NCBI GenBank assembly: GCA_016866775.1
Contig: VGLJ01000032.1
Span: 1 to 54,334 of the forward strand
Length of the DNA stretch: 54,334 nucleotides
DNA from: Candidatus Rokuibacteriota bacterium
GTDB taxonomy: Bacteria > Methylomirabilota > Methylomirabilia > Rokubacteriales > CSP1-6
Reading direction: 5' to 3'
In this document: positions 1 through 54,334 of the stretch, one piece after another
Layout of the letters: the number at the start of each line of letters is the position of its first letter
Numbering within the stretch: position 1 is the first letter of the stretch
Position numbers and translations under genes: made by a program
The notes under the pieces: generated by a model
Database searches by the model: none
What the model saw: the letters and a program-made list of their open reading frames with translations, nothing else
Told to the model about the DNA's origin: nothing

Positions 1-1
1 G

Positions 2-112
2 CGGATCGCGGAGCTTGAAAGCCGGATGCGCGAGGCCGCGCGGCGCCTCGACTTCGAGCAGGCGGCCGAGCTGCGCGACCGCGTGCGCGCGCTGCGAAAG
101 CTGACCGTGTAA
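2..112 (+). CDS. uvrB: UvrABC system protein B, C-terminal end (partial)
   Basis: Only the last 36 codons are in the window. The open frame entering from the left edge reads ELESRMREAARRLDFEQAAE and then LRDRVRALRKLTV before a TAA stop. This is the UVR motif, the short helical hairpin at the end of UvrB that contacts the matching motif in UvrC during nucleotide excision repair. UvrC itself also has a UVR motif, but a complete uvrC lies 1.2 kb downstream, so this is most likely uvrB. A protein with a generic UVR tail (McsA- or ClpC-like) cannot be excluded from so short a piece. Confidence 0.72.
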   Translation, partial: RIAELESRMREAARRLDFEQAAELRDRVRALRKLTV

Positions 113-114
113 TT

Positions 115-135
115 GGGGGGGGCGGTGGACCCCCC
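115..135. other. G6/C6 hairpin after uvrB
   Basis: Six G (117-122) pair with six C (130-135) around a 7-base loop, directly behind the uvrB stop. There is no T-run, so a Rho-independent terminator is not demonstrated. It may be a transcript-end structure or a degenerate member of the GC-rich stem-loop repeats seen elsewhere in the window. Confidence 0.35.
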
Positions 136-151
136 GCGCTATGATCGCGCG

Positions 152-962
152 GTGAGCGTGCGTCCGGAGTTGCCGCCGCTGCGCGTCCTGGTCGTCGACG
201 ACGACGAGGACAACCGTCGCATCGTCTGCCGCTATCTCCCGAACCCGCCGCTCACGATCGCCACGGCGTCCGACGGCCGGGCGGCCATCGAGGCGGTGCT
301 CGCCGCGCCCGCCGACGTCATCCTGCTCGACCTCGAGATGCCGGTCATGGACGGGATCGAGGCGGCGGCGCGCGCGCGACTTCGAGCGCACGACGGATCG
401 CCCGCGCACGGTGATCATCGGCTTGTCCGCGCACCACGACGACGCGCCGCGGGCGCGCTGCCTCGCCGCGGGCTGCGATGTCTATCTGACGAAGCCCGTG
501 TCGCGTGCGGTGTTGCTCCGGACGCTCCTGGACGCCGTGACCTATGCGCGCGCGGCGCCCTCCGTACCGGCCGCGCCGCAGCCCGTCGTGCCCGAGGCGG
601 ACCCCGGCGACCCGGTCGTGATCGATCCGGCGCTCGCGGACAGCGTGGGCCAATTCCTCGGATCGCGGCGCGCCGCGCTCGACGAGCTCGCGGCCACGCT
701 CGGCGCCGGAGAGCGCGGACCGTTGCGGCGGCTCGCGCACAAGCTCGCGGGGAGCTTCGGCCTCTACGGATTCACCTGGGCCGCGGCGGAGTGCGATCGC
801 ATGGCGCAGCAGGCCGAGGACGCGGAGCGCGCCCGGCTCACGGAGATGCTCGCCGCGCTGCGACGGCATCTCGAGACCGTCGACGTGCGGTGCGGTGGCG
901 TCGCCGTCACGAAAGGGGATCCGGCCGATGGAGTCACGCGCGCGCCTGCTCGTCGTGGATGA
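152..962 (+). pseudogene. Response regulator receiver-HPt protein, frameshifted
   Basis: A receiver domain starts at GTG 152 (VLVVDDDEDNRRIV; phospho-acceptor Asp in ILLDLEMPVMDG). The frame is lost near 361-378, inside a GC dinucleotide run. The rest continues in the next frame: RDFERTTDRPRTVIIGLSAH, then the receiver lysine in VYLTKPV. An HPt domain follows with its phospho-histidine in LRRLAHKLAGSFGLYGF. One surplus base in the run explains the break. Together the pieces give a normal receiver plus histidine-phosphotransfer protein, as found in phosphorelays. Whether the shift is real or a sequencing error cannot be told from this sequence; the absence of any other decay favours an error. 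The 3' end overlaps the next response regulator. Confidence 0.75.
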
Positions 963-1314
963 CGATCCGGATGTGCGGCACGTCCTGAAGACGAAGCTCG
1001 AGCAGACCGGTCGCTTCGAGGTCCACACGGCGGGTGGCGGCCAGGAAGGGCTGCGGAGCGCGCAGACGCTGCAGCCCGAGGTGATCGTCTCGGACATCGA
1101 CATGCCCGACGTGGACGGCGGCGAGCTGGCGGCGACGCTCCGCGAGACGCCGTCGACGGCCACGATCCCCGTGGTCTTTCTGTCGGCGCTCGTGTCGCCG
1201 ACCGACACCGGCCAGAGCTCCGGCGGCTGGCCGATGCTCTCCAAGCGCGGCTCGCTGGAGACGCTCATCCGCACGATCGAACGGATGCTCGCCGAGCCGA
1301 AGCGCCGCGCGTAA
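928..1314 (+). CDS. Single-domain response regulator (receiver only)
   Basis: 128 residues forming one CheY-like receiver domain and nothing else. The acidic pocket is LLVVDDDPD, the phospho-acceptor Asp lies in VIVSDIDMPDVDGG, the switch Ser in VVFLSA and the conserved Lys in MLSKRGS. ATG 928 is chosen because an AAAGGGG sequence sits about 9 bases upstream and the fold begins at once. The gene overlaps the end of the receiver-HPt gene, so the two may form one phosphorelay. No DNA-binding output domain is present, so it probably acts by protein contact. Its position between uvrB and uvrC may only be operon convenience. Confidence 0.85.
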   Translation: MESRARLLVVDDDPDVRHVLKTKLEQTGRFEVHTAGGGQEGLRSAQTLQPEVIVSDIDMPDVDGGELAATLRETPSTATIPVVFLSALVSPTDTGQSSGGWPMLSKRGSLETLIRTIERMLAEPKRRA

Positions 1315-1338
1315 GGCAACGAAGAGCGGCCGGACCCC

Positions 1339-1344
1339 TACAAT
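1339..1344 (+). promoter_or_regulatory. Possible -10 box of uvrC
   Basis: TACAAT sits 10 bases before the uvrC ATG and would start transcription about 4 bases before it. No good -35 box is visible. The same very short spacing recurs before lptC, lptF and the peroxiredoxin gene, so near-leaderless transcripts are possible. Confidence 0.35.
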
Positions 1345-1354
1345 AGAGGGCGCC

Positions 1355-3199
1355 ATGGCCCTCGACGAGAAGCTCGCCCGCCTCCCGGACCGGCCCGGCG
1401 TCTACATCTACAAGGACGCCAAGGCGCAGGTCGTCTACGTGGGCAAGGCGGCCTCGCTCCGGAGCCGCGTGCGCTCCTACTTCCAGGAGTCGCGTCCCCA
1501 CGACCCGAAGACCGACAGCCTCGTCCGGCAGATCGCCGACCTCGAGTACATCGTGACCGACAACGAGCTCGAGGCGCTCATGCTCGAGGCGAACCTGGTG
1601 CGCAAGCACCGGCCGCGCTACAACATCATCCTCCGCGACGACAAGCACTACCCGTTCCTCAAGCTCACGACGAACGAGGACTTCCCGCGGCTGCTCGTCG
1701 CGCGCAAGGTGCGCGACGACGGCGCGACGTACTACGGACCGTTCTATCCGGCGACGGCGATGCGCGAGACGTTACGGCTGACGCGGCAGCTGTTCCCGCT
1801 GCGGACGTGCTCGATCACCATCGACGGGCGGCTGGAGCGGCCGTGCATCCAGTACGCGATCCACCGTTGCAACGCGCCGTGCACCGGGTGGGAGACGCGC
1901 GAGGGCTACGCCGACTCCGTGCGCCGCGTGAAGATCTTCCTCGAGGGCAAGGACGAGGACCTCGCGCAGACGCTGACGAAGGAGATGGAGCTGGCGGCGG
2001 CCGAGATGAAGTTCGAGCGCGCCGCGGTGCTGCGCGACCAGATCCAGTCGCTCAATCGCGTGCGCGAGCGCCAGAAGATCATCTCGGTGGACGAGCTGGA
2101 CCAGGACGTGCTCGGCGTCGTGCGCCAGGGCGGGGAGGCGTGCGTCGAGCTCTTCTTCGTGCGCAAGGGCCGGCTCGTGGGCCAGGAGGCGTTCTTCTTC
2201 GACAAGGTGCAGGGCTGGTCCGACGGCGAGATCCTGTCCGCGTTCGTCCGGCAGTTCTACGGCAAGAACGTGACGCCGCCGCAGGAGATCCTCCTGTCGG
2301 AAGAGATCGCCGAGACCGGGCTGCTCGCCGAGTTCCTGAGCGGGCTTGCCGGACGCCGCGTGTCCCTCATCGTTCCGCAGCGCGGCACGCGGCGCGAGTT
2401 CGTCGCGATGGCGGAATCGAACGCGGCCATCGCGCTGCAGAACCACCTGCTGTCGCGCGGCAACCGGACCCAGCTCGTGCAGGAGGACCTGCAGCGCGCG
2501 CTCGGCCTCGCGGGGCTGCCGAATCGCATCGAGGGCTACGACATCTCGCACATCCAGGGCACCGAGCAGGTCGGCTCGCTCGTCGTCTGGGACAACGGCG
2601 CGATGAAGAAGGACGACTACAAGCGGTACAAGATCAAGACCGTCGCCGGCGCCGACGACTTCGCGTCGCTGCGCGAGATGCTCACGCGCCGCTTCAGCCG
2701 CGCGCTCGAGGAGGAGGGGATCCTGCCCGACCTCGTGCTCATCGACGGCGGGCGCGGCCAGCTCAACGTGGGCGTGACCGTGCTCGCGGAGCTCGGGCTG
2801 GACGACATTCCCGTCGTGTCGCTCGCCAAGCAGCAGGAGGAGGTCTATCGCACGGACAGCCTCGAGCCGCTCGTGCTCGACCCGACCGCGCCCGCGCTGC
2901 AGACGCTGCAGAAGATCCGCGACGAGGCGCACCGGTTCGCGATCACGTACAACAAGACCCTGCGCGCCAAGCGGGCGCTGCAGTCGGTGCTCGACACGGT
3001 TCCCGGCGTCGGCCCCACGATCCGCACGAGCCTCCTGAAGACGCTGGGCTCGGCGCGCCGCGTGCGCGAGGCCAGCGTGGCGGAGCTCGCGGCGGTGCCG
3101 AAAGTCACGCCACAGATGGCCCAGCGGATTTACGATCACTTTCACCCCCCGGCCGTGGTGTCGGAACCGGGGAACGGAGAAGAACGTTTCACGCAGTGA
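1355..3199 (+). CDS. uvrC: Excinuclease ABC subunit UvrC
   Basis: 614 residues, the usual UvrC length. UvrC makes the two incisions flanking a DNA lesion after UvrB has loaded. Visible in order: an N-terminal GIY-YIG nuclease (residues about 14-95, GVYIYKDAKAQVVYVGKA) for the 3' cut; the cysteine motif RPCIQYAIHRCNAPC near 160-175; a UVR motif near 205-235 (EMKFERAAVLRDQIQSL) that binds UvrB; an RNase H-like nuclease with IEGYDISHIQG and LVLIDGGRGQL for the 5' cut; and tandem helix-hairpin-helix motifs at the end (VPGVGPTIR). All key regions are present, so the gene looks functional. The linkage to uvrB supports the assignment. Confidence 0.97.
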   Translation: MALDEKLARLPDRPGVYIYKDAKAQVVYVGKAASLRSRVRSYFQESRPHDPKTDSLVRQIADLEYIVTDNELEALMLEANLVRKHRPRYNIILRDDKHYPFLKLTTNEDFPRLLVARKVRDDGATYYGPFYPATAMRETLRLTRQLFPLRTCSITIDGRLERPCIQYAIHRCNAPCTGWETREGYADSVRRVKIFLEGKDEDLAQTLTKEMELAAAEMKFERAAVLRDQIQSLNRVRERQKIISVDELDQDVLGVVRQGGEACVELFFVRKGRLVGQEAFFFDKVQGWSDGEILSAFVRQFYGKNVTPPQEILLSEEIAETGLLAEFLSGLAGRRVSLIVPQRGTRREFVAMAESNAAIALQNHLLSRGNRTQLVQEDLQRALGLAGLPNRIEGYDISHIQGTEQVGSLVVWDNGAMKKDDYKRYKIKTVAGADDFASLREMLTRRFSRALEEEGILPDLVLIDGGRGQLNVGVTVLAELGLDDIPVVSLAKQQEEVYRTDSLEPLVLDPTAPALQTLQKIRDEAHRFAITYNKTLRAKRALQSVLDTVPGVGPTIRTSLLKTLGSARRVREASVAELAAVPKVTPQMAQRIYDHFHPPAVVSEPGNGEERFTQ

Positions 3200-3229
3200 C
3201 GCCTACGCGGCTCGAGAGGAGGTGACCGG

Positions 3230-3484
3230 ATGAAGAAGCTCGTGACCCTGTGCGCGGCCGTGGCGATCGTCGCCGTGGCCGGCAGCCCCGCGTTCGCCTT
3301 CAAGTGCCCCACGATGATCAAGGAGGGCAAGGAGGCGGCGGCAAAGGCGAAGGCCGACGACCCGAAGGTGAAGCAGGCGACGGCCAAGCTCGACGAAGCG
3401 CAGAAGCTGCACAGTGAGGGGAAGCACGCCGATTCGGTGAAGGCCGCCGAAGAGGCGCACGGTCTCCTGGGGCTCAAGAAGTAA
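3230..3484 (+). CDS. Small exported protein of unknown function
   Basis: 84 residues, not recognised. It starts with a typical signal peptide (MKKLVTLCAAVAIVAVAG, cleavage probably after AFA), leaving about 60 residues of Lys/Ala/Glu-rich helix with a single Cys in FKCPTMIKEG. It ends GLLGLKK. The start has the best Shine-Dalgarno in the window (AGGAGGTGA, 3217-3225), implying high expression. A terminator-like hairpin follows. The alternating Ala/Lys/Glu pattern suggests a soluble periplasmic helical protein, perhaps a small coiled coil or metal-binding protein; that is a guess. Confidence 0.8.
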   Translation: MKKLVTLCAAVAIVAVAGSPAFAFKCPTMIKEGKEAAAKAKADDPKVKQATAKLDEAQKLHSEGKHADSVKAAEEAHGLLGLKK

Positions 3485-3499
3485 CTGCAGTCCGGTCGG

Positions 3500-3526
3500 G
3501 CGAGGGGGAGCTTTGCTCCCCCTCGC
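3500..3526 (+). terminator. Terminator-like hairpin after the small exported gene
   Basis: A perfect 11-base-pair stem (GCGAGGGGGAG with CTCCCCCTCGC) and a CTTTG loop, 15 bases after the stop. No T-run follows. It resembles the first hairpin of repeat family C, so it may be a single-hairpin relative. Confidence 0.5.
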
Positions 3527-3556
3527 GGCCATCTCCGCGTTAAGATCGGAGAAATC

Positions 3557-6052
3557 ATGGCGTCCGACCGCTATCCGTTCCGCGAGATCGAAGCGAAGTG
3601 GCAGACGGCCTGGGAGCGAAGCGAGCAGTTCCGCGTCCAGGAAGATCCCCGCCGCCCGAAGTTCTACTGCCTCGAGATGTTTCCGTATCCGTCCGGCCGC
3701 ATCCACATGGGCCACGTCCGCGTGTACGCGATCGGCGATCTCCTCGCGCGCTACAAGTGGATGCGCGGGTTCAACGTCCTCCACCCGATGGGCTGGGACG
3801 CGTTCGGGCTTCCCGCCGAGAATGCGGCGATCGAGCACAACGTCCATCCCGCGGTGTGGACGTCCGCCAACATCGACAACATGAAGGCGCAGCTCCGGAC
3901 GATGGGCATCTCCTACGACTGGAGCCGCGAGCTCGCGACGTGCGACCCCTCCTACTACAAGTGGGAGCAGCTCATCTTCATCAAGATGCTCGAGCGCGGG
4001 CTCGCGTACCGCCGCCGCTCGACGGTGAACTGGTGTCCGTCCTGCCAGACCGTGCTCGCGAACGAGCAGGTGGAGGCGGGCCGGTGCTGGCGCTGCGACT
4101 CCGAGGTCACCCCGCGCGAGATCGAAGGCTGGTTCTTCAAGATCACCGCGTACGCGGACGAGCTCCTCGACTGGTGTGACCGGCTCCCCGGATGGCCCGA
4201 GCGCGTGATCACGATGCAGAAGAACTGGATCGGCCGCAGCGAAGGCGCCGAGTTCGACCTTCCGATCGCCGGCCGCGCCGACGCTCCGGAGCTCAAGATC
4301 CGCGTGTTCACCACGCGGCCGGACACGGCGTTCGGCATGACGTACGCGGTGCTCGCGCCCGAGCACCCGCTCGTCGACCAGGTCGTGAAAGATCCCGACG
4401 AGCACGCGCGCGTCGCCGCGTTCCGCGCCGAGGTCGCGCGCGAGTCGGAGATCGAACGGATGGCCGCCGATCGTCCGAAGCGCGGGCTCCGGCTCAGCGC
4501 GAAGATCGTGAACCCGTTCAACAACGCGGCGCTTCCGCTCTTCATCGCGGACTACGTCCTCATGGGCTACGGCACGGGCGCGATCATGGCGGTGCCGGGC
4601 GAGGACCAGCGCGACTGGGACTTCGCCAAGCAGCACGGCCTCACGATCATCGAGACCGTGAAGCGCCCCGAGGGCTGGGTGGGCGAGGCGTACTCGGGTG
4701 ACGGCGTCAAGATCAACTCCGGCTTCCTCGACGGGCTCACCGTCGCGGAGGCGAAGCGCAAGGCGATCGACTGGCTCGTCGAGCGCGGGCTCGGCGTCGG
4801 CAAGGTGAACTATCGCCTCCGCGACTGGGGCATCAGCCGGCAGCGGTACTGGGGCGCGCCGATTCCGGTCCTCTACTGCGAGCGGTGCGGCATGGTGCCG
4901 GAGAAGGAAGAGCACCTTCCGGTCGTGCTTCCGCGCGACGTGCAGATCAGCGGCAAGGGGGGCTCGCCGCTCGCGGAGGCGCCGTCGTTCGTCAACGCGC
5001 CGTGCCCGAAGTGCGGCGGCAAGGCGCGCCGCGAGACGGACACGATGGACACGTTCGTCGAGTCCTCGTGGTACTTCTTCCGCTACTGCTCGGCGCAATA
5101 TGACGTCGGGATGTTCGAGCGCGCGGCCGCAGACTACTGGATGCCGGTCGATCAGTACATCGGCGGCATCGAGCACGCGGTCCTCCACCTCCTCTACGCG
5201 CGGTTCTACACGAAGGTCCTCCGCGACCTCGGGCTCACGAAGGTCGACGAGCCGTTCACCGCGCTGCTCAGCCAGGGGATGGTGATCAAGGACGGCGCGA
5301 AGATGTCGAAGTCGAAGGGCAACGTGGTGGATCCGGACGACCTCATCCGGACCTTCGGCGCCGACACCGCGCGCCTCTTCTCGCTCTTCGCCGCGCCGCC
5401 GGAGAAGGACCTCGACTGGAACGACCAGGGCGTGGAAGGCGCCTCGCGGTTCCTCAACCGCGTGTGGCGCTTCGTCGTCGCGCACGCCGAGACGCTTCAC
5501 GGCGCGCCGCGCGGCGGCTCAGGGCCCACGACGGAGGCCGGGCGCGCGTTCCGCCGCACGATCCACGAGACGACCAAGCGCGTGACGGACGACATCGAGC
5601 GCGACTTCCACTTCAACACCGCGATCAGCGCCATCATGGAGCTCGTCAACGCGCTCTACGCCTTCGAGGCCGCGTCGTCCGACACGATTCCCGCGCCGGA
5701 GCGCGCCGCGCTCCTCCGCGAGGCCGTCGAGACCGTGCTGCTCCTCCTCGGGCCGATCAGCCCGCACGTGACCGAGGAGCTCTGGTCGCAGCTCGGCCAT
5801 ACGAAGAGCCTCTTCGCCGAGCGCTGGCCCGAGGCGGATCCCGGCGCGCTGCGGCGCGACGAGGTGACGGTCGTGCTCCAGGTCGACGGCAAAGTGCGTG
5901 GCCGCCTCACGGTGGACGTGGACGCGCCGGAGCCGCGCGTGCGCGAGCTCGCGCTCGCGGACGACAAGGTCCGCGCGTGGGTCGGCGGGCGGACGGTGGA
6001 TCGGGTGGTCGTCGTCCCGAACCGCCTCGTCAACATCGTGACGAGATCGTGA
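3557..6052 (+). CDS. leuS: Leucyl-tRNA synthetase
   Basis: 831 residues, a normal bacterial LeuRS length. It attaches leucine to tRNA-Leu and edits mischarged products. The class I HIGH signature is HMGH at residues 50-53 (FPYPSGRIHMGHVRVYAIGD). The CP1 editing domain is inserted in the middle (VFTTRPDTAFGMTY; YGTGAIMAVPGEDQRDWDFA). The KMSKS loop is intact at 582-586, and the anticodon-binding helices and C-terminal domain follow (VVLQVDGKVRGRL). A cysteine pair set in the insert (CPSCQ, CWRCD) looks like a zinc knuckle. It heads the conserved series leuS-lptE-holA-rpsT. Confidence 0.97.
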   Translation: MASDRYPFREIEAKWQTAWERSEQFRVQEDPRRPKFYCLEMFPYPSGRIHMGHVRVYAIGDLLARYKWMRGFNVLHPMGWDAFGLPAENAAIEHNVHPAVWTSANIDNMKAQLRTMGISYDWSRELATCDPSYYKWEQLIFIKMLERGLAYRRRSTVNWCPSCQTVLANEQVEAGRCWRCDSEVTPREIEGWFFKITAYADELLDWCDRLPGWPERVITMQKNWIGRSEGAEFDLPIAGRADAPELKIRVFTTRPDTAFGMTYAVLAPEHPLVDQVVKDPDEHARVAAFRAEVARESEIERMAADRPKRGLRLSAKIVNPFNNAALPLFIADYVLMGYGTGAIMAVPGEDQRDWDFAKQHGLTIIETVKRPEGWVGEAYSGDGVKINSGFLDGLTVAEAKRKAIDWLVERGLGVGKVNYRLRDWGISRQRYWGAPIPVLYCERCGMVPEKEEHLPVVLPRDVQISGKGGSPLAEAPSFVNAPCPKCGGKARRETDTMDTFVESSWYFFRYCSAQYDVGMFERAAADYWMPVDQYIGGIEHAVLHLLYARFYTKVLRDLGLTKVDEPFTALLSQGMVIKDGAKMSKSKGNVVDPDDLIRTFGADTARLFSLFAAPPEKDLDWNDQGVEGASRFLNRVWRFVVAHAETLHGAPRGGSGPTTEAGRAFRRTIHETTKRVTDDIERDFHFNTAISAIMELVNALYAFEAASSDTIPAPERAALLREAVETVLLLLGPISPHVTEELWSQLGHTKSLFAERWPEADPGALRRDEVTVVLQVDGKVRGRLTVDVDAPEPRVRELALADDKVRAWVGGRTVDRVVVVPNRLVNIVTRS

Positions 6053-6627
6053 TGGGGGGTGCGAGACGCACCCCCCCAAGCCCCCCACGCTCCGGGCCCG
6101 GAGTGAATCCGGGCCCTCCGCGACTGCCGATGGGCCTCGTGGCCATCGTCCTCACCGCAGCGCTCTTCGCGGGGTGCGGGTACTCCACGCGAGGGCGTCT
6201 GCCGGCGGACGTGAAGACCGTCGCCGTGCCCGTCCTCGCCAACCGCACCACGAAGCCCGCCGTCGAGACCGAGATGACGCGCGCGCTCGTCGACGCCTTC
6301 GCCACCGACGGGCGGCTGCGGGTCGTGGGGCGCGAGACGGCGGACGCGGTCCTCGAGGGCGAGGTCACGGGCTACGAGCTCGTCGCGATCTCCTTCGATC
6401 CCACCGCGAACATCCGGCGATACCGGCTCGTCGTCACGATGAACGTGCGCCTGCGCGACGTGCGCCGGAACACCGTCCTCTTCCAGCAGCAGGGCCTCAG
6501 CGAGAAGGCCGACTTTCCCGTGTCCGGGGTGGTCAGCGAGACGATCTCGCGCGAGGAGATCGCGCTCCGCGTGGCGACGCTCGACATCGCGCGCGCCGTC
6601 GTCGCGCTCGCGATCGAGCGGTTCTAG
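6052..6627 (+). CDS. lptE: LPS assembly lipoprotein LptE
   Basis: An outer-membrane lipoprotein that plugs and helps fold LptD, the last step of LPS export. The mature part begins with the lipobox LFAGC followed by GYSTRGRLP, typical of LptE, then ADVKTVAVPVLANRTTKP and an alternating beta pattern. Two starts are possible. ATG 6052 overlaps the leuS stop (TGATG) and reads in frame through a copy of repeat A, giving a Pro/Gly-rich leader with arginines. ATG 6130 starts just after the repeat and gives a short uncharged signal. Neither has a clear Shine-Dalgarno. I list the longer form because of the tight coupling to leuS, but the choice is open. Position between leuS and holA is classical. Confidence 0.85.
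   Translation: MGGARRTPPSPPRSGPGVNPGPPRLPMGLVAIVLTAALFAGCGYSTRGRLPADVKTVAVPVLANRTTKPAVETEMTRALVDAFATDGRLRVVGRETADAVLEGEVTGYELVAISFDPTANIRRYRLVVTMNVRLRDVRRNTVLFQQQGLSEKADFPVSGVVSETISREEIALRVATLDIARAVVALAIERF
6053..6128 (-). repeat. Repeat family A, copy A3
   Basis: About 76 bases. Read on the minus strand it matches copy A1 nearly base for base in its first two thirds: GGCAGTCGCGGA, then a 9-base-pair stem GGGCCCGGA / TCCGGGCCC around TTCAC, then GGAGCGTGGGGGGC. The second hairpin is GGGGGGTGCG / CGCACCCCCC around TCT, differing from A1 by paired changes. It fills the gap between the leuS stop and lptE ATG 6130 and is open in the lptE frame. Confidence 0.85.
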
Positions 6628-6630
6628 CGT

Positions 6631-7641
6631 TTGGATCTCACCGCGTTCCTGCGCCAGGTCGAGGGCGGGACCGTGCCGCGGCTCGCGCTGCTCCACGGGA
6701 CGGACATCCAGGCGCTCGACGACGCGCTGGCCGCGGTCACGCGCGCGCTGTTTCCCGATCCGGCCCTCGTCACGCTCGGTCGTGACGTCTTCGACGGGCG
6801 CGAGACGAGCGCCGACGCGATCGCGCTGGCCGCCGACACGCTGCCGCTCGGCGTCGGCACGCGGCTGGTCGTGGTCCGTCACTGCCAGGCGTTGAACGAG
6901 CACGGCATGGACTCGTTGCGCGCCTACGTGGAGCGGCCGGCGCCGACCACCTGCCTCATGCTGCTCGCCGACCAGCTCCTCTCGGGCGAACGCGAGCGCA
7001 AGGCGCATTGGCTCCTCGAGGCCGTGCCGGCCGCGGCGGTCGTCACGCTCGTGCCGCTGAAGGGGACGACGCTGCGCGAGTGGCTGCGCCGGCGTGCCGC
7101 GGCCGAGGGCTACACGGTCACGGACGAGGCGGCGAAGCTCCTCGTCGAGTGGGTCGGCGACGATCCGATCAGCGTGCTCGCCGAGGTGCGCAAGGCCGCG
7201 CTCGCCGGCGGGCCCGACAACGTCGCCGTCGGGACGAAGGAAGTCACGGCCGTGGTCGGCGAGCAGCGGGTGAACGGGATCTTCGACCTCACGCGCGCCG
7301 TCGAGCGGCGCGACATGGGCGCGGCGCTGACGACGCTCGACAGCCTGCTCGACACCGTCGAGCCGCTGGCGGTCATGACGCTGCTCACGCGTTCCCTCCG
7401 GCACACCTGGTCGGCGCGCGAGTGGAGCGCGCGCGGCCAGCCGCCCGAACAGATCGCGCGCATGCTCCGCGTGCCGCCGTTCGTCGCGAAGATCCTCGTC
7501 GAGCGCGGCCGCGGCAGCGCGGGCGAGCGGCTGCCACGCCAGCTCGCGCGCTGCTGGGAAACCGAGCGCCGGCTGAAGTCGAGCGGCGAGCCGCGCGCGG
7601 AGCTGACCGCGCTCGTGGCGGAGCTGTGCGCCGGCGCCTGA
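6631..7641 (+). CDS. holA: DNA polymerase III delta subunit
   Basis: 336 residues. Delta opens the beta clamp in the clamp-loader complex. The N-terminal region (LALLHGTDIQALDDALAAVTRALFPDP) corresponds to the HolA nucleotide-fold domain that reads LLHG-D in relatives, followed by the long helical region (FDLTRAVERRDMGAALTTLDSLL) and a C-terminal collar with RSLRHTWSAREW. It starts with TTG 6631, 3 bases after the lptE stop. The order leuS-lptE-holA-rpsT is widely conserved and supports the call, since HolA sequences diverge strongly. Confidence 0.9.
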   Translation: MDLTAFLRQVEGGTVPRLALLHGTDIQALDDALAAVTRALFPDPALVTLGRDVFDGRETSADAIALAADTLPLGVGTRLVVVRHCQALNEHGMDSLRAYVERPAPTTCLMLLADQLLSGERERKAHWLLEAVPAAAVVTLVPLKGTTLREWLRRRAAAEGYTVTDEAAKLLVEWVGDDPISVLAEVRKAALAGGPDNVAVGTKEVTAVVGEQRVNGIFDLTRAVERRDMGAALTTLDSLLDTVEPLAVMTLLTRSLRHTWSAREWSARGQPPEQIARMLRVPPFVAKILVERGRGSAGERLPRQLARCWETERRLKSSGEPRAELTALVAELCAGA

Positions 7642-9047
7642 CCGCGGCGGCGCTCGCGGTCCTCGCGCTCCTCGTTCTTCCCGCCGCCGCACCCGCCGCG
7701 CCGCCCACCCAGGCGCTGCGCGCGGGCGCCGCACGCATGCCGATGCGCGTCCCGCCCGGCACGCCGCTCGCGGGCTACGGCAGCCTGCGCCGGCGCGCGC
7801 TCGTCCCCGACCTCCTCGGCCTCCATCCCCACGCGTTCTGGTTCAAACCGGGCGAGGGCCATCTCGACGAGGTCGCGGTCCGCGCGCTCGTCGTCTACGC
7901 GGGCGAGACACGCGTCACGTGGATCGCCGCCGACCTCATCGCCGTCGATCAGGCGTTCGTGGCCCGCCTCAACGCGCGGCTGGCGGCGAGCGGGATCCGT
8001 GCCGGGGCGCTGATCGTCTCGGCGTCGCACACGCATTCCGGGCCGGGCGCGTTCCTCGACTCGGCGCTGTTCGGTGTCGTCGCGGTCGACCGCGAGGACG
8101 CGATGGTGCGCGACGCGATCCTCGACGCGATGATCGAGGCCGTGCGGCGGGCCGGCGCGCGCGCCCGCGACGCGCAGATCGCGGTCGCGACCGTCGAAGC
8201 GCCGCCGGTGACGCGGAGCCGGCTCGACGGTGGCGTGGACCGCGACGTCGTCGTGGTGCGGCTGACGACGACAGACGGTGAGCCGATCGCCGTCCTGTGG
8301 AACTACGCGATCCACGGGACGATGCTGGGGCCGCGGAACCGGAAGCTGTCGGGCGACGTGATGGGCGTCGCCTCGCGCGCGCTCGAAGCGTCGCTCGGCG
8401 TCCCCGCCCTGTTCGTCAACGGCGCGGTCGGCGACGTCAGCCCGCGCCACCACGGCGCCCAGGAGCAGGAGGCGACGGGTCGCACGCTTGCCGCCGCCGT
8501 CCGCAGAGGGTGGGATGCCGCGGAGGCCCCGGATTCACTCCGCGGCCGGAGCGTGGGAGGCTTGGGGGGCGCGCCTCGGGCCCCCCATGTCGTTGTCCGC
8601 AGCGCGCGCGTGCGCCTGCCGCCGCCCGCCGTGTCGCTGCGCCACTGCGCGGCGCGCTGGATTCCCGGCGCCGTCCGCGTACCGGTCGGCAGCGCGCTCC
8701 CGCAGGACACCGAGATGATCGCGGGCGCCCTCGGACCGGTGGCGTGGCTCACGATGCCCGGCGAGCCGATCACGGCCCTCGGGCAGGAGATCAAGGACAC
8801 GGCGCGCAAGCGGTGGCCGCACGCGTTCGTGGCGAGCGTGTCGAACGATTACCTCGGCTACTTCGTGCGGCCCCAGGACTACGCGAGCTCCGGCTACGTC
8901 ACGTGCGCGGCCCTCTACGGGCCGCAGATCGGCCCGTGCCTCGTGGAGACGGGCGTGACGCTGCTCGACAGCCTGACGAGGGATGGGCCGCGGCTCAGGG
9001 CCGCGGCCCGCGCGCCGGCCTCCTGCGACGAGGTGGCGGCGCGATGA
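7626..9047 (+). CDS. Neutral/alkaline ceramidase-like secreted hydrolase
   Basis: 473 residues. An N-terminal signal peptide (RRRLTAAALAVLALLVLPAAAPA) is followed by a neutral ceramidase type domain. Zinc-ligand regions are visible as SASHTHSGPG, NYAIHGTMLGP and VNGAVGDVSPRHHG. This family hydrolyses the N-acyl bond of ceramide, but many bacterial members have unknown amide substrates, so the exact reaction is uncertain. GTG 7626 is chosen because it places a clean signal peptide first; it overlaps holA by 16 bases. Repeat A2 is inserted in frame at about residues 296-321, between conserved blocks, adding a Gly/Arg-rich stretch. The gene interrupts the usual holA-rpsT neighbourhood, so it may have been gained later. 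Confidence 0.8.
   Translation: MRRRLTAAALAVLALLVLPAAAPAAPPTQALRAGAARMPMRVPPGTPLAGYGSLRRRALVPDLLGLHPHAFWFKPGEGHLDEVAVRALVVYAGETRVTWIAADLIAVDQAFVARLNARLAASGIRAGALIVSASHTHSGPGAFLDSALFGVVAVDREDAMVRDAILDAMIEAVRRAGARARDAQIAVATVEAPPVTRSRLDGGVDRDVVVVRLTTTDGEPIAVLWNYAIHGTMLGPRNRKLSGDVMGVASRALEASLGVPALFVNGAVGDVSPRHHGAQEQEATGRTLAAAVRRGWDAAEAPDSLRGRSVGGLGGAPRAPHVVVRSARVRLPPPAVSLRHCAARWIPGAVRVPVGSALPQDTEMIAGALGPVAWLTMPGEPITALGQEIKDTARKRWPHAFVASVSNDYLGYFVRPQDYASSGYVTCAALYGPQIGPCLVETGVTLLDSLTRDGPRLRAAARAPASCDEVAAR
8512..8587 (+). repeat. Repeat family A, copy A2
   Basis: About 76 bases inside the ceramidase-like gene. It shares CCGGATTCACTCCG, CCGGAGCGTGGGAGGCTTGG and the closing GGGCCCCCCAT with A1 and A3. 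Both hairpins are present but carry one mismatch each, so this copy is older or less constrained. It is read in a different frame from A1, without stops. Confidence 0.8.
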
Positions 9048-9058
9048 CGGCGGCGCGG

Positions 9059-9313
9059 TTACTTCGCGGGGACGAGCCGCCGGGCGAGCGCGGACTTCTT
9101 GCGGGCGGCGGTGTTGCGGTGGATGACGCCCTTGGTGACGGCCTTGTCCAGCGCGCGAATGGCCTCGTGGACGGCGGCCCCGGCGTCGCCGGTGCCGAGC
9201 GCGGCGCGCGCGGTCTTGACGGCGGTGCGCACCTTCGAGCGGACCACCCGGTTGCGAACGCGGCGGCGCTCGTTCTGCCGCATGCGCTTGAGAGCTGACG
9301 ACGTGTTGGCCAA
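9059..9313 (-). CDS. rpsT: 30S ribosomal protein S20
   Basis: 84 residues, highly basic, with the typical start ANTSSALKRMRQNERRRVRNR and the end RKKSALARRLVPAK. S20 binds 16S rRNA early in 30S assembly. The start codon is TTG at 9313-9311, with GGAGGA 7 bases upstream. The E. coli rpsT gene also starts with UUG, where it is linked to feedback control by S20; the same weak start here may serve that role, but this is inference. It lies on the minus strand between holA/ceramidase and murJ, as in many bacteria. Confidence 0.96.
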   Translation of the reverse strand: MANTSSALKRMRQNERRRVRNRVVRSKVRTAVKTARAALGTGDAGAAVHEAIRALDKAVTKGVIHRNTAARKKSALARRLVPAK

Positions 9314-9334
9314 AACGTTTTCCTCCGGCGGAAC

Positions 9335-9363
9335 ATGATGCCCGACGGCCGCGGGCTTTGCAA
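9335..9363 (-). promoter_or_regulatory. Possible sigma-70 promoter of rpsT
   Basis: On the minus strand TTGCAA (9363-9358) and CATCAT (9340-9335) are separated by 17 bases, 22 bases before the rpsT TTG start. Each box matches the consensus at four of six positions. The region overlaps the start of murJ on the other strand. Confidence 0.4.
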
Positions 9364-10923
9364 ATGACGGCGGCGCCGGAGATCATCCGGGCCCTAGGCA
9401 GCATCGGCACCGCCACGCTGCTGAGCCGCGTGCTCGGCTACGTGCGCGACATGGTCGTGGCGCTCGCGTTCGGCGCCGGACCGGTGACCGACGCCTTCTT
9501 CGTCGCCTTCCGCATCCCCAACATTCTCCGGCGCCTGCTCGCCGAAGGGGCCCTCGCGACCGCCGTGATCCCCGTGTTCAGCGACTACCTCGCCAATCGC
9601 ACGCGCGCCGAGCTGGCACGGATGCTCGCGGTCGTCTTCGGCGCCGCGCTCGTGGTGCTGTCGGCGGTCGCCGCGCTCGGCATCGTCACCGCGCCCTGGA
9701 TCGTCCGCGCGATCGCGCCGGGCTTCGCCGCGGACGCGAGCCAGTGGCAGCTCGCCACGCTGCTCACGCGCCTGATGTTTCCCTACCTGCTGCTCGTCGG
9801 CCTCGGCGCGCTGGCGATGGGCGCCCTCCAGGCGCACGGCCGGTTCTTCGCGGCGGCCCTTGGCCCCGCCGTCCTCAACATCGGGATGATCGTGGGCGTG
9901 ACGCTCCTGCGCACGCGTCTCGATCCACCGATCGTGGCGCTCGCGATCGGCGTCCTCGTCGGCGGGCTCGGCCAGATCCTCGTCCAGGTTCCCGGGCTCC
10001 GGCGCGAAGGCCTGCTCGTGGCGCCGGCGCTGGAGCCGCGCCACCCGGTGCTCCGCCGTGTCGTGCGCCTGCTGCTGCCGTCGGTGCTCGGCCTCGCGGC
10101 GGTGCAGGTGAGCGTGTTCGTCAACACGCTGCTCGCCTCGCTGCTCGAGCCGGGCAGCATCTCGTACCTCTACTACGCCGACCGCGTGATGGAGTTCCCG
10201 CTCGGCGTGTTCGGGATCGCGCTGGCCTCCGCGGCGCTGCCCGCGATGGCGCGCCAGGGCGCCACCGGCGACACGCGCGCGATCGCGGACACGCTCGCCT
10301 TCGCGCTGCGCCTGTCGTTCTTCATCGCCGCGCCGGCGACCGTCGGGCTCATTCTGCTGCGCACGCCGATCACGCGGCTGCTCTTCGAGCGCGGCCAGTT
10401 CGGACCCGCGGAGACCGCCGCCACCGCCACGGCGCTCGCGTGGTACGCGGCGGGGCTCGCGGGCTTCTCGGGTGCGCGCATCGCTGCGCAGGCGTTCTAC
10501 GCGCTCAGCGAGCCCGGGACGGCGGTGCGCTGGGGCACCGTATCGATCGGCGCGGGCATCGTCGCGGCCGTTGCGCTCATGGGGCCGCTCGGCCACGCGG
10601 GGCTCGCGGCGGCGTCGTCGGTGGGGGCGTACGTCAACGTGCTGACGCTCATCGCGGCGGCGCGGCGGCGCCTCGGGCGCCTGGGCGGGCGCGCGATGGT
10701 CGCCAGCGCGGCCCGGACGCTCGTCGCGTGCGTCCCGGTGGCCGTGTGGTGCGTGGCGCTGCGGGCGGTCGCGCCGCCGCCGCCGACGTTGCGCGGCGAT
10801 CTCGGCGTCGTCGCGCTCGGTGTCGTCGTCGGCGCGCTGATCTTCTGGATCGCGAGCGCGCTCCTCCGGGCGCCGGAGCGCGCCGCGCTCGCCGCGATCT
10901 TGCCCCGCCGTCGGCGAGCGTGA
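9364..10923 (+). CDS. murJ: Lipid II flippase MurJ
   Basis: 519 residues with about 14 hydrophobic segments. MurJ moves the peptidoglycan precursor lipid II across the inner membrane. The family opening ALGSIGTATLLSRVLGYVRD, then AFGAGPVTDAFFVAFRIPN and LRRLLAEGALATAVIPVF, is clear, as is PSVLGLAAVQVSVFVNTLLA later. These N-terminal arginines and the DAF motif belong to the central cavity in studied MurJ proteins. ATG 9364 is preferred over TTG 9358. It diverges from rpsT. Confidence 0.95.
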   Translation: MTAAPEIIRALGSIGTATLLSRVLGYVRDMVVALAFGAGPVTDAFFVAFRIPNILRRLLAEGALATAVIPVFSDYLANRTRAELARMLAVVFGAALVVLSAVAALGIVTAPWIVRAIAPGFAADASQWQLATLLTRLMFPYLLLVGLGALAMGALQAHGRFFAAALGPAVLNIGMIVGVTLLRTRLDPPIVALAIGVLVGGLGQILVQVPGLRREGLLVAPALEPRHPVLRRVVRLLLPSVLGLAAVQVSVFVNTLLASLLEPGSISYLYYADRVMEFPLGVFGIALASAALPAMARQGATGDTRAIADTLAFALRLSFFIAAPATVGLILLRTPITRLLFERGQFGPAETAATATALAWYAAGLAGFSGARIAAQAFYALSEPGTAVRWGTVSIGAGIVAAVALMGPLGHAGLAAASSVGAYVNVLTLIAAARRRLGRLGGRAMVASAARTLVACVPVAVWCVALRAVAPPPPTLRGDLGVVALGVVVGALIFWIASALLRAPERAALAAILPRRRRA

Positions 10924-10987
10924 TAGGCTCCGAAGTGGTCACTCTCGTCGCCCCTTCGAACGGACGGACCGCGCCCCGGATCGCTTG

Positions 10988-11872
10988 ATGGATCCCGTGG
11001 CCGGGTTTCTCGGCGCCCTCCAGACGGAGCGGGGGGCGTCCCGGCACACGCTGACCGCTTACCGCCGCGACCTCACCGACTTCACGCGGTTCGTCACGCG
11101 CGCCGGGCGTACGCTCGGCGACGTCCGCGCCGATGACGTCGTGTCGTACCTCGAGCACGCGCGTGCGCGCGGCCTGAAGCCCGCGAGTATCGCGCGGCGA
11201 CTCGCCGCGGTGCGCGGCCTCTATCGCCATCTCGTGCGCGAGGAGGCGCTGCGCCGCGATCCGACCGAGCACGTCGACAGCCCGCGCTCCGTGCGCGCGC
11301 TGCCGAAGACGCTCTCACGCGAGGCCGCGGCGGCCCTGGTCGAGGCGATCACCGGCGAGGAGCCGCGCGCGGTGCGCGACCGCACGCTGCTCGAGGTGCT
11401 CTACGCGACGGGCATGCGCGCCTCGGAGTGTCTCGGCCTGCGGCTCGAGGACGTGAACCTCAACGCGGGCTACGCGCTGTGCACGGGCAAGGGGAAGAAG
11501 CAGCGCATCGTGCCGCTCGGCGACGAGGCGGAGCGCTGCCTGCGCGGGTATCTCGAGACCGCGCGGCCGGCGTTCACGCGCGCGCGCGATTGCGGGCGGC
11601 TCTTCGTGAACCCGCGCGGCGGGCCGCTCTCGCGGCAGTCGTTGTGGGTCATCGTGCGCCGCGCGGCGGCGGTCGCCGGACTGCGCAAGAAGATCTCGCC
11701 GCACGTGCTCCGGCATTCGTTCGCCAGCCACCTGCTCGAAGGCAAGGCGGACCTCCGCGCCGTACAGGCGATGCTCGGCCACGCCGACATCGCGACGACG
11801 CAGATCTACACCCATCTGCCCTCCGACACGCTCAAGCGCGTGTATCGCGAGGCGCATCCGCGAGCGCGATGA
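10988..11872 (+). CDS. xerD: Site-specific tyrosine recombinase XerD
   Basis: 294 residues. Xer recombinases resolve chromosome dimers at dif near division. The N-terminal SAM-like core-binding domain (LQTERGASRHTLTAYRRDL) precedes the catalytic domain. The catalytic Arg is in YATGMRASECLGL, the second box is HVLRHSFASHLLEGKADLR, and the nucleophilic Tyr is in LGHADIATTQIYTHL. The end HPRAR and the ADLRAVQAMLGH block are closer to XerD than XerC as I know them, but the two are hard to tell apart. ATG 10988 is preferred over TTG 10985. The stop overlaps the next start (ATGA). Confidence 0.9.
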   Translation: MDPVAGFLGALQTERGASRHTLTAYRRDLTDFTRFVTRAGRTLGDVRADDVVSYLEHARARGLKPASIARRLAAVRGLYRHLVREEALRRDPTEHVDSPRSVRALPKTLSREAAAALVEAITGEEPRAVRDRTLLEVLYATGMRASECLGLRLEDVNLNAGYALCTGKGKKQRIVPLGDEAERCLRGYLETARPAFTRARDCGRLFVNPRGGPLSRQSLWVIVRRAAAVAGLRKKISPHVLRHSFASHLLEGKADLRAVQAMLGHADIATTQIYTHLPSDTLKRVYREAHPRAR

Positions 11873-13623
11873 CCCGCCGGGCGACCCTGCCGCGCACGAA
11901 GCCCCGGCGTCCGCGCGCGACGTACCCCCAGGTGGACGTCGGCGCCGCGGCGCTCGTGGACGCCGCGGTGCTCGCCGTGCCGGCGTCGATCTCCGTGGCC
12001 GACGCGCTCGCCAAGGCGCGTCGCCGAGATGTCCACGTGCTCGTGGCGGCCGATGCGCTCATTCTCCGCGACGATCTCGCGCGTGCCGCGAGCCTCGGCA
12101 TCGGCGGCGCGCGCGCGCGGATGCTGGCGCGGCCGATCCCGCTCGTCGACGCGGACGCGAGCGAAGTCGTCGTCCGCCGCCACCTCGGCGCGGGCGCGCC
12201 ACTCGTCGCCGTCCGTGACGGCCGCCGCGTGATCGGAGCGATCAGCGCCGGCACGGCGGCCGGCGACGGGGGAATCTCGCTGACCGATCGTCTCGGACGA
12301 CGCCTGCCGGCGGCCGCGCTCAACGTGCTCGACACGGCGGCGCGGGTGGCCGCGGAGCGCGGCGCGCGCGCGTATCTCGCGGGCGGCATCGTCCGTGATG
12401 CGCTCGCGGACCGGCTTGGACATGGGGGCCCCGCAACACACAGGCCCGCCTTCGGCGGGACGGACCCTCAATCCCCCACCGCGTCGCCCGACCTCGACGT
12501 GGTCGTCGAAGGTGACGGCCCCGGCGTCGCGCGCGCGCTCGCCGATGCGCTCGTCGCGCCGCTGGTCGAGCACGCGCGGTTCCTGACCGCCACGGTGGGG
12601 CCCACGTCCGCCGGACGCATCGACGTGGCGACCGCGCGGAGCGAGCGCTACGAGGGACGGGGCACGCTGCCACGCGTGATGCCGTCGTCCATCGAGCAGG
12701 ACCTGCGGCGCCGCGACTTCACGGTCAACGCGATGGCGGTCGAGCTCGCCTCGGGACGCCTGGAGCTGCTCGATCCGCATGGCGGCCGCTCGGATCTCGC
12801 GACCAGGACCTTGCGGATCCTGCATCCGGCCTCGTTCGTGGAGGATCCGACGCGCATGTTTCGCGCCGCGCGCTACGCGGTGCGCCTCGGCCTCGGACCG
12901 GACGCGTGGACGACGCGGTGTCAGGAACGGGCGCTGTCGCTGGCGCCGTATCCCGCGCTCTCCGGCGCCCGGCTCCTGGGCGAGCTCACGCGCATCCTCG
13001 CCGAGCCGCGCCCGGATCTCGTGCTCGTGCGCCTCGGCGCCGGCGGCGTCTATCGGCTCCTCGATCCGCGCTATCGCTTCGGCCGCGCCGCCCGCGCGCG
13101 CCTGAGCGCGCTGCCCGGCGCGCTCGCGCAGGGGGGTGGCGTGGGGCCCTCAGGCTCAAAGGGCTTTGCCACCGAACTGTTGCTGGTGGCGCTCCTCGCC
13201 GGCCAGCCCGGTGAGGTCATCGCCGCCGCGCTGCGGCGCCTCGACGTCACCGGCGAGCCGCTCGCGCGGATCACGCGCGCGATCGCCGAGCGCGCGTCGC
13301 TGGCACGCGTGCTGGCGTCTCCGGCGCGCATCAGCGAACGTGCGCGCGCGGTGCGCGGACGCCCCACGCTCCACCTCGCCGCCGTCTGGCTCGACGCCCC
13401 GGCCGAGGTGCGCCGGCAGCTGGATGCCGTCCGCGACGCGCTGCCGGTGCGCGCGACGTTGCGAGGCGACGAGGTCATCGGGCTCGGCGTGCCGGCGGGA
13501 CCGGCGGTGGCGGCCGTGCTCGAGGCGCTCAGGGACGCGCAGCTCGACGGCGAGGTGACCGGGCGAAGCGAGGAAGAGGCCTTCGTTCGTACGTGGGCCG
13601 AACACACGAGAAAGGAGCGCTGA
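11869..13623 (+). CDS. CBS-domain tRNA nucleotidyltransferase / poly(A) polymerase family protein
   Basis: 584 residues. Residues 1-130 look like a CBS domain pair ([20 protein letters not shown] ... [16 protein letters not shown]). A class II nucleotidyltransferase head follows ([15 protein letters not shown]; catalytic acids in [44 protein letters not shown]). It adds CCA, CC or A to tRNA 3' ends; the specificity cannot be read here. Relatives with CBS usually carry an N-terminal DHH phosphoesterase domain as well; this one starts directly at CBS. Repeat B1 is inserted between the GGIVRD motif and the catalytic DLD, a place that is normally about 10 residues long. A possible second repeat (13131-13163) sits in the C-terminal part. 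Start ATG 11869 overlaps the xerD stop. Confidence 0.85.
12417..12478 (-). repeat. Repeat family B, copy B1
   Basis: Read on the minus strand: TGGGGGATTGAGGGTCC, an inner hairpin CCCGCCGAAGGCGGG, then TGCGGGGCCCCCATGTCCA. The two ends match B2 and B3; the inner hairpin is extra. It is open in the tRNA nucleotidyltransferase frame and adds about 20 residues ([20 protein letters not shown]) between two active-site motifs. Confidence 0.75.
13131..13163 (+). repeat. Possible degenerate repeat B fragment
   Basis: GGCGTGGGGCCCTCAGG and CTCAAAGG resemble the right half of B2 (GTTGTGGGGCCCCATG, TTCAACGG). It encodes a Gly-rich [11 protein letters not shown] loop in the C-terminal part of the tRNA nucleotidyltransferase. 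Similarity is partial. Confidence 0.35.
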
Positions 13624-13625
13624 CC

Positions 13626-15229
<1,604 letters not shown>

Positions 15230-15233
<4 letters not shown>

Positions 15234-16081
15234 CGACGACCGCGGCCGTCCACGTCGGGTCCGTCACCATCGGCGGCGGCGCGCCCCTCGCGCTGATCGG
15301 CGGCCCCTGCGCGATCGAGAACGAGCGGCACGCGCTGATGACGGCCGAGCGGCTCACGCGGATCGCCGCCGATCGCAAGGTGCCGTTCATCTACAAGTCG
15401 TCCTACGACAAGGCCAACCGCTCGTCGATCAACAGCTATCGCGGTCCCGGGCTCGTGGAGGGCTTACGTATCCTGAGGAAGGTGAAGGAGACCCTCCGCG
15501 TGCCGGTGCTCTCGGACGTCCACCAGGCGAGCGAGGTGGATCCGGCCGCGGACGTGCTCGACGTCCTCCAGATCCCGGCCTTCCTGTGCCGGCAGACGGA
15601 TCTGATCCTCACGGCCGCGGCCACGGGCAAGCCCGTCAACGTGAAGAAGGGCCAGTTCGTGGCGCCCAAGGACATGAAGAACGTCGTGGAGAAGATCCGC
15701 GCGAAGAAGAACGAGGCCATCCTCCTCACGGAGCGTGGCACGACGTTCGGCTACAACAACCTCGTCGTCGACATGCGCGGGCTCGCCGACATGCAGGCAC
15801 TCGGCGTGCCGGTCGTGTTCGACGCGACCCACTCCGTGCAGCTCCCCGGCGGCGCGGGCGACCGCTCCGGCGGCGAGCGCGCGTACGTCCCCGCGCTGGC
15901 GCGCGCGGCCGTGGCGTTCGGCATCGACGCGCTCTTCATGGAGATGCACGAGGACCCCGACCGCACGATGCCCGACGGCCAGCCGCTCTCCGACGGTCCG
16001 AACATGCTGCGCATCGACGATCTGCCGCGGCTTCTCGACGAGCTGCTGGGCATCGCCGCCGCGCTGGGCCCGCGCGCGTGA
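15230..16081 (+). CDS. kdsA: 3-deoxy-8-phosphooctulonate synthase (Kdo-8-P synthase)
   Basis: 283 residues. It condenses phosphoenolpyruvate with arabinose-5-phosphate to make Kdo-8-phosphate for LPS inner core. Signature segments: [71 protein letters not shown] and [15 protein letters not shown] Cys follows GGP near the N-terminus, as in metal-dependent forms of the enzyme; that assignment is tentative. It is translationally coupled to pyrG before it and kdsD after it (GTGA overlaps). Confidence 0.97.
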
Positions 16082-17049
16082 GCGAGCGGCTCCAGGAGCT
16101 GGCGCGCCGGGTGCTCGAGATCGAGGCGCAAGCGATCCTCGCGCTGGTCCCGAAGCTCGACGAACGCTTCGCGACCGCCGTCGACTGCCTGCATCGCTGC
16201 AAGGGCCGCGTGATCGTCACCGGGATGGGCAAGTCGGGGTTGATCGGCCGCAAGATCGCCGCGACGTTCGCGTCGACCGGCACGCCCGCGTACTTCCTGC
16301 ACCCCGCCGAGGGGGTGCACGGCGACCTCGGCATGCTCGCGCGCGGCGACGTCCTGCTCGCGCTCTCGAACTCCGGCGAGACCGACGAGCTGCTCGCGAT
16401 CGTGGGGGCGATCAAGCGGCTCGACGTCCCCATCGTGCTGCTCACCGGCCGCCCGGATTCGCCGCTCGCCCGCGTCTCCCACGTGGTGATCGACGTCGCG
16501 GTGCCCCAGGAAGCATGCCCGATGAACCTCGCGCCGACGTCGAGCACGACCGCCGCCCTCGCGATGGGGGACGCGCTCGCCATGGCGCTGCTCGAGCTCC
16601 GCGGACTGCGTCCCGAGGACTATGCCGAGCTGCATCCCAGCGGCGCGCTCGGGTGGCGCAGCCTCGTCCGGGTGGCCGATCTCATGATCACGGGCGAGGC
16701 GCTGCCGGTCGTCGCGGACGACGCTCCCCTGAAGGACGTCGTGGAGGAGATGACCAGAAAGCTGAAGGGGATGACCACGGTCGTCGATCAGCGCGGCCGC
16801 CTCGTCGGCGTCATCACCGACGGCGACCTGCGCCGGCTGATGCTCCGTGGCGAGGCCGTCGACACGCTGCGGGCGGCGGACTTCGCCTCGCGCTCGCCGA
16901 AGACGATCGCCGCCGACGCGCTCGCCGCGCAGGCGCTCGAGATCATGGAACAGTCCGGCCCGATCACGAGCCTGGTGGTCGTCGACGAGGCCGGCCGCCC
17001 CGCCGGAGTGCTGCACATGCACGACATCCTCCGCGCGAAGATCCTCTAG
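16078..17049 (+). CDS. kdsD: Arabinose-5-phosphate isomerase
   Basis: 323 residues. It converts ribulose-5-phosphate to arabinose-5-phosphate, the substrate of KdsA next door. An SIS domain (residues about 35-170: [51 protein letters not shown]) is followed by [10 protein letters not shown] and two CBS domains (about 205-323). The phosphatase KdsC, which normally follows, is not in this cluster. GTG 16078 overlaps the kdsA stop. Confidence 0.96.
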
Positions 17050-17066
17050 CTTTTTCCGGCCCGTGG

Positions 17067-17087
17067 TAGGCTGGTACTGAAATTGCA
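17067..17087 (+). promoter_or_regulatory. Promoter-like region before lptC (sigma-54-like and extended -10)
   Basis: TGGTACTGAAATTGCA (17072-17087) matches the sigma-54 -24/-12 pattern with correct GG-to-GC spacing and one deviation (T for C in TGGCAC). The same bases also contain TGG-TACTGA, an extended -10 type box. A sigma-54 start would fall near 17098, inside the codons after ATG 17089, so that reading would need the in-frame GTG 17107 as start. Function unproven. Confidence 0.35.
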
Positions 17088-17088
17088 C

Positions 17089-17640
17089 ATGCGTCGCCTA
17101 GCCCACGTGATCCTCGCGGTCGTGCTCGTGTTCGTGCTGGTGGTCGCGGCCACCCTGTACACGAGCACCCGGGCCCGCGAGGTGGAGCCGGTCGTCGGGC
17201 CGGCCCCCGTCAAAGCCGATCTCAACGTCAAGGAAGTACGGATCGAGGAAGAGGCGGGGAAGGTGCGCTGGCGGCTGACCGCCGAGCAGGCGCTGATGTG
17301 GGACGAGAAGGGCGCGGGCCGCAGCGAGTTGAAGCGCGTCAGCGTCGAGGTCGACGAGCCCGAGCGCTCGTGGAGCATCGTGGGCGACACGGCGGAGTAC
17401 CTCCAGAAGGAGAAGAGGATCGAGCTCCGCGGCAACGTGGTGGTGACGTCCAGCGACGGGCTCAAGCTCGAGACCGACGTCCTCCGCTGGCATGGCGAGG
17501 AGCGGCGCCTGTGGACGGACTCCCCGGTGACCCTCAGCGCGCCGGGCGGCGTGGTGCGCGGACAGACCCTCGAACTCGCGATGGCGAGCGACGCCACGAC
17601 GATCGGCGGCCGGGTGCGCGCACGCTTCGAGAGGCGATGA
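17089..17640 (+). CDS. lptC: LPS export ABC transporter periplasmic protein LptC
   Basis: 183 residues with one N-terminal membrane helix (HVILAVVLVFVLVVAATLYT) and a periplasmic beta-jellyroll domain. LptC receives LPS from LptB2FG and passes it to LptA. Family features are weak in sequence but clear in pattern: VRIEEEAGKVRWRLTAEQA, TAEYLQKEKRIELRGNVVVT and LETDVLRWHGEERRLWTDSP. The place between kdsD and lptA is classical. The stop overlaps the lptA start (ATGA). Confidence 0.92.
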   Translation: MRRLAHVILAVVLVFVLVVAATLYTSTRAREVEPVVGPAPVKADLNVKEVRIEEEAGKVRWRLTAEQALMWDEKGAGRSELKRVSVEVDEPERSWSIVGDTAEYLQKEKRIELRGNVVVTSSDGLKLETDVLRWHGEERRLWTDSPVTLSAPGGVVRGQTLELAMASDATTIGGRVRARFERR

Positions 17641-18221
17641 GGCGCGCGCTCGTGATCGGCCTGCTGCTGTGGGGGGCTGAGGGGTTTGGGGTCCTCCGGT
17701 TGTGGGGCCCCATGTTCAACGGCGCGCCCGGAGCCCCTCAACTGCAGATGGTTCACGCGCAGGCGCCCAAGGCGCAGCCCATCACCGTCGACGCCGACAA
17801 GATGGAACGCTACGGCAAGGAAGGCCTGGTGGTCTTCACGGGCAACGTGGTCGCGCGCCAGAACAACTCCGTGCAGTACGCCGACCGCATGGAGGTCTAC
17901 CTCGACGAGAAGGGCGACCGCGTGCTCCGGACGGTGTCGACCGGCACGGTGAAGATCATCACGCGCGACTGCCGCACGGCGACCGCGCGCCGTGCGGAGT
18001 ACCACGACCTCGAGCAGCGCGTGGTGCTCATGGGCAACGCGCGCGTCTGGCAGGACGAGAACGTGGTGAGCGGCGACACGATCACCATCTTCCTCGCCCA
18101 GGACAGAAGCGTGGTGCAGGGCGGACGGCAGGAGCGCGTGAAGGCGGTCTTCCAGCCGCGCGACGAGAAGAAGGACGGCCAGGCGTCGGTGAAGTCCGCG
18201 CCGGCGACCTGCCAGAACTGA
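17637..18221 (+). CDS. lptA: LPS transport periplasmic protein LptA
   Basis: 194 residues. LptA forms the periplasmic bridge carrying LPS to the outer membrane. The mature domain begins near [19 protein letters not shown] and continues [20 protein letters not shown] and [20 protein letters not shown], the OstA/LptA pattern. Oddity: the signal peptide [12 protein letters not shown] is cut by repeat B2, which adds about 24 Gly/Pro-containing residues before the expected cleavage site VHA-QA. Whether export still works, or the new hydrophobic segments are tolerated, is unknown. Coupled to lptC by ATGA; lptB follows 2 bases after the stop. Confidence 0.9.
17670..17720 (+). repeat. Repeat family B, copy B2
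   Basis: TGGGGGGCTGAGGGGTTTG, then GGTCCTCCGG, then TGTGGGGCCCCATGTTCA. Shares GGGGTCCTCC and TGGGGCCCC.ATGTTCA with B3. It lies inside the LptA signal-peptide region in frame. Downstream CCGGAGCCCCTC can pair with its left half, forming a longer hairpin. Confidence 0.8.
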
Positions 18222-18223
18222 CG

Positions 18224-18946
18224 ATGGAAGGCCTGGTCGCGCAGGGGCTCGAGAAGTGGTTCCGGCGGCGCAAAGCCGTGGACGCCGTCTCGCTCGACAT
18301 CCAGCGCGGCGAGGTGGTCGGGCTGCTCGGGCCGAACGGCGCCGGCAAGACGACGTCGTTCTACATGATGGTGGGCCTCTTACCCGCGGATCGTGGCCGG
18401 ATCTTCCTCGAGGGCGAGGAGATCACGCGGCTGCCGATGTATCAGCGCTGCCGGCGCGGCGTCGGGTACCTGCCGCAGGAGTCGTCGGTCTTCCGCAAGC
18501 TCACGGTCGAGGAAAACATCCTCGCGATCCTCGAGACGCAGGACCTCTCGCGCGCCGAGCGCCGCGGCCGGCTCGAGACGCTGCTCGCCGAGCTCGGGCT
18601 CACCGAGCTGGCCCCGTATCCGGCGTACACGCTCTCGGGCGGCGAGCGCCGGCGGCTCGAGATCACGCGCGCGCTCGTGACGGCTCCGCGCTATCTGCTG
18701 CTCGACGAGCCGTTCACGGGCATCGATCCGATCGCGATCGGCGACATCCAGGAGATCGTGGCGCGCCTGCGCGACCGCGGCATCGGCATCCTGATCACGG
18801 ACCACAACGTCCGGGAGACCCTGGCGATCACGGACCGGGCGTATATCCTGTATGAGGGGAAGGTTCTCGTGTCGGGGACGGCCAGTGAGATCGCGGCCAA
18901 CCCGCGGGCTCGAGAGATCTATCTCGGCGAGAAGTTCTCCCTCTAG
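18224..18946 (+). CDS. lptB: LPS export ABC transporter ATP-binding protein LptB
   Basis: 240 residues, a complete ABC ATPase. LptB dimers power LPS extraction through LptF/LptG. Walker A is [20 protein letters not shown], the Q-loop region is [18 protein letters not shown], the signature is [15 protein letters not shown], Walker B is [13 protein letters not shown] and the switch His is in [11 protein letters not shown]. All are typical of LptB. Its membrane partners are fused in one protein encoded 8 kb away. Confidence 0.97.
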
Positions 18947-18966
18947 GTAGCGAAAGAAGACCCTTT

Positions 18967-20442
18967 ATGGCGATGGAAGCGCGTCTCTCCCTCAGGCAGA
19001 GCCAGAGCCAGCGGGTCGTGATGACCCCGCTGCTCCAGCAAGCGATCCAGCTCCTGCAGCTCTCCACCCTGGAGCTCCAGGAGGTGGTGCAGAAGGAGCT
19101 GCTCGAAAACCCGCTGCTCGAAGAGCTGCCGGAGACCCCGGAGACTCCGGAGGCGCCGGACAGCCGCGAGGCGCCGGTGGAGCCGGATCCGCGGGTGGCG
19201 CAAGCCTCCGAGACTCCGCCCACGACCGAGGCGACCACGCGCGACGAGCGGCAGACCGACGAGCTGCCCTTCGACCTGACCGCGGTGATGTTCGACGATC
19301 ACGAGGAGCGGTCGCTGGTCGCGCAGGAAGATCGCGACGAGCTGCCGTTCGAGAACATCGTCCGCTCGGTCTCCTCGCTGACCGACCACCTCGGCGAGCA
19401 GCTCCGCTTCACCACCGACGACGACGTCATCCGGAAGATCGGCACCGAGATCATCGGCAACCTCGACGAGGACGGGTACCTCCGCGCCGAGCTGTCGGAG
19501 ATGGCCGAGCGCTGCAAGGTGACGGTCGAGGAGGTGGAGAAGGCGCTCGCGCACGTGCAGGGCTTCGATCCGGCGGGGGTGGCCGCGCGCTCCGTCCAGG
19601 AGTGCCTGCTGATCCAGCTCAAGGCCGATCCGAATCCCGACCCGGTCTCGGTCGAGATCGTCGCCGAGCACTTCGACGACCTGAGCCGCCGGCGCTATCC
19701 CGACATCGCGCGCGCGCTCAAGCTCCCGCTCGACCGGATCATGGAGTCGGTCGAGGAGATCATGGGCCTCGAGCCGAAGCCGGGCCGCCGCTTCGGCGGC
19801 AACGACTCGCGTTACATCGTCCCCGACGTCGTCGTGCACAAGATGGACGGCGACTACGTCGTCACGCTGAACGAGGACGGCATCCCGCGCCTGCGCGTGA
19901 ACTCGCTCTACCGCTCGCTCCTGCGCAACTCCGGGGACGACGCGCGTCAGTACGTGGAGCAGAAGCTGCGCTCGGCGATGTGGCTCATCAAGAGCGTCGA
20001 CCAGCGCCAGCGCACGCTGCGCAAGGTCTCGCAGTCGATCGTGAAGTTCCAGAAGGAGTTCCTCGACAAGGGGCTGCCGTACCTGAAGCCGCTGTCGCTC
20101 CGCGACGTCGGCGAGGACATCGGCATGCACGAGTCGACGATCAGCCGCGTGACCACGAACAAGTACGTCGAGACCCCGCAGGGCCTCTACGAGCTGAAGT
20201 TCTTCTTCCACAGCGGCATCGCCTCGGGCGACGGGGTGATGGTGTCGTCGGTCTCGGTGAAGAAGCAGATCCAGGACCTGCTCGCGAACGAGGACCCGTC
20301 CAAGCCGCTGTCCGACCAGGAGGTCGCGCAGATCCTCAAGGGGCGCAGCCTGACCATCGCGCGCCGCACGGTCGCGAAGTACCGCGAGGAGCTCGGCATC
20401 CTGCCGTCGCACCAGCGGCGCCTGATGCCGAAGAAGCGCTAG
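18967..20442 (+). CDS. rpoN: RNA polymerase sigma-54 factor
   Basis: 491 residues. Region I is the Gln/Leu-rich activator-interacting segment (LRQSQSQRVVMTPLLQQAIQ). The core-binding region follows an acidic linker. The DNA-binding part includes a helix-turn-helix (SLRDVGEDIGMHESTISRVT) and the RpoN box near the end (ARRTVAKYREELGI). It directs transcription from -24/-12 promoters with an enhancer-binding activator; none is in this window. It lies between lptB and rapZ as in Proteobacteria, but hpf and ptsN are absent. Confidence 0.97.
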   Translation: MAMEARLSLRQSQSQRVVMTPLLQQAIQLLQLSTLELQEVVQKELLENPLLEELPETPETPEAPDSREAPVEPDPRVAQASETPPTTEATTRDERQTDELPFDLTAVMFDDHEERSLVAQEDRDELPFENIVRSVSSLTDHLGEQLRFTTDDDVIRKIGTEIIGNLDEDGYLRAELSEMAERCKVTVEEVEKALAHVQGFDPAGVAARSVQECLLIQLKADPNPDPVSVEIVAEHFDDLSRRRYPDIARALKLPLDRIMESVEEIMGLEPKPGRRFGGNDSRYIVPDVVVHKMDGDYVVTLNEDGIPRLRVNSLYRSLLRNSGDDARQYVEQKLRSAMWLIKSVDQRQRTLRKVSQSIVKFQKEFLDKGLPYLKPLSLRDVGEDIGMHESTISRVTTNKYVETPQGLYELKFFFHSGIASGDGVMVSSVSVKKQIQDLLANEDPSKPLSDQEVAQILKGRSLTIARRTVAKYREELGILPSHQRRLMPKKR

Positions 20443-20445
20443 CCC

Positions 20446-21315
20446 TTGGCCGACCCCGCCGCGTTCGTCATCATCACCGGGCTCAGCGGGGCGGGGAAGA
20501 GCCACGCGATCAAGTGCTTCGAGGACATGGGCTTCTTCTGCGTCGACAACCTGCCCACGACGCTCATCCCGACGTTCGCGGAGCTGATCGCGCGCTCGCG
20601 CCACGACGTCGAGCGCGTGGCCCTGGGCGTCGACGTCCGCGAGGGCGAGTACCTCTCGCACTTCCTCGAAGCGCTGCACGAGCTCAAGCGCCGCGGGCAC
20701 GCCGTCGAGGTGCTGTTCTTCGAGGCGAGCGACGAGGCGCTGATCCGGCGCTATCACGAGAGCCGCCGCCGCCACCCCCTCGGGGGCGAGGGCAACGTGC
20801 GCGACGCGATCCGGGCCGAGCGCAAGGCGATGGCGCACATGCGCGAGATCGCCGACCGGATCGTCGAGACCTCGAGCCTCACCGTGCACCAGTTGAAGGC
20901 GCTGCTCGCGGACCTCTACGTGAAGCCCGGCACGCGGGGCGGGCTCACCGCCTCGCTCGTGTCGTTCGGCTTCAAGCACGGGATCCCGTTCGACGCCGAC
21001 CTCGTCTTCGACGTGCGCTTCCTGCCGAATCCGCACTTCGTCGAGGGGCTCCGGCCGCTCGACGGCCGCGACACGCGCGTCAGGGACTTCGTGCTGAGCC
21101 ACGACGAGGCGCGCGAGCTCCTCGAGCGCCTGCGCGATCTGCTCGAGTTCCTGCTGCCGTTCTACCAGCGCGAGGGCAAGGCCTACCTGACCGTCGCCGT
21201 CGGGTGCACCGGTGGGCGCCACCGGTCCGTGACGTTCGTCGAAATGTTGCTTCAGTACCTGGAAGGGCTCGGCTACACTCCGACGGTGGTCCATCGCGAC
21301 ATCGATCGTGAGTAA
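20446..21315 (+). CDS. rapZ: RNase adapter / nucleotide-binding protein RapZ
   Basis: 289 residues. The N-terminal P-loop (VIITGLSGAGKSHAIKCFED, then GFFCVDNLPTTLIPTF) and the C-terminal domain (SFGFKHGIPFDADLVFDVRF, LPNPHFVEGLRPLDGRD, VAVGCTGGRHRSV) are textbook RapZ. In E. coli it controls GlmS sRNAs; outside Enterobacteria the role is less clear, but a link to cell-wall amino sugars is common. Start TTG 20446, 3 bases after rpoN. The end overlaps the next gene by 8 bases. Confidence 0.95.
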   Translation: MADPAAFVIITGLSGAGKSHAIKCFEDMGFFCVDNLPTTLIPTFAELIARSRHDVERVALGVDVREGEYLSHFLEALHELKRRGHAVEVLFFEASDEALIRRYHESRRRHPLGGEGNVRDAIRAERKAMAHMREIADRIVETSSLTVHQLKALLADLYVKPGTRGGLTASLVSFGFKHGIPFDADLVFDVRFLPNPHFVEGLRPLDGRDTRVRDFVLSHDEARELLERLRDLLEFLLPFYQREGKAYLTVAVGCTGGRHRSVTFVEMLLQYLEGLGYTPTVVHRDIDRE

Positions 21316-22369
21316 TCCAGCGCGCGTGCTCGACGACCCGGGTGCGCTCGCCGCCGTCGATCCGCACGGCGCGCGCGCGGCGCTCGCCGGATTCCCGGCG
21401 CAGTGCCGGGCCGCGGCCGCGATCGAGCCGCCGCTCCTGCCGTCCATGAAGCGTCCGCGCGTCGTGGTCATCGCCGGCATGGGCGGGTCCGCGTCGGCGG
21501 GCGATCTCGTCGCGGCCTGCAGCGCCGAGCGCGTCGAGATCCCGATGTTCGTCCACCGCGGCTACGGTCTGCCGTCCGTGGCGTGGGACGAAGCGCTCGT
21601 GCTCGCGGTCTCGTACTCCGGCAACAGCGCCGAGATCATCTCCGCCGCCGACACCGCGCGCGCGCGACGACTGCCGTTCGTCGCGGTGACCGCGGGAGGC
21701 GCGCTCGCGTCGCTCACGGAGCAGCGCGGGCTCCCGTGCGTGCGCGTGCCGCAGGGCCTGATGCCGCGCATGGCCCTCGGCTACCTCTTCTTTCCGCTGG
21801 CGCGGATCCTGCGCGCGCTCGATGTCGACGTGGTGTCCGGCGAAGAGATCCAGGAGGCGCTCGCCGTCGTCGAGCAGCTCGGCGCCGAGCTCGCGCCCGA
21901 GCGTCCGCTCGAGGTGAACGAGGCCAAGCGCCTCGCCGTCGCGATCGGTAGCCGCTGGCCCGCGGTCTACGGCGGCCCGGTCACCGGCGCGGTCGCGTAT
22001 CGGTGGAAGACCGACTTCGAGGAGAACGCGAAGGTCTTCGGCCTCGCGGGCGCCCTGCCCGAGATGAACCACAACACGATCGAGGCGTGGCGCACGCCGC
22101 TGGCACGCGATCTTCACCTGGTGCTCCTGCGCGACGAGCGCGAGGAGCCCGAGATCGCCCGGCGCTTCACGCTGCTGCGCGACCTCGCGGGTCCCGCGGC
22201 GGGCGGGGTCTCGGAGTGCCGCGCACGCGGACGCAGCACGCTCGCGCGCTTGCTCTCGCTCACCTGTCTCGGTCAGTGGGCGAGCTTGTACCTCGCGGCG
22301 CTCCGCGGCGTCGATCCGTGGAGCGTGCCGACGCTGGACGAGGTGAAGCGCAGACTCCGCGAGGGGTAA
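21308..22369 (+). CDS. Bifunctional phosphoglucose/phosphomannose isomerase
   Basis: 353 residues. Two SIS halves are visible: VVVIAGMGGSASAGDLVAAC and ALVLAVSYSGNSAEIISAAD in the first, VYGGPVTGAVAYRWKTDFEE and ENAKVFGLAGALPEMNHNTIEAW in the second. The family interconverts glucose-6-P or mannose-6-P with fructose-6-P. The ENAK and PEMNHN motifs are characteristic. GTG 21308 overlaps rapZ. Mannose-6-P from here could feed envelope polysaccharides. Confidence 0.92.
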   Translation: MSNPARVLDDPGALAAVDPHGARAALAGFPAQCRAAAAIEPPLLPSMKRPRVVVIAGMGGSASAGDLVAACSAERVEIPMFVHRGYGLPSVAWDEALVLAVSYSGNSAEIISAADTARARRLPFVAVTAGGALASLTEQRGLPCVRVPQGLMPRMALGYLFFPLARILRALDVDVVSGEEIQEALAVVEQLGAELAPERPLEVNEAKRLAVAIGSRWPAVYGGPVTGAVAYRWKTDFEENAKVFGLAGALPEMNHNTIEAWRTPLARDLHLVLLRDEREEPEIARRFTLLRDLAGPAAGGVSECRARGRSTLARLLSLTCLGQWASLYLAALRGVDPWSVPTLDEVKRRLREG

Positions 22370-22374
22370 CCCTG

Positions 22375-22383
22375 TGGTACAGT
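22375..22383 (+). promoter_or_regulatory. Possible extended -10 promoter of metK
   Basis: TGG followed by TACAGT forms an extended -10 box 6 bases after the upstream stop. Transcription would begin near 22390, giving a leader of about 36 bases that carries the GGGAGGGG ribosome site. The leader is too short for a known SAM riboswitch. Confidence 0.4.
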
Positions 22384-22425
22384 GGCGCGATTTCGGTGTG
22401 AGCTCAGCCGACGGGAGGGGCATGA

Positions 22426-23571
22426 ATGGCGCGTGACGAGTACCTGTTCACGTCGGAGTCGGTGACGGAAGGGCATCCCGACAAGATCGCCGACCAGATC
22501 TCCGACGCCGTCCTGGACGCGATCATCGCCCAGGATCCGACGGGCCGCGTCGCCTGCGAGACGCTCCTCACCACGGGACTCGTCGTCGTGGCTGGCGAGA
22601 TCACGACGAAGTGCTACGTCGACATCCCGCGCATCGCGCGCGACACGATCAAGGACGTCGGGTACACCCGCGCGAAGTACGGCTTCGACTACGAGACATG
22701 CGGCGTCATCGCCGCCATCGACCGCCAGTCGCCGGACATCGCCATGGGCGTCGACAAGCTCGGGGCCGGCGACCAGGGCCTCATGTTCGGCTACGCGTGC
22801 ACCGAGACGCCCGAGCTGATGCCCCTGCCGATCATGCTGTCGCACAAGCTCGTCATGCGTTTGAGTGAGGCGCGTCGCTCCGGCGCGATGGCGTTCCTCC
22901 GCCCCGACGGCAAGTCGCAGGTCAGTGTCCGGTACGCCGACGGCAAGCCGGTGAGCGTCGAGACCGTCGTGATCTCCAGCCAGCATTCCCCCGACATCGA
23001 CACCGCGAAGCTCCGCGAGCAGATCATCGAGCAGGTGATCGTCCCGACCATTCCCGCGAGCCTGATGAGCCGCGAGAAGGTCACGTTCCACATCAACCCG
23101 ACGGGCCGGTTCGTGACGGGCGGGCCGATGGGAGACACCGGGCTCACGGGCCGCAAGATCATCGTCGACACGTACGGCGGCTCGTGCCCGCACGGCGGTG
23201 GCGCGTTCTCCGGCAAGGACCCGACGAAGGTCGACCGCTCGGCGTGCTACATGGCGCGGCACGTGGCGAAGAACCTCGTCGCGGCGGGCCTTGCGGACCG
23301 CGCGCAGGTGCAGGTGGCCTACGCGATCGGCGTGGCCGAGCCGGTGTCGATCATGGTCGAGACGTACGGCACGGGGAAGGTGCCGAACACGAAGCTCGAG
23401 CAACTGGTCCGCAAGCACTTCGACTTCACGCCGGCGGGGATCATCACGTATCTCGACCTGCGCCGGCCGATCTATCGTAAGACCGCCGCGTTCGGACACT
23501 TCGGCCGCTCCGAGCCCGAGTTCACGTGGGAGCGGACGGACCGGGTGAAGGACCTCCAGAAAGACGCATAA
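22426..23571 (+). CDS. metK: S-adenosylmethionine synthetase
   Basis: 381 residues, the normal length. It makes SAM from methionine and ATP. Motifs: [20 protein letters not shown] at the start, [16 protein letters not shown] (the methionine and metal site), and [20 protein letters not shown] (phosphate loop). ATG 22426 is correct: an earlier ATG at 22422 is out of frame and stops after four codons. MiaB, also SAM-dependent, is in the same window. Confidence 0.98.
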
Positions 23572-23573
23572 AC

Positions 23574-23636
23574 CTCGGAGGGGGGCTTCGCCCCCCAGGA
23601 CAGGAATGCGCGGGCGAAGCCCGCGCTCGAACCTGC
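23574..23636 (+). repeat. Repeat family C, copy C1
   Basis: Two hairpins between metK and the UPF0182 gene. The first is GGGGGGC / GCCCCCC around TTC (23580-23596). The second is GCGCGGGC / GCCCGCGC around GAA (23608-23626). The linker GGACAGGAATGCG and tail CTCGAACCTGC match copy C2. The first hairpin may also end metK transcription. Confidence 0.8.
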
Positions 23637-23671
23637 TAATCTAACGCGGGCACATTCATGAGACGCCAGCC

Positions 23672-26395
23672 GTGAGACGGCCGCCGCCCATCGTCATCCT
23701 CGTCGTTCTGTTCGTTCTGCTGGCGCTGTTTGCCCAGCTCATCCCGCTGTACACCGACTGGCTCTGGTTCGACGAGGTCGGCTACGCGGACGTCTTCCTC
23801 AGCATCCTTTCGCTGCGCGGCGGCTTGTTCACCGCCATGATGATCGCCGTCCTCCTGTTCCTCTGGGCGAACCTGACGTTCGCGGCCCGGACGGCGGCAC
23901 CCGACGTCGTGTGGGAGCTCGAGGACCAGCTCGGTCTGCCCGGGCGCGTGGTGATCGAGCCGCTCCTGCGGCGGTTCCTCCCGCTCGTCCTCCTGGTGAT
24001 CGCGATCGCCTCCGGGCTGCGCGCGACCACGCACTGGGCGACGGTGGTCGGCTACATGAACGGCTCCGCGTTCGGCACGACCGACCCGCTCTTCGGGCGC
24101 GACCTGTCCTTCTACGTCTTCGTCCTTCCGTTCTGGCGGCTCCTGCATGGGTGGGCCAGCGCGCTCGTGACGGGCACGATGCTCCTCGCGCTCGCGGTGT
24201 ACGTGCTTCGCCGGAGCCTCGCGATCACCACGCGAGGTCCGCGGCTCGCCGTGCGCGCGCGCGCCCATCTGCTCGTGCTGGGAGCCGTGCTGCTCGGGCT
24301 GAAGGCGATCGGCTTCTGGCTCGATCGCTTCGACCTGCTCTTCTCCCCGCGCGGGGTGATCTACGGCGCCTCGTACTCCGACATCCACGCGAGCCTGCCG
24401 ATGCTGGGGGCCCTCGCCGTGCTCGCGGTGCTGTGCGCGATCGCGTGCCTGGTGCAGATCGGCCGCTCGGGGATTCGCTTCGTGGCGGGCGGGCTCGTCG
24501 CGCTCGTCCTCGTCTGGGTCATCGGGGTCGGCCTCTATCCCGCGCTGCTCCAGCGCTTCAGCGTCGTCCCCAACGAGCTCGCCGCCGAGCGGCCGTTCAT
24601 CGCGCACAACATCCGCATGACCCGTCAGGCGTACGGCCTCGACCGGATCGTCGAGCGCGAGTTCCCGGCCGCGGAGTCGCTGGACGCCCGCGCGATCGAG
24701 CGCAACGCGCCGACGATCAAGAACATCCGGCTCTGGGACTACCGCCCGCTGCTCCGCACCTACGCCCAGCTCCAGGAGATCCGGACCTACTACAAGTTCC
24801 AGGACGTCGACAACGACCGCTACGTCGTGAACGGCGAGTACCGCCAGCTCATGCTCTCCCCGCGCGAGCTGTCGTACCCGCACCTCCAGTCACGGATCTG
24901 GATCAACGAGCACCTCACGTTCACGCACGGCTACGGCATCGTGGTGGGGCCGGTGAACCGGATCACGTCGGAAGGATTGCCCGAGTTCCACGTGAAGGAC
25001 ATCCCGCCGGCCTCCGCGCCGGGGTTCCCGAAGATCACGCGGCCCGAGATCTACTACGGCGAGATCTCCAACGAGTACGCGCTCGTGCGCACGCGCTCGC
25101 AGGAGCTCGACTATCCCGCCGGCGACCAGAACGTCTACTCGACGTACAAGGGGCGCGGCGGCGTCGTGCTCTCGTCCTGGCTGCGCAAGGCCGCGTTCGC
25201 CGCGCGCTTCGCGGAGATCAAGATCCTGCTGTCCAACGACCTGACCGAGGACAGCCGGATCATGATGTACCGCGCGGTCGCGCAGCGCGTGCGCCAGATC
25301 GCGCCGTTCTTCCGCTACGACCGCGACCCGTACACGGTCGTGACCGACGACGGCCGGCTCATGTGGATGCTCGACGGCTACACGACGACGGACCGTTACC
25401 CCTACTCGGAGCCGGTCGGAGGGCTCGGCAACTACATCCGGAATTCGGTGAAGGCGACGATCGACGCCTATCACGGCGAGGTCCGCTTCTACGTCGCCGA
25501 TCCGTCCGATCCGCTCGTGCGCGCGTGGGGGGCCGCGTTTCCGCGGCTGCTCCAGCCGCTCGAGGCGATGCCGCCGGATCTCCAGAAGCACATCCGGTAT
25601 CCCGAGGACTTCTTCGCGATCCAGGCGCGGAAGTACGCGAAGTACCACATGGAGGATCCGCAAGTCTTCTACAACCAGGAAGACCTGTGGGCCGTCCCAC
25701 GACGGGCGATGGAGGGGCGCGACCGCGAGATGGAGCCGTACTACACCATCATGCGCGTGCCCGGCGAGTCGAAGGAGGAGTTCGTCCTCCTCACGCTGTT
25801 CAACCCCGCGCGGCGCGACAACATGATCGCGTGGCTCGCCGCGCGCTCGGATCCGCCGAACTACGGCCGGCTCATCGTCTTCAACTTCCCGAAGCAGAAG
25901 CTGGTCTACGGCCCGCGGCAGATCGACGCGCGCATCGACCAGGACCCGATCATCTCGCAGCAGCTTTCGCTGTGGAACCAGCGCGGCTCGCAGGTGATCC
26001 GCGGCTCGCTGCTCGCGATCCCGATCGACCAGTCGCTGATCTACGTGCAGCCGCTCTACCTCGCGGCGTCCGAGCAGGGCGCGCTCCCCGAGCTCCGGCG
26101 CGTCATCGTCGCCTACGGCAACCAGATCGCGATGGAGCCCACGCTCGAGCAGTCGCTCGGGCGAATCTTCTCCGGCCTCAGGCCCACGGCAGTGGATGCG
26201 GCGCCCGTCCGGGGCACGGTCGCCGAGGCCGCGCCGACCGCCGGGCCGGCGACCGCCGCGCGCTCGCTCGGCCAGCGTGCGCTGGAGATCTACGGCCGCG
26301 CGCAGGACGCGCTGAAGCGCGGGGACTGGGCCGCGTACGGCGCCGAGCAGAAGCGCCTGGAGGAAGTTTTGCGTCAGCTCAGCGAGGGCAGATAG
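23672..26395 (+). CDS. UPF0182 family large membrane protein
   Basis: 907 residues. The N-terminal third has about seven hydrophobic segments (IVILVVLFVLLALFAQLIPL at the start; DWLWFDEVGYADVF just after). The rest is a large soluble domain with family stretches such as LSPRELSYPHLQSRIWINEH, HGYGIVVGPVNRIT and EIYYGEISNEYALV. This is the UPF0182/COG1615 family, whose function is unknown. The soluble part is probably outside the cytoplasm. A C-terminal segment (ALEIYGRAQDALKRGDWAAY) is helical and TPR-like. GTG 23672 is used; ATG 23657 leads to an early stop. Confidence 0.93.
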   Translation: MRRPPPIVILVVLFVLLALFAQLIPLYTDWLWFDEVGYADVFLSILSLRGGLFTAMMIAVLLFLWANLTFAARTAAPDVVWELEDQLGLPGRVVIEPLLRRFLPLVLLVIAIASGLRATTHWATVVGYMNGSAFGTTDPLFGRDLSFYVFVLPFWRLLHGWASALVTGTMLLALAVYVLRRSLAITTRGPRLAVRARAHLLVLGAVLLGLKAIGFWLDRFDLLFSPRGVIYGASYSDIHASLPMLGALAVLAVLCAIACLVQIGRSGIRFVAGGLVALVLVWVIGVGLYPALLQRFSVVPNELAAERPFIAHNIRMTRQAYGLDRIVEREFPAAESLDARAIERNAPTIKNIRLWDYRPLLRTYAQLQEIRTYYKFQDVDNDRYVVNGEYRQLMLSPRELSYPHLQSRIWINEHLTFTHGYGIVVGPVNRITSEGLPEFHVKDIPPASAPGFPKITRPEIYYGEISNEYALVRTRSQELDYPAGDQNVYSTYKGRGGVVLSSWLRKAAFAARFAEIKILLSNDLTEDSRIMMYRAVAQRVRQIAPFFRYDRDPYTVVTDDGRLMWMLDGYTTTDRYPYSEPVGGLGNYIRNSVKATIDAYHGEVRFYVADPSDPLVRAWGAAFPRLLQPLEAMPPDLQKHIRYPEDFFAIQARKYAKYHMEDPQVFYNQEDLWAVPRRAMEGRDREMEPYYTIMRVPGESKEEFVLLTLFNPARRDNMIAWLAARSDPPNYGRLIVFNFPKQKLVYGPRQIDARIDQDPIISQQLSLWNQRGSQVIRGSLLAIPIDQSLIYVQPLYLAASEQGALPELRRVIVAYGNQIAMEPTLEQSLGRIFSGLRPTAVDAAPVRGTVAEAAPTAGPATAARSLGQRALEIYGRAQDALKRGDWAAYGAEQKRLEEVLRQLSEGR

Positions 26396-26437
26396 CGGGG
26401 GCTTGGGGGTCCTCCAGCGATGGGGCCCCGATGTTCA
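26396..26437 (+). repeat. Repeat family B, copy B3
   Basis: CGGGGGCTTGGGGGTCCTCC then AGCGATGGGGCCCC and GATGTTCA. It begins at the base after the UPF0182 stop and ends on the last codon of the convergent lptFG gene, so it fills the intergenic space and may double as a two-way terminator. Confidence 0.75.
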
Positions 26438-28810
26438 CGTCCGGGCGCGGGCGAAGAGGCTGAGGCCGAGACCGAGGAAGATCACGTTGGCGGTCCACGC
26501 CGCCAGCAGCGGCGGCAGCAGATCGGCACGCGCCAGCGCCACCGCGGCCTGGTGCACCACCATGTAGCCGACCATGATGGCGATCGCCAGCCCGATGCCG
26601 AAGAGCCGCGTCGACCGCGGCGACTGCAGCGCGAACGGGATCGCGACCAGCACCATGATCAGGTTCACGAGCGGGAACGCGAGCTTCGCGTAGAGCTCGA
26701 CCACGTACTTGCGCGCGTGGAACCCCGCGGCCTCCAGCCGGCGGACGTAGTCGCTCAGCTCCGTGTAGCTCATCGCGGACACCGGCTTCTGGATCTGCGT
26801 GAAGTGATCGATGCGCTCCTCGAGGTTGAGCGCGCTCATCGCGAACGGCACCGACTCGATCTGGCCGGCGGCGTTGACCTCGCGGAACGCGCCGTCCTCC
26901 AGCTCCCACGCGTCGCCGGACCAGTGCGCGCGCCGCGCGTCGAGGCGGCTCTGGAGCCGGAAGTCCGGAGCGAGCTCGAGGACCGTGACGCCGAAGAGGT
27001 CGGCGGTGCCCGGCGCGAGGAGCTCGACGCGGTAGAACCGCGTCTCGCTGGCCCGGAGCCAGAGCCGCGCCCGGGACTGCATGTGCCGCGGGAGCTGGCC
27101 GCGGATCTTCACGCGGTCGACTTCCTCGCCACGCTCGTTGATCTGCGGCAGCACCATCTCCTGGAACACCCCGGCGAGGATGGCCACGGCGGCGCCGAGC
27201 GCGATGATCGGCGCGCTGATCCGATAGAGGCTGAGGCCGGCGGCCTTGAGCGCGGTGAGCTCGTGATACCGGGTGAGCGTGAGGAAGAGGAAGATCGTGG
27301 CCACGAGCATCACGATGGGCAGGCCGTCGTGCAGCCACGCGGGCAGCCGGTACGCGAAGTGCTCGAGGATGTACGCGAGCGGCGGCTTCGACCGGAGGAA
27401 CCGATCCAGCGTCTGCGCGAGGTCGACGACCACGAAGAGCGCCGCGGCGACCGCGAGCCCGAACAGCATGAACGTGAGGTGCGAGCGGAGGAGATAGCGG
27501 TCGATGATGAGCGTCGAGTCCTTCGCGGAGCCCGTCGCGACCTGCCGCTCGGTCGCGCCCGGGCGGCGCCACCACGCGCTCACCGCGTCCGCCAGCGACC
27601 AGACCCACCGCGGTCCGCGCCAGCGGAGGTCGCGCGCGACCATCACCATCAGCACGAGGCCGACCGTCCCGAAGAGGGCGTTCGGCGCCCACATGGCGAC
27701 CCAGGCGGGGAAGCGCTGGCGCAGCGCCGCGCCTTCGAGGGTGGTCACCAGCAGGTAATAGAGCGTGAGGATCGCGAGGCTGCCGACGAGCGCGATCGAG
27801 CGGCCGCCGCGATGCGAGCGCACGGCGAGGGGAAAGGCGACGAGCGCGAACACCACCGCCGTGAGCGGGAAGGCGAAGCGCTTGTGCCACTCGATCTCGA
27901 AGGGGATGCGGCGGAACGGCTCACGCGCGAACGTCGCGATGCGCTCCTCGAGCTGCGCGAGCGTGTAACCCTTCTCCGGCTTCTCGAGGCGCGCGGCGCC
28001 GCGGAACGTCGCGTCGAGCGGCAGGCTCATGTCGTACAGGCCGAAGACGGTGTAGCGGTAGCGTCCCGCGGCGGCGGCCCCGCCGATCTCATCGGGGCTC
28101 GGGATCTTGCCGGCCACGACGCCCGCCGCCGGCGCCGCGTGGAGCACGTCGGCCTCGTTGACCGCGCCGTCGATGAGCCGGAGCGTGAGGCGGCGGTTCA
28201 CCTCGTCGGGCAAGAGACGGCCCTCGCGCGCGGTGATGATCCGCGTGAGCCGCGGGTCGCGCTCGTCCGAGACGAGGAGCCCGCGCAGCGCGACCTGCGA
28301 GGCGCTGATCTCCTGCGGGTAGATGACGACGTCGCCGAAGTCCGCGTTGAAGACGCGCTCCTTGAGCCCGCTCGTCGCCCGCGCTTGCAGGATCTTGAAG
28401 AGCTGCGCCTGGAACTCGCGGTTCGCCGGCGGCCCCAGCACGAGCGTCAGCGCACCCGACGCCAGCGTCACCATCAGGGCGACCGCGAGCACGGGGCTGA
28501 AGAGGCGCACCGGCCCGATGCCCGAGGCCTGGAACGCGACGACCTCCAGGTCGCCCGTCATGCGGCCGGCGGCGAGGAGCACCGCGACCAGCAGCGCCAT
28601 CGGCAGCGTGAGCGCGAGGAACGACGGCAGCATGAAGAGGAGCAGCTGGGTTACCAGGTGAAGGGGGACCCCCTTGGTGATGACGAGGTCCGTCAGGTTG
28701 TAGATCCGGTCGATGAAGAGGACGAAGGTGAGGAGCGCGCCGCTCAGGCAGAACGGCGCGACCAGCTCTCGGAGGACGTACCGATCGATGACGGAGATGA
28801 TGCGCAGCAT
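26435..28810 (-). CDS. Fused LPS export permease LptF-LptG
   Basis: 791 residues, about twice the usual size. Two YjgP/YjgQ permease units follow each other without a stop. Unit 1 (about 1-400) starts ISVIDRYVLRELVAPFCLSG and is LptF-like. Unit 2 (about 435-791) starts IIDRYLLRSHLTFMLFGLAV and is LptG-like. Each has the family order: two helices, LTLPMALLVAVLLAAGRM or HDGLPIVMLVATIFLFLTLT, a periplasmic beta-jellyroll, then three helices with the ALVAFPLAVRS or LVAIPFALQSPR element. The linker (about 400-430) is Arg/Trp-rich and cytoplasmic. In most bacteria LptF and LptG are separate and pair as a heterodimer with two LptB; here both halves are covalently joined. A possible extended -10 box lies 15 bases upstream. 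Confidence 0.93.
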   Translation of the reverse strand: MLRIISVIDRYVLRELVAPFCLSGALLTFVLFIDRIYNLTDLVITKGVPLHLVTQLLLFMLPSFLALTLPMALLVAVLLAAGRMTGDLEVVAFQASGIGPVRLFSPVLAVALMVTLASGALTLVLGPPANREFQAQLFKILQARATSGLKERVFNADFGDVVIYPQEISASQVALRGLLVSDERDPRLTRIITAREGRLLPDEVNRRLTLRLIDGAVNEADVLHAAPAAGVVAGKIPSPDEIGGAAAAGRYRYTVFGLYDMSLPLDATFRGAARLEKPEKGYTLAQLEERIATFAREPFRRIPFEIEWHKRFAFPLTAVVFALVAFPLAVRSHRGGRSIALVGSLAILTLYYLLVTTLEGAALRQRFPAWVAMWAPNALFGTVGLVLMVMVARDLRWRGPRWVWSLADAVSAWWRRPGATERQVATGSAKDSTLIIDRYLLRSHLTFMLFGLAVAAALFVVVDLAQTLDRFLRSKPPLAYILEHFAYRLPAWLHDGLPIVMLVATIFLFLTLTRYHELTALKAAGLSLYRISAPIIALGAAVAILAGVFQEMVLPQINERGEEVDRVKIRGQLPRHMQSRARLWLRASETRFYRVELLAPGTADLFGVTVLELAPDFRLQSRLDARRAHWSGDAWELEDGAFREVNAAGQIESVPFAMSALNLEERIDHFTQIQKPVSAMSYTELSDYVRRLEAAGFHARKYVVELYAKLAFPLVNLIMVLVAIPFALQSPRSTRLFGIGLAIAIMVGYMVVHQAAVALARADLLPPLLAAWTANVIFLGLGLSLFARART

Positions 28811-28825
28811 CGTCGGGCTTCGCCT

Positions 28826-28834
28826 GTTGTACCA
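28826..28834 (-). promoter_or_regulatory. Possible extended -10 promoter of lptFG
   Basis: On the minus strand TGG-TACAAC precedes the lptFG ATG by 15 bases, giving a predicted leader of about 9 bases. No convincing -35 box was seen. Confidence 0.35.
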
Positions 28835-28862
28835 TAGCGATGTGTCACCGAGATTCTTTGGG

Positions 28863-29918
28863 GTGACGCGGACTTACGCGGTCGCCGCCCTCCTCGCCGC
28901 CACGTGCCTGGGGCTCGCGGTCACCGGGTCCGCGGGACCCGTTCCCGACCGGCTCGAGCGCTTCCGCGCGCTCGTCTCCGAGCGTCTCAGCCCGGCGCAG
29001 ATCCTCGACGTCCAGGCCGCCGAGGAGGCGTACCGCGAGGCCTACGCGCTGCTGGACGAGGAGATCGTCGAGAGCCTCGGCTCGGGCGGCGTGTTCGCGT
29101 CGACGGCGTTCCTGCAGGACCGGCTCGACGCGTTCAGCGACGCCTGGGGCGGTGCGGCCGTGAGGATCGTGCGCCTCGGTCAGCTCACCGTCGGCGTGTT
29201 CCAGCTCGAAGAGCCCGCCAGCGTGACGAGCGTGCGCGTGTACGGCAAGCTGCGCGAGGAAGCGGCGCTGCTCAGCGTCCTCGAGCGCGAAGGCCGGCCG
29301 ACGCTCTATCCGCTGCCGGGAGGCCCGGGCGGCGTCGTGCAGTTCCTCGTCGCGTGGGACGGGACGCCGCCGGGCCGAGGCGGGCGTCCGCTCCGTCTCG
29401 ACGTCGCGCGCCAGCGGGCCGATGGTGTCCACGTGGTGTGGTCGACCGCCGACGTCTATCCCGACGGGCTCATCGCGAGGAATTACGCGGTTCGTGGCGC
29501 GGAGGTGCGGGTGCGCTACGAGCTGCGCTATCCCGGCTGGGTGCCCGGCTGCGAGGGGCAGACCGAGCAGGAGGACGCGTATCGGTTCACGCCGGCGACC
29601 GGCACCTACACGCGGCTGAGCCAGCGTCAGTTCGACGCGTGGCATCGCGACATGCACGCCGCGGCCGCGCGCCTGTTCGCGGCACTCGAGGCTCAGGATC
29701 GGCGCACCGTCGCCGCGCTCGTGCCCGACGCGCGCGTTCGCGAGCGCCTTCCGGCGCGGCTCACGCCGGAGCCTGTGTGCGATGCGACCGCCGGCGCGCG
29801 CAGCGAGCAGGTGCTCGTGGCCGCGACCGACGGACAGGGATCGCCGTGGACGGTCACGTTCCAGCGCGGTGAAGGCGCGCGCTGGCGCGTCGTCGGCGCC
29901 TCGCCCGTGATTCCGTGA
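28863..29918 (+). CDS. Exported protein of unknown function
   Basis: 351 residues, not recognised. GTG 28863 gives a signal peptide (YAVAALLAATCLGLAVTGSA, cleavage probably after GSA). The mature part has a helical N-terminal region (LERFRALVSERLSPAQILDV, EEAYREAYALLDEEIVESLG) and a beta-rich remainder with PEEP-like stretches (QLEEPASVTSVRVYGKLREE). The segment PGWVPGCEGQTEQEDAYRFT resembles surface or periplasmic domains in style only. A further in-frame GTG at 28842 is possible. The gene is divergent from lptFG and its stop overlaps the valS start by 4 bases, so it is probably cotranscribed with valS. Confidence 0.72.
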   Translation: MTRTYAVAALLAATCLGLAVTGSAGPVPDRLERFRALVSERLSPAQILDVQAAEEAYREAYALLDEEIVESLGSGGVFASTAFLQDRLDAFSDAWGGAAVRIVRLGQLTVGVFQLEEPASVTSVRVYGKLREEAALLSVLEREGRPTLYPLPGGPGGVVQFLVAWDGTPPGRGGRPLRLDVARQRADGVHVVWSTADVYPDGLIARNYAVRGAEVRVRYELRYPGWVPGCEGQTEQEDAYRFTPATGTYTRLSQRQFDAWHRDMHAAAARLFAALEAQDRRTVAALVPDARVRERLPARLTPEPVCDATAGARSEQVLVAATDGQGSPWTVTFQRGEGARWRVVGASPVIP

Positions 29919-32617
29919 CCGAGGAAATGGGCAGTCGCGGAGGGCCCGGATTCACTCCGGGCCCGGAGCGTGGGGGGCGCGGGGGGCCCGTCTCGGGCCC
30001 CCCACAGATCCCAGACCGGTACGAGCCGGCGGCGGTCGAGGCGCGCTGGTATCCCGAGTGGGAGAAGCGCGGGTACTTCAACGCCGAGGCCGACGATCCC
30101 CGCCCGCCATACTGCATCGTCATCCCGCCGCCGAACGTCACCGGCTCGCTCCACATGGGCCACGCGCTCGTCAACACGCTGCAGGACGTGCTCATCCGGA
30201 TGAAGCGGATGGACGGCTTCAACGCGCTGTGGCTGCCGGGCACGGACCACGCGGGCATCGCGACGCAGTACGTGGTCGAGCGTCAGCTCGCGGCGGAAGG
30301 CAAGCGGAAGGAAGACCTGGGCTACGACGGATTCCTGACTCGCGTCCTGCAATGGAAGGACGAGTCCGGCGGCACGATCATCCGTCAGCTCAAGCGGCTC
30401 GGCGCCTCGTGCGACTGGCGGCGCGAGCGCTTCACGATGGACCCCGGGCTGTCGCGCGCGGTGCGCGAGGCCTTCGTGCGGCTCTACGACGAGGGCCTGA
30501 TCTATCGCGACGACTACATCGTCAACTGGTGCCCGCGCTGCCAGACGGTGCTCGCCGATCTCGAGGTCGAGCGCGAGGACCGCGACGCGGAGTTCGTCTA
30601 CATCAAGTACGGGCCGCTGACGCTGGGTACGGTGCGTCCGGAGACGAAGCTCGGCGACACGGGCCTCGCGGTCCATCCCGGCGACGCGCGCTACGCGCAG
30701 TACGTCGGGCAGACGCTCGAGATCCCCTCGGTCGACGGGACCATCAGCGTCAAGGTCGTCGCGGACGAAGCCGTCGACCCCGAGTTCGGGACGGGCGTGA
30801 TCAAGGTGACGCCCGGCCACGATCCCACGGACTTCGAGATCGGGCGGCGTCACGGGCTGCCGATCCGCACGGTCATCGGCTTCGACGGCAAGATGACGGC
30901 GGCCGCGGGCAAGTACGCGGGCATGGACCGGTTCGAGACGCGCAAGAAGATCGTCGAGGACATGCAGGCGCTCGGGCTGATCGACCGGATCGAGCCGTAC
31001 CGGCACGCCGTCGGGGTCTGCTACCGCTGCAAGACCGTCGTGGAGCCGCTCGTGTCGAAGCAGTGGTACGTGAACGTCAAGCCGCTCGCGGAAGCGGCCG
31101 ACGCCGCGGCCGGCGACGGCCGCATCACGGTCCTGCCGTCGAACTGGGCGAAGGTCTTCCACCACTGGATGGCGAACATCCGCCCCTGGTGCGTGTCGCG
31201 CCAGCTCTGGTGGGGCCATCGCATTCCCGCCTGGTACTGCGACCGCGAGGAGAAGGTCTTCGTGTCGCGCACCGACCTCGCGAGCTGTCCCTCGTGCCAG
31301 GGGGCGCTGCGGCAGGAGACCGACGTCCTCGACACGTGGTTCTCGTCGGGGCTCTGGCCGTTCTCCACGCTCGGCTGGCCGGAGGACACGCAAGATCTCC
31401 GTACGTTCTACCCGACCGCGGTGCTGGTCACGGGCTACGACATCCTCACATTCTGGGTCGCGCGCATGGCGATGCTCGGGATGCGCCTCGCCGGCGACGT
31501 GCCGTTCCGCGACGTGTACATCCACACGCTGGTCCGGGACCCCGAGGGCCAGAAGATGTCGAAGACGAAGGGGAACGTCGTCGACCCCCTCGATCTGCTC
31601 GACAAGTACGGCACGGACGCGCTGCGCTTCATGCTCGCGAGCATGGTGATGCCGGCCGCGCGCGACATCCGGGTCTCCGACGATCGTCTCGAGGGCGCGC
31701 GAAACTTCGCGAACAAGCTCTGGAACGCGGCCCGGCTCGTGCTCTCGAACCTCGACGGCTACGATCCCGGCGCCGGGACGGCGGGCGGGGAGAGCGTGGC
31801 CGACCGCTGGATCCGTGACCGGCTCGCCACGACCGTCACCGAGGTGCGCGAGGCGCTGGAGAAGTACCGCTTCAACGACGCGGCCTCGTCGCTCTACCAG
31901 TTCGTCTGGAGCGACTACTGCGACTGGTACCTCGAGATCGCCAAGCGCTCGCTCTACCGGCCGGAGAGTCCGGCGGCGCGCCAGGCGACGCAGCACACGC
32001 TCGTCACCGTGCTCGAGGAGACGCTGCGGCTCCTGCATCCGCTCATGCCGTTCATCACCGAAGAGATCTGGCAACGGCTGCCGCACGAAGGCGATTCGAT
32101 CATGATCGCGCCGTACCCGAAGGCGGCCGCCGTCGCGGCCGATCCGGAGGCGGATCGCTTCGTCACGCTGGTGATGGGCGCGATCACCGCGATCCGGACG
32201 ATCCGTGGCGAGATGCGCATCAGCCCCGCGACGACGCTGAACGTCACGGTGAAGCCGCACGGCAGCGACACGGCCACGTTCACGCAGCATCGCGCGCTCG
32301 TCGAAGGGCTCGCGCGCGCGAGCGTGGCGGTCGACGCGGCGGCGACGCGGCCCAAGGGGTCGGCGCTGGGTGTCGTCGGCGCCTCGGAGCTCTACGTCGC
32401 GCTGGCGGGCGTGGTCGACGTCGCCGCCGAGCGGCAGCGTCTGCAGAAGGAGATCAAGCGCGCGGCCGACACGATCGGCTTCACGCGCGGCAAGCTGGGG
32501 CGCCCGGACTTCGTCGATCGCGCGCCGGCCGAGATCGTCGAGAAGGAGCGCGACAAGCTCGCCGAGCAGGAAGCGCTGCACGCGAAGCTTCTCGCTAGTC
32601 TCGCATGGCTCGACTAG
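29915..32617 (+). CDS. valS: Valyl-tRNA synthetase
   Basis: 900 residues. It charges tRNA-Val and edits threonine errors. HIGH signature: PPPNVTGSLHMGHALVNTLQ. The KMSKS loop appears as KMSKT at 547-551, a common variant. The editing domain contains VRPETKLGDTGLAVHPGD. The anticodon domain and a C-terminal coiled-coil arm (VAAERQRLQKEIKRAADTIG) are present. Oddity: residues 6-30 are encoded by repeat A1, giving a Gly/Pro-rich leader before the normal start of the fold (PDRYEPAAVEARWYPEWEKR). GTG 29915 overlaps the upstream stop and is the only sensible start, so the repeat is likely translated. Confidence 0.96.
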   Translation: MTEEMGSRGGPGFTPGPERGGRGGPVSGPPQIPDRYEPAAVEARWYPEWEKRGYFNAEADDPRPPYCIVIPPPNVTGSLHMGHALVNTLQDVLIRMKRMDGFNALWLPGTDHAGIATQYVVERQLAAEGKRKEDLGYDGFLTRVLQWKDESGGTIIRQLKRLGASCDWRRERFTMDPGLSRAVREAFVRLYDEGLIYRDDYIVNWCPRCQTVLADLEVEREDRDAEFVYIKYGPLTLGTVRPETKLGDTGLAVHPGDARYAQYVGQTLEIPSVDGTISVKVVADEAVDPEFGTGVIKVTPGHDPTDFEIGRRHGLPIRTVIGFDGKMTAAAGKYAGMDRFETRKKIVEDMQALGLIDRIEPYRHAVGVCYRCKTVVEPLVSKQWYVNVKPLAEAADAAAGDGRITVLPSNWAKVFHHWMANIRPWCVSRQLWWGHRIPAWYCDREEKVFVSRTDLASCPSCQGALRQETDVLDTWFSSGLWPFSTLGWPEDTQDLRTFYPTAVLVTGYDILTFWVARMAMLGMRLAGDVPFRDVYIHTLVRDPEGQKMSKTKGNVVDPLDLLDKYGTDALRFMLASMVMPAARDIRVSDDRLEGARNFANKLWNAARLVLSNLDGYDPGAGTAGGESVADRWIRDRLATTVTEVREALEKYRFNDAASSLYQFVWSDYCDWYLEIAKRSLYRPESPAARQATQHTLVTVLEETLRLLHPLMPFITEEIWQRLPHEGDSIMIAPYPKAAAVAADPEADRFVTLVMGAITAIRTIRGEMRISPATTLNVTVKPHGSDTATFTQHRALVEGLARASVAVDAAATRPKGSALGVVGASELYVALAGVVDVAAERQRLQKEIKRAADTIGFTRGKLGRPDFVDRAPAEIVEKERDKLAEQEALHAKLLASLAWLD
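29930..30004 (+). repeat. Repeat family A, copy A1
   Basis: 75 bases with two perfect hairpins. The first is GGGCCCGGA / TCCGGGCCC around TTCAC; the second is GGGGGGCCCG / CGGGCCCCCC around TCT. It is located in the 5' end of valS and is stop-free in all three forward frames. Confidence 0.87.
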
Positions 32618-33438
32618 CCCCGGAGGGGGACTCCGTCCCCCTTCCGGCGGTCGTCGCGCGCCTTGCGGCGCACTCCTCCCTGCCTCCCCCTGGGGACAGG
32701 ATTGCGGCGGCACAGCCGCCGCTCGAACTGCCCGAAATCATCAGGTTGGAATCCGTCGACTCCACACAGCGCCATGCGCGAGAACTCGCCGATGACGGAG
32801 CAGTCGACGGCACCGTCGTCACGGCGGAAACGCAGACGGCGGGGCGCGGACGCCGGGGACGCGTCTGGAAGGATGTGCCCGGCGCGAGCGTCCTCATGTC
32901 GGTCATCCTGCGCACGTCGCTGCCGGCGGCGCGCGTGGCGACGCTGTCCATCGCGGCAGGCGTCGCGGTTGCGGAGGCGCTGCGCGAGGTCGCGGGAATC
33001 GACGCGCGACTCAAGTGGCCGAACGACGTGCTCGTCGATGGACGAAAGGTCGCCGGCGTGCTGCTCGAGCGTCACGGCGACGTCGTCATCCTCGGGATCG
33101 GCATCAACGTCACGCGCGACGCCGTGCCGCCGGACATCGACGCGCACGCGACGTCGATCGCGCGCGCGCGCCGCGACGCGAGCGTCGATCGTGAGGCCGT
33201 GCTCCTCGCGGTCGTCGATTCGGTCGCGCGGTGGCGCGGAATGCTCGAGCGCGAGGGATTCGAGCCCGTCCGCACGCGGTGGACGGCGCTCGCCGCGATG
33301 CTGGGCCGGCGCGTCACGGTCGACGGCGTGGCGGGGATCGCCCGGGGCCTCGACGTCGACGGCGCGCTCCTGATCGAGTCCGAAAAACCGTCGGCCGACC
33401 GCGAGGTTACACGCGTCGTGGCCGGCGACGTGGCGTAG
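32605..33438 (+). CDS. birA: Biotin--[acetyl-CoA-carboxylase] ligase
   Basis: 277 residues. It activates biotin with ATP and attaches it to the biotin carboxyl carrier protein of acetyl-CoA carboxylase. Conserved parts: LESVDSTQRHARELADDGAV, ETQTAGRGRRGRVWKDVPGA (adenylate loop), LKWPNDVLVDGRKVAGVLLE and ILGIGINVT. No DNA-binding domain precedes it, so it is a pure ligase rather than a BirA repressor. Residues about 5-41 come from repeat C2, and the fold begins near residue 43 (PEIIRLESVDST). ATG 32605 overlaps the valS end by 13 bases. accA, part of the enzyme complex it serves, is 7.6 kb downstream. Confidence 0.92.
   Translation: MARLAPEGDSVPLPAVVARLAAHSSLPPPGDRIAAAQPPLELPEIIRLESVDSTQRHARELADDGAVDGTVVTAETQTAGRGRRGRVWKDVPGASVLMSVILRTSLPAARVATLSIAAGVAVAEALREVAGIDARLKWPNDVLVDGRKVAGVLLERHGDVVILGIGINVTRDAVPPDIDAHATSIARARRDASVDREAVLLAVVDSVARWRGMLEREGFEPVRTRWTALAAMLGRRVTVDGVAGIARGLDVDGALLIESEKPSADREVTRVVAGDVA
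32619..32732 (+). repeat. Repeat family C, copy C2
   Basis: Left part CGGAGGGGGACTCCGTCCCC forms the first hairpin. A middle insertion of about 45 bases with its own GCGCGCC/GGCGC-type hairpin follows. The right part GGACAGGATTGCG leads into GCGGCGGC / GCCGCCGC around ACA (32704-32722), then GCTCGAACTGCC. Same plan as C1, but the 8-base-pair stem differs by paired changes. In frame within birA. Confidence 0.75.
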
Positions 33439-33483
33439 CCGGCGCCAGCGTCCGACGGCCCGGCGCGTGCTCGTCGTCGCCGG

Positions 33484-33512
33484 TTGACACCCCAAAGTGG
33501 GATGCATATACT
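33484..33512 (+). promoter_or_regulatory. Strong sigma-70 promoter of guaB3-guaA-dnaE-accA
   Basis: A perfect -35 box TTGACA (33484-33489) and near-perfect -10 box TATACT (33507-33512) with an ideal 17-base spacer. Transcription should begin near 33519, leaving a leader of about 75 bases before ATG 33595. This is the best promoter in the window and lies in an unusually AT-rich patch for this genome. Confidence 0.88.
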
Positions 33513-33594
33513 GCACTAAATCTGGTATAGCCAAGCGAGAGGCATCCCCTACATCTAGATACGGGCCGGCGGTTTCGACAGGAGGAGTTGATCG

Positions 33595-34755
33595 ATGGGA
33601 ATGTGGGTCGGTCGCGGACGCAAAGCCCGTGCGGCGTACGGCTTCGATGACATCGCTCTCGTCCCGGGCGCCCTGACCGTCAACCCCAACGAAGTCGACA
33701 TCTCCTGGGAGCTCTGCGGCCGGCGGTTCGAGATCCCGATCATCGCCGCCGCGATGGACGGGGTCGTCGGGCCGAAGCTGGCGGTCGAGATGGGCCGCCA
33801 CGGCGGCCTCGCGGTCCTGAATCTCGAAGGCATCTTCTCCCGCTACGAGCGTCCCGAAGAAGTCCTCGATCGGATCGTGTCCGCCAGCCCCGAGGAAGCG
33901 ACGAAGATCATCCAGTCGATCTACGGCGAGCCCATCAAGGAAGAGCTGATCCACAAGCGGATCGAGCAGATCAAGAAGGGCGGGGGCGTGGTCGCGGTGT
34001 CCTCGATCCCGCAGCGCGCGGAGCGGTTCGGCCAGATCGCGCAAGAGGCGGGCGCCGACATCTTCATCGTCCAGTCCACGGTGACCACGGCGCGTCACGT
34101 CGCGACCGAGTACACACCCGTCGATCTCCGTCAGCTCAAGAAGGCGCTCGCGATTCCGCTGATCATCGGCAACGTCGTCACGTACGAAGCGTGTCTCGAG
34201 CTCATGGACGCGGGCGCCGACGCCCTGCTCATCGGCGTGGGACCGGGCGCGGCGTGCACGAGTCGTGAAGTGCTCGGCCTCGGCGTGCCCCAGGTGACGG
34301 CGACCGCGGACTCCGCGGCGGCGCGTGATTTCCACTACAAGCAAACCGGCCGCTACGTGCCGCTCATCACCGACGGGGGCATGACCACGGGCGGCGACGT
34401 GTGCAAGGCGCTCGCGGCCGGCGCCGACGCGGTCATGATCGGCTCCGCGTTCGCGCGCGCGACCGAGGCGCCGGGCCGCGGCTACCACTGGGGCATGGCG
34501 ACGCCGCACCAGAACCTGCCGCGCGGCACGCGCATCCGGGTGGGCATCGCGGGCTCGCTCGAGCAGATCCTCTTCGGGCCCGCGTTCACCGAGGACGGCA
34601 CGCTGAACCTCGTCGGCGCCATCCGCACGTGCATGGGCTCGGTCGGCGCGCAGAGCATCCGCGAGCTCCAGCAGACCGAATTGATCATCGCGCCGACGAT
34701 CAAGACCGAGGGCAAGGTCTTCCAGCAGGCGCAGAAGCTCGGGCGGCCGCGCTAG
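33595..34755 (+). CDS. GuaB3-type IMP dehydrogenase family protein
   Basis: 386 residues, about 100 shorter than standard GuaB because the CBS pair is absent. It starts [20 protein letters not shown], typical of the GuaB3 branch. The barrel carries [20 protein letters not shown], a catalytic Cys in [20 protein letters not shown], and [20 protein letters not shown]. Standard IMPDH makes XMP from IMP with NAD; GuaB3 proteins have long been annotated only as related. Here it is followed 14 bases later by guaA, which uses XMP, so IMPDH activity is a fair inference. No standard guaB is in this window, but one may exist elsewhere. A strong AGGAGGAG ribosome site sits at 33580-33587. Confidence 0.93.
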
Positions 34756-34769
34756 GGCAGGGGCGGCGC

Positions 34770-36320
34770 GTGGTCGCCGTCGACACGATCGCGGTTCTCG
34801 ATTTCGGCGGGCAGTACACCCAGCTGATCGCGCGCCGCATCCGCGATCTCGGCGTCTACTCCGAGATCTTCCCGTGCACGAACCCGCCCGCGAATCTCCT
34901 CACCGGCGGCTACAAGGGCATCGTCCTCTCGGGCGGCCCCAACAGCGTCTACGACGCGAATGCGCCGCTCCCCGCGAAGGACATCTTCGAAGCCGGCATT
35001 CCGGTCCTCGGGATCTGTTACGGCATGCAGGCGATGGGCTACCTGCTGGGTGGCGACGTCGTGCCGTCCGATCGCCGCGAGTACGGCAAGGCGAGCGTCC
35101 ACCTCACCGGTCAGAGCCGGCTGCTCGACGGCGTGAAGCCGGAGGATGCCGGACGCGTGACGGTCTGGATGAGCCACGGCGACAGCGTGCTGAAGCCGCC
35201 GCCGGGGTTCACGGCGCTCGGGGCGACGACCAACTGCCCGGTCGCCGCGATGGCGGACGACGCGCGCAAGCTCTTCGCGGTGCAGTTCCATCCGGAGGTC
35301 GTCCACACACCGCAGGGCCGGCGGGTCTTCGAGAACTTCCTCGACATCTGCGGGGCGACCCGGACGTGGTCGATGGCGTCGTTCATCGACGACACGGTGG
35401 CGGCGACCCGCGCGAAGGTGGGCCGCGACCGCGTGCTCTGCGCGCTCTCCGGTGGCGTCGACTCCTCGGTGGTCGCGGTGCTCGTCCACCAGGCGATCGG
35501 CGACCAGCTCACGTGCGTCTTCGTCGACAACGGGCTTCTCCGCAAGGGCGAGGCCGAGGCGGTCGTCCGCACGTTCCGCGACACCTTCAGGATCAACCTC
35601 ATCCGTGTGGATGCATCCAGGCGATTTCTCGAGGCGCTCGACGGGGTGACGGACCCCGAGGTCAAGCGCAAGCGGGTGGGCGCCGAGTTCATCGCGGTCT
35701 TCCAGGACGAGGCGCAGAAGCTCGGCGCGATCCCGTGGCTGGCGCAGGGCACGCTCTATCCGGACGTGATCGAGTCGGTCTCTCACAAGGGCCCGTCGGC
35801 CACCATCAAGACGCACCACAACGTCGGCGGGCTGCCCGAGGACATGCAGTTCGGGCTCGTCGAGCCGCTGCGCGAGCTCTTCAAAGACGAGGTGCGGCGC
35901 ATCGGTGAGATCCTCGGGCTGCCCGCCGATATCGTGTGGCGCCAGCCCTTTCCCGGCCCCGGGCTCTCCATTCGCGTGCTGGGGGAGGTGACGAAAGAGC
36001 GGCTCGACGTGCTCCGCGACGCGGACGCGATCGTGCAGGACGAGATCCGGGCCGCGGGCCTCGAGCGCGAGATGTGGCAGGCGTTCGCGGTGCTGCTGCC
36101 GGTCCGTACCGTCGGCGTCATGGGCGACTTCCGCACCTACGCCAACGTCATCGCGCTGCGCGCGGTGACGAGCCTCGACGCGATGACCGCCGACTGGGCG
36201 AGGCTGCCGTACGAGCTGCTCGGCGTGATCTCGAACCGCATCATCAACGAGGTGAAGGACGTCAACCGGGTGGTGTACGACATCTCGTCGAAGCCGCCCG
36301 CGACCATCGAGTGGGAGTGA
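34770..36320 (+). CDS. guaA: GMP synthase (glutamine-hydrolysing)
   Basis: 516 residues. It converts XMP to GMP with glutamine and ATP. N-terminal class I amidotransferase: catalytic Cys in [20 protein letters not shown], His/Glu in [10 protein letters not shown]. The ATP pyrophosphatase has its P-loop in [19 protein letters not shown]. The dimerisation domain ends [20 protein letters not shown], the classical GuaA ending. GTG 34770 is chosen because it leads straight into [18 protein letters not shown]. The stop overlaps the dnaE GTG start. Confidence 0.98.
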
Positions 36321-39300
36321 CTCTGCCGGCCGACTTCGTCCACCTCCACGTGCACTCGGAATACAGCCTCCTCGACGGCGCCGCGCAGCTCGACAAGCTC
36401 GTCGCGAAGGCCAAGGCCCTCGGCTTCAAGGCGATCGCGCTCACCGACCACGGCAACCTCTTCGGCGGCATCGACTTCTACCAGGCCGCGAAGAAGGCCG
36501 AGGTCACGCCGATCCTCGGCTGCGAGCTCTACGTCGCGCCCGGCGGACGGAAGGAGCGCGGCAACCAGGACGGCGGGTACGAGGGCGCGAACCATCTCAC
36601 GGTGCTCGTGCGCAATCAGACGGGCTACAAGAACCTCATCCGGCTCGTCTCGAAGGCGTACCTCGAGGGCTTCTACTACAAGCCGCGCGTCGACAAGGAG
36701 CTCCTCGCGCAGCACGCCGACGGCCTCGTCGTGCTGTCGGGCTGCCTCAACAGCGAAGTCTCGCGGCTGATCAGCGGCGGCGAGACGGCGAAAGCGCGGC
36801 AGTCCGCGGGCTGGTACCAGGAGGTCTTCGGCAAGGACCACTACTTCATGGAGGTCCAGGCGCACGGCCTGGCCGAGCAGATCAAGGTCACGGCCGAGAC
36901 GCGCAGGATCGCGCAGGCGATCGGCGCGCCGATCGCGGGCACGAACGACTCGCACTACCTCGAAGCCGGCCACTCGCGCGCTCACGAAGCCCTCCTCTGC
37001 ATTCAAACGGGCTCCACCCTGAACGATCCGAACCGCTGGAAGTTCTCGACCGAGGAGTTCTACGTGAAGTCCGCCGAGGAGATGGCGGTGGTCTTCGCGG
37101 AGATGCCGGAGGCGTGCGCCAACACCCTGCGCGTGGCGGAGCAGTGCGACCTGAAGCTCGACTTCGGCACGTTCCACCTGCCGAAGTACACGGTGCCCGA
37201 GACCCACACGCTCAACAGCTATCTCGAGGAGCTGGCGAGGCAAGGGCTCCGCCGGCGCTACGGCCCGAGCCCGGGCGACGCGATCGAGGAGCGGTTCCGG
37301 CACGAGCTGGCGGTCATCGAGAAGATGGGATTCGCCGGCTACTTCCTGGTCGTCTGGGACTTCATCCACTACGCGCGCCAGCACGGGATCGCGGTGGGGC
37401 CGGGACGCGGCTCGTCGGCGGGCTCGCTCGTCGCCTACTGCCTCGAGATCACCAACATCGATCCGATCCGCTACCACCTCCTCTTCGAGCGATTCCTGAA
37501 CCCGGAGCGGATCTCGATGCCCGACATGGACATCGACTTCGCGGACGACCGCCGGGACGAAGTCATCAAGTACGTGGCCGAGCGCTACGGCCACGATCAC
37601 GTCGCGCACATCATCACGTTCGGGACGATGGGCGCGAAGGCCGTCATCCGGGACGTCGGCCGCGTGCTCGGCCTGCCGTTCGCCGACGTCGACCGCATCG
37701 CCAAGCTCGTCCCCGGCTTCCCGCTGAACATCACGCTCGACGACGCCTACCAGAAGTCGCCGCCCCTCGCCGAGATGGTGAAGAGCCAGCCGGCGGTGAA
37801 GGAGCTCTGGGACATCGCGCGCGCGCTCGAAGGCGGCACGCGTCACGCCTCGGTGCACGCCTCGGCGGTGGTGATCTCCGACGAGCCGCTGGACGAGTAC
37901 GTGCCGCTCTACAAGGATCCCAAGCGGCCGGAGCTGATCACCGGCTACGCGATGGGGCCGATCGAGAAGCTCGGCCTCCTGAAGATGGACTTCCTCGGCC
38001 TGCGCACGCTCACGGTGCTGGCAAACACGGCGAAGCTCCTCAAGGAGTCGCGCGGGATCGAGATCGACGTCGACGCGCTGCCGCTCGACGACGCGAAGAC
38101 GTACGCGAGCCTCGCCGAGGCGAAGACGCTCGGCGTGTTCCAGCTGGAGTCCTCCGGCATGCGCGAGGCGCTGCGCGGGCTCCGGCCCGAGCGTCTCGAA
38201 GACGTGATCGCGATGGTCTCGCTCTATCGCCCCGGCCCGATGGACCTGATCCCCGACTTCATCAACCGCAAGCACGGGCGGGCGAAGATCACGTACGAGC
38301 ATCCCGCGATGCAGAAGATCACGCAGGAAACGTACGGGATCATGATCTACCAGGAGCAGATCATGCAGATCGCGGTGGAGATGGCCGGCTTCACCATGGG
38401 CGAAGCCGACACGCTCCGCCGGGCCATGGGCAAGAAGGACCGCGAGCTCATGGCGAAGCAGAAGGAGAAGTTCCTCGCGGGCTGTGCCGAGCGCAAGACG
38501 GGAGCCGCCAAGGCCGAAAAAGTCTGGGAGCTGATGGAGAAGTTCGCGGGCTACGGATTCAACAAGTGTCTGACGGGCGACGCCCGCGTCGAGATGGCCG
38601 ACGGGACGACGAAGCCGATCGTCGACGTCCGTGACGGCGACATGGTGCTGACGAAGGACGGCCCGGCGCGCACGTCCGGCGTGCGGCCGAGCGGCGTGCG
38701 GCGGATCGTGCGCCTGCGCCTCGCCAATGGCCTGTCGATCGCGTGCACGCCCGACCACCCCGTCTTCACGCAGCGTGGCTGGGTGAACGTCGAAGCCCTC
38801 GACGTCGACACGGACGTTGTCGGGATCGCGCGCGCGCTGCCGCGCGGGAGCGAGCGCGTCCCCTCGCATCGCCCCGCGCTCCTCGGGTATGCGCTGTCCA
38901 GGCGGACGCTCGGACCCGCCGGCGAGGTCGCGCTGTCCTCGCGCTCCGGGGCGGAGATCGAGGACATGCGCGCGATCGTGGAGTGCTTCGAGAACACGGT
39001 GGCGCGGGTGGACGATGACGCCGCCGCGCGAGGCTCCGCGGTGCACCCCCTGCCGCGCGACGCCGCCGTCCCGGCGGAGGCGATCGACTTTCTCGTCCGC
39101 GAGTGTGGGCTTGGCGGGCCGAACGCCTCCGAAAAGCGCATGCCGTCGATGGTCGATCGCTGGGATCGCGACGCGCTCGCGATCCTCGCCGCCAAGCTCT
39201 TCCAGGCGGACGGCTGTATCCACGTGAAGAGCCGCGCGGTCTCGTATGCGACCACGTCCGGGGAGCTCGCGACCGACGTGCGTCGGCTGCTGCTGAAGCT

Positions 39301-41071
39301 GGGCATCCTGTCGACCATCCACCAGCAGGACTGCGCGTCGTGCGGCGGGAAGCGTCGCAGCTACACGGTCACGATCGCCGACGACGCCGACGCGCGCGGC
39401 CGCTTCAGGGCCCTGGTGGGCCCGCACCTGGCGCCGAGCAAGGCGGCCGCGCTCGCCGAGCTGGCGGCCGTCGAAGGCACGCCGGGCCGAAAGCCGGGCC
39501 CGGGCGGCGGCGATTTCATTCCGTCGCAGCTGTTCCTCGACGAGCTGCGCCGCGCGATCCTGAAGCGGTTCTCCACGCTGCGCGAGGGGCTGCAGGCCCT
39601 GGAGCTCGGCGTGACCGCGCTCAGCGGCAAGCGCCGGCGGGAGGGCATGCGCCGGGACAGGCTCGCGGGCATCGCGCGGCACCTCGACGACCCCGGCCTT
39701 CAGGCCCTCGCGGATTCCCCGCTCGCGTGGTCTCGGCCCGGCGCCGTCGAGATCCTCGGCGAAGAGCCCACGTACGACATCGAAGTGCCCGGGCCGGCGA
39801 GCTTCGTCGCCAACGGGATCGTCGTCCACAACTCGCACGCGGCGGCGTACGCGCTCGTCGCCTATGAGACGGCGTACTTCAAGGCGAACTACCCCGTCGA
39901 GTTCATGACGGCGCTGCTGACGTCGGAAATGGGCGACACCGACAAGATCGTGAAGTACATCGAAGAGTGCCGCGCCATGGGCGTGGAGGTGAAGCCGCCC
40001 GACGTCAACGGCTCGTCGGTGCAGTTCAGCGTCCACGCCGACACGATCCGGTTCGGCCTCGCGGCGCTCAAGAACGTCGGCGAGGCGGCGATGGAGTCGA
40101 TCCTCAAGACGCGCGCCGCCGACGGCTCGTTCACCACGCTCGAGGACTTCTGCGCGCGTGTCGACCTCCGGCTCGTCAATCGGCGCGTCGTGGAGAGCCT
40201 CATCAAGGCCGGCGCGTTCGATTCCGTCGGGGTCGCGCGCGCCCAGCTCCTGGCGACGCTCGATGCGGCGATGGAGAGCGGGCAGCGGCAGCAGCGCGAC
40301 AAGGCGGAAGGGCAGGCGTCGTTCTTCGACATGCTGCCCGCGGCCGCGCCTCCGCCGGTGCGCGCGGTGGACGCGGCGTCCGTCCCCGAGTGGGATGACG
40401 ACCAGCGCCTGGCGTTCGAGAAGGAAGTGCTCGGCTTCTACGTGTCCGGCCACCCGCTCGCGCGCTTCAGGCCGCTCGTCGAATCGCTCGGCATCACGTC
40501 GTCGTCCGAGCTCGCCGCGCGGCCCGGCGGCAGCCGCGTGCTGCTGTTCGGTCAGGTCGCGAGCCTCCGCGAGATCCCGACCAAGAGCGGCAACCGCATG
40601 GCGTTCGCGACCATCGAGGACACCGACGGCACCGTCGACGTCACGATCTTCCCGGAGCCGTTCAAGGCGGGCGCCGCGCTGCTCCGGTCGCGCGACGCGC
40701 TGCTGATCCGCGGCAAGGTCGACGACACGGAGAAGGGACGAGTGGTGCTCGCCGAGGAAGTGCGCCTGCTCGAGCACGCGCTGGGCGGCGGCCCGAGCCG
40801 AGGCTCGAACGGCGGCGGCGGCGCGCCGAACGCGTGCCGCGTGCGGATCCCCGGCGACGGCGACATCGGCGCGATGCTGAGCGGCGTGCGCCGCGTCTGC
40901 GGCGAGCACGCGGGCGGCGTGCCGCTCTTCGTGCACGTCCTGGTACCGTCGCTCGAAGTGGTGGTGCGCGCCGCCGCGGTGTCGGTCGACGGCAGCGCGG
41001 AGCTGGCGGCGAAGATCGACGCGCTCCTCGGTGCGGGCGCGTGCACGGTGGAGCATGCCGGACGGGCTTGA
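36317..41071 (+). CDS. dnaE: DNA polymerase III alpha subunit with intein
   Basis: 1584 residues as encoded; about 1162 after removal of the 422-residue intein, the usual DnaE size. It is the replicative polymerase catalytic subunit. The N-terminal PHP domain (residues about 5-200) opens [14 protein letters not shown] with its metal-binding His pattern kept. The polymerase carries catalytic Asp403 and Asp405 in [15 protein letters not shown], and [16 protein letters not shown] before it. Fingers, a helix-hairpin-helix and beta-binding region, an OB fold ([20 protein letters not shown]) and the tail follow. The intein splits GYGFNK from [12 protein letters not shown], one of the most conserved parts. 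GTG 36317 overlaps the guaA stop; dnaE-accA order matches E. coli. Confidence 0.97.
38567..39832 (+). mobile_element. Intein in DnaE with degenerate LAGLIDADG endonuclease
   Basis: 422 codons in frame, dnaE residues 751-1172. Splice block A is [18 protein letters not shown] (Cys1), block B is [19 protein letters not shown] with the TxxH pattern, and block F/G is [21 protein letters not shown] in substance, ending His-Asn before extein Ser+1. The splicing residues Cys1, His, Asn and Ser+1 are all intact, so self-removal is expected. A DOD endonuclease region lies between. Its second motif ([14 protein letters not shown]) keeps the acidic residue. The first, [12 protein letters not shown], has Arg-Arg where Asp-Gly is expected, so the nuclease is probably dead. 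Base composition matches the host, suggesting long residence. Confidence 0.93.
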
Positions 41072-42023
41072 TTTCGAGCAGCCGCTCCTGGAGCTCGAGG
41101 CCCACATCGCCGCCCTGCGCGCGCTCGACGACCCGCTCAAGCACGGCGACGAGATCGCGAAGCTCGAGGAGCGGCTCCAGCGCCAGCGCCAGCGCACCTA
41201 CGCGTCGCTGAACGCGTGGCAGCGCACGCAGCTCGCGCGCCATCCCAAGCGCCCGCACACGCGCGATTTCATCAAGCTGCTCTTCGACGACTTCGTCGAG
41301 CTCCACGGCGACCGCGTGCACGGCGACGACGCGGCGGTGGTGGGCGGGCTCGCGCTGTTCGAGGGCCGCGGCGTCGTGGTGGTGGGTCACCAGAAGGGCC
41401 GCGACACCCGCGAGAAGATCGCCCGCAATTTCGGGATGCCGCATCCCGAGGGCTACCGCAAGGCGCTGCGTCTCATGCAGCTCGGCGAGAAGTTCGGCAA
41501 GCCGGTCGTCACCTTCATCGACACGCCGGGCGCGTACCCGGGCCCGGGCGCCGAAGAGCGTGGCCAGTCCGAAGCGATCGCGCACAACCTCCGCGTGATG
41601 GCGGGGCTCGCGTCACCGATCGTCAGCGTCGTCACGGGCGAAGGGGGCAGCGGCGGCGCGCTCGCGCTCGGCATGGGCAACCGCGTGCTGATGCTCGAAT
41701 ACGCGGTCTACTCGGTGATCTCGCCCGAAGGGTGTGCCGCGATCCTCTGGGGGGACGCCGCGCGCGCGCCCGAGGCGGCCGAGGGCATGCGCATCACCGC
41801 GCCCGACCTCCAGCGCCTCGGCGTGATCGACGGGATCGTCCCGGAGCCGGTCGGCGGCGCGCATCGCGACTGGGACGCGGCGGCGGGCTTGCTGCGGGGC
41901 GCGCTCCGTCAGGCGCTCGGCGATCTCGCGGGGATGTCCGCGAGGCACCTCGTGGAAGACCGCCAGGAGAAGTTCAGGCGGCTCGGTGCGTTCGAGGAGG
42001 AATCACGGACGAGATCAGGTTGA
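41055..42023 (+). CDS. accA: Acetyl-CoA carboxylase carboxyltransferase subunit alpha
   Basis: 322 residues. With AccD it transfers CO2 from carboxybiotin to acetyl-CoA, the first step of fatty-acid synthesis. It opens with [20 protein letters not shown] and YASLNAWQRTQLARHPKRPH. The crotonase-type core has PVVTFIDTPGAYPGPGAEER, VVTGEGGSGGALALGMGNRV and YSVISPEGCAAILWGDAARA. ATG 41055 overlaps dnaE by 17 bases, so the two are coupled. A hairpin follows the stop. Confidence 0.97.
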   Translation: MPDGLDFEQPLLELEAHIAALRALDDPLKHGDEIAKLEERLQRQRQRTYASLNAWQRTQLARHPKRPHTRDFIKLLFDDFVELHGDRVHGDDAAVVGGLALFEGRGVVVVGHQKGRDTREKIARNFGMPHPEGYRKALRLMQLGEKFGKPVVTFIDTPGAYPGPGAEERGQSEAIAHNLRVMAGLASPIVSVVTGEGGSGGALALGMGNRVLMLEYAVYSVISPEGCAAILWGDAARAPEAAEGMRITAPDLQRLGVIDGIVPEPVGGAHRDWDAAAGLLRGALRQALGDLAGMSARHLVEDRQEKFRRLGAFEEESRTRSG

Positions 42024-42024
42024 C

Positions 42025-42041
42025 GGTCGCGTCAGGCGACC
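42025..42041. terminator. Possible two-way terminator between accA and the SorC gene
   Basis: GGTCGC pairs with GCGACC around GTCAG between two convergent genes. The hairpin overlaps the last codons of the minus-strand gene. No T-run on either side. Confidence 0.3.
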
Positions 42042-43012
42042 AGCGCGGCCGCGACGTCCTGATCGGTCACCAGCACGTTCATGAAGCGTCCCCGGAGCGC
42101 GCCGCGGATCGCCTCGACCTTTCCCGGTCCGCCGGCGACCGCGATCACCCATCGATCGTCGTGGCGCGAGAGCGACTGCAGGTGCGGCCCATCCACCGCG
42201 AGCACGCGCTGCACGAGCGCGCGCAACTCAGGGCGGTCGACGATCCGGCCGTCGACGTCGAACGGCTGATAGTTGATCTCGCCCACCACGCCGAGCTGTC
42301 GAAGGCGGTTCACGCTGACGCCGTAGGCTTCCGCGAGCGCGCAGAAGCCCGGGGTCTGCTCGTCGATCAACCCGATGCCGACGAGCGCGACGTCGACGTC
42401 CTGCGCGCCGGCGTAGATGCGGCGGACCTCGGGGTCGCGGAGGAGCCGGCGGCGCTCCCGCAGGAGCTGGCGCGAGGACTGCACGTGCTGCACGGGCAGC
42501 GCATACGCCGTGACGTGCGGGCGATACCTCGCCGCCGCCATGCCGACGAGGGTGTTGGGTGAGATGTCGACCAGCTTGAGCGTGCTCTCCCCGGACAGCG
42601 GATAGAGCACGAGGTCGCGCAGACGGCGCTCGCGCAGCGCGTGCACGGTCTGGTAGAGCGTGAAGCCGCACGAGAGACCGACGCGCATGCCGTGGGCGGT
42701 GATCTTCTCGAAGTACGCCGCGGCGGCGACGCCGAGCTCCTCGCGCACGTCCGCCCGGCCGCCGGAGGCGACGACGACGGCGTCGCGCAGGCCGTAGCGC
42801 TGCACGAGCGCGGTCTCGAGCGCCTGCGTGCGCGGGAGGTCGAGCTCGACGCGCACGAGCCCGTCGTCGTGCGCGCGCTTGAGCAGGCGCGACACCGTCG
42901 CGGCCGAGACGCCGAGCGTCTGCGCGATGTCCTTCTGGCTCTGCCCCTGCCGGTAATACAGCTCCAGGCACTGGACGACCTGCCGGAGCTCCGGCCCTGT
43001 AATTAATTTCAT
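42032..43012 (-). CDS. SorC-family transcriptional regulator
   Basis: 326 residues. A helix-turn-helix near residues 18-42 (YYRQGQSQKDIAQTLGVSAA, then TVSRLLKRAHDDGLVRVEL) is followed by the sugar-phosphate-binding domain of the SorC/CggR type (VGLSCGFTLYQTVHAL, VDVALVGIGLIDE, WVIAVAGGPGKVEAIRGALR). Such proteins sense phosphosugars; CggR senses fructose-1,6-bisphosphate. It diverges from the FBP aldolase/phosphatase gene, and a perfect 12-base palindrome lies between. It most likely controls that gene and itself; this is inference from context. ATG 43012 is preferred over TTG 43021 because AAGGA lies at a suitable distance. Confidence 0.92.
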   Translation of the reverse strand: MKLITGPELRQVVQCLELYYRQGQSQKDIAQTLGVSAATVSRLLKRAHDDGLVRVELDLPRTQALETALVQRYGLRDAVVVASGGRADVREELGVAAAAYFEKITAHGMRVGLSCGFTLYQTVHALRERRLRDLVLYPLSGESTLKLVDISPNTLVGMAAARYRPHVTAYALPVQHVQSSRQLLRERRRLLRDPEVRRIYAGAQDVDVALVGIGLIDEQTPGFCALAEAYGVSVNRLRQLGVVGEINYQPFDVDGRIVDRPELRALVQRVLAVDGPHLQSLSRHDDRWVIAVAGGPGKVEAIRGALRGRFMNVLVTDQDVAAALVA

Positions 43013-43029
43013 GGTGGTCAATTCCTTGC

Positions 43030-43059
43030 TTGACGGCCGTCAGTGTACCTCGCTATCCT
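43030..43059 (+). promoter_or_regulatory. fbp promoter with palindromic operator
   Basis: TTGACG (43030-43035) and TATCCT (43054-43059) with an 18-base spacer face the FBP aldolase/phosphatase gene. TGACGGCCGTCA (43031-43042) is a perfect 12-base palindrome covering the -35 box and the spacer start, a fitting place for a repressor. It is only 19 bases upstream of the SorC ATG, so it could regulate both genes. Confidence 0.65.
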
Positions 43060-43103
43060 TCCCGGCGTCACCCCATTCCCCCGTCTCCAGAGGAGGTCGA
43101 GCG

Positions 43104-44618
43104 ATGGCCAACCGGCGATATGGTCCGCCGAGCGGACAGCCCGTGCCATTCACCGAGTACCACCAGTCGAAGGACGAGCTCGCCGGTTTGCCACAGACGC
43201 TCGCGGAGAAGGTCCCGGTCACCAGCACGCCGAACATCTTCTCGTACAAGTCGTACGTGTTCGCGAAGAACCCCGCGCTCGTGCAGCGCTACATCAAGGC
43301 GACGAAGGCCGACGTGGGCGGCGTGGGCGGTCACGTGGTCGCGGCGGACGAAGTGAAGTCGATCATCGCGAAGTTCGTGCTCGACAACAACGGCTATCGC
43401 GGCGAGCCGATCTTCACGTCGCTCATCGTCACGCACACCGGCGACGACGTCGCGGTCACGGGCATCATGAGCGAGCACGCCGACATGAGCGTGGTCGACG
43501 AGCTCATGTGGGACGCGCTGCAGGAAGGCGCCCACAAGGCGGGCGAGCTCGGGCTGTACGGCCCGGGCCAGGACCTCGTCGCCGATGCCTTCACGGGCAA
43601 TCTGCGCGGCGCCGGGCCGGCCACGGTCGTGCTGCCGTTCCCGGTGCGCAAGGACAACCCTTCGCAGACCGTGCTCGCGTCGTTCGCGGACAAGACCGAG
43701 CCGATGGCCTACAACTACTACGCGACCGGCGCGTACATGCTGCCGCGCTTCAACACCGGGCTCGTCATCGCCTCCTCGAGCATGAAGCGGGGCTACATCT
43801 TCGACATCGTCGACCTCGACACGAAGGCGCAGGCCATCGAGGCCGGTGCGCATCCGCGCGATCTGAAGGCGCTCGACGGCAAGATGGAGGAGCTGTCCAA
43901 GGGCCTGCAGGAGAAAGTCATCCGCCTCCGCGTGCCCGAGGACCTCTACGACATCGAAGGGCTCTGCCGCTCCTCGCGCTTCGTCATCGCGCGCATCTGG
44001 AGCCGCAACGAGGACGGCTCACCGGGCGAGCTCGGCTACGTCGTCTCCGCGGAGCGCCTGCACAACATCAAGACCAAGAAGGGCTTCACGTACGGCGGCA
44101 AGGACGACCCGGTGCTCCTCGCGTTCGCGCAGGGCAACTGGCCGGCGCCCGGCGAGATCACGTCCCCGTGGGCGACGTGCCCGATGGTCGCGGGCGACTG
44201 CCGCGGCAGCCACAACCTGCACATCCTGCCGATGCCGATCAACTCGCAGACGTCGTTCTGGTCCGGCCCGATCGTCAGCGCGATCACGCTCTCCTGCAAC
44301 ATCCACACGGGCCGGATCGGCGCCATCTCGGATCAGTTCGCGCTCGGCACGCCGTGGGACTCCGTCCGCCGGCAGGCGTCGGACCTCGCGATCCAGTTCC
44401 GCAACGCGCACGGCGTGAAGCAGCCGGCGACGCTGCACGAGGACGAGCTGGAGTACCAGGAAGGCTGGAAGGAGCGGCGCGCGCGGCTCGAGAAGAAGTT
44501 CCAGGTCATGCCGCCGCTCACGTTCGGCAACGGCAACGGCCACGGGTCCGCCAACGGCGGCGCGAAGCAGCCGGCGGCCGGCGCCCGCGCCGGAGGACGT
44601 CCGGAAGAAATCGACTAG
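43104..44618 (+). CDS. fbp: Fructose-1,6-bisphosphate aldolase/phosphatase
   Basis: 504 residues. This bifunctional enzyme, first known from archaea and deep-branching bacteria, condenses triose phosphates and then dephosphorylates FBP to fructose-6-P, driving gluconeogenesis one way. Matching segments: YIKATKADVGGVGGHVV, VTHTGDDVAVTGIMSEHA, LGLYGPGQDLVADAFTGNLR, ADKTEPMAYNYYATGAYMLP and DCRGSHNLHILPMP. It is about 100 residues longer than archaeal forms, with an N-terminal extension and a Gly/Ala-rich tail. ATG 43104 has AGGAGGT at 43091-43097. Probably regulated by the divergent SorC protein. Confidence 0.92.
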   Translation: MANRRYGPPSGQPVPFTEYHQSKDELAGLPQTLAEKVPVTSTPNIFSYKSYVFAKNPALVQRYIKATKADVGGVGGHVVAADEVKSIIAKFVLDNNGYRGEPIFTSLIVTHTGDDVAVTGIMSEHADMSVVDELMWDALQEGAHKAGELGLYGPGQDLVADAFTGNLRGAGPATVVLPFPVRKDNPSQTVLASFADKTEPMAYNYYATGAYMLPRFNTGLVIASSSMKRGYIFDIVDLDTKAQAIEAGAHPRDLKALDGKMEELSKGLQEKVIRLRVPEDLYDIEGLCRSSRFVIARIWSRNEDGSPGELGYVVSAERLHNIKTKKGFTYGGKDDPVLLAFAQGNWPAPGEITSPWATCPMVAGDCRGSHNLHILPMPINSQTSFWSGPIVSAITLSCNIHTGRIGAISDQFALGTPWDSVRRQASDLAIQFRNAHGVKQPATLHEDELEYQEGWKERRARLEKKFQVMPPLTFGNGNGHGSANGGAKQPAAGARAGGRPEEID

Positions 44619-44645
44619 CCGCCGCGCTCGACGCGACGAAACCTG

Positions 44646-44678
44646 CGGGGCCAGAAGCAATTCCGGCCCCGTTCGTTT
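44646..44678 (+). terminator. Rho-independent terminator of fbp
   Basis: A perfect CGGGGCC / GGCCCCG stem (44646-44652 with 44665-44671) followed by TTCGTTT. The T-rich tail merges into the miaB -35 box. Confidence 0.7.
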
Positions 44679-44705
44679 GACTTGGTATGGGGCGGGTGCT
44701 ACGGT
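44677..44705 (+). promoter_or_regulatory. Sigma-70 promoter of miaB
   Basis: TTGACT (44677-44682), a 17-base spacer and TACGGT (44700-44705). Predicted start near 44712, 30 bases before ATG 44742. Confidence 0.6.
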
Positions 44706-44741
44706 CGGAGTCACGTTCGGGCGCTGAAACGCCGATCAGAT

Positions 44742-46085
44742 ATGGCGAAACTTCATCTCATCACGTACGGCTGCCAGATGAACGAGTACGACTCCGAGCG
44801 AGTCGCCGGGCTTCTGCGCGAGCACCGCTACGAGCTCACCGAGAACGAAGCCGACGCCGATCTGATCCTCGTGAACACCTGCGCGATCCGCGAGAAGGCC
44901 GAGGACAAGGTGTTCTCGAAGCTCGGCGAGCTCGGGAAGCTCAAGCGCCGGCGGCCCGAGGTCATGGTGGGCGTGATGGGCTGCATGGCGCAGCTCCACA
45001 AAGCGGAGATCCAGCGGCGCGCGCCGCAGGTCGATCTCGTGTTCGGCTCGCCCGCGATCGCGCGTGTCGCCGACCTCGTCGCGCAGGCGCGCCGCGAAGG
45101 GCGCCCCGTGCTCGAGACGGGCGAGGGCCCGCTCGTCAAGATCACCGCGCGCCCGGCGTCCGCGTCGCGGCTGAAGGCGTTCGTGACGGTGATGGAAGGC
45201 TGCGAGAAGCACTGCACGTTCTGCGTGGTGCCGACGACCCGCGGACGCGAGCGGAGCCATCCGCCGGCGACGATCGCGGCCGAGGTGCGCGAGCTCGTGG
45301 CGGAAGGCTGCCGCGAGGTGACGCTGCTCGGCCAGACGGTGAACGCGTACGGCCGCGATCTCACACCGCCGACGGATCTCGCCGCGCTCTTCGCCGCGGT
45401 GAACGACGTCGAGGGCCTCGCGCGGATCCGCTTCACCACGTCGAACCCGTACAACCTGACGCCGCGCCTCATCGCCGCCGTGCGGGACGTGCCGAAGGTG
45501 TGCGAGTGGTTCCACCTGCCGCTGCAGTCTGGCTCGGACGACGTCCTCGCGCGCATGAACCGCGGCTACACACACGCGCGCTATCTCGAGCTCATCGACG
45601 CCCTCCGCGACGCCGTGCCCGACATCTCGCTCTCCACCGACCTCATCGTGGGCTTCCCGGGCGAGACCGAGGACGACTTCGCGGCGACGCTCGCGATGGT
45701 CGAGCGCGTGCAGTACGACAACGTGTTCGTGTTCCGCTACTCGCCGCGGCCCGGCACGCCGGCCGCCGCGATGCCGGGGCAGATCCCGGCCGAGGTGAAG
45801 GCCGCGCGCAACGCGCGGCTGCTGGAAGCCACCACGCGCGCCGCGCACGCGCGCAGCGCGCGGCGGCTCGGCGAGACCGTCGAGGTGCTCGTCGACGGCG
45901 CCGCGAAGAAGAACGCGGGGGAGCTGTCCGGACGTACCCGCTGCAACCGGATCGTCAACTTCGACGGGCAGGGACGCGTCGCCGTCGGCGACAGTGTCCA
46001 CGTCCGCGTCACCGAGGTCCTTCCTCACAGCCTGCGAGGTATGCTCGTGGCGTCGCCGGAGGAGGCCGTATGTTCGTCGAGATGA
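44742..46085 (+). CDS. miaB: tRNA-2-methylthio-N6-dimethylallyladenosine synthase
   Basis: 447 residues. MiaB adds the 2-methylthio group to i6A37 in tRNAs. The N-terminal UPF0004 domain carries Cys residues of the auxiliary cluster (LITYGCQMNEYDSERVAGLL, NTCAIREKAEDKV, GVMGCMAQ). The radical SAM motif CxxxCxxC is in MEGCEKHCTFCVVPTTRGRE. A TRAM domain ends the protein (LGETVEVLVDGAAKKNAGEL). Together these mark MiaB rather than RimO or MtaB. It overlaps the next gene by 16 bases. Confidence 0.96.
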   Translation: MAKLHLITYGCQMNEYDSERVAGLLREHRYELTENEADADLILVNTCAIREKAEDKVFSKLGELGKLKRRRPEVMVGVMGCMAQLHKAEIQRRAPQVDLVFGSPAIARVADLVAQARREGRPVLETGEGPLVKITARPASASRLKAFVTVMEGCEKHCTFCVVPTTRGRERSHPPATIAAEVRELVAEGCREVTLLGQTVNAYGRDLTPPTDLAALFAAVNDVEGLARIRFTTSNPYNLTPRLIAAVRDVPKVCEWFHLPLQSGSDDVLARMNRGYTHARYLELIDALRDAVPDISLSTDLIVGFPGETEDDFAATLAMVERVQYDNVFVFRYSPRPGTPAAAMPGQIPAEVKAARNARLLEATTRAAHARSARRLGETVEVLVDGAAKKNAGELSGRTRCNRIVNFDGQGRVAVGDSVHVRVTEVLPHSLRGMLVASPEEAVCSSR

Positions 46086-46576
46086 AGGTGCGCGGGCTGG
46101 CGCTGGACCCGCTGTCGAACCTGCCGATCATCATCCTGCGGGACGAGGACGACAAGCGCTCGCTGCCCATCTGGATCGGCATCTACGAGGCCAACGCCAT
46201 CGCGCTCGAGCTCGAGAAGATCGAGACCCCGCGCCCGATGACCCACGACCTCATCAAGAACCTCCTCGAGACGATCGAGGCGAAGGTGCTCAAGGTCATG
46301 GTGACGGACCTGAAGGAGAACACGTTCTACGCCGTGCTCCACCTGCAGGTCGGGGCCAAGGAGTACACCGTCGACTCGCGGCCGTCCGACGCCTTCGCCC
46401 TCGCGCTGCGCGTGGGCGCGCCGATCTACGTGGACGAAGAGGTCGTGCGCAAGGCGAAGAACCTCGAGGTCGGCAAGGAGGGCGGGGAGCCCGTCAAGGC
46501 CGACGACCCCGACCGTCTGCGGGAGTGGCTGCAGAACATCAAGCCGGAGGATTTCGAGAAGTTCAACAAGGCGTGA
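46070..46576 (+). CDS. Bifunctional nuclease (BFN/DUF151) domain protein
   Basis: 168 residues. The BFN domain covers most of the protein: KVRGLALDPLSNLPIIILRD, LPIWIGIYEANAIALELEKI, RPMTHDLIKNLLETIEAKVL and VDSRPSDAFALALRVGAPIY. Plant and bacterial members are reported to have RNase and DNase activity; the role is poorly known. It follows miaB closely in many bacteria. ATG 46070 has GGAGGAG upstream within miaB. The tail (RLREWLQNIKPEDFEKFNKA) is a helical C-terminal extension. Confidence 0.93.
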   Translation: MFVEMKVRGLALDPLSNLPIIILRDEDDKRSLPIWIGIYEANAIALELEKIETPRPMTHDLIKNLLETIEAKVLKVMVTDLKENTFYAVLHLQVGAKEYTVDSRPSDAFALALRVGAPIYVDEEVVRKAKNLEVGKEGGEPVKADDPDRLREWLQNIKPEDFEKFNKA

Positions 46577-46589
46577 CGACGGCCCGATC

Positions 46590-47750
46590 GTGAAGGTCGC
46601 GCTCTTCACCAACAACTATCTGCCGTTCCGCGGGGGCGTCACCACCTCGGTGGAGACCCTGCGCCGCGGACTCGAAGGCCGGGGCCACGAGGCCTGGGTC
46701 TTCGCGCCGCGCTTCCCGGGCGCCGTCGACACATGCTCGCGGATCGTGCGCTATCCCTCGCTGCCCGCCGCCACGTATCCGGAGTTCTCGCTCGCGGTGC
46801 CGTGGTCGCGCGCGGTGTCCGCGCGCGTGCGCGCGGAGCGCTTCGACGTCTTCCACGCGCACCATCCGTTCCTGCTTGGCCCGCTCGCGCGCCGGCTCGC
46901 GCGCCGCGAGCGGCGGCCGCTCGTCTTCACGTACCACACGCGCTACGACAAGTACGCGCACTACGTGCCGCTCCCGCGGCGGCTCGTCGCCGCCGCCGCC
47001 GTCGGCATCAGCACGCGCTTCTCCGCGCGCGCGAACGCGGTCATCGCGCCGTCGGCGCTCGTGCGCGACGAGCTCACCGCGCGCGGCGTGCGCACGCCGA
47101 TCGCCGTGGTGCCGACGGGCGTCGACCTCGCGCACTTCGCGCCGGGGGACTCCGCGGCCGCGCGGCGCGCGCTCGGCCTCGCAACGGACGATCGCGTGCT
47201 GCTCTACGTCGGCCGGCTCGATCGCGAGAAGAGCGTGGAGCGGATCCTCATGGCGTTCGACCGGGTCGCCGGCACGGTCCCCCATGCGCGGCTCGTGCTG
47301 GCCGGCCACGGGACGGAAGCGGACGCGCTCCGGCGCCAGGCGCGCGCGTTGCCGACGAGCGACCGCATCACGTTCCTCGGCGTGCGCCCGCACGACGCGC
47401 TGGTGGAGTGCTATCGCGCCGCCGACCTCTTCGTGTTCGCGTCGGAGACCGAGACGCAGGGGCTCGTGCTCGCCGAGGCGGCGGCGTGCGGCGTGCCCGC
47501 GGTGAGCGTGAGCGGGCCCGGGTGCGACGAGGTCGTGCGTGGCGGCGAGACCGGCATCCTCGCGAAGCCGGACAGCGCCTCGCTCGCCGAGGCGGCCATC
47601 GGCCTGCTCCTCGACCCAGAACGCCGCGCCCGCATGGCGGCGCGTGCCCGGGCCGTCGCGGAGCGCGAGTTCGACGTGCGCCTGCAGATCGATCGCACGC
47701 TGGCGCTCTACGAGGACGCGGCGGCACGCGTGAAGGCCGGCGCCTCCTGA
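46590..47750 (+). CDS. Glycosyltransferase family 4 protein
   Basis: 386 residues with a GT-B fold. The N-terminal acceptor domain begins VALFTNNYLPFRGGVTTSVE and has HAHHPFLLGPLARRLA. The C-terminal nucleotide-sugar domain has LLYVGRLDREKSVERILMAF and the catalytic EX7E pattern in SETETQGLVLAEAAACGVPA. The acceptor is unknown; relatives include glycolipid mannosyl- and glucosyltransferases. GTG 46590 is 13 bases after the BFN stop. Confidence 0.92.
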   Translation: MKVALFTNNYLPFRGGVTTSVETLRRGLEGRGHEAWVFAPRFPGAVDTCSRIVRYPSLPAATYPEFSLAVPWSRAVSARVRAERFDVFHAHHPFLLGPLARRLARRERRPLVFTYHTRYDKYAHYVPLPRRLVAAAAVGISTRFSARANAVIAPSALVRDELTARGVRTPIAVVPTGVDLAHFAPGDSAAARRALGLATDDRVLLYVGRLDREKSVERILMAFDRVAGTVPHARLVLAGHGTEADALRRQARALPTSDRITFLGVRPHDALVECYRAADLFVFASETETQGLVLAEAAACGVPAVSVSGPGCDEVVRGGETGILAKPDSASLAEAAIGLLLDPERRARMAARARAVAEREFDVRLQIDRTLALYEDAAARVKAGAS

Positions 47751-47764
47751 GCCGCGGCATCCGC

Positions 47765-47989
47765 GTGTTGTTGCGCGGCGAGTGGACCGCGCCGGAGGGT
47801 CAGGGCCTGCTGTCCTCGGATGCGCGCGTGAAGACGCTCCGCAAGGTGCTCGTCACCTATCCGGACGTGCGGCACATCCTGCCGGATCGCGTGAGCCTCG
47901 AAGACACCACCGAGGCGACGGTCGTCGAGACGCTGAAGCATTTCCTCGAGCGCCAGCAGTGGCTGGTCAAGTCCGTCGTCATCGAATGA
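47765..47989 (+). CDS. Small protein of unknown function
   Basis: 74 residues from GTG 47765, not recognised. The sequence RVKTLRKVLVTYPDVRHILP, then TTEATVVETLKHFLERQQWL, looks like a compact alpha/beta domain, with no cysteines or membrane segment. Support as a gene: it fills the space between the glycosyltransferase and the next gene, and its stop overlaps that start (ATGA). An earlier non-standard start is possible. Confidence 0.6.
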   Translation: MLLRGEWTAPEGQGLLSSDARVKTLRKVLVTYPDVRHILPDRVSLEDTTEATVVETLKHFLERQQWLVKSVVIE

Positions 47990-48318
47990 GCGGGACGCGC
48001 AGCGAAGGGCTCCGGCGGGTCGAGAAGGAGATCGCGAGCGAGAAGGCCGCCGCGCTCGGCCGGGCGGGGGAACGCCTCGAGGCGGCGCTGGCCGAGACGC
48101 GTGACCTCGGCGCGCGCCTGCTCGGAACGCACGACGCGGCGGAGCGCGAGCGTCTGGCCGAGGCGTACGCGAGCGCGCGGCGACGCGCGCTGCAGGCGCG
48201 GATGGCGCTGCTGATCCAGCGTGAGGCGCTCGGGCTCCGACGTCACGCCACCGTCGATCAGCAGTTCCCCGAGCCGCCGTCGGTCGCCGACCTGTTGCGC
48301 CGGGCGGGACGCGCGTGA
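47986..48318 (+). CDS. Helical protein of unknown function
   Basis: 110 residues, Arg/Ala/Glu-rich and almost wholly helical (LRRVEKEIASEKAAALGRAG, LAEAYASARRRALQARMALL), probably a coiled coil. The tail HATVDQQFPEPPSVADLLRR is extended. Not recognised. It is coupled on both sides: ATGA with the gene before and GTGA with the phenylacetate-CoA ligase gene after, so the three are made together. Confidence 0.65.
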   Translation: MSGTRSEGLRRVEKEIASEKAAALGRAGERLEAALAETRDLGARLLGTHDAAERERLAEAYASARRRALQARMALLIQREALGLRRHATVDQQFPEPPSVADLLRRAGRA

Positions 48319-49616
48319 TCTGGAACGAAGCGGCGGAGACGATGCCGATCGCCGCGCGCCGCGCGCTCCAGCTCGAGCGGCTGCGCGAGTCCGTGCGGTG
48401 GACGGTCGATCGGGTCGCCGTGATGCGCGAGCGCGTCGGCGACCCGAAGCTGCGCGGCCTCGACGATCTCGCCTCGCTCCCGTTCACGCACAAGAGCGAC
48501 CTGCGCGAGCACTATCCGTTCGGCCTCTTCGCGGTGCCGCGCGACGAGCTCGTGCGCATCCACGCGTCGTCGGGCACGAAGGGCAAGCCGACGGTCGTCG
48601 GCTACACCGGGGGCGATCTCGACATCTGGCGCGACGTGATGGCGCGCCTGATGGTCGCGGCGGGTGCCCGGCCCGGCCACATGCTGCACGTGGCGTTCGG
48701 CTACGGGCTCTTCACCGGTGGCCTCGGCTTTCACGACGGCGCCGAGCGCATCGGCATGACCGTCGTGCCCGTGTCGTCCGGCAACACCGCACGCCACCAG
48801 CTCCTGCTCCAGGACTTCCGCCCGGACGGGCTGTGCGGGACGCCGTCGTTCGTCTTGCACGTCGCGGAAACGCTGCGTGCCGCCGGCGGCCGGCCGGAGA
48901 CGCTCGGCATCCGCTACGGCATGTTCGGCGCGGAGCCGTGGACGGACGCGATGCGCGCGGCGCTCGAGCGCGAGTGGGGCTGCCCGGCGTACGACATCTA
49001 CGGCCTGTCGGAGATCATCGGGCCCGGCGTGGCAGGCGAGTGCGAGGCGCGCGACGGGCTGCACGTGATGGACGATCACTTCCTGCCGGAGATCGTCGAT
49101 CCCGCCTCCGGCGCGCCGCGGGCGGAAGGCGAGGAAGGGGAGCTCGTCCTCACCACGCTGACCAAGCGCGCGCTCCCGATGCTGCGTTATCGCACCGGCG
49201 ATATCTCCGCGCTCACGACGGAGCCGTGCCGCTGCGGCCGCACCTCGGCGCGCATCGCGCGCCTCAAGGGCCGCGCCGACGACATGCTCGTCATCAAGGG
49301 CGTGAACGTCTTTCCGTCGGAGGTCGAGGCCGCGCTGCTGTCGGTCACCGAGGTGGAGCCGCACTATCAGCTCGTGGTCGACCGCCGCGCGACGCTCGCG
49401 CGCGTCGAGGTGCACGTCGAGCCGGCGCCGGCGCTGCTCTCCCGCTGCGGCGGCGCGTTCTCGGAGAACCACCCCGCAGTGGAGACTCTTCGCCGTCACG
49501 TGGGCGAACGGCTGCGCGTCGCGCTCGGTCTCAGCGTGGAGGTCCGCCTGGTGGCGCCACAGTCGATTCCCCGATCGGAAGGGAAGGCGGTCCGGGTTCG
49601 CCTCCTGGTCGACTGA
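48315..49616 (+). CDS. paaK: Phenylacetate-CoA ligase
   Basis: 433 residues. An adenylate-forming enzyme that activates phenylacetate (or a similar aryl acid) with ATP and CoA. Motifs: P-loop HASSGTKGKPTVVGYT, YDIYGLSEIIGPGVAGECEA, the hinge region MLRYRTGDISALTTEPCRCG and RIARLKGRADDMLVIKGVNV. The C-terminal domain ends with IPRSEGKAVRVRLLVD. No other paa genes are nearby, so the natural substrate may differ. It begins with GTG overlapping the previous stop. Confidence 0.92.
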   Translation: MIWNEAAETMPIAARRALQLERLRESVRWTVDRVAVMRERVGDPKLRGLDDLASLPFTHKSDLREHYPFGLFAVPRDELVRIHASSGTKGKPTVVGYTGGDLDIWRDVMARLMVAAGARPGHMLHVAFGYGLFTGGLGFHDGAERIGMTVVPVSSGNTARHQLLLQDFRPDGLCGTPSFVLHVAETLRAAGGRPETLGIRYGMFGAEPWTDAMRAALEREWGCPAYDIYGLSEIIGPGVAGECEARDGLHVMDDHFLPEIVDPASGAPRAEGEEGELVLTTLTKRALPMLRYRTGDISALTTEPCRCGRTSARIARLKGRADDMLVIKGVNVFPSEVEAALLSVTEVEPHYQLVVDRRATLARVEVHVEPAPALLSRCGGAFSENHPAVETLRRHVGERLRVALGLSVEVRLVAPQSIPRSEGKAVRVRLLVD

Positions 49617-49631
49617 GGTACGATCCCGCCC

Positions 49632-49960
49632 ATGACAGGACTCCGGTTCGGCCAGCCCGCTCCCGATTTCAAGCTCCCGGCGACGGGCGGCACCGAAATC
49701 CAGCTCTCGGCACTTCGCGGCAAGGACGCGGTCCTGGTCTTTTATTGCTACGACTGGGGCAGCATCTGAACGCCTGAGCTGGGCGGCCTGGGACAGGTCG
49801 CCTGGACGAGGACCGCAACGTCGCCTGGCGCTCGACCTTCGTGGTGGATCGCGACGGCACCCTCCGCTGGGGCCAGGCCGGCGACCGTCTGATGGTGCGC
49901 GACGGCTCGGAGGTCCTGCGCGTCCTGGACGTGATCGAGTCGTCGCGCGCGAAGAAGTAG
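49632..49960 (+). pseudogene. Peroxiredoxin (AhpC/TSA), internally deleted, TGA at the peroxidatic position
   Basis: The N-terminal third is intact from ATG 49632: LRFGQPAPDFKLPATGGTEI and DAVLVFYCYDWGSI. TGA then occurs at 49767-49769, exactly where the peroxidatic Cys is expected (GSI-x-TPEL). About 12 residues later the normal middle of the domain (roughly 80 residues) is missing and a typical C-terminus resumes in another frame (49799-49960): RNVAWRSTFVVDRDGTLRWG then DGSEVLRVLDVI. A hairpin at 49782-49802 has the layout of a bacterial selenocysteine insertion element. So this may be a Sec-peroxiredoxin whose middle was lost in nature or in assembly, or simply a decayed gene with a nonsense mutation. 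Confidence 0.7.
49782..49802 (+). promoter_or_regulatory. bSECIS-like hairpin after the peroxiredoxin TGA
   Basis: GGCGGCCTG pairs with CAGGTCGCC (nine pairs, one G-U) around loop GGA. The stem begins 13 bases after TGA and the loop lies about 22-24 bases after it. Bacterial SECIS elements have a stem with a small apical loop bearing an early G, some 16-37 bases after UGA. The right arm coincides with the deletion edge, so part of it may be accidental. Confidence 0.4.
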
Positions 49961-50144
49961 CGAAGAAGATCGTGACGACGCCGAAGGCGGACGTTGAGAG
50001 GAGGGAGTCCGTTCGCAGGGAGCGCCGAGCGAAGAAGCGCATCTCGTAGCACGATCACGCCTCGCCCCGCTCGCCGTACTTCTGCATCAACTTAGCGCGC
50101 CTGAGTCGGGTATATCGTTACCGCTCTAGTTGACATAATGCCGC

Positions 50145-50780
50145 TTATCGGCTGGACGCGAGGCTGGCCAGACGTCCGCGGACCTCGTCCGCGCGCCGGA
50201 GCTTCGGCACCTCTTTGAGCACGCGCTCGTAGGTCTTGATCGCGTCGTCGCGCTTGCCCGCCAGCTCCTGGCTGCGGCCGAGGCCGATCAGAAGATCCTC
50301 GCGATAGAACGGCCCGTCCTTCTCCGCGGCGAGCGCCGCCGCGTAGGCGTCGATCGCTTTCGGAAAGTTGCGCTCGCTCTCCCACGCGGCGGCGATGCCC
50401 GCGCGCGCCATCGTCCGGACGGTGGCGCTGCCCGCGCGCGCGAGCGCGATCTCCCAGGCCGCGCGCGCCGGCGCGAACTGGCCGAGATCGAAGCGCAGGC
50501 TGCCGAGCTCGTACGCGGCCTGGGCCGCGAGCGCGGCATCCGGTGCCTGCGCGAGCGCGGCCTCGAGCGTGGTGATCGCGGCGGACTTCGCCGTCGCGGG
50601 CGCCTGCGGATTGCGCGCGGCCTGGGCTTGCGCGAGCGCATCGGCGTGCACCGCCTGTCCGCGCTCGGCGCGGGCGCCCAGCCAGAACCAGAGGCCGCCC
50701 GCGACCAGGAGGACGGCGACAATGCCGAGCCCCGCCGCGACGAGGGTCCGCGGCGCGGGGCGCCACTCGGAAAGGTTCAT
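50145..50780 (-). CDS. Membrane-anchored TPR-like protein
   Basis: 211 residues. One N-terminal membrane helix (LVAAGLGIVAVLLVAGGLWF) and then tetratricopeptide-like helices: AALAAQAAYELGSLRFDLGQ, NFPKAIDAYAAALAAEKDGP and LAGKRDDAIKTYERVLKEVP. The layout resembles YfgM/TPR_21 proteins that sit in the inner membrane facing the periplasm. The partner is unknown. The start overlaps the bactofilin stop (ATGA), so the two are coupled. Confidence 0.82.
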   Translation of the reverse strand: MNLSEWRPAPRTLVAAGLGIVAVLLVAGGLWFWLGARAERGQAVHADALAQAQAARNPQAPATAKSAAITTLEAALAQAPDAALAAQAAYELGSLRFDLGQFAPARAAWEIALARAGSATVRTMARAGIAAAWESERNFPKAIDAYAAALAAEKDGPFYREDLLIGLGRSQELAGKRDDAIKTYERVLKEVPKLRRADEVRGRLASLASSR

Positions 50781-51193
50781 GAAGCCTGAGCTGTCGTCGG
50801 AAACGCGGTGGCGGCCGGCTCGACCCAGAGGTCGCCCTTGACCATCGCGCCGTCGGCGGCGGTGAAGCTGCCGCTGCGCACGGAGCCCGTGAGCGACCCG
50901 GTGGCGAGGATCTCGACGCGGGTGTTCGCCGAGAGGTTGCCGCGGACGGTACCGGCCACGACGATCGCCGTGGCCGCGATGTTGGCGTCGACGTGCGCCT
51001 CGGGGCCGACGTGCAGCGTGCCTTCGAGCACGATGTCGCCTTCGAAGGACCCGAGCATGGCGACCGTGCCCTCGCCCTTGATCTCGCCCTTCATCGTCAT
51101 GCCCGCGCCGATGATGGTCGGGGCGTGCGACGGCGTCGTGTAGCCTCCGGCGCGCCCGTCCGCGAGACCAAGGAATCGCAGCAACGATCTCAT
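50777..51193 (-). CDS. Bactofilin
   Basis: 138 residues. A central right-handed beta-helix with repeating short strands (TIIGAGMTMKGEIKGEGTVA, MLGSFEGDIVLEGTLHVGPE, IVVAGTVRGNLSANTRVEIL, GSVRSGSFTAADGAMVKGDL) is the bactofilin signature. These proteins polymerise without nucleotide into membrane-associated filaments that organise cell shape or wall enzymes. The short N-terminal tail MRSLLRFLGL could attach to the membrane. ATG 51193 overlaps the upstream zinc-ribbon gene stop. Confidence 0.93.
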   Translation of the reverse strand: MRSLLRFLGLADGRAGGYTTPSHAPTIIGAGMTMKGEIKGEGTVAMLGSFEGDIVLEGTLHVGPEAHVDANIAATAIVVAGTVRGNLSANTRVEILATGSLTGSVRSGSFTAADGAMVKGDLWVEPAATAFPTTAQAS

Positions 51194-51390
51194 TTCAGTC
51201 TGAGCCCCCGACGATATTGGCGGCCGCATGCATGGCAGCGCTTCCAGCCGCTGAAGACCCGGCGCACGACGCGGCCGCAGTGAGGACAGCGCTGGTACAG
51301 CCGCCAGCCCCAGGCGAGCCCGAGTCCCACGACGAGAGCGCCGACAGATAGCGTCAGCGAGCTGCCGAGGACTCCCTGCACAGCGATCAT
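51190..51390 (-). CDS. Small membrane protein with zinc ribbon
   Basis: 66 residues. One N-terminal hydrophobic segment (LTLSVGALVVGLGLAWGWRL) followed by a two-CxxC zinc ribbon (RCPHCGRVVRRVFSGWKRCH and CGRQYRRGLRLK). Not recognised. The charged, zinc-bound end is probably cytoplasmic. ATG 51390 is used; a TTG at 51399 is possible. It is coupled to bactofilin, so a role in anchoring or assembling the filament is a reasonable guess. Confidence 0.72.
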   Translation of the reverse strand: MIAVQGVLGSSLTLSVGALVVGLGLAWGWRLYQRCPHCGRVVRRVFSGWKRCHACGRQYRRGLRLK

Positions 51391-51445
51391 GCTAGGCAAC
51401 CGGAGAACGTAGTGTCAACAAAAGGCGTCCTCGACCGCGCCCTCC

Positions 51446-51760
51446 TCACCCGAGCTCGACGTAGAGGCTGCCCGCCTCGGGCGTCACTGGATAGCACGCG
51501 ACCTTCACGGCCGGGTTGTTCGTGTTCGCCCCCGTCGTCACGTCCCATCGCCAGGCGTGCCACGGGCAGGCGATGACGGCGCCGTCGAGATCCCCTTCGC
51601 CGAGCGGCCCGCCCCGGTGCGGGCAGGAATTGTCGATCGCGTAGTACCGGCCATCGACGTTGAAGACCGCGATCTCCCGCCCCGCGACGTCGACGACCCG
51701 CCCCTCGCCGGGGTTGATGTCCCCCACCCCGGCCACCCGCACTCGCGTCCCCTCTGGCAT
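51446..51760 (-). CDS. Rieske [2Fe-2S] ferredoxin
   Basis: 104 residues, one Rieske domain. Cluster ligands are CPHRGGPLGEG (Cys, His) and CPWHAWRWDVTTG (Cys, His). Such small soluble proteins pass electrons to oxygenases or act with nitrite reductase-like enzymes; no partner is next to it. ATG 51760 has GGAGG eight bases upstream. It may head the minus-strand set with the zinc-ribbon and bactofilin genes (55-base gap). Confidence 0.92.
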   Translation of the reverse strand: MPEGTRVRVAGVGDINPGEGRVVDVAGREIAVFNVDGRYYAIDNSCPHRGGPLGEGDLDGAVIACPWHAWRWDVTTGANTNNPAVKVACYPVTPEAGSLYVELG

Positions 51761-52181
51761 GTCCGATTCCTCCACCTTTTCCGGGCATTTGCCCGCAGGC
51801 GCCACGGTCGGGCTTCCGAAGCCTGGTGTCAAGGGGATAGGCACGTGAGGAGGACGGCGCGCGATCGCTCGTCTACATCGCCGACGCATGATCCCGGGAG
51901 AACCTCCTCGCGAGGGAGACTCTCCCTCGTGGAGATCGTTTCTTCGCAAGTGAAGCCACCCACAATATCAGTACGTTAGGCCATGACGCCTCAGTGGCAG
52001 CCGCGTTGCCCTCCAGAGAGCGCGCTGTCGTAGCGACCCATCGCGAGGGAGGCGTTGATGACCGTTCAGCGAGCCGCCGGACCGCATGATGAAAGAAGCG
52101 CGGCAGCGCGGTCTCGACGACCGCATGGCGGTGCTCCACCCCGGTCATGAGATGGGCTGGTAGGAGGCCTCGCCCGAGCGC
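51761..52181. other. Intergenic region with a possible gene remnant
   Basis: 421 bases without a gene I can support. A small hairpin (CGAGGGA / TCCCTCG near 51912-51932) lies upstream of the Rieske gene. On the plus strand, after a stop at 52059, an open stretch to TAG 52161-52163 reads SRAADRMMKEARQRGLDDRM then AVLHPGHEMGW. It looks like a genuine protein C-terminus, but its family is not recognised and no start or N-terminal part is present. It could be a remnant of a deleted gene, in keeping with the broken genes on both sides. Confidence 0.4.
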
Positions 52182-53826
52182 CTAGCGCGCCAGACGAAGC
52201 ATCGCGAGCGCTCGCGCGGCGAGGTCGTAGCGCTCGCCGCCCTTCAACGCGCGGTGACGGCGCCGGCCGTTCGCCGTGCGCGTATCGAGCACGACGTCCC
52301 AGGACGCGCCACGCCGGTGTGCCGGCAGCACGAAGTCGATCGGCTCGCGATAGGCGTTCACCAGGAGCATCAGCGTGTCGTCCATGATCGCCTGGCCCTG
52401 CGGGTCCACGTCCGCGATCGCATCGCCCGCGAGCCGGAGGCCGAAGCAGCGCGTGAACCCGTTGCTCCAGTCCTCGTCGGTCATCTCGTGGCCGTCGGGG
52501 CGGAACCACGAGAGGTCCTTGACCTCCGAGCCGCGGATGCGCCGCCCGAAGAAGAACTTCTGCCGGCGCAGCACGGGATGCCGTCGCCGGAGCGCGATCA
52601 CGTAGCGGACGAACTCCAGCAGCTCGCGGTCGGGACCATCGAGCTTCCAGTCGAGCCACGAGAGCTCGTTGTCCTGGCAATAGGCGTTGTTGTTGCCCTG
52701 CTGCGTGCGCCCGATCTCGTCGCCGCCGGTCAGCATCGGCACGCCCTGCGAGAGGAGCAGCGTGGCGAGGAAGTTCCGCCGCTGCCGCCGCCCGCCTGCC
52801 CCTCGTCGCCCTTCCAGAAGGCGCGCACGGTGTCGCGATCGATGCCGTTCCACTCCGCCCACAGCACGGGAAAGTTGCCGACCTGGTAGCCGCCCTCACC
52901 CGGATCCCACGGCTCGGCGATGAGCTTGACCTGCGAGATGACGGGATCCTGGCCGCAGGCTGTCCATGATGAGCTGCAGCGTCCGCGGGTGCGTCATGTT
53001 CAGGGTGTTGCCGCACCCGGTGTAGTCCATGTAGTAACGCCGGTCGTCGGGCATCAGCCGGTGGTACGCGGCGTTGTCGATGCCCCGGAACGACAGCGTG
53101 GGCCCGAGATGGTTGCCCTCCGCGGCGTGGCTGTAGACGACGTCGAGGACGACTTCGATGCCAGCTTCGTGTAACGCTTTGACCATGGTCTTGAACTCGC
53201 GGACCTGGTCGCCGGGCCCTGACGGCCGTCACGCCGAGGGCCTTGAGATAGTCGAGCGCGGCGGGCGCCACGACACCTCCATAGGCGCCGCGCAGCTCCC
53301 TGGCCACGTCGGGATGCCGCTGCGTGAAGCCCTTGACGTGCATCTCGTAGATCACGCTCTCGCTCCACGGGATGCGCGGCGGGCGATCGTCGCCCCACGT
53401 GAACGCGGTATCGACCACGACGGCCTTCGGCATCCCGGGCGCGCTGTCGCGCTCGTCGCGCGCGAGATCGGCGTCGCGATGGCCGATCGTGTAGCCGAAG
53501 AGCGCGTCGCTCCACGGCACCGTCCCGGTGATCGCGTGCGCGTACGGATCGAGGAGGAGCTTGGCGGGATTGAATCGGTGCCCGGCCGCCGGTTCGAACG
53601 GCCCGTGCACCCGATACCCATAGCGGAGACCGGGACGCGCCGGCGGAAGGTACACGTGCCACACTTGGTCCGTGCGCTCCGTCATCGACACGCGACGCTC
53701 GCGGTCGTCTTCGTCGTAGAGACAGAGCTCGACGCCGGTGGCGTTCTCGGAGAAGAGCGCGAAGTTGACGCCGGAGCCGTCCCACGTCGCGCCGAGCGGA
53801 TAGGAGTTGCCGGGCCGCGTTCTCAT
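52182..53826 (-). pseudogene. glgX: Glycogen debranching enzyme GlgX with three internal gaps
   Basis: Four well-preserved GlgX segments lie in order but in changing frames. Segment 1 (53826 to about 53221) has the N-terminal CBM48 domain (RPGNSYPLGATWDGSGVNFA) and SESVIYEMHVKGFTQRHPDV. Segment 2 (about 53219-52953) has [20 protein letters not shown] and GH13 region I. Segment 3 (about 52950-52797) has [20 protein letters not shown]. Segment 4 (about 52790-52182) has [20 protein letters not shown] to the end. About 170 of some 700 residues are missing, including the region with the catalytic Asp (GFRFD) and region IV. As written it cannot work. The retained parts show no point decay, which suggests recent deletion or an assembly fault. 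Confidence 0.85.
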
Positions 53827-53867
53827 CAGAGTTCTACACTGTCAAGAATCGCGCCAAGGGGTTTAGG

Positions 53868-53873
53868 TATACT
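53868..53873 (+). promoter_or_regulatory. Possible -10 box of the RNA-binding protein gene
   Basis: TATACT lies in an AT-rich patch between the divergent glgX and the RNA-binding gene. No good -35 box at 17 bases. A start near 53880 would give a leader of about 54 bases. Confidence 0.4.
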
Positions 53874-53933
53874 TTGACTCGCAGGACCGGGTTCGTCGCC
53901 GTGCACTGTGCTGCCCAAGAAGGAGCGTCGCTC

Positions 53934-54212
53934 ATGGCCGTGAAACTCTTCGTCGGCGGCCTCTCCTACTCCACCTCGACGGAAAGCCTGCGGGACGCGT
54001 TTGCCGCGGTCGGGAACGTCGAGTCGGCCACCATCGTCACCGATCGCGACACGGGCCGCTCGCGCGGCTTCGGCTTCGTGGAGATGGCGACCAACGAGGA
54101 GGCCGATCAGGCGGTGAGCCGTCTCAACGGCTCGAGCCTCGACGGCCGGACGATCAAGGTCGAGAAAGCGACCGGTGCCGGTCTCGGCGGCGGTCGCGGC
54201 CCGCGCCGCTAG
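53934..54212 (+). CDS. RNA-binding protein with a single RRM
   Basis: 92 residues: one RNA recognition motif and a Gly/Arg tail. RNP2 is KLFVGGLSY and RNP1 is RGFGFVEM, both with the aromatic residues that stack on RNA. The tail GAGLGGGRGPRR resembles the Gly-rich ends of cyanobacterial Rbp proteins, linked there to cold response; here the role is unknown. ATG 53934 has AAGGAG nine bases upstream. A strong terminator follows. Confidence 0.94.
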   Translation: MAVKLFVGGLSYSTSTESLRDAFAAVGNVESATIVTDRDTGRSRGFGFVEMATNEEADQAVSRLNGSSLDGRTIKVEKATGAGLGGGRGPRR

Positions 54213-54237
54213 CCCAACTTCCGCAGTTCGGTAGGGG

Positions 54238-54266
54238 AACGGCGCGGTGGAGTCGGCCGCGCCGTT
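54238..54266 (+). terminator. Terminator of the RRM gene
   Basis: A perfect 10-base-pair stem AACGGCGCGG / CCGCGCCGTT with a 9-base loop, followed by CGTATCTT. The rest of the window to 54334 holds nothing recognisable. Confidence 0.65.
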
Positions 54267-54334
54267 CGTATCTTGCGCCGCCGTCGCCCGCGCTGTTCCG
54301 AAAACGGCGTGTAGTGGCGACCTACTTCCGTGAC

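Follow-up and report, generated by a model that had tools for sequence, protein, structure and literature searches.

The window, by which we mean the whole 54,334-nt stretch of DNA analysed here, contains on its minus strand one long gene in which an LptF homologue runs into an LptG homologue without interruption, and on its plus strand a group of genes for the partner proteins of lipopolysaccharide (LPS) export. The features referred to below are the following.

17083..17640, plus strand: lptC, partner protein (TIGR04409, 77.9 bits, cut-off 38)
17760..18158, plus strand: lptA domain, inside the open reading frame 17298-18221 (TIGR03002, 93.6 bits, cut-off 71.7)
18233..18946, plus strand: lptB, separate ATPase, inside the open reading frame 17702-18946 (TIGR04406, 351.8 bits, cut-off 240)
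from 18967, plus strand: rpoN, after lptB (Pfam)
26435..28810, minus strand: fused lptF-lptG gene encoding 791 aa, with the ATG at 28810 and the stop codon at 26435-26437
27626..28810, minus strand: LptF half, residues 1-395 (TIGR04407; structural match to LptF chains)
28544..28546, minus strand: codon of E89, the coupling-helix glutamate of the F half, invariant in 40 fused sequences
27515..27625, minus strand: linker, residues 396-432, 37 aa, with a predicted helix at 401-414
26438..27514, minus strand: LptG half, residues 433-791 (TIGR04408; structural match to LptG chains)
27260..27262, minus strand: codon of E517, the coupling-helix glutamate of the G half, invariant in 40 fused sequences

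Direct reading of the window reveals no internal stop codon across the 791-aa frame, and Pfam matches the product twice with PF03739 (498 bits in total), so that the two complete YjgP/YjgQ permease units proposed in the preliminary description do lie in a single frame. The whole protein passes the NCBIfam equivalog models of both families, LptF TIGR04407 (330.5 bits, cut-off 230) with its best stretch at residues 8-220 and LptG TIGR04408 (348.6 bits, cut-off 240) with its best stretch at residues 435-788; the halves align accordingly, which bears out the expected order of F before G. The closest solved structures in a PDB search are LptF chains at residues 7-183 and LptG chains at residues 437-775. 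A linker had been predicted near residues 400-430, and the family matches, the structural model and the translations of relatives agree in placing it at about 396-432. In the source genome (5.13 Mb, 97.5% complete) there are exactly two matches to PF03739, both of them inside the fused frame, and the assembly thus holds no second LptF or LptG. A 1:1 stoichiometry of F and G would follow from the gene structure itself. LptF and LptG are normally separate polypeptides and the product of the fused gene is one chain, a difference that concerns gene structure and not homology.

The genomic setting bears on the cargo of the fused protein. At about 15.2-20.4 kb of the window, on the plus strand, the gene order is kdsA, kdsD, lptC, lptA, lptB, rpoN, and both LptB and LptC are thereby encoded in the same window, with scores above the cut-offs of TIGR04406 and TIGR04409. 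The similarity of the fused protein to solved LptF and LptG structures is modest (best PDB match, E 9.6e-17), which would be compatible with transport of another glycolipid or lipid in place of ordinary LPS. Such a change of cargo is, however, highly improbable, since homologues of kdsA, kdsD, lptC, lptA and lptB share the window and both halves exceed their equivalog cut-offs. Most likely, the fused protein serves ordinary LPS export.

A model of the fused chain, built with 40 sequences, has a mean pLDDT of 78.4 and a pTM of 0.68. Its residues 6-398 align to solved LptF chains with Z up to 26.1 and residues 432-790 to solved LptG chains with Z up to 27.9; structural matches outside the LptF and LptG families begin at Z 9.5. 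According to the secondary structure of the model and the chain alignments, each half consists of membrane helices and a periplasmic beta-jellyroll after helix 3, and the modeled layout of the F half runs from TM1-3 through a coupling helix (89-95) and the beta-jellyroll (about 161-263) to TM4-6. The coupling-helix glutamates of E. coli are E84 in LptF and E88 in LptG, as given in PMC10094684. By analogy, E89 may have the role of E. coli LptF E84 and E517 that of LptG E88, the residues having been matched by eye from their place in the fold. We infer the position of the linker, because the model represents a single chain without LptB or LptC, was built with 40 rows and has a pLDDT below 50 at linker residues 415-428.

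Relatives in named genomes were retrieved with an alignment query, a single-protein query having matched none. They comprise 53 loci, of which 45 (L033-L077) display 43-67% identity and all come from assemblies of Candidatus Rokubacteria/Rokuibacteriota or, in one case, Candidatus Methylomirabilota; the remaining eight belong to other phyla and are 24-29% identical. On this basis the window is assigned to the Rokubacteria, which are bacteria of soil and groundwater. In most of the 45 loci, the fused gene is flanked by valS and a 401-aa frame, and often by UPF0182 on the other side. Loci that lack the usual neighbours, for example L038, L044, L045, L060 and L076, probably represent second copies or the ends of contigs. 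The 401-aa frame, located at 28713-29918 of the window, has no Pfam match and is divergent from lptFG; in Rokubacteria, where it lies between valS and the fused gene, its conservation is 42-59%.

Within the order, 59 genomes were searched with the LptG model, and the loci were then fetched and translated directly. The junction between F and G lies in one frame in 56 of these genomes and the two genes are separate in none, the other three being not assessable (G076 has no match, G081 yields a weak fragment only and G093 ends inside F). Two-domain YjgP/YjgQ proteins, which the preliminary description had suggested looking for in related genomes, are thus found throughout the order. By direct translation, a single stop-free frame leads out of F, through the linker and into G in 55 genomes, the source genome included, and in 52 of the 55 both halves stay in frame up to the contig limits. 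Frame breaks fall away from the junction, inside G in G041 and inside F in G067 and G069; in G094, the junction is in frame and the contig end cuts the gene 49 residues into G. The named relatives that carry this gene are without exception metagenome assemblies, and this, together with the gene-internal breaks in G041, G067 and G069, might be taken to mean that a sequencing or assembly artefact removed the stop codon between two genes. Nevertheless, the open junction recurs in 56 of 59 genomes, with 63 distinct linkers and with named assemblies coming from several projects, and an artefact is for practical purposes ruled out by these independent genomes. Indeed, a missed stop at the junction and relatives with separate genes but the same junction sequence had both been anticipated as grounds for abandoning the fusion: the former is contradicted by the open junction in the 55 directly translated genomes, and no relative of the latter kind was found in the order.

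Several genomes of the order, including G051, G054, G059 and G060, contain two or three fused copies. The third fused copy of G054 (L157, G054:C588) is fast-evolving, with long branches in both halves. G074 and G077, which belong to one genus, contain a fused copy along with an unfused lptF-lptG pair that belongs to a different lineage (L110, G074:C93, and L111, G077:C125). The LptG of L110 falls with Pseudomonadota, on a long branch, and so this pair would have been acquired by G074 or would represent a contaminant.

In sister orders of the same class, lptF and lptG are separate adjacent genes in 26 of 27 loci, with one locus per genome. The survey covered 35 genomes, of which 27 provided the loci read, six had no match and two had partial or unfetched matches. 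In the sister loci, the distance from the lptF stop to the start of the G domain is -14 to +97 nt, and the LptF C-terminal tails are 13-34 aa long. L011 (G010) has a single 702-aa frame with F and G but is not counted as a fusion: its G is without approximately the first 50 model positions, and with them the first membrane helix. This frame is taken to result from a deletion or an assembly fault; L008, a near relative, has separate genes. Four other phyla, with 253 genomes altogether, gave nine same-frame candidates among the matches listed, namely, at least five in 75 genomes of the phylum of L081 (a Sulfurimicrobium), at least one in 71 of the phylum of L082 (Gemmatimonadetes), two in 39 of the phylum of L078 and one in 68 of the phylum of L083. 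All nine were rejected, as direct translation shows that F ends in a stop codon before G, and two more long-frame cases, G120 and G134, turned out to have separate genes when fetched. The reported length of an open frame may run across a stop that lies between two matches, and direct translation was therefore relied on, for the order as well. Among the matches listed, the fusion thus appears to be rare or absent in these four phyla. At L102-L106, L175, L176 and L178, from several phyla, lptF and lptG share a frame that is interrupted by one stop codon, a single substitution away from fusion. For L096 (G097:C26), the reported length of the open frame is 24,350 aa, which probably reflects masked or unusual sequence.

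The phylogenetic tree comprised 97 half-proteins, that is, 25 fused F and 25 fused G halves selected from 109 fused rows, 23 separate F and 24 separate G. The fused F halves form one clade among LptF (99/96) and the fused G halves one clade among LptG (100/100), in both cases with the unfused genes of the same class as neighbours. Each fused group is intact in all 200 bootstrap trees; some outgroup rows have long branches and an unsure placement. As far as the sequences tell, this gives a single origin: the fusion seems to have arisen once, in the ancestor of the order, and to have been kept since; it is a property of the whole clade and not a peculiarity of the source genome. In L005, the lptF stop is directly followed, in the same frame, by the ATG that opens lptG, so that the loss of one stop codon would create a fusion. 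We suggest that in the ancestral genome the lptF stop codon of such a tight lptF-lptG pair was lost and that the C-terminal tail of LptF became the linker.

The 109 fetched fused loci, many of which are the same gene reached twice, contain 63 distinct linkers. These are 35-49 aa long (median 38, standard deviation 2.7 aa), with a mean net charge of +7.2 and 22% Arg. The helical moment of linker residues 6-20 is 0.505 versus 0.317 for shuffled sequences and is above that of its own shuffles in 59 of the 63 linkers. For the LptF tails of the sister orders, the corresponding values are 0.385 versus 0.283, with 20 of 26 above shuffles; since these tails, too, have some amphipathic character, the linker helix may be a legacy of the LptF tail and need not be a new device. 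In a comparison of 21 independent pairs, G has a dN/dS of 0.15, F one of 0.30 (a value inflated by the pair L118-L123, whose F pieces are ill cut) and the linker one of 0.70. Judging by these values, the linker is nearly free in sequence and bound in length. A length-fixed, basic and amphipathic segment could be a working part, kept at the inner surface of the membrane under the TM5F-TM1G gate and acting on LPS entry or on the traffic of the LptC helix. We regard such a function as rather unlikely; if true, Rokubacteria would run a one-sided, gate-tethered Lpt extractor.

The same segment raises the question of whether the chain stays whole, as the linker is rich in Arg, poorly predicted at 415-428 and fast-evolving. 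Were it cut there, or were LptG also produced from an internal start, the working transporter would still be a heterodimer of two chains. Start codons near residue 430 had been put forward for checking, and in-frame codons are indeed present: in the source gene there is a GTG at codon 410 and ATGs at 388, 390 and 448, and many relatives likewise have GTG or ATG codons in frame within the linker or close to it, so that additional internal initiation may take place in individual species. No start position is conserved among the relatives, however; in 10 of the 63 distinct linkers, the stretch between the end of the F domain and G+2 is free of ATG, GTG and TTG, and 36 of 63 have no ATG. Cleavage, in turn, is hard to reconcile with the nearly constant length of the linker, constancy that a discarded stretch would not need. 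We therefore consider both routes to a two-chain transporter improbable.

Collectively, we estimate a probability of roughly 0.88 that the gene encodes a normal LptB2FG(C) LPS extractor, the heterodimer of which is tied together covalently in the order F before G, through a cytoplasmic linker that descends from the LptF tail. One chain would supply the whole transmembrane part of the complex, with two LptB subunits docking onto the two coupling helices and the halves acting upon each other like separate LptF and LptG. Both termini of LptF and of LptG are cytoplasmic, and a connection from the end of F to the start of G is thus topologically simple and would be cytoplasmic and near the gate. 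The linker would bridge the end of the F-half TM6 and the start of the G-half TM1 and would sit below the TM5F-TM1G gate, the LPS entry point and, in E. coli, the site of the LptC helix; the fusion suggests that a connection at this place tolerates a covalent tie. The benefit is probably assured 1:1 pairing, with no homodimers of LptF or LptG. The Lpt transporter, an asymmetric heterodimer, is a target for antibiotics. A single-chain form that occurs in nature, with stoichiometry and order fixed, offers a ready construct for introducing mutations into one half only, and the fusion is, furthermore, a clean marker of a bacterial order.

Among ABC transporters in general, it is common for membrane domains to be fused. 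A natural LptF-LptG fusion was not reported in the literature searched, which was mostly other than subscription papers and included the available parts of PMC5007114, PMC8871954, PMC10094684 and PMC3688454; annotated entries may exist in protein databases such as InterPro. The Thi-system ABC importer carries two fused membrane domains on one polypeptide, as described in PMC3688454, and resembles the fusion in having two membrane halves in one chain, but it is an importer of another kind. Diderm Firmicutes have a single LptF/G homologue, according to PMC5007114, and thus likewise one permease gene per genome; this protein presumably forms a homodimer, whereas the Rokubacterial chain holds two different units. 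The closest sequence relatives are the lptF-lptG pairs of the sister orders, which have the same gene order and differ by the stop codon between the genes. Finally, the LptF (TIGR04407) and LptG (TIGR04408) of LptB2FGC are like the fusion in fold, order of elements, coupling-helix glutamates and tree placement of each half; they are two chains, whereas the Rokubacterial form is one, in which a 37-aa linker replaces the C-terminal tail and stop of LptF.

Follow-up and report, generated by a model that had tools for sequence, protein, structure and literature searches.

The stretch of DNA analysed here, called the window throughout, is 54,334 nucleotides long and constitutes contig 32 of a Rokubacteria genome (5.13 Mb in 159 contigs, 97.5% complete). 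Near its end an AMP-binding gene resembling phenylacetate-CoA ligases (48315–49616, forward strand; PF14535, PF00501) stops 15 nt before the start of a peroxiredoxin-like gene on the same strand, a gene order also found in the relative L070. The N-terminal half of the peroxiredoxin-like gene (49632–49766) begins with the ATG at 49632, runs for 45 codons in the frame MTGLRFGQPAPDFKLPATGGTEIQLSALRGKDAVLVFYCYDWGSI up to the CxxxGxx of the active site, and there meets a TGA at 49767–49769. It is recognised by the Pfam AhpC-TSA profile (E 2.8e-11; 43.9 bits against PF00578 for this half alone). Behind the TGA the same frame continues as TPELGGLGQVA and runs into a hairpin at 49782–49802. The C-terminal half (49802–49960, forward strand) is an open frame, LDEDRNVAWRSTFVVDRDG...AKK, that carries a conserved arginine and a WGQAGDR motif. 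It starts with LDEDRNVAWRSTFVV, ends with the TAG at 49958–49960 and has the sequence LDEDRNVAWRSTFVVDRDGTLRWGQAGDRLMVRDGSEVLRVLDVIESSRAKK, read in a frame different from that of the N-terminal half. Further upstream in the window, a 1582-codon ORF resembling DNA polymerase III alpha (36311–41056, forward strand) contains an intein-like in-frame insertion of about 416 residues that is absent from its orthologues in G012 and G031.

Both halves match the same family. The N-terminal half shares 54–70% identity with intact orthologues, with one TGA, and the C-terminal half shares 64–80% with their C-terminal halves, while its Pfam match is a weak one to the end of the AhpC-TSA profile. What separates the two is a junction at 49801/49802, where global alignments to each of L013, L014, L021 and L071 show the window to be short of exactly 145 bp, that is 48 codons plus one base, which shifts the frame. 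An earlier sequence-only reading of this locus had placed an in-frame TGA at the peroxidatic position, described the middle of the domain as missing and the C-terminus as out of frame, and regarded the copy as non-functional as written; its coordinates are correct, and the alignments put a precise length on the gap it had noticed. Is the TGA then a stop codon, or does it encode selenocysteine (Sec)?

The orthologues speak plainly on this point. In 95 genomes of the phylum, a search based on aligned intact orthologues returned 35 full-length matches, all in the family of the window, and every match has an in-frame TGA; no full-length match came from the window genome, whose own copy is broken. 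After removal of duplicates, 32 distinct intact genes were left among the fetched loci. TGA stands at the site in every one of them, with the hairpin behind it, and a Cys codon in none, so that relatives with plain Cys, for which the sequence-only reading had proposed to look, are not found in this set. A pattern scan across 84,980 species used two patterns, one of them the Cys-coded active-site peptide, and yielded 27 loci from Rokubacteria only, with TGA at every locus whose sequence is readable at the site (L086 is partial); the scan requires near-exact peptides, and more distant Cys forms could escape it. All named relatives that carry the gene are Candidatus Rokubacteria or Rokuibacteriota MAGs. 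The family is apparently restricted to Rokubacteria, with Sec wherever the site can be read. In a maximum-likelihood tree L013 is the nearest row to the window, with moderate support (86/72). In one group of relatives (L061, 3479–5762, and about ten further loci) genes for a MoxR-type AAA ATPase and a DUF58 protein come directly after the gene, which points to a shared operon. Other neighbours are found elsewhere, and with the MoxR/DUF58 pair present in about 11 relatives the gene neighbourhood is uninformative on function.

In bacterial Sec decoding, SelB together with Sec-tRNA binds a hairpin and inserts Sec at a UGA. The hairpin in the window consists of two arms, 49782–49790 and 49794–49802, that enclose the loop GGA at 49791–49793, and reads GGCGGCCTG(GGA)CAGGTCGCC with nine pairs, one of which is G-U. 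It begins 12 nt past the TGA, its loop lies 21 nt past it, and the 27-nt hairpin stretch has a folding energy of -19.1 kcal/mol. The published model of bacterial SECIS elements (PMC13188914) describes an upper stem of 4–16 bp, an apical loop of 3–9 nt with a G in its first two positions, a distance from UGA to loop of 16–37 nt and a minimum free energy of at most -7.5 kcal/mol. With 9 bp, GGA, 21 nt and -19.1 kcal/mol the window hairpin lies within all of these limits, which confirms the nine-pair, GGA-looped element of SECIS geometry described from the sequence alone. An Rfam scan of the locus gave no match to a SECIS family and a single chance match.

Taken by itself, the hairpin of the window is only mildly unusual (z = -1.0 against dinucleotide shuffles of a 69-nt stretch; p = 0.023 against synonymous recoding). 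The family offers a sharper view, as the 32 orthologues and the window provide 33 sequences for comparison. The six inner pairs, from C-G (49784:49800) to U-A/U-G (49789:49795), form in 33/33, and the first loop base is G in all of them, with GG in 28. Pair 49786:49798 occurs as A-U (24), G-U (5) or G-C (4), and pair 49790:49794 as G-C (19), C-G (11) or unpaired (3); the arms thus show compensatory changes of both the A-U/G-C and the G-C/C-G type. The mean folding energy is -13.8 kcal/mol compared to -9.9 kcal/mol for synonymous recodings (standard deviation of the mean 0.49). The covariation score reaches 0.237 against 0.154 with shuffled partners, a value attained by 0/500 shuffles and lost when the partner is slid by one to three bases, with the qualification that the orthologues are related, so that covariation counts are inflated and do not represent independent events. 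Paired second codon positions even force linked amino acid changes, Asp..Val versus Gly..Ala, a coupling for which protein constraint alone is not obviously the cause. At the level of the family, the recoding energies and the covariation reject a chance hairpin.

The machinery to read such an element is encoded in the same genome. A tRNA-Sec with anticodon tca (70 bits) is present, SelA (E 3.7e-151) and SelB (E 1e-113) are clustered on contig 43, and SelD (E 4.6e-100) is found on contig 31; the four components that the sequence-only reading had suggested to look for are all there. This SelD (L050, 24695–25639 of contig 31) itself has a single in-frame TGA, a feature shared with SelD selenoproteins. 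Two further Sec-containing peroxiredoxin-like genes, L056 with the motif WUPFC and L057 with WUPYC, lie on contigs 25 and 7. More broadly, SelA is detected in 31/35 genomes that bear the gene and in 51/57 genomes of the family; for the four gene-bearing genomes in which it was not found (G021, G031, G032, G081), incomplete assembly is perhaps the cause. The locus combines two features of bacterial selenoprotein genes, an in-frame UGA at the redox Cys of homologues and a genome with tRNA-Sec, SelA, SelB and SelD.

A sceptic could read the TGA as an ordinary stop or a decay mutation in the pseudogene of a Cys peroxiredoxin, with a hairpin that arose by chance in GC-rich sequence. The window copy is indeed broken by a frameshifting deletion, the window has a GC content of 70%, and its lone hairpin is only slightly better than shuffles. 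Yet the same TGA and hairpin recur in 32/32 distinct intact orthologues, which already refute such a stop; the hairpin is kept with compensatory changes, and the genome holds the Sec machinery. We regard this explanation as extremely improbable, and an old pseudogene with a random TGA is ruled out by the TGA of the intact orthologues. Because TGA is present in all of these orthologues, is accompanied by a conserved hairpin with compensatory changes and occurs alongside the Sec machinery, we take it to be a selenocysteine codon. With high confidence, then, the locus holds one gene in two out-of-frame halves that encodes a Sec-containing protein of the peroxiredoxin fold, with the UGA at 49767–49769 as its Sec codon, a SECIS hairpin behind it and 145 bp absent. 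The earlier proposal of a Sec peroxiredoxin is supported by orthologues, hairpin and machinery alike, whereas peroxidase activity is something that we infer.

What kind of protein would the intact gene produce? An intact orthologue matches PF00578 with E 3.8e-34 and 117.7 bits, compared to a gathering score of 26, which places it in the AhpC/TSA fold. AlphaFold2 on 29 orthologues gives a pLDDT of 86.7 and a pTM of 0.86, and Foldseek with the predicted structure retrieves Prx2, Prx1 and AhpE at TM 0.82–0.92. The best sequence matches of known structure are AhpE entries (E about 2e-26). The catalytic arginine, R116, is invariant in alignments A3 and A4, where it aligns with the AhpE arginine, and it is retained in the C-terminal half of the window. 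The active site itself departs from the canonical PxxxT/SxxC: the window and 32/32 orthologues read CxxxGxxU, with Cys replacing Pro seven residues before the Sec and Gly replacing Thr or Ser three residues before it. Pro at -7 and Ser at -3 are retained in four homologues found in plasmid records, each of which has Cys at the site. NCBIfam scores fall far below the curated peroxiredoxin cut-offs, and for the PrxU equivalog NF040737 an intact orthologue attains 61.1 bits of the 270 that mark membership.

These replacements bear directly on function. The Pro and the Thr/Ser are held essential in peroxiredoxins, and since CxxxGxxU has neither, a peroxidase function is not assured. In the cycle that we picture for the intact enzyme, a Sec selenolate activated by the conserved arginine would attack and reduce peroxide, or engage in thiol exchange, and the invariant Cys(-7) may then form a selenenylsulfide with the oxidised Sec and so resolve it. 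The Pro of the peroxiredoxin fold packs beside the peroxidatic residue, which makes a Cys in its place a plausible resolving thiol. We tentatively propose, as a possibility that we would not yet call probable, that Rokubacteria possess a distinct class of peroxiredoxin-fold selenoenzymes, in which Pro has given way to Cys at -7 and Thr/Ser to Gly at -3, and in which Cys(-7) acts inside the active site as the resolving residue for the oxidised Sec. If true, this would be an obligate selenoenzyme, as no Cys form is known, with an unusual catalytic cycle. The intact protein might instead belong to the thiol:disulfide-type oxidoreductases or have some other redox activity, with its peroxiredoxin scaffold employing the Cys(-7)/Sec pair for something other than peroxide reduction. 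The Gly at -3 and Cys at -7 in 32/32 orthologues point this way, as does the retention of Pro and Ser in the nearest Cys homologues examined. The fold, the conserved arginine and the existence of a CxxxTxxU protein (L121) that keeps the Thr suggest descent from peroxide-reducing enzymes, however, and Sec may offset the loss of the Thr. On balance we consider a non-peroxidase function rather unlikely, although it deserves to be kept in mind.

The break in the window copy poses a separate question. As assembled, the gene would give an 86-residue protein upon Sec insertion, off frame after about residue 57 and ending at an early stop, or a 45-residue peptide upon termination at the UGA, and neither product could form the complete fold. 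The gap opens at the 3' foot of the hairpin, to within about one base. It is accompanied by damage in glgX (glycogen debranching enzyme; 52182–53826, reverse strand), which lies in several frames and shows three deletions of 113–122, 110 and 241 bp compared to intact relatives. In total four deletions of 110–241 bp fall within 3.4 kb, and no nonsense point mutation is seen in the remaining parts. The halves of the peroxiredoxin-like gene have a pN/pS of about 0.1–0.5 against the orthologues, as if under purifying selection, and have therefore not drifted for long. Some simple causes can be set aside: the last 6 kb contain no exact repeat of at least 15 bp, so repeats do not explain the junctions and the collapse of a long repeat during assembly is ruled out. 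Extreme GC content is likewise no uniform cause, as the missing segments, measured in relatives, have 77% GC for the peroxiredoxin piece and merely 64–67% for the glgX pieces.

Has this lineage, then, genuinely and recently lost the enzyme, so that the remnant of a real selenoprotein gene is now a young pseudogene? Such a loss would agree with the failure to find another, intact copy although the genome is 97.5% complete, with the damage to glgX on this contig, which a decaying region would lead one to expect, and with a junction at which no long repeat accounts for an assembler error. Moreover, replication slippage is known to occur at the feet of strong hairpins, and it is at such a foot that the deletion begins. 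Against this stands the pattern of the damage, with four deletions so close together and no nonsense point mutation in what remains. The surroundings count against it too: syntenic genes at 32–49 kb match G012, G031 and G021 without internal deletions, and the genes at 50.1–52 kb between the two broken ones (TPR, bactofilin and Rieske) match relatives in the same manner. In addition, L016, a contig of the MAG GWA2_70_23, has 207 consecutive N across the N-terminal half of its own copy of the gene, and the region seems hard to assemble. A genuine deletion is in our view conceivable and not far-fetched, though we lean away from it. Because the four clean deletions lie within 3.4 kb and nonsense mutations are missing, we favour a fault in the local assembly, or else a loss that happened very recently, over an old pseudogene. 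The window copy is of interest chiefly as a warning that assembled GC-rich genomes may contain such deletions.

The raw sequence nonetheless confirms a selenoprotein family whose genes standard callers would truncate at the UGA. It looks like a Rokubacteria-restricted Sec variant of the peroxiredoxin fold with the signature CxxxGxxU. With Sec for Cys and Gly for the Thr/Ser that has long been regarded as essential to peroxide activation, it would permit a direct test of what an enzyme gains from selenium. Rokubacteria belong to or near the phylum Methylomirabilota. A genome of that phylum has been predicted to encode 63 selenoproteins (PMC13188914), and the CxxxGxxU family may be part of this unusually large selenoproteome. 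CxxxGxxU does not appear in the 119-entry inventory of the same review, and peroxiredoxins are absent from the deep-Sep paper.

How does the family relate to known systems? PrxU of the Eubacterium acidaminophilum type, listed as 'Peroxiredoxin TxxU' (PMC13188914; NF040737), shares the PF00578 fold, the peroxidatic Sec and a SECIS element directly after the UGA. It differs in having PxxxTxxU in place of CxxxGxxU, and the latter has so far been found in Rokubacteria only. The one-Cys peroxiredoxin AhpE of Mycobacterium tuberculosis (PDB 4x0x, 1xvw) superimposes with TM 0.83 and an aligned catalytic arginine; its active site reads FFPLAFTGIC, with Pro at -7, Thr at -3 and Cys, in contrast to FYCYDWGSIU here. 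Peroxiredoxin-like thiol:disulfide oxidoreductases with UxxC or UxxU, represented in the same genome by L056 and L057, combine Sec with the same PF00578 scaffold, whereas the UTPE of the present family has neither Cys nor Sec three residues past the Sec. The phylum also holds other Sec peroxiredoxin-like families (L117–L121), with active sites such as FYPFDWSPGU, GDFLPAU or GDFLRAU, and FYCLDWTPGU; FYCLDWTPGU combines Cys at -7 with Thr at -3. Among these, L117 and L118 (PxxxSxxU) and L121 (CxxxTxxU) are of the same class, with Sec at the same column and, in L121, also Cys at -7; they share about 40% identity with the family of the window and keep Ser or Thr at -3, where the family described here has Gly.
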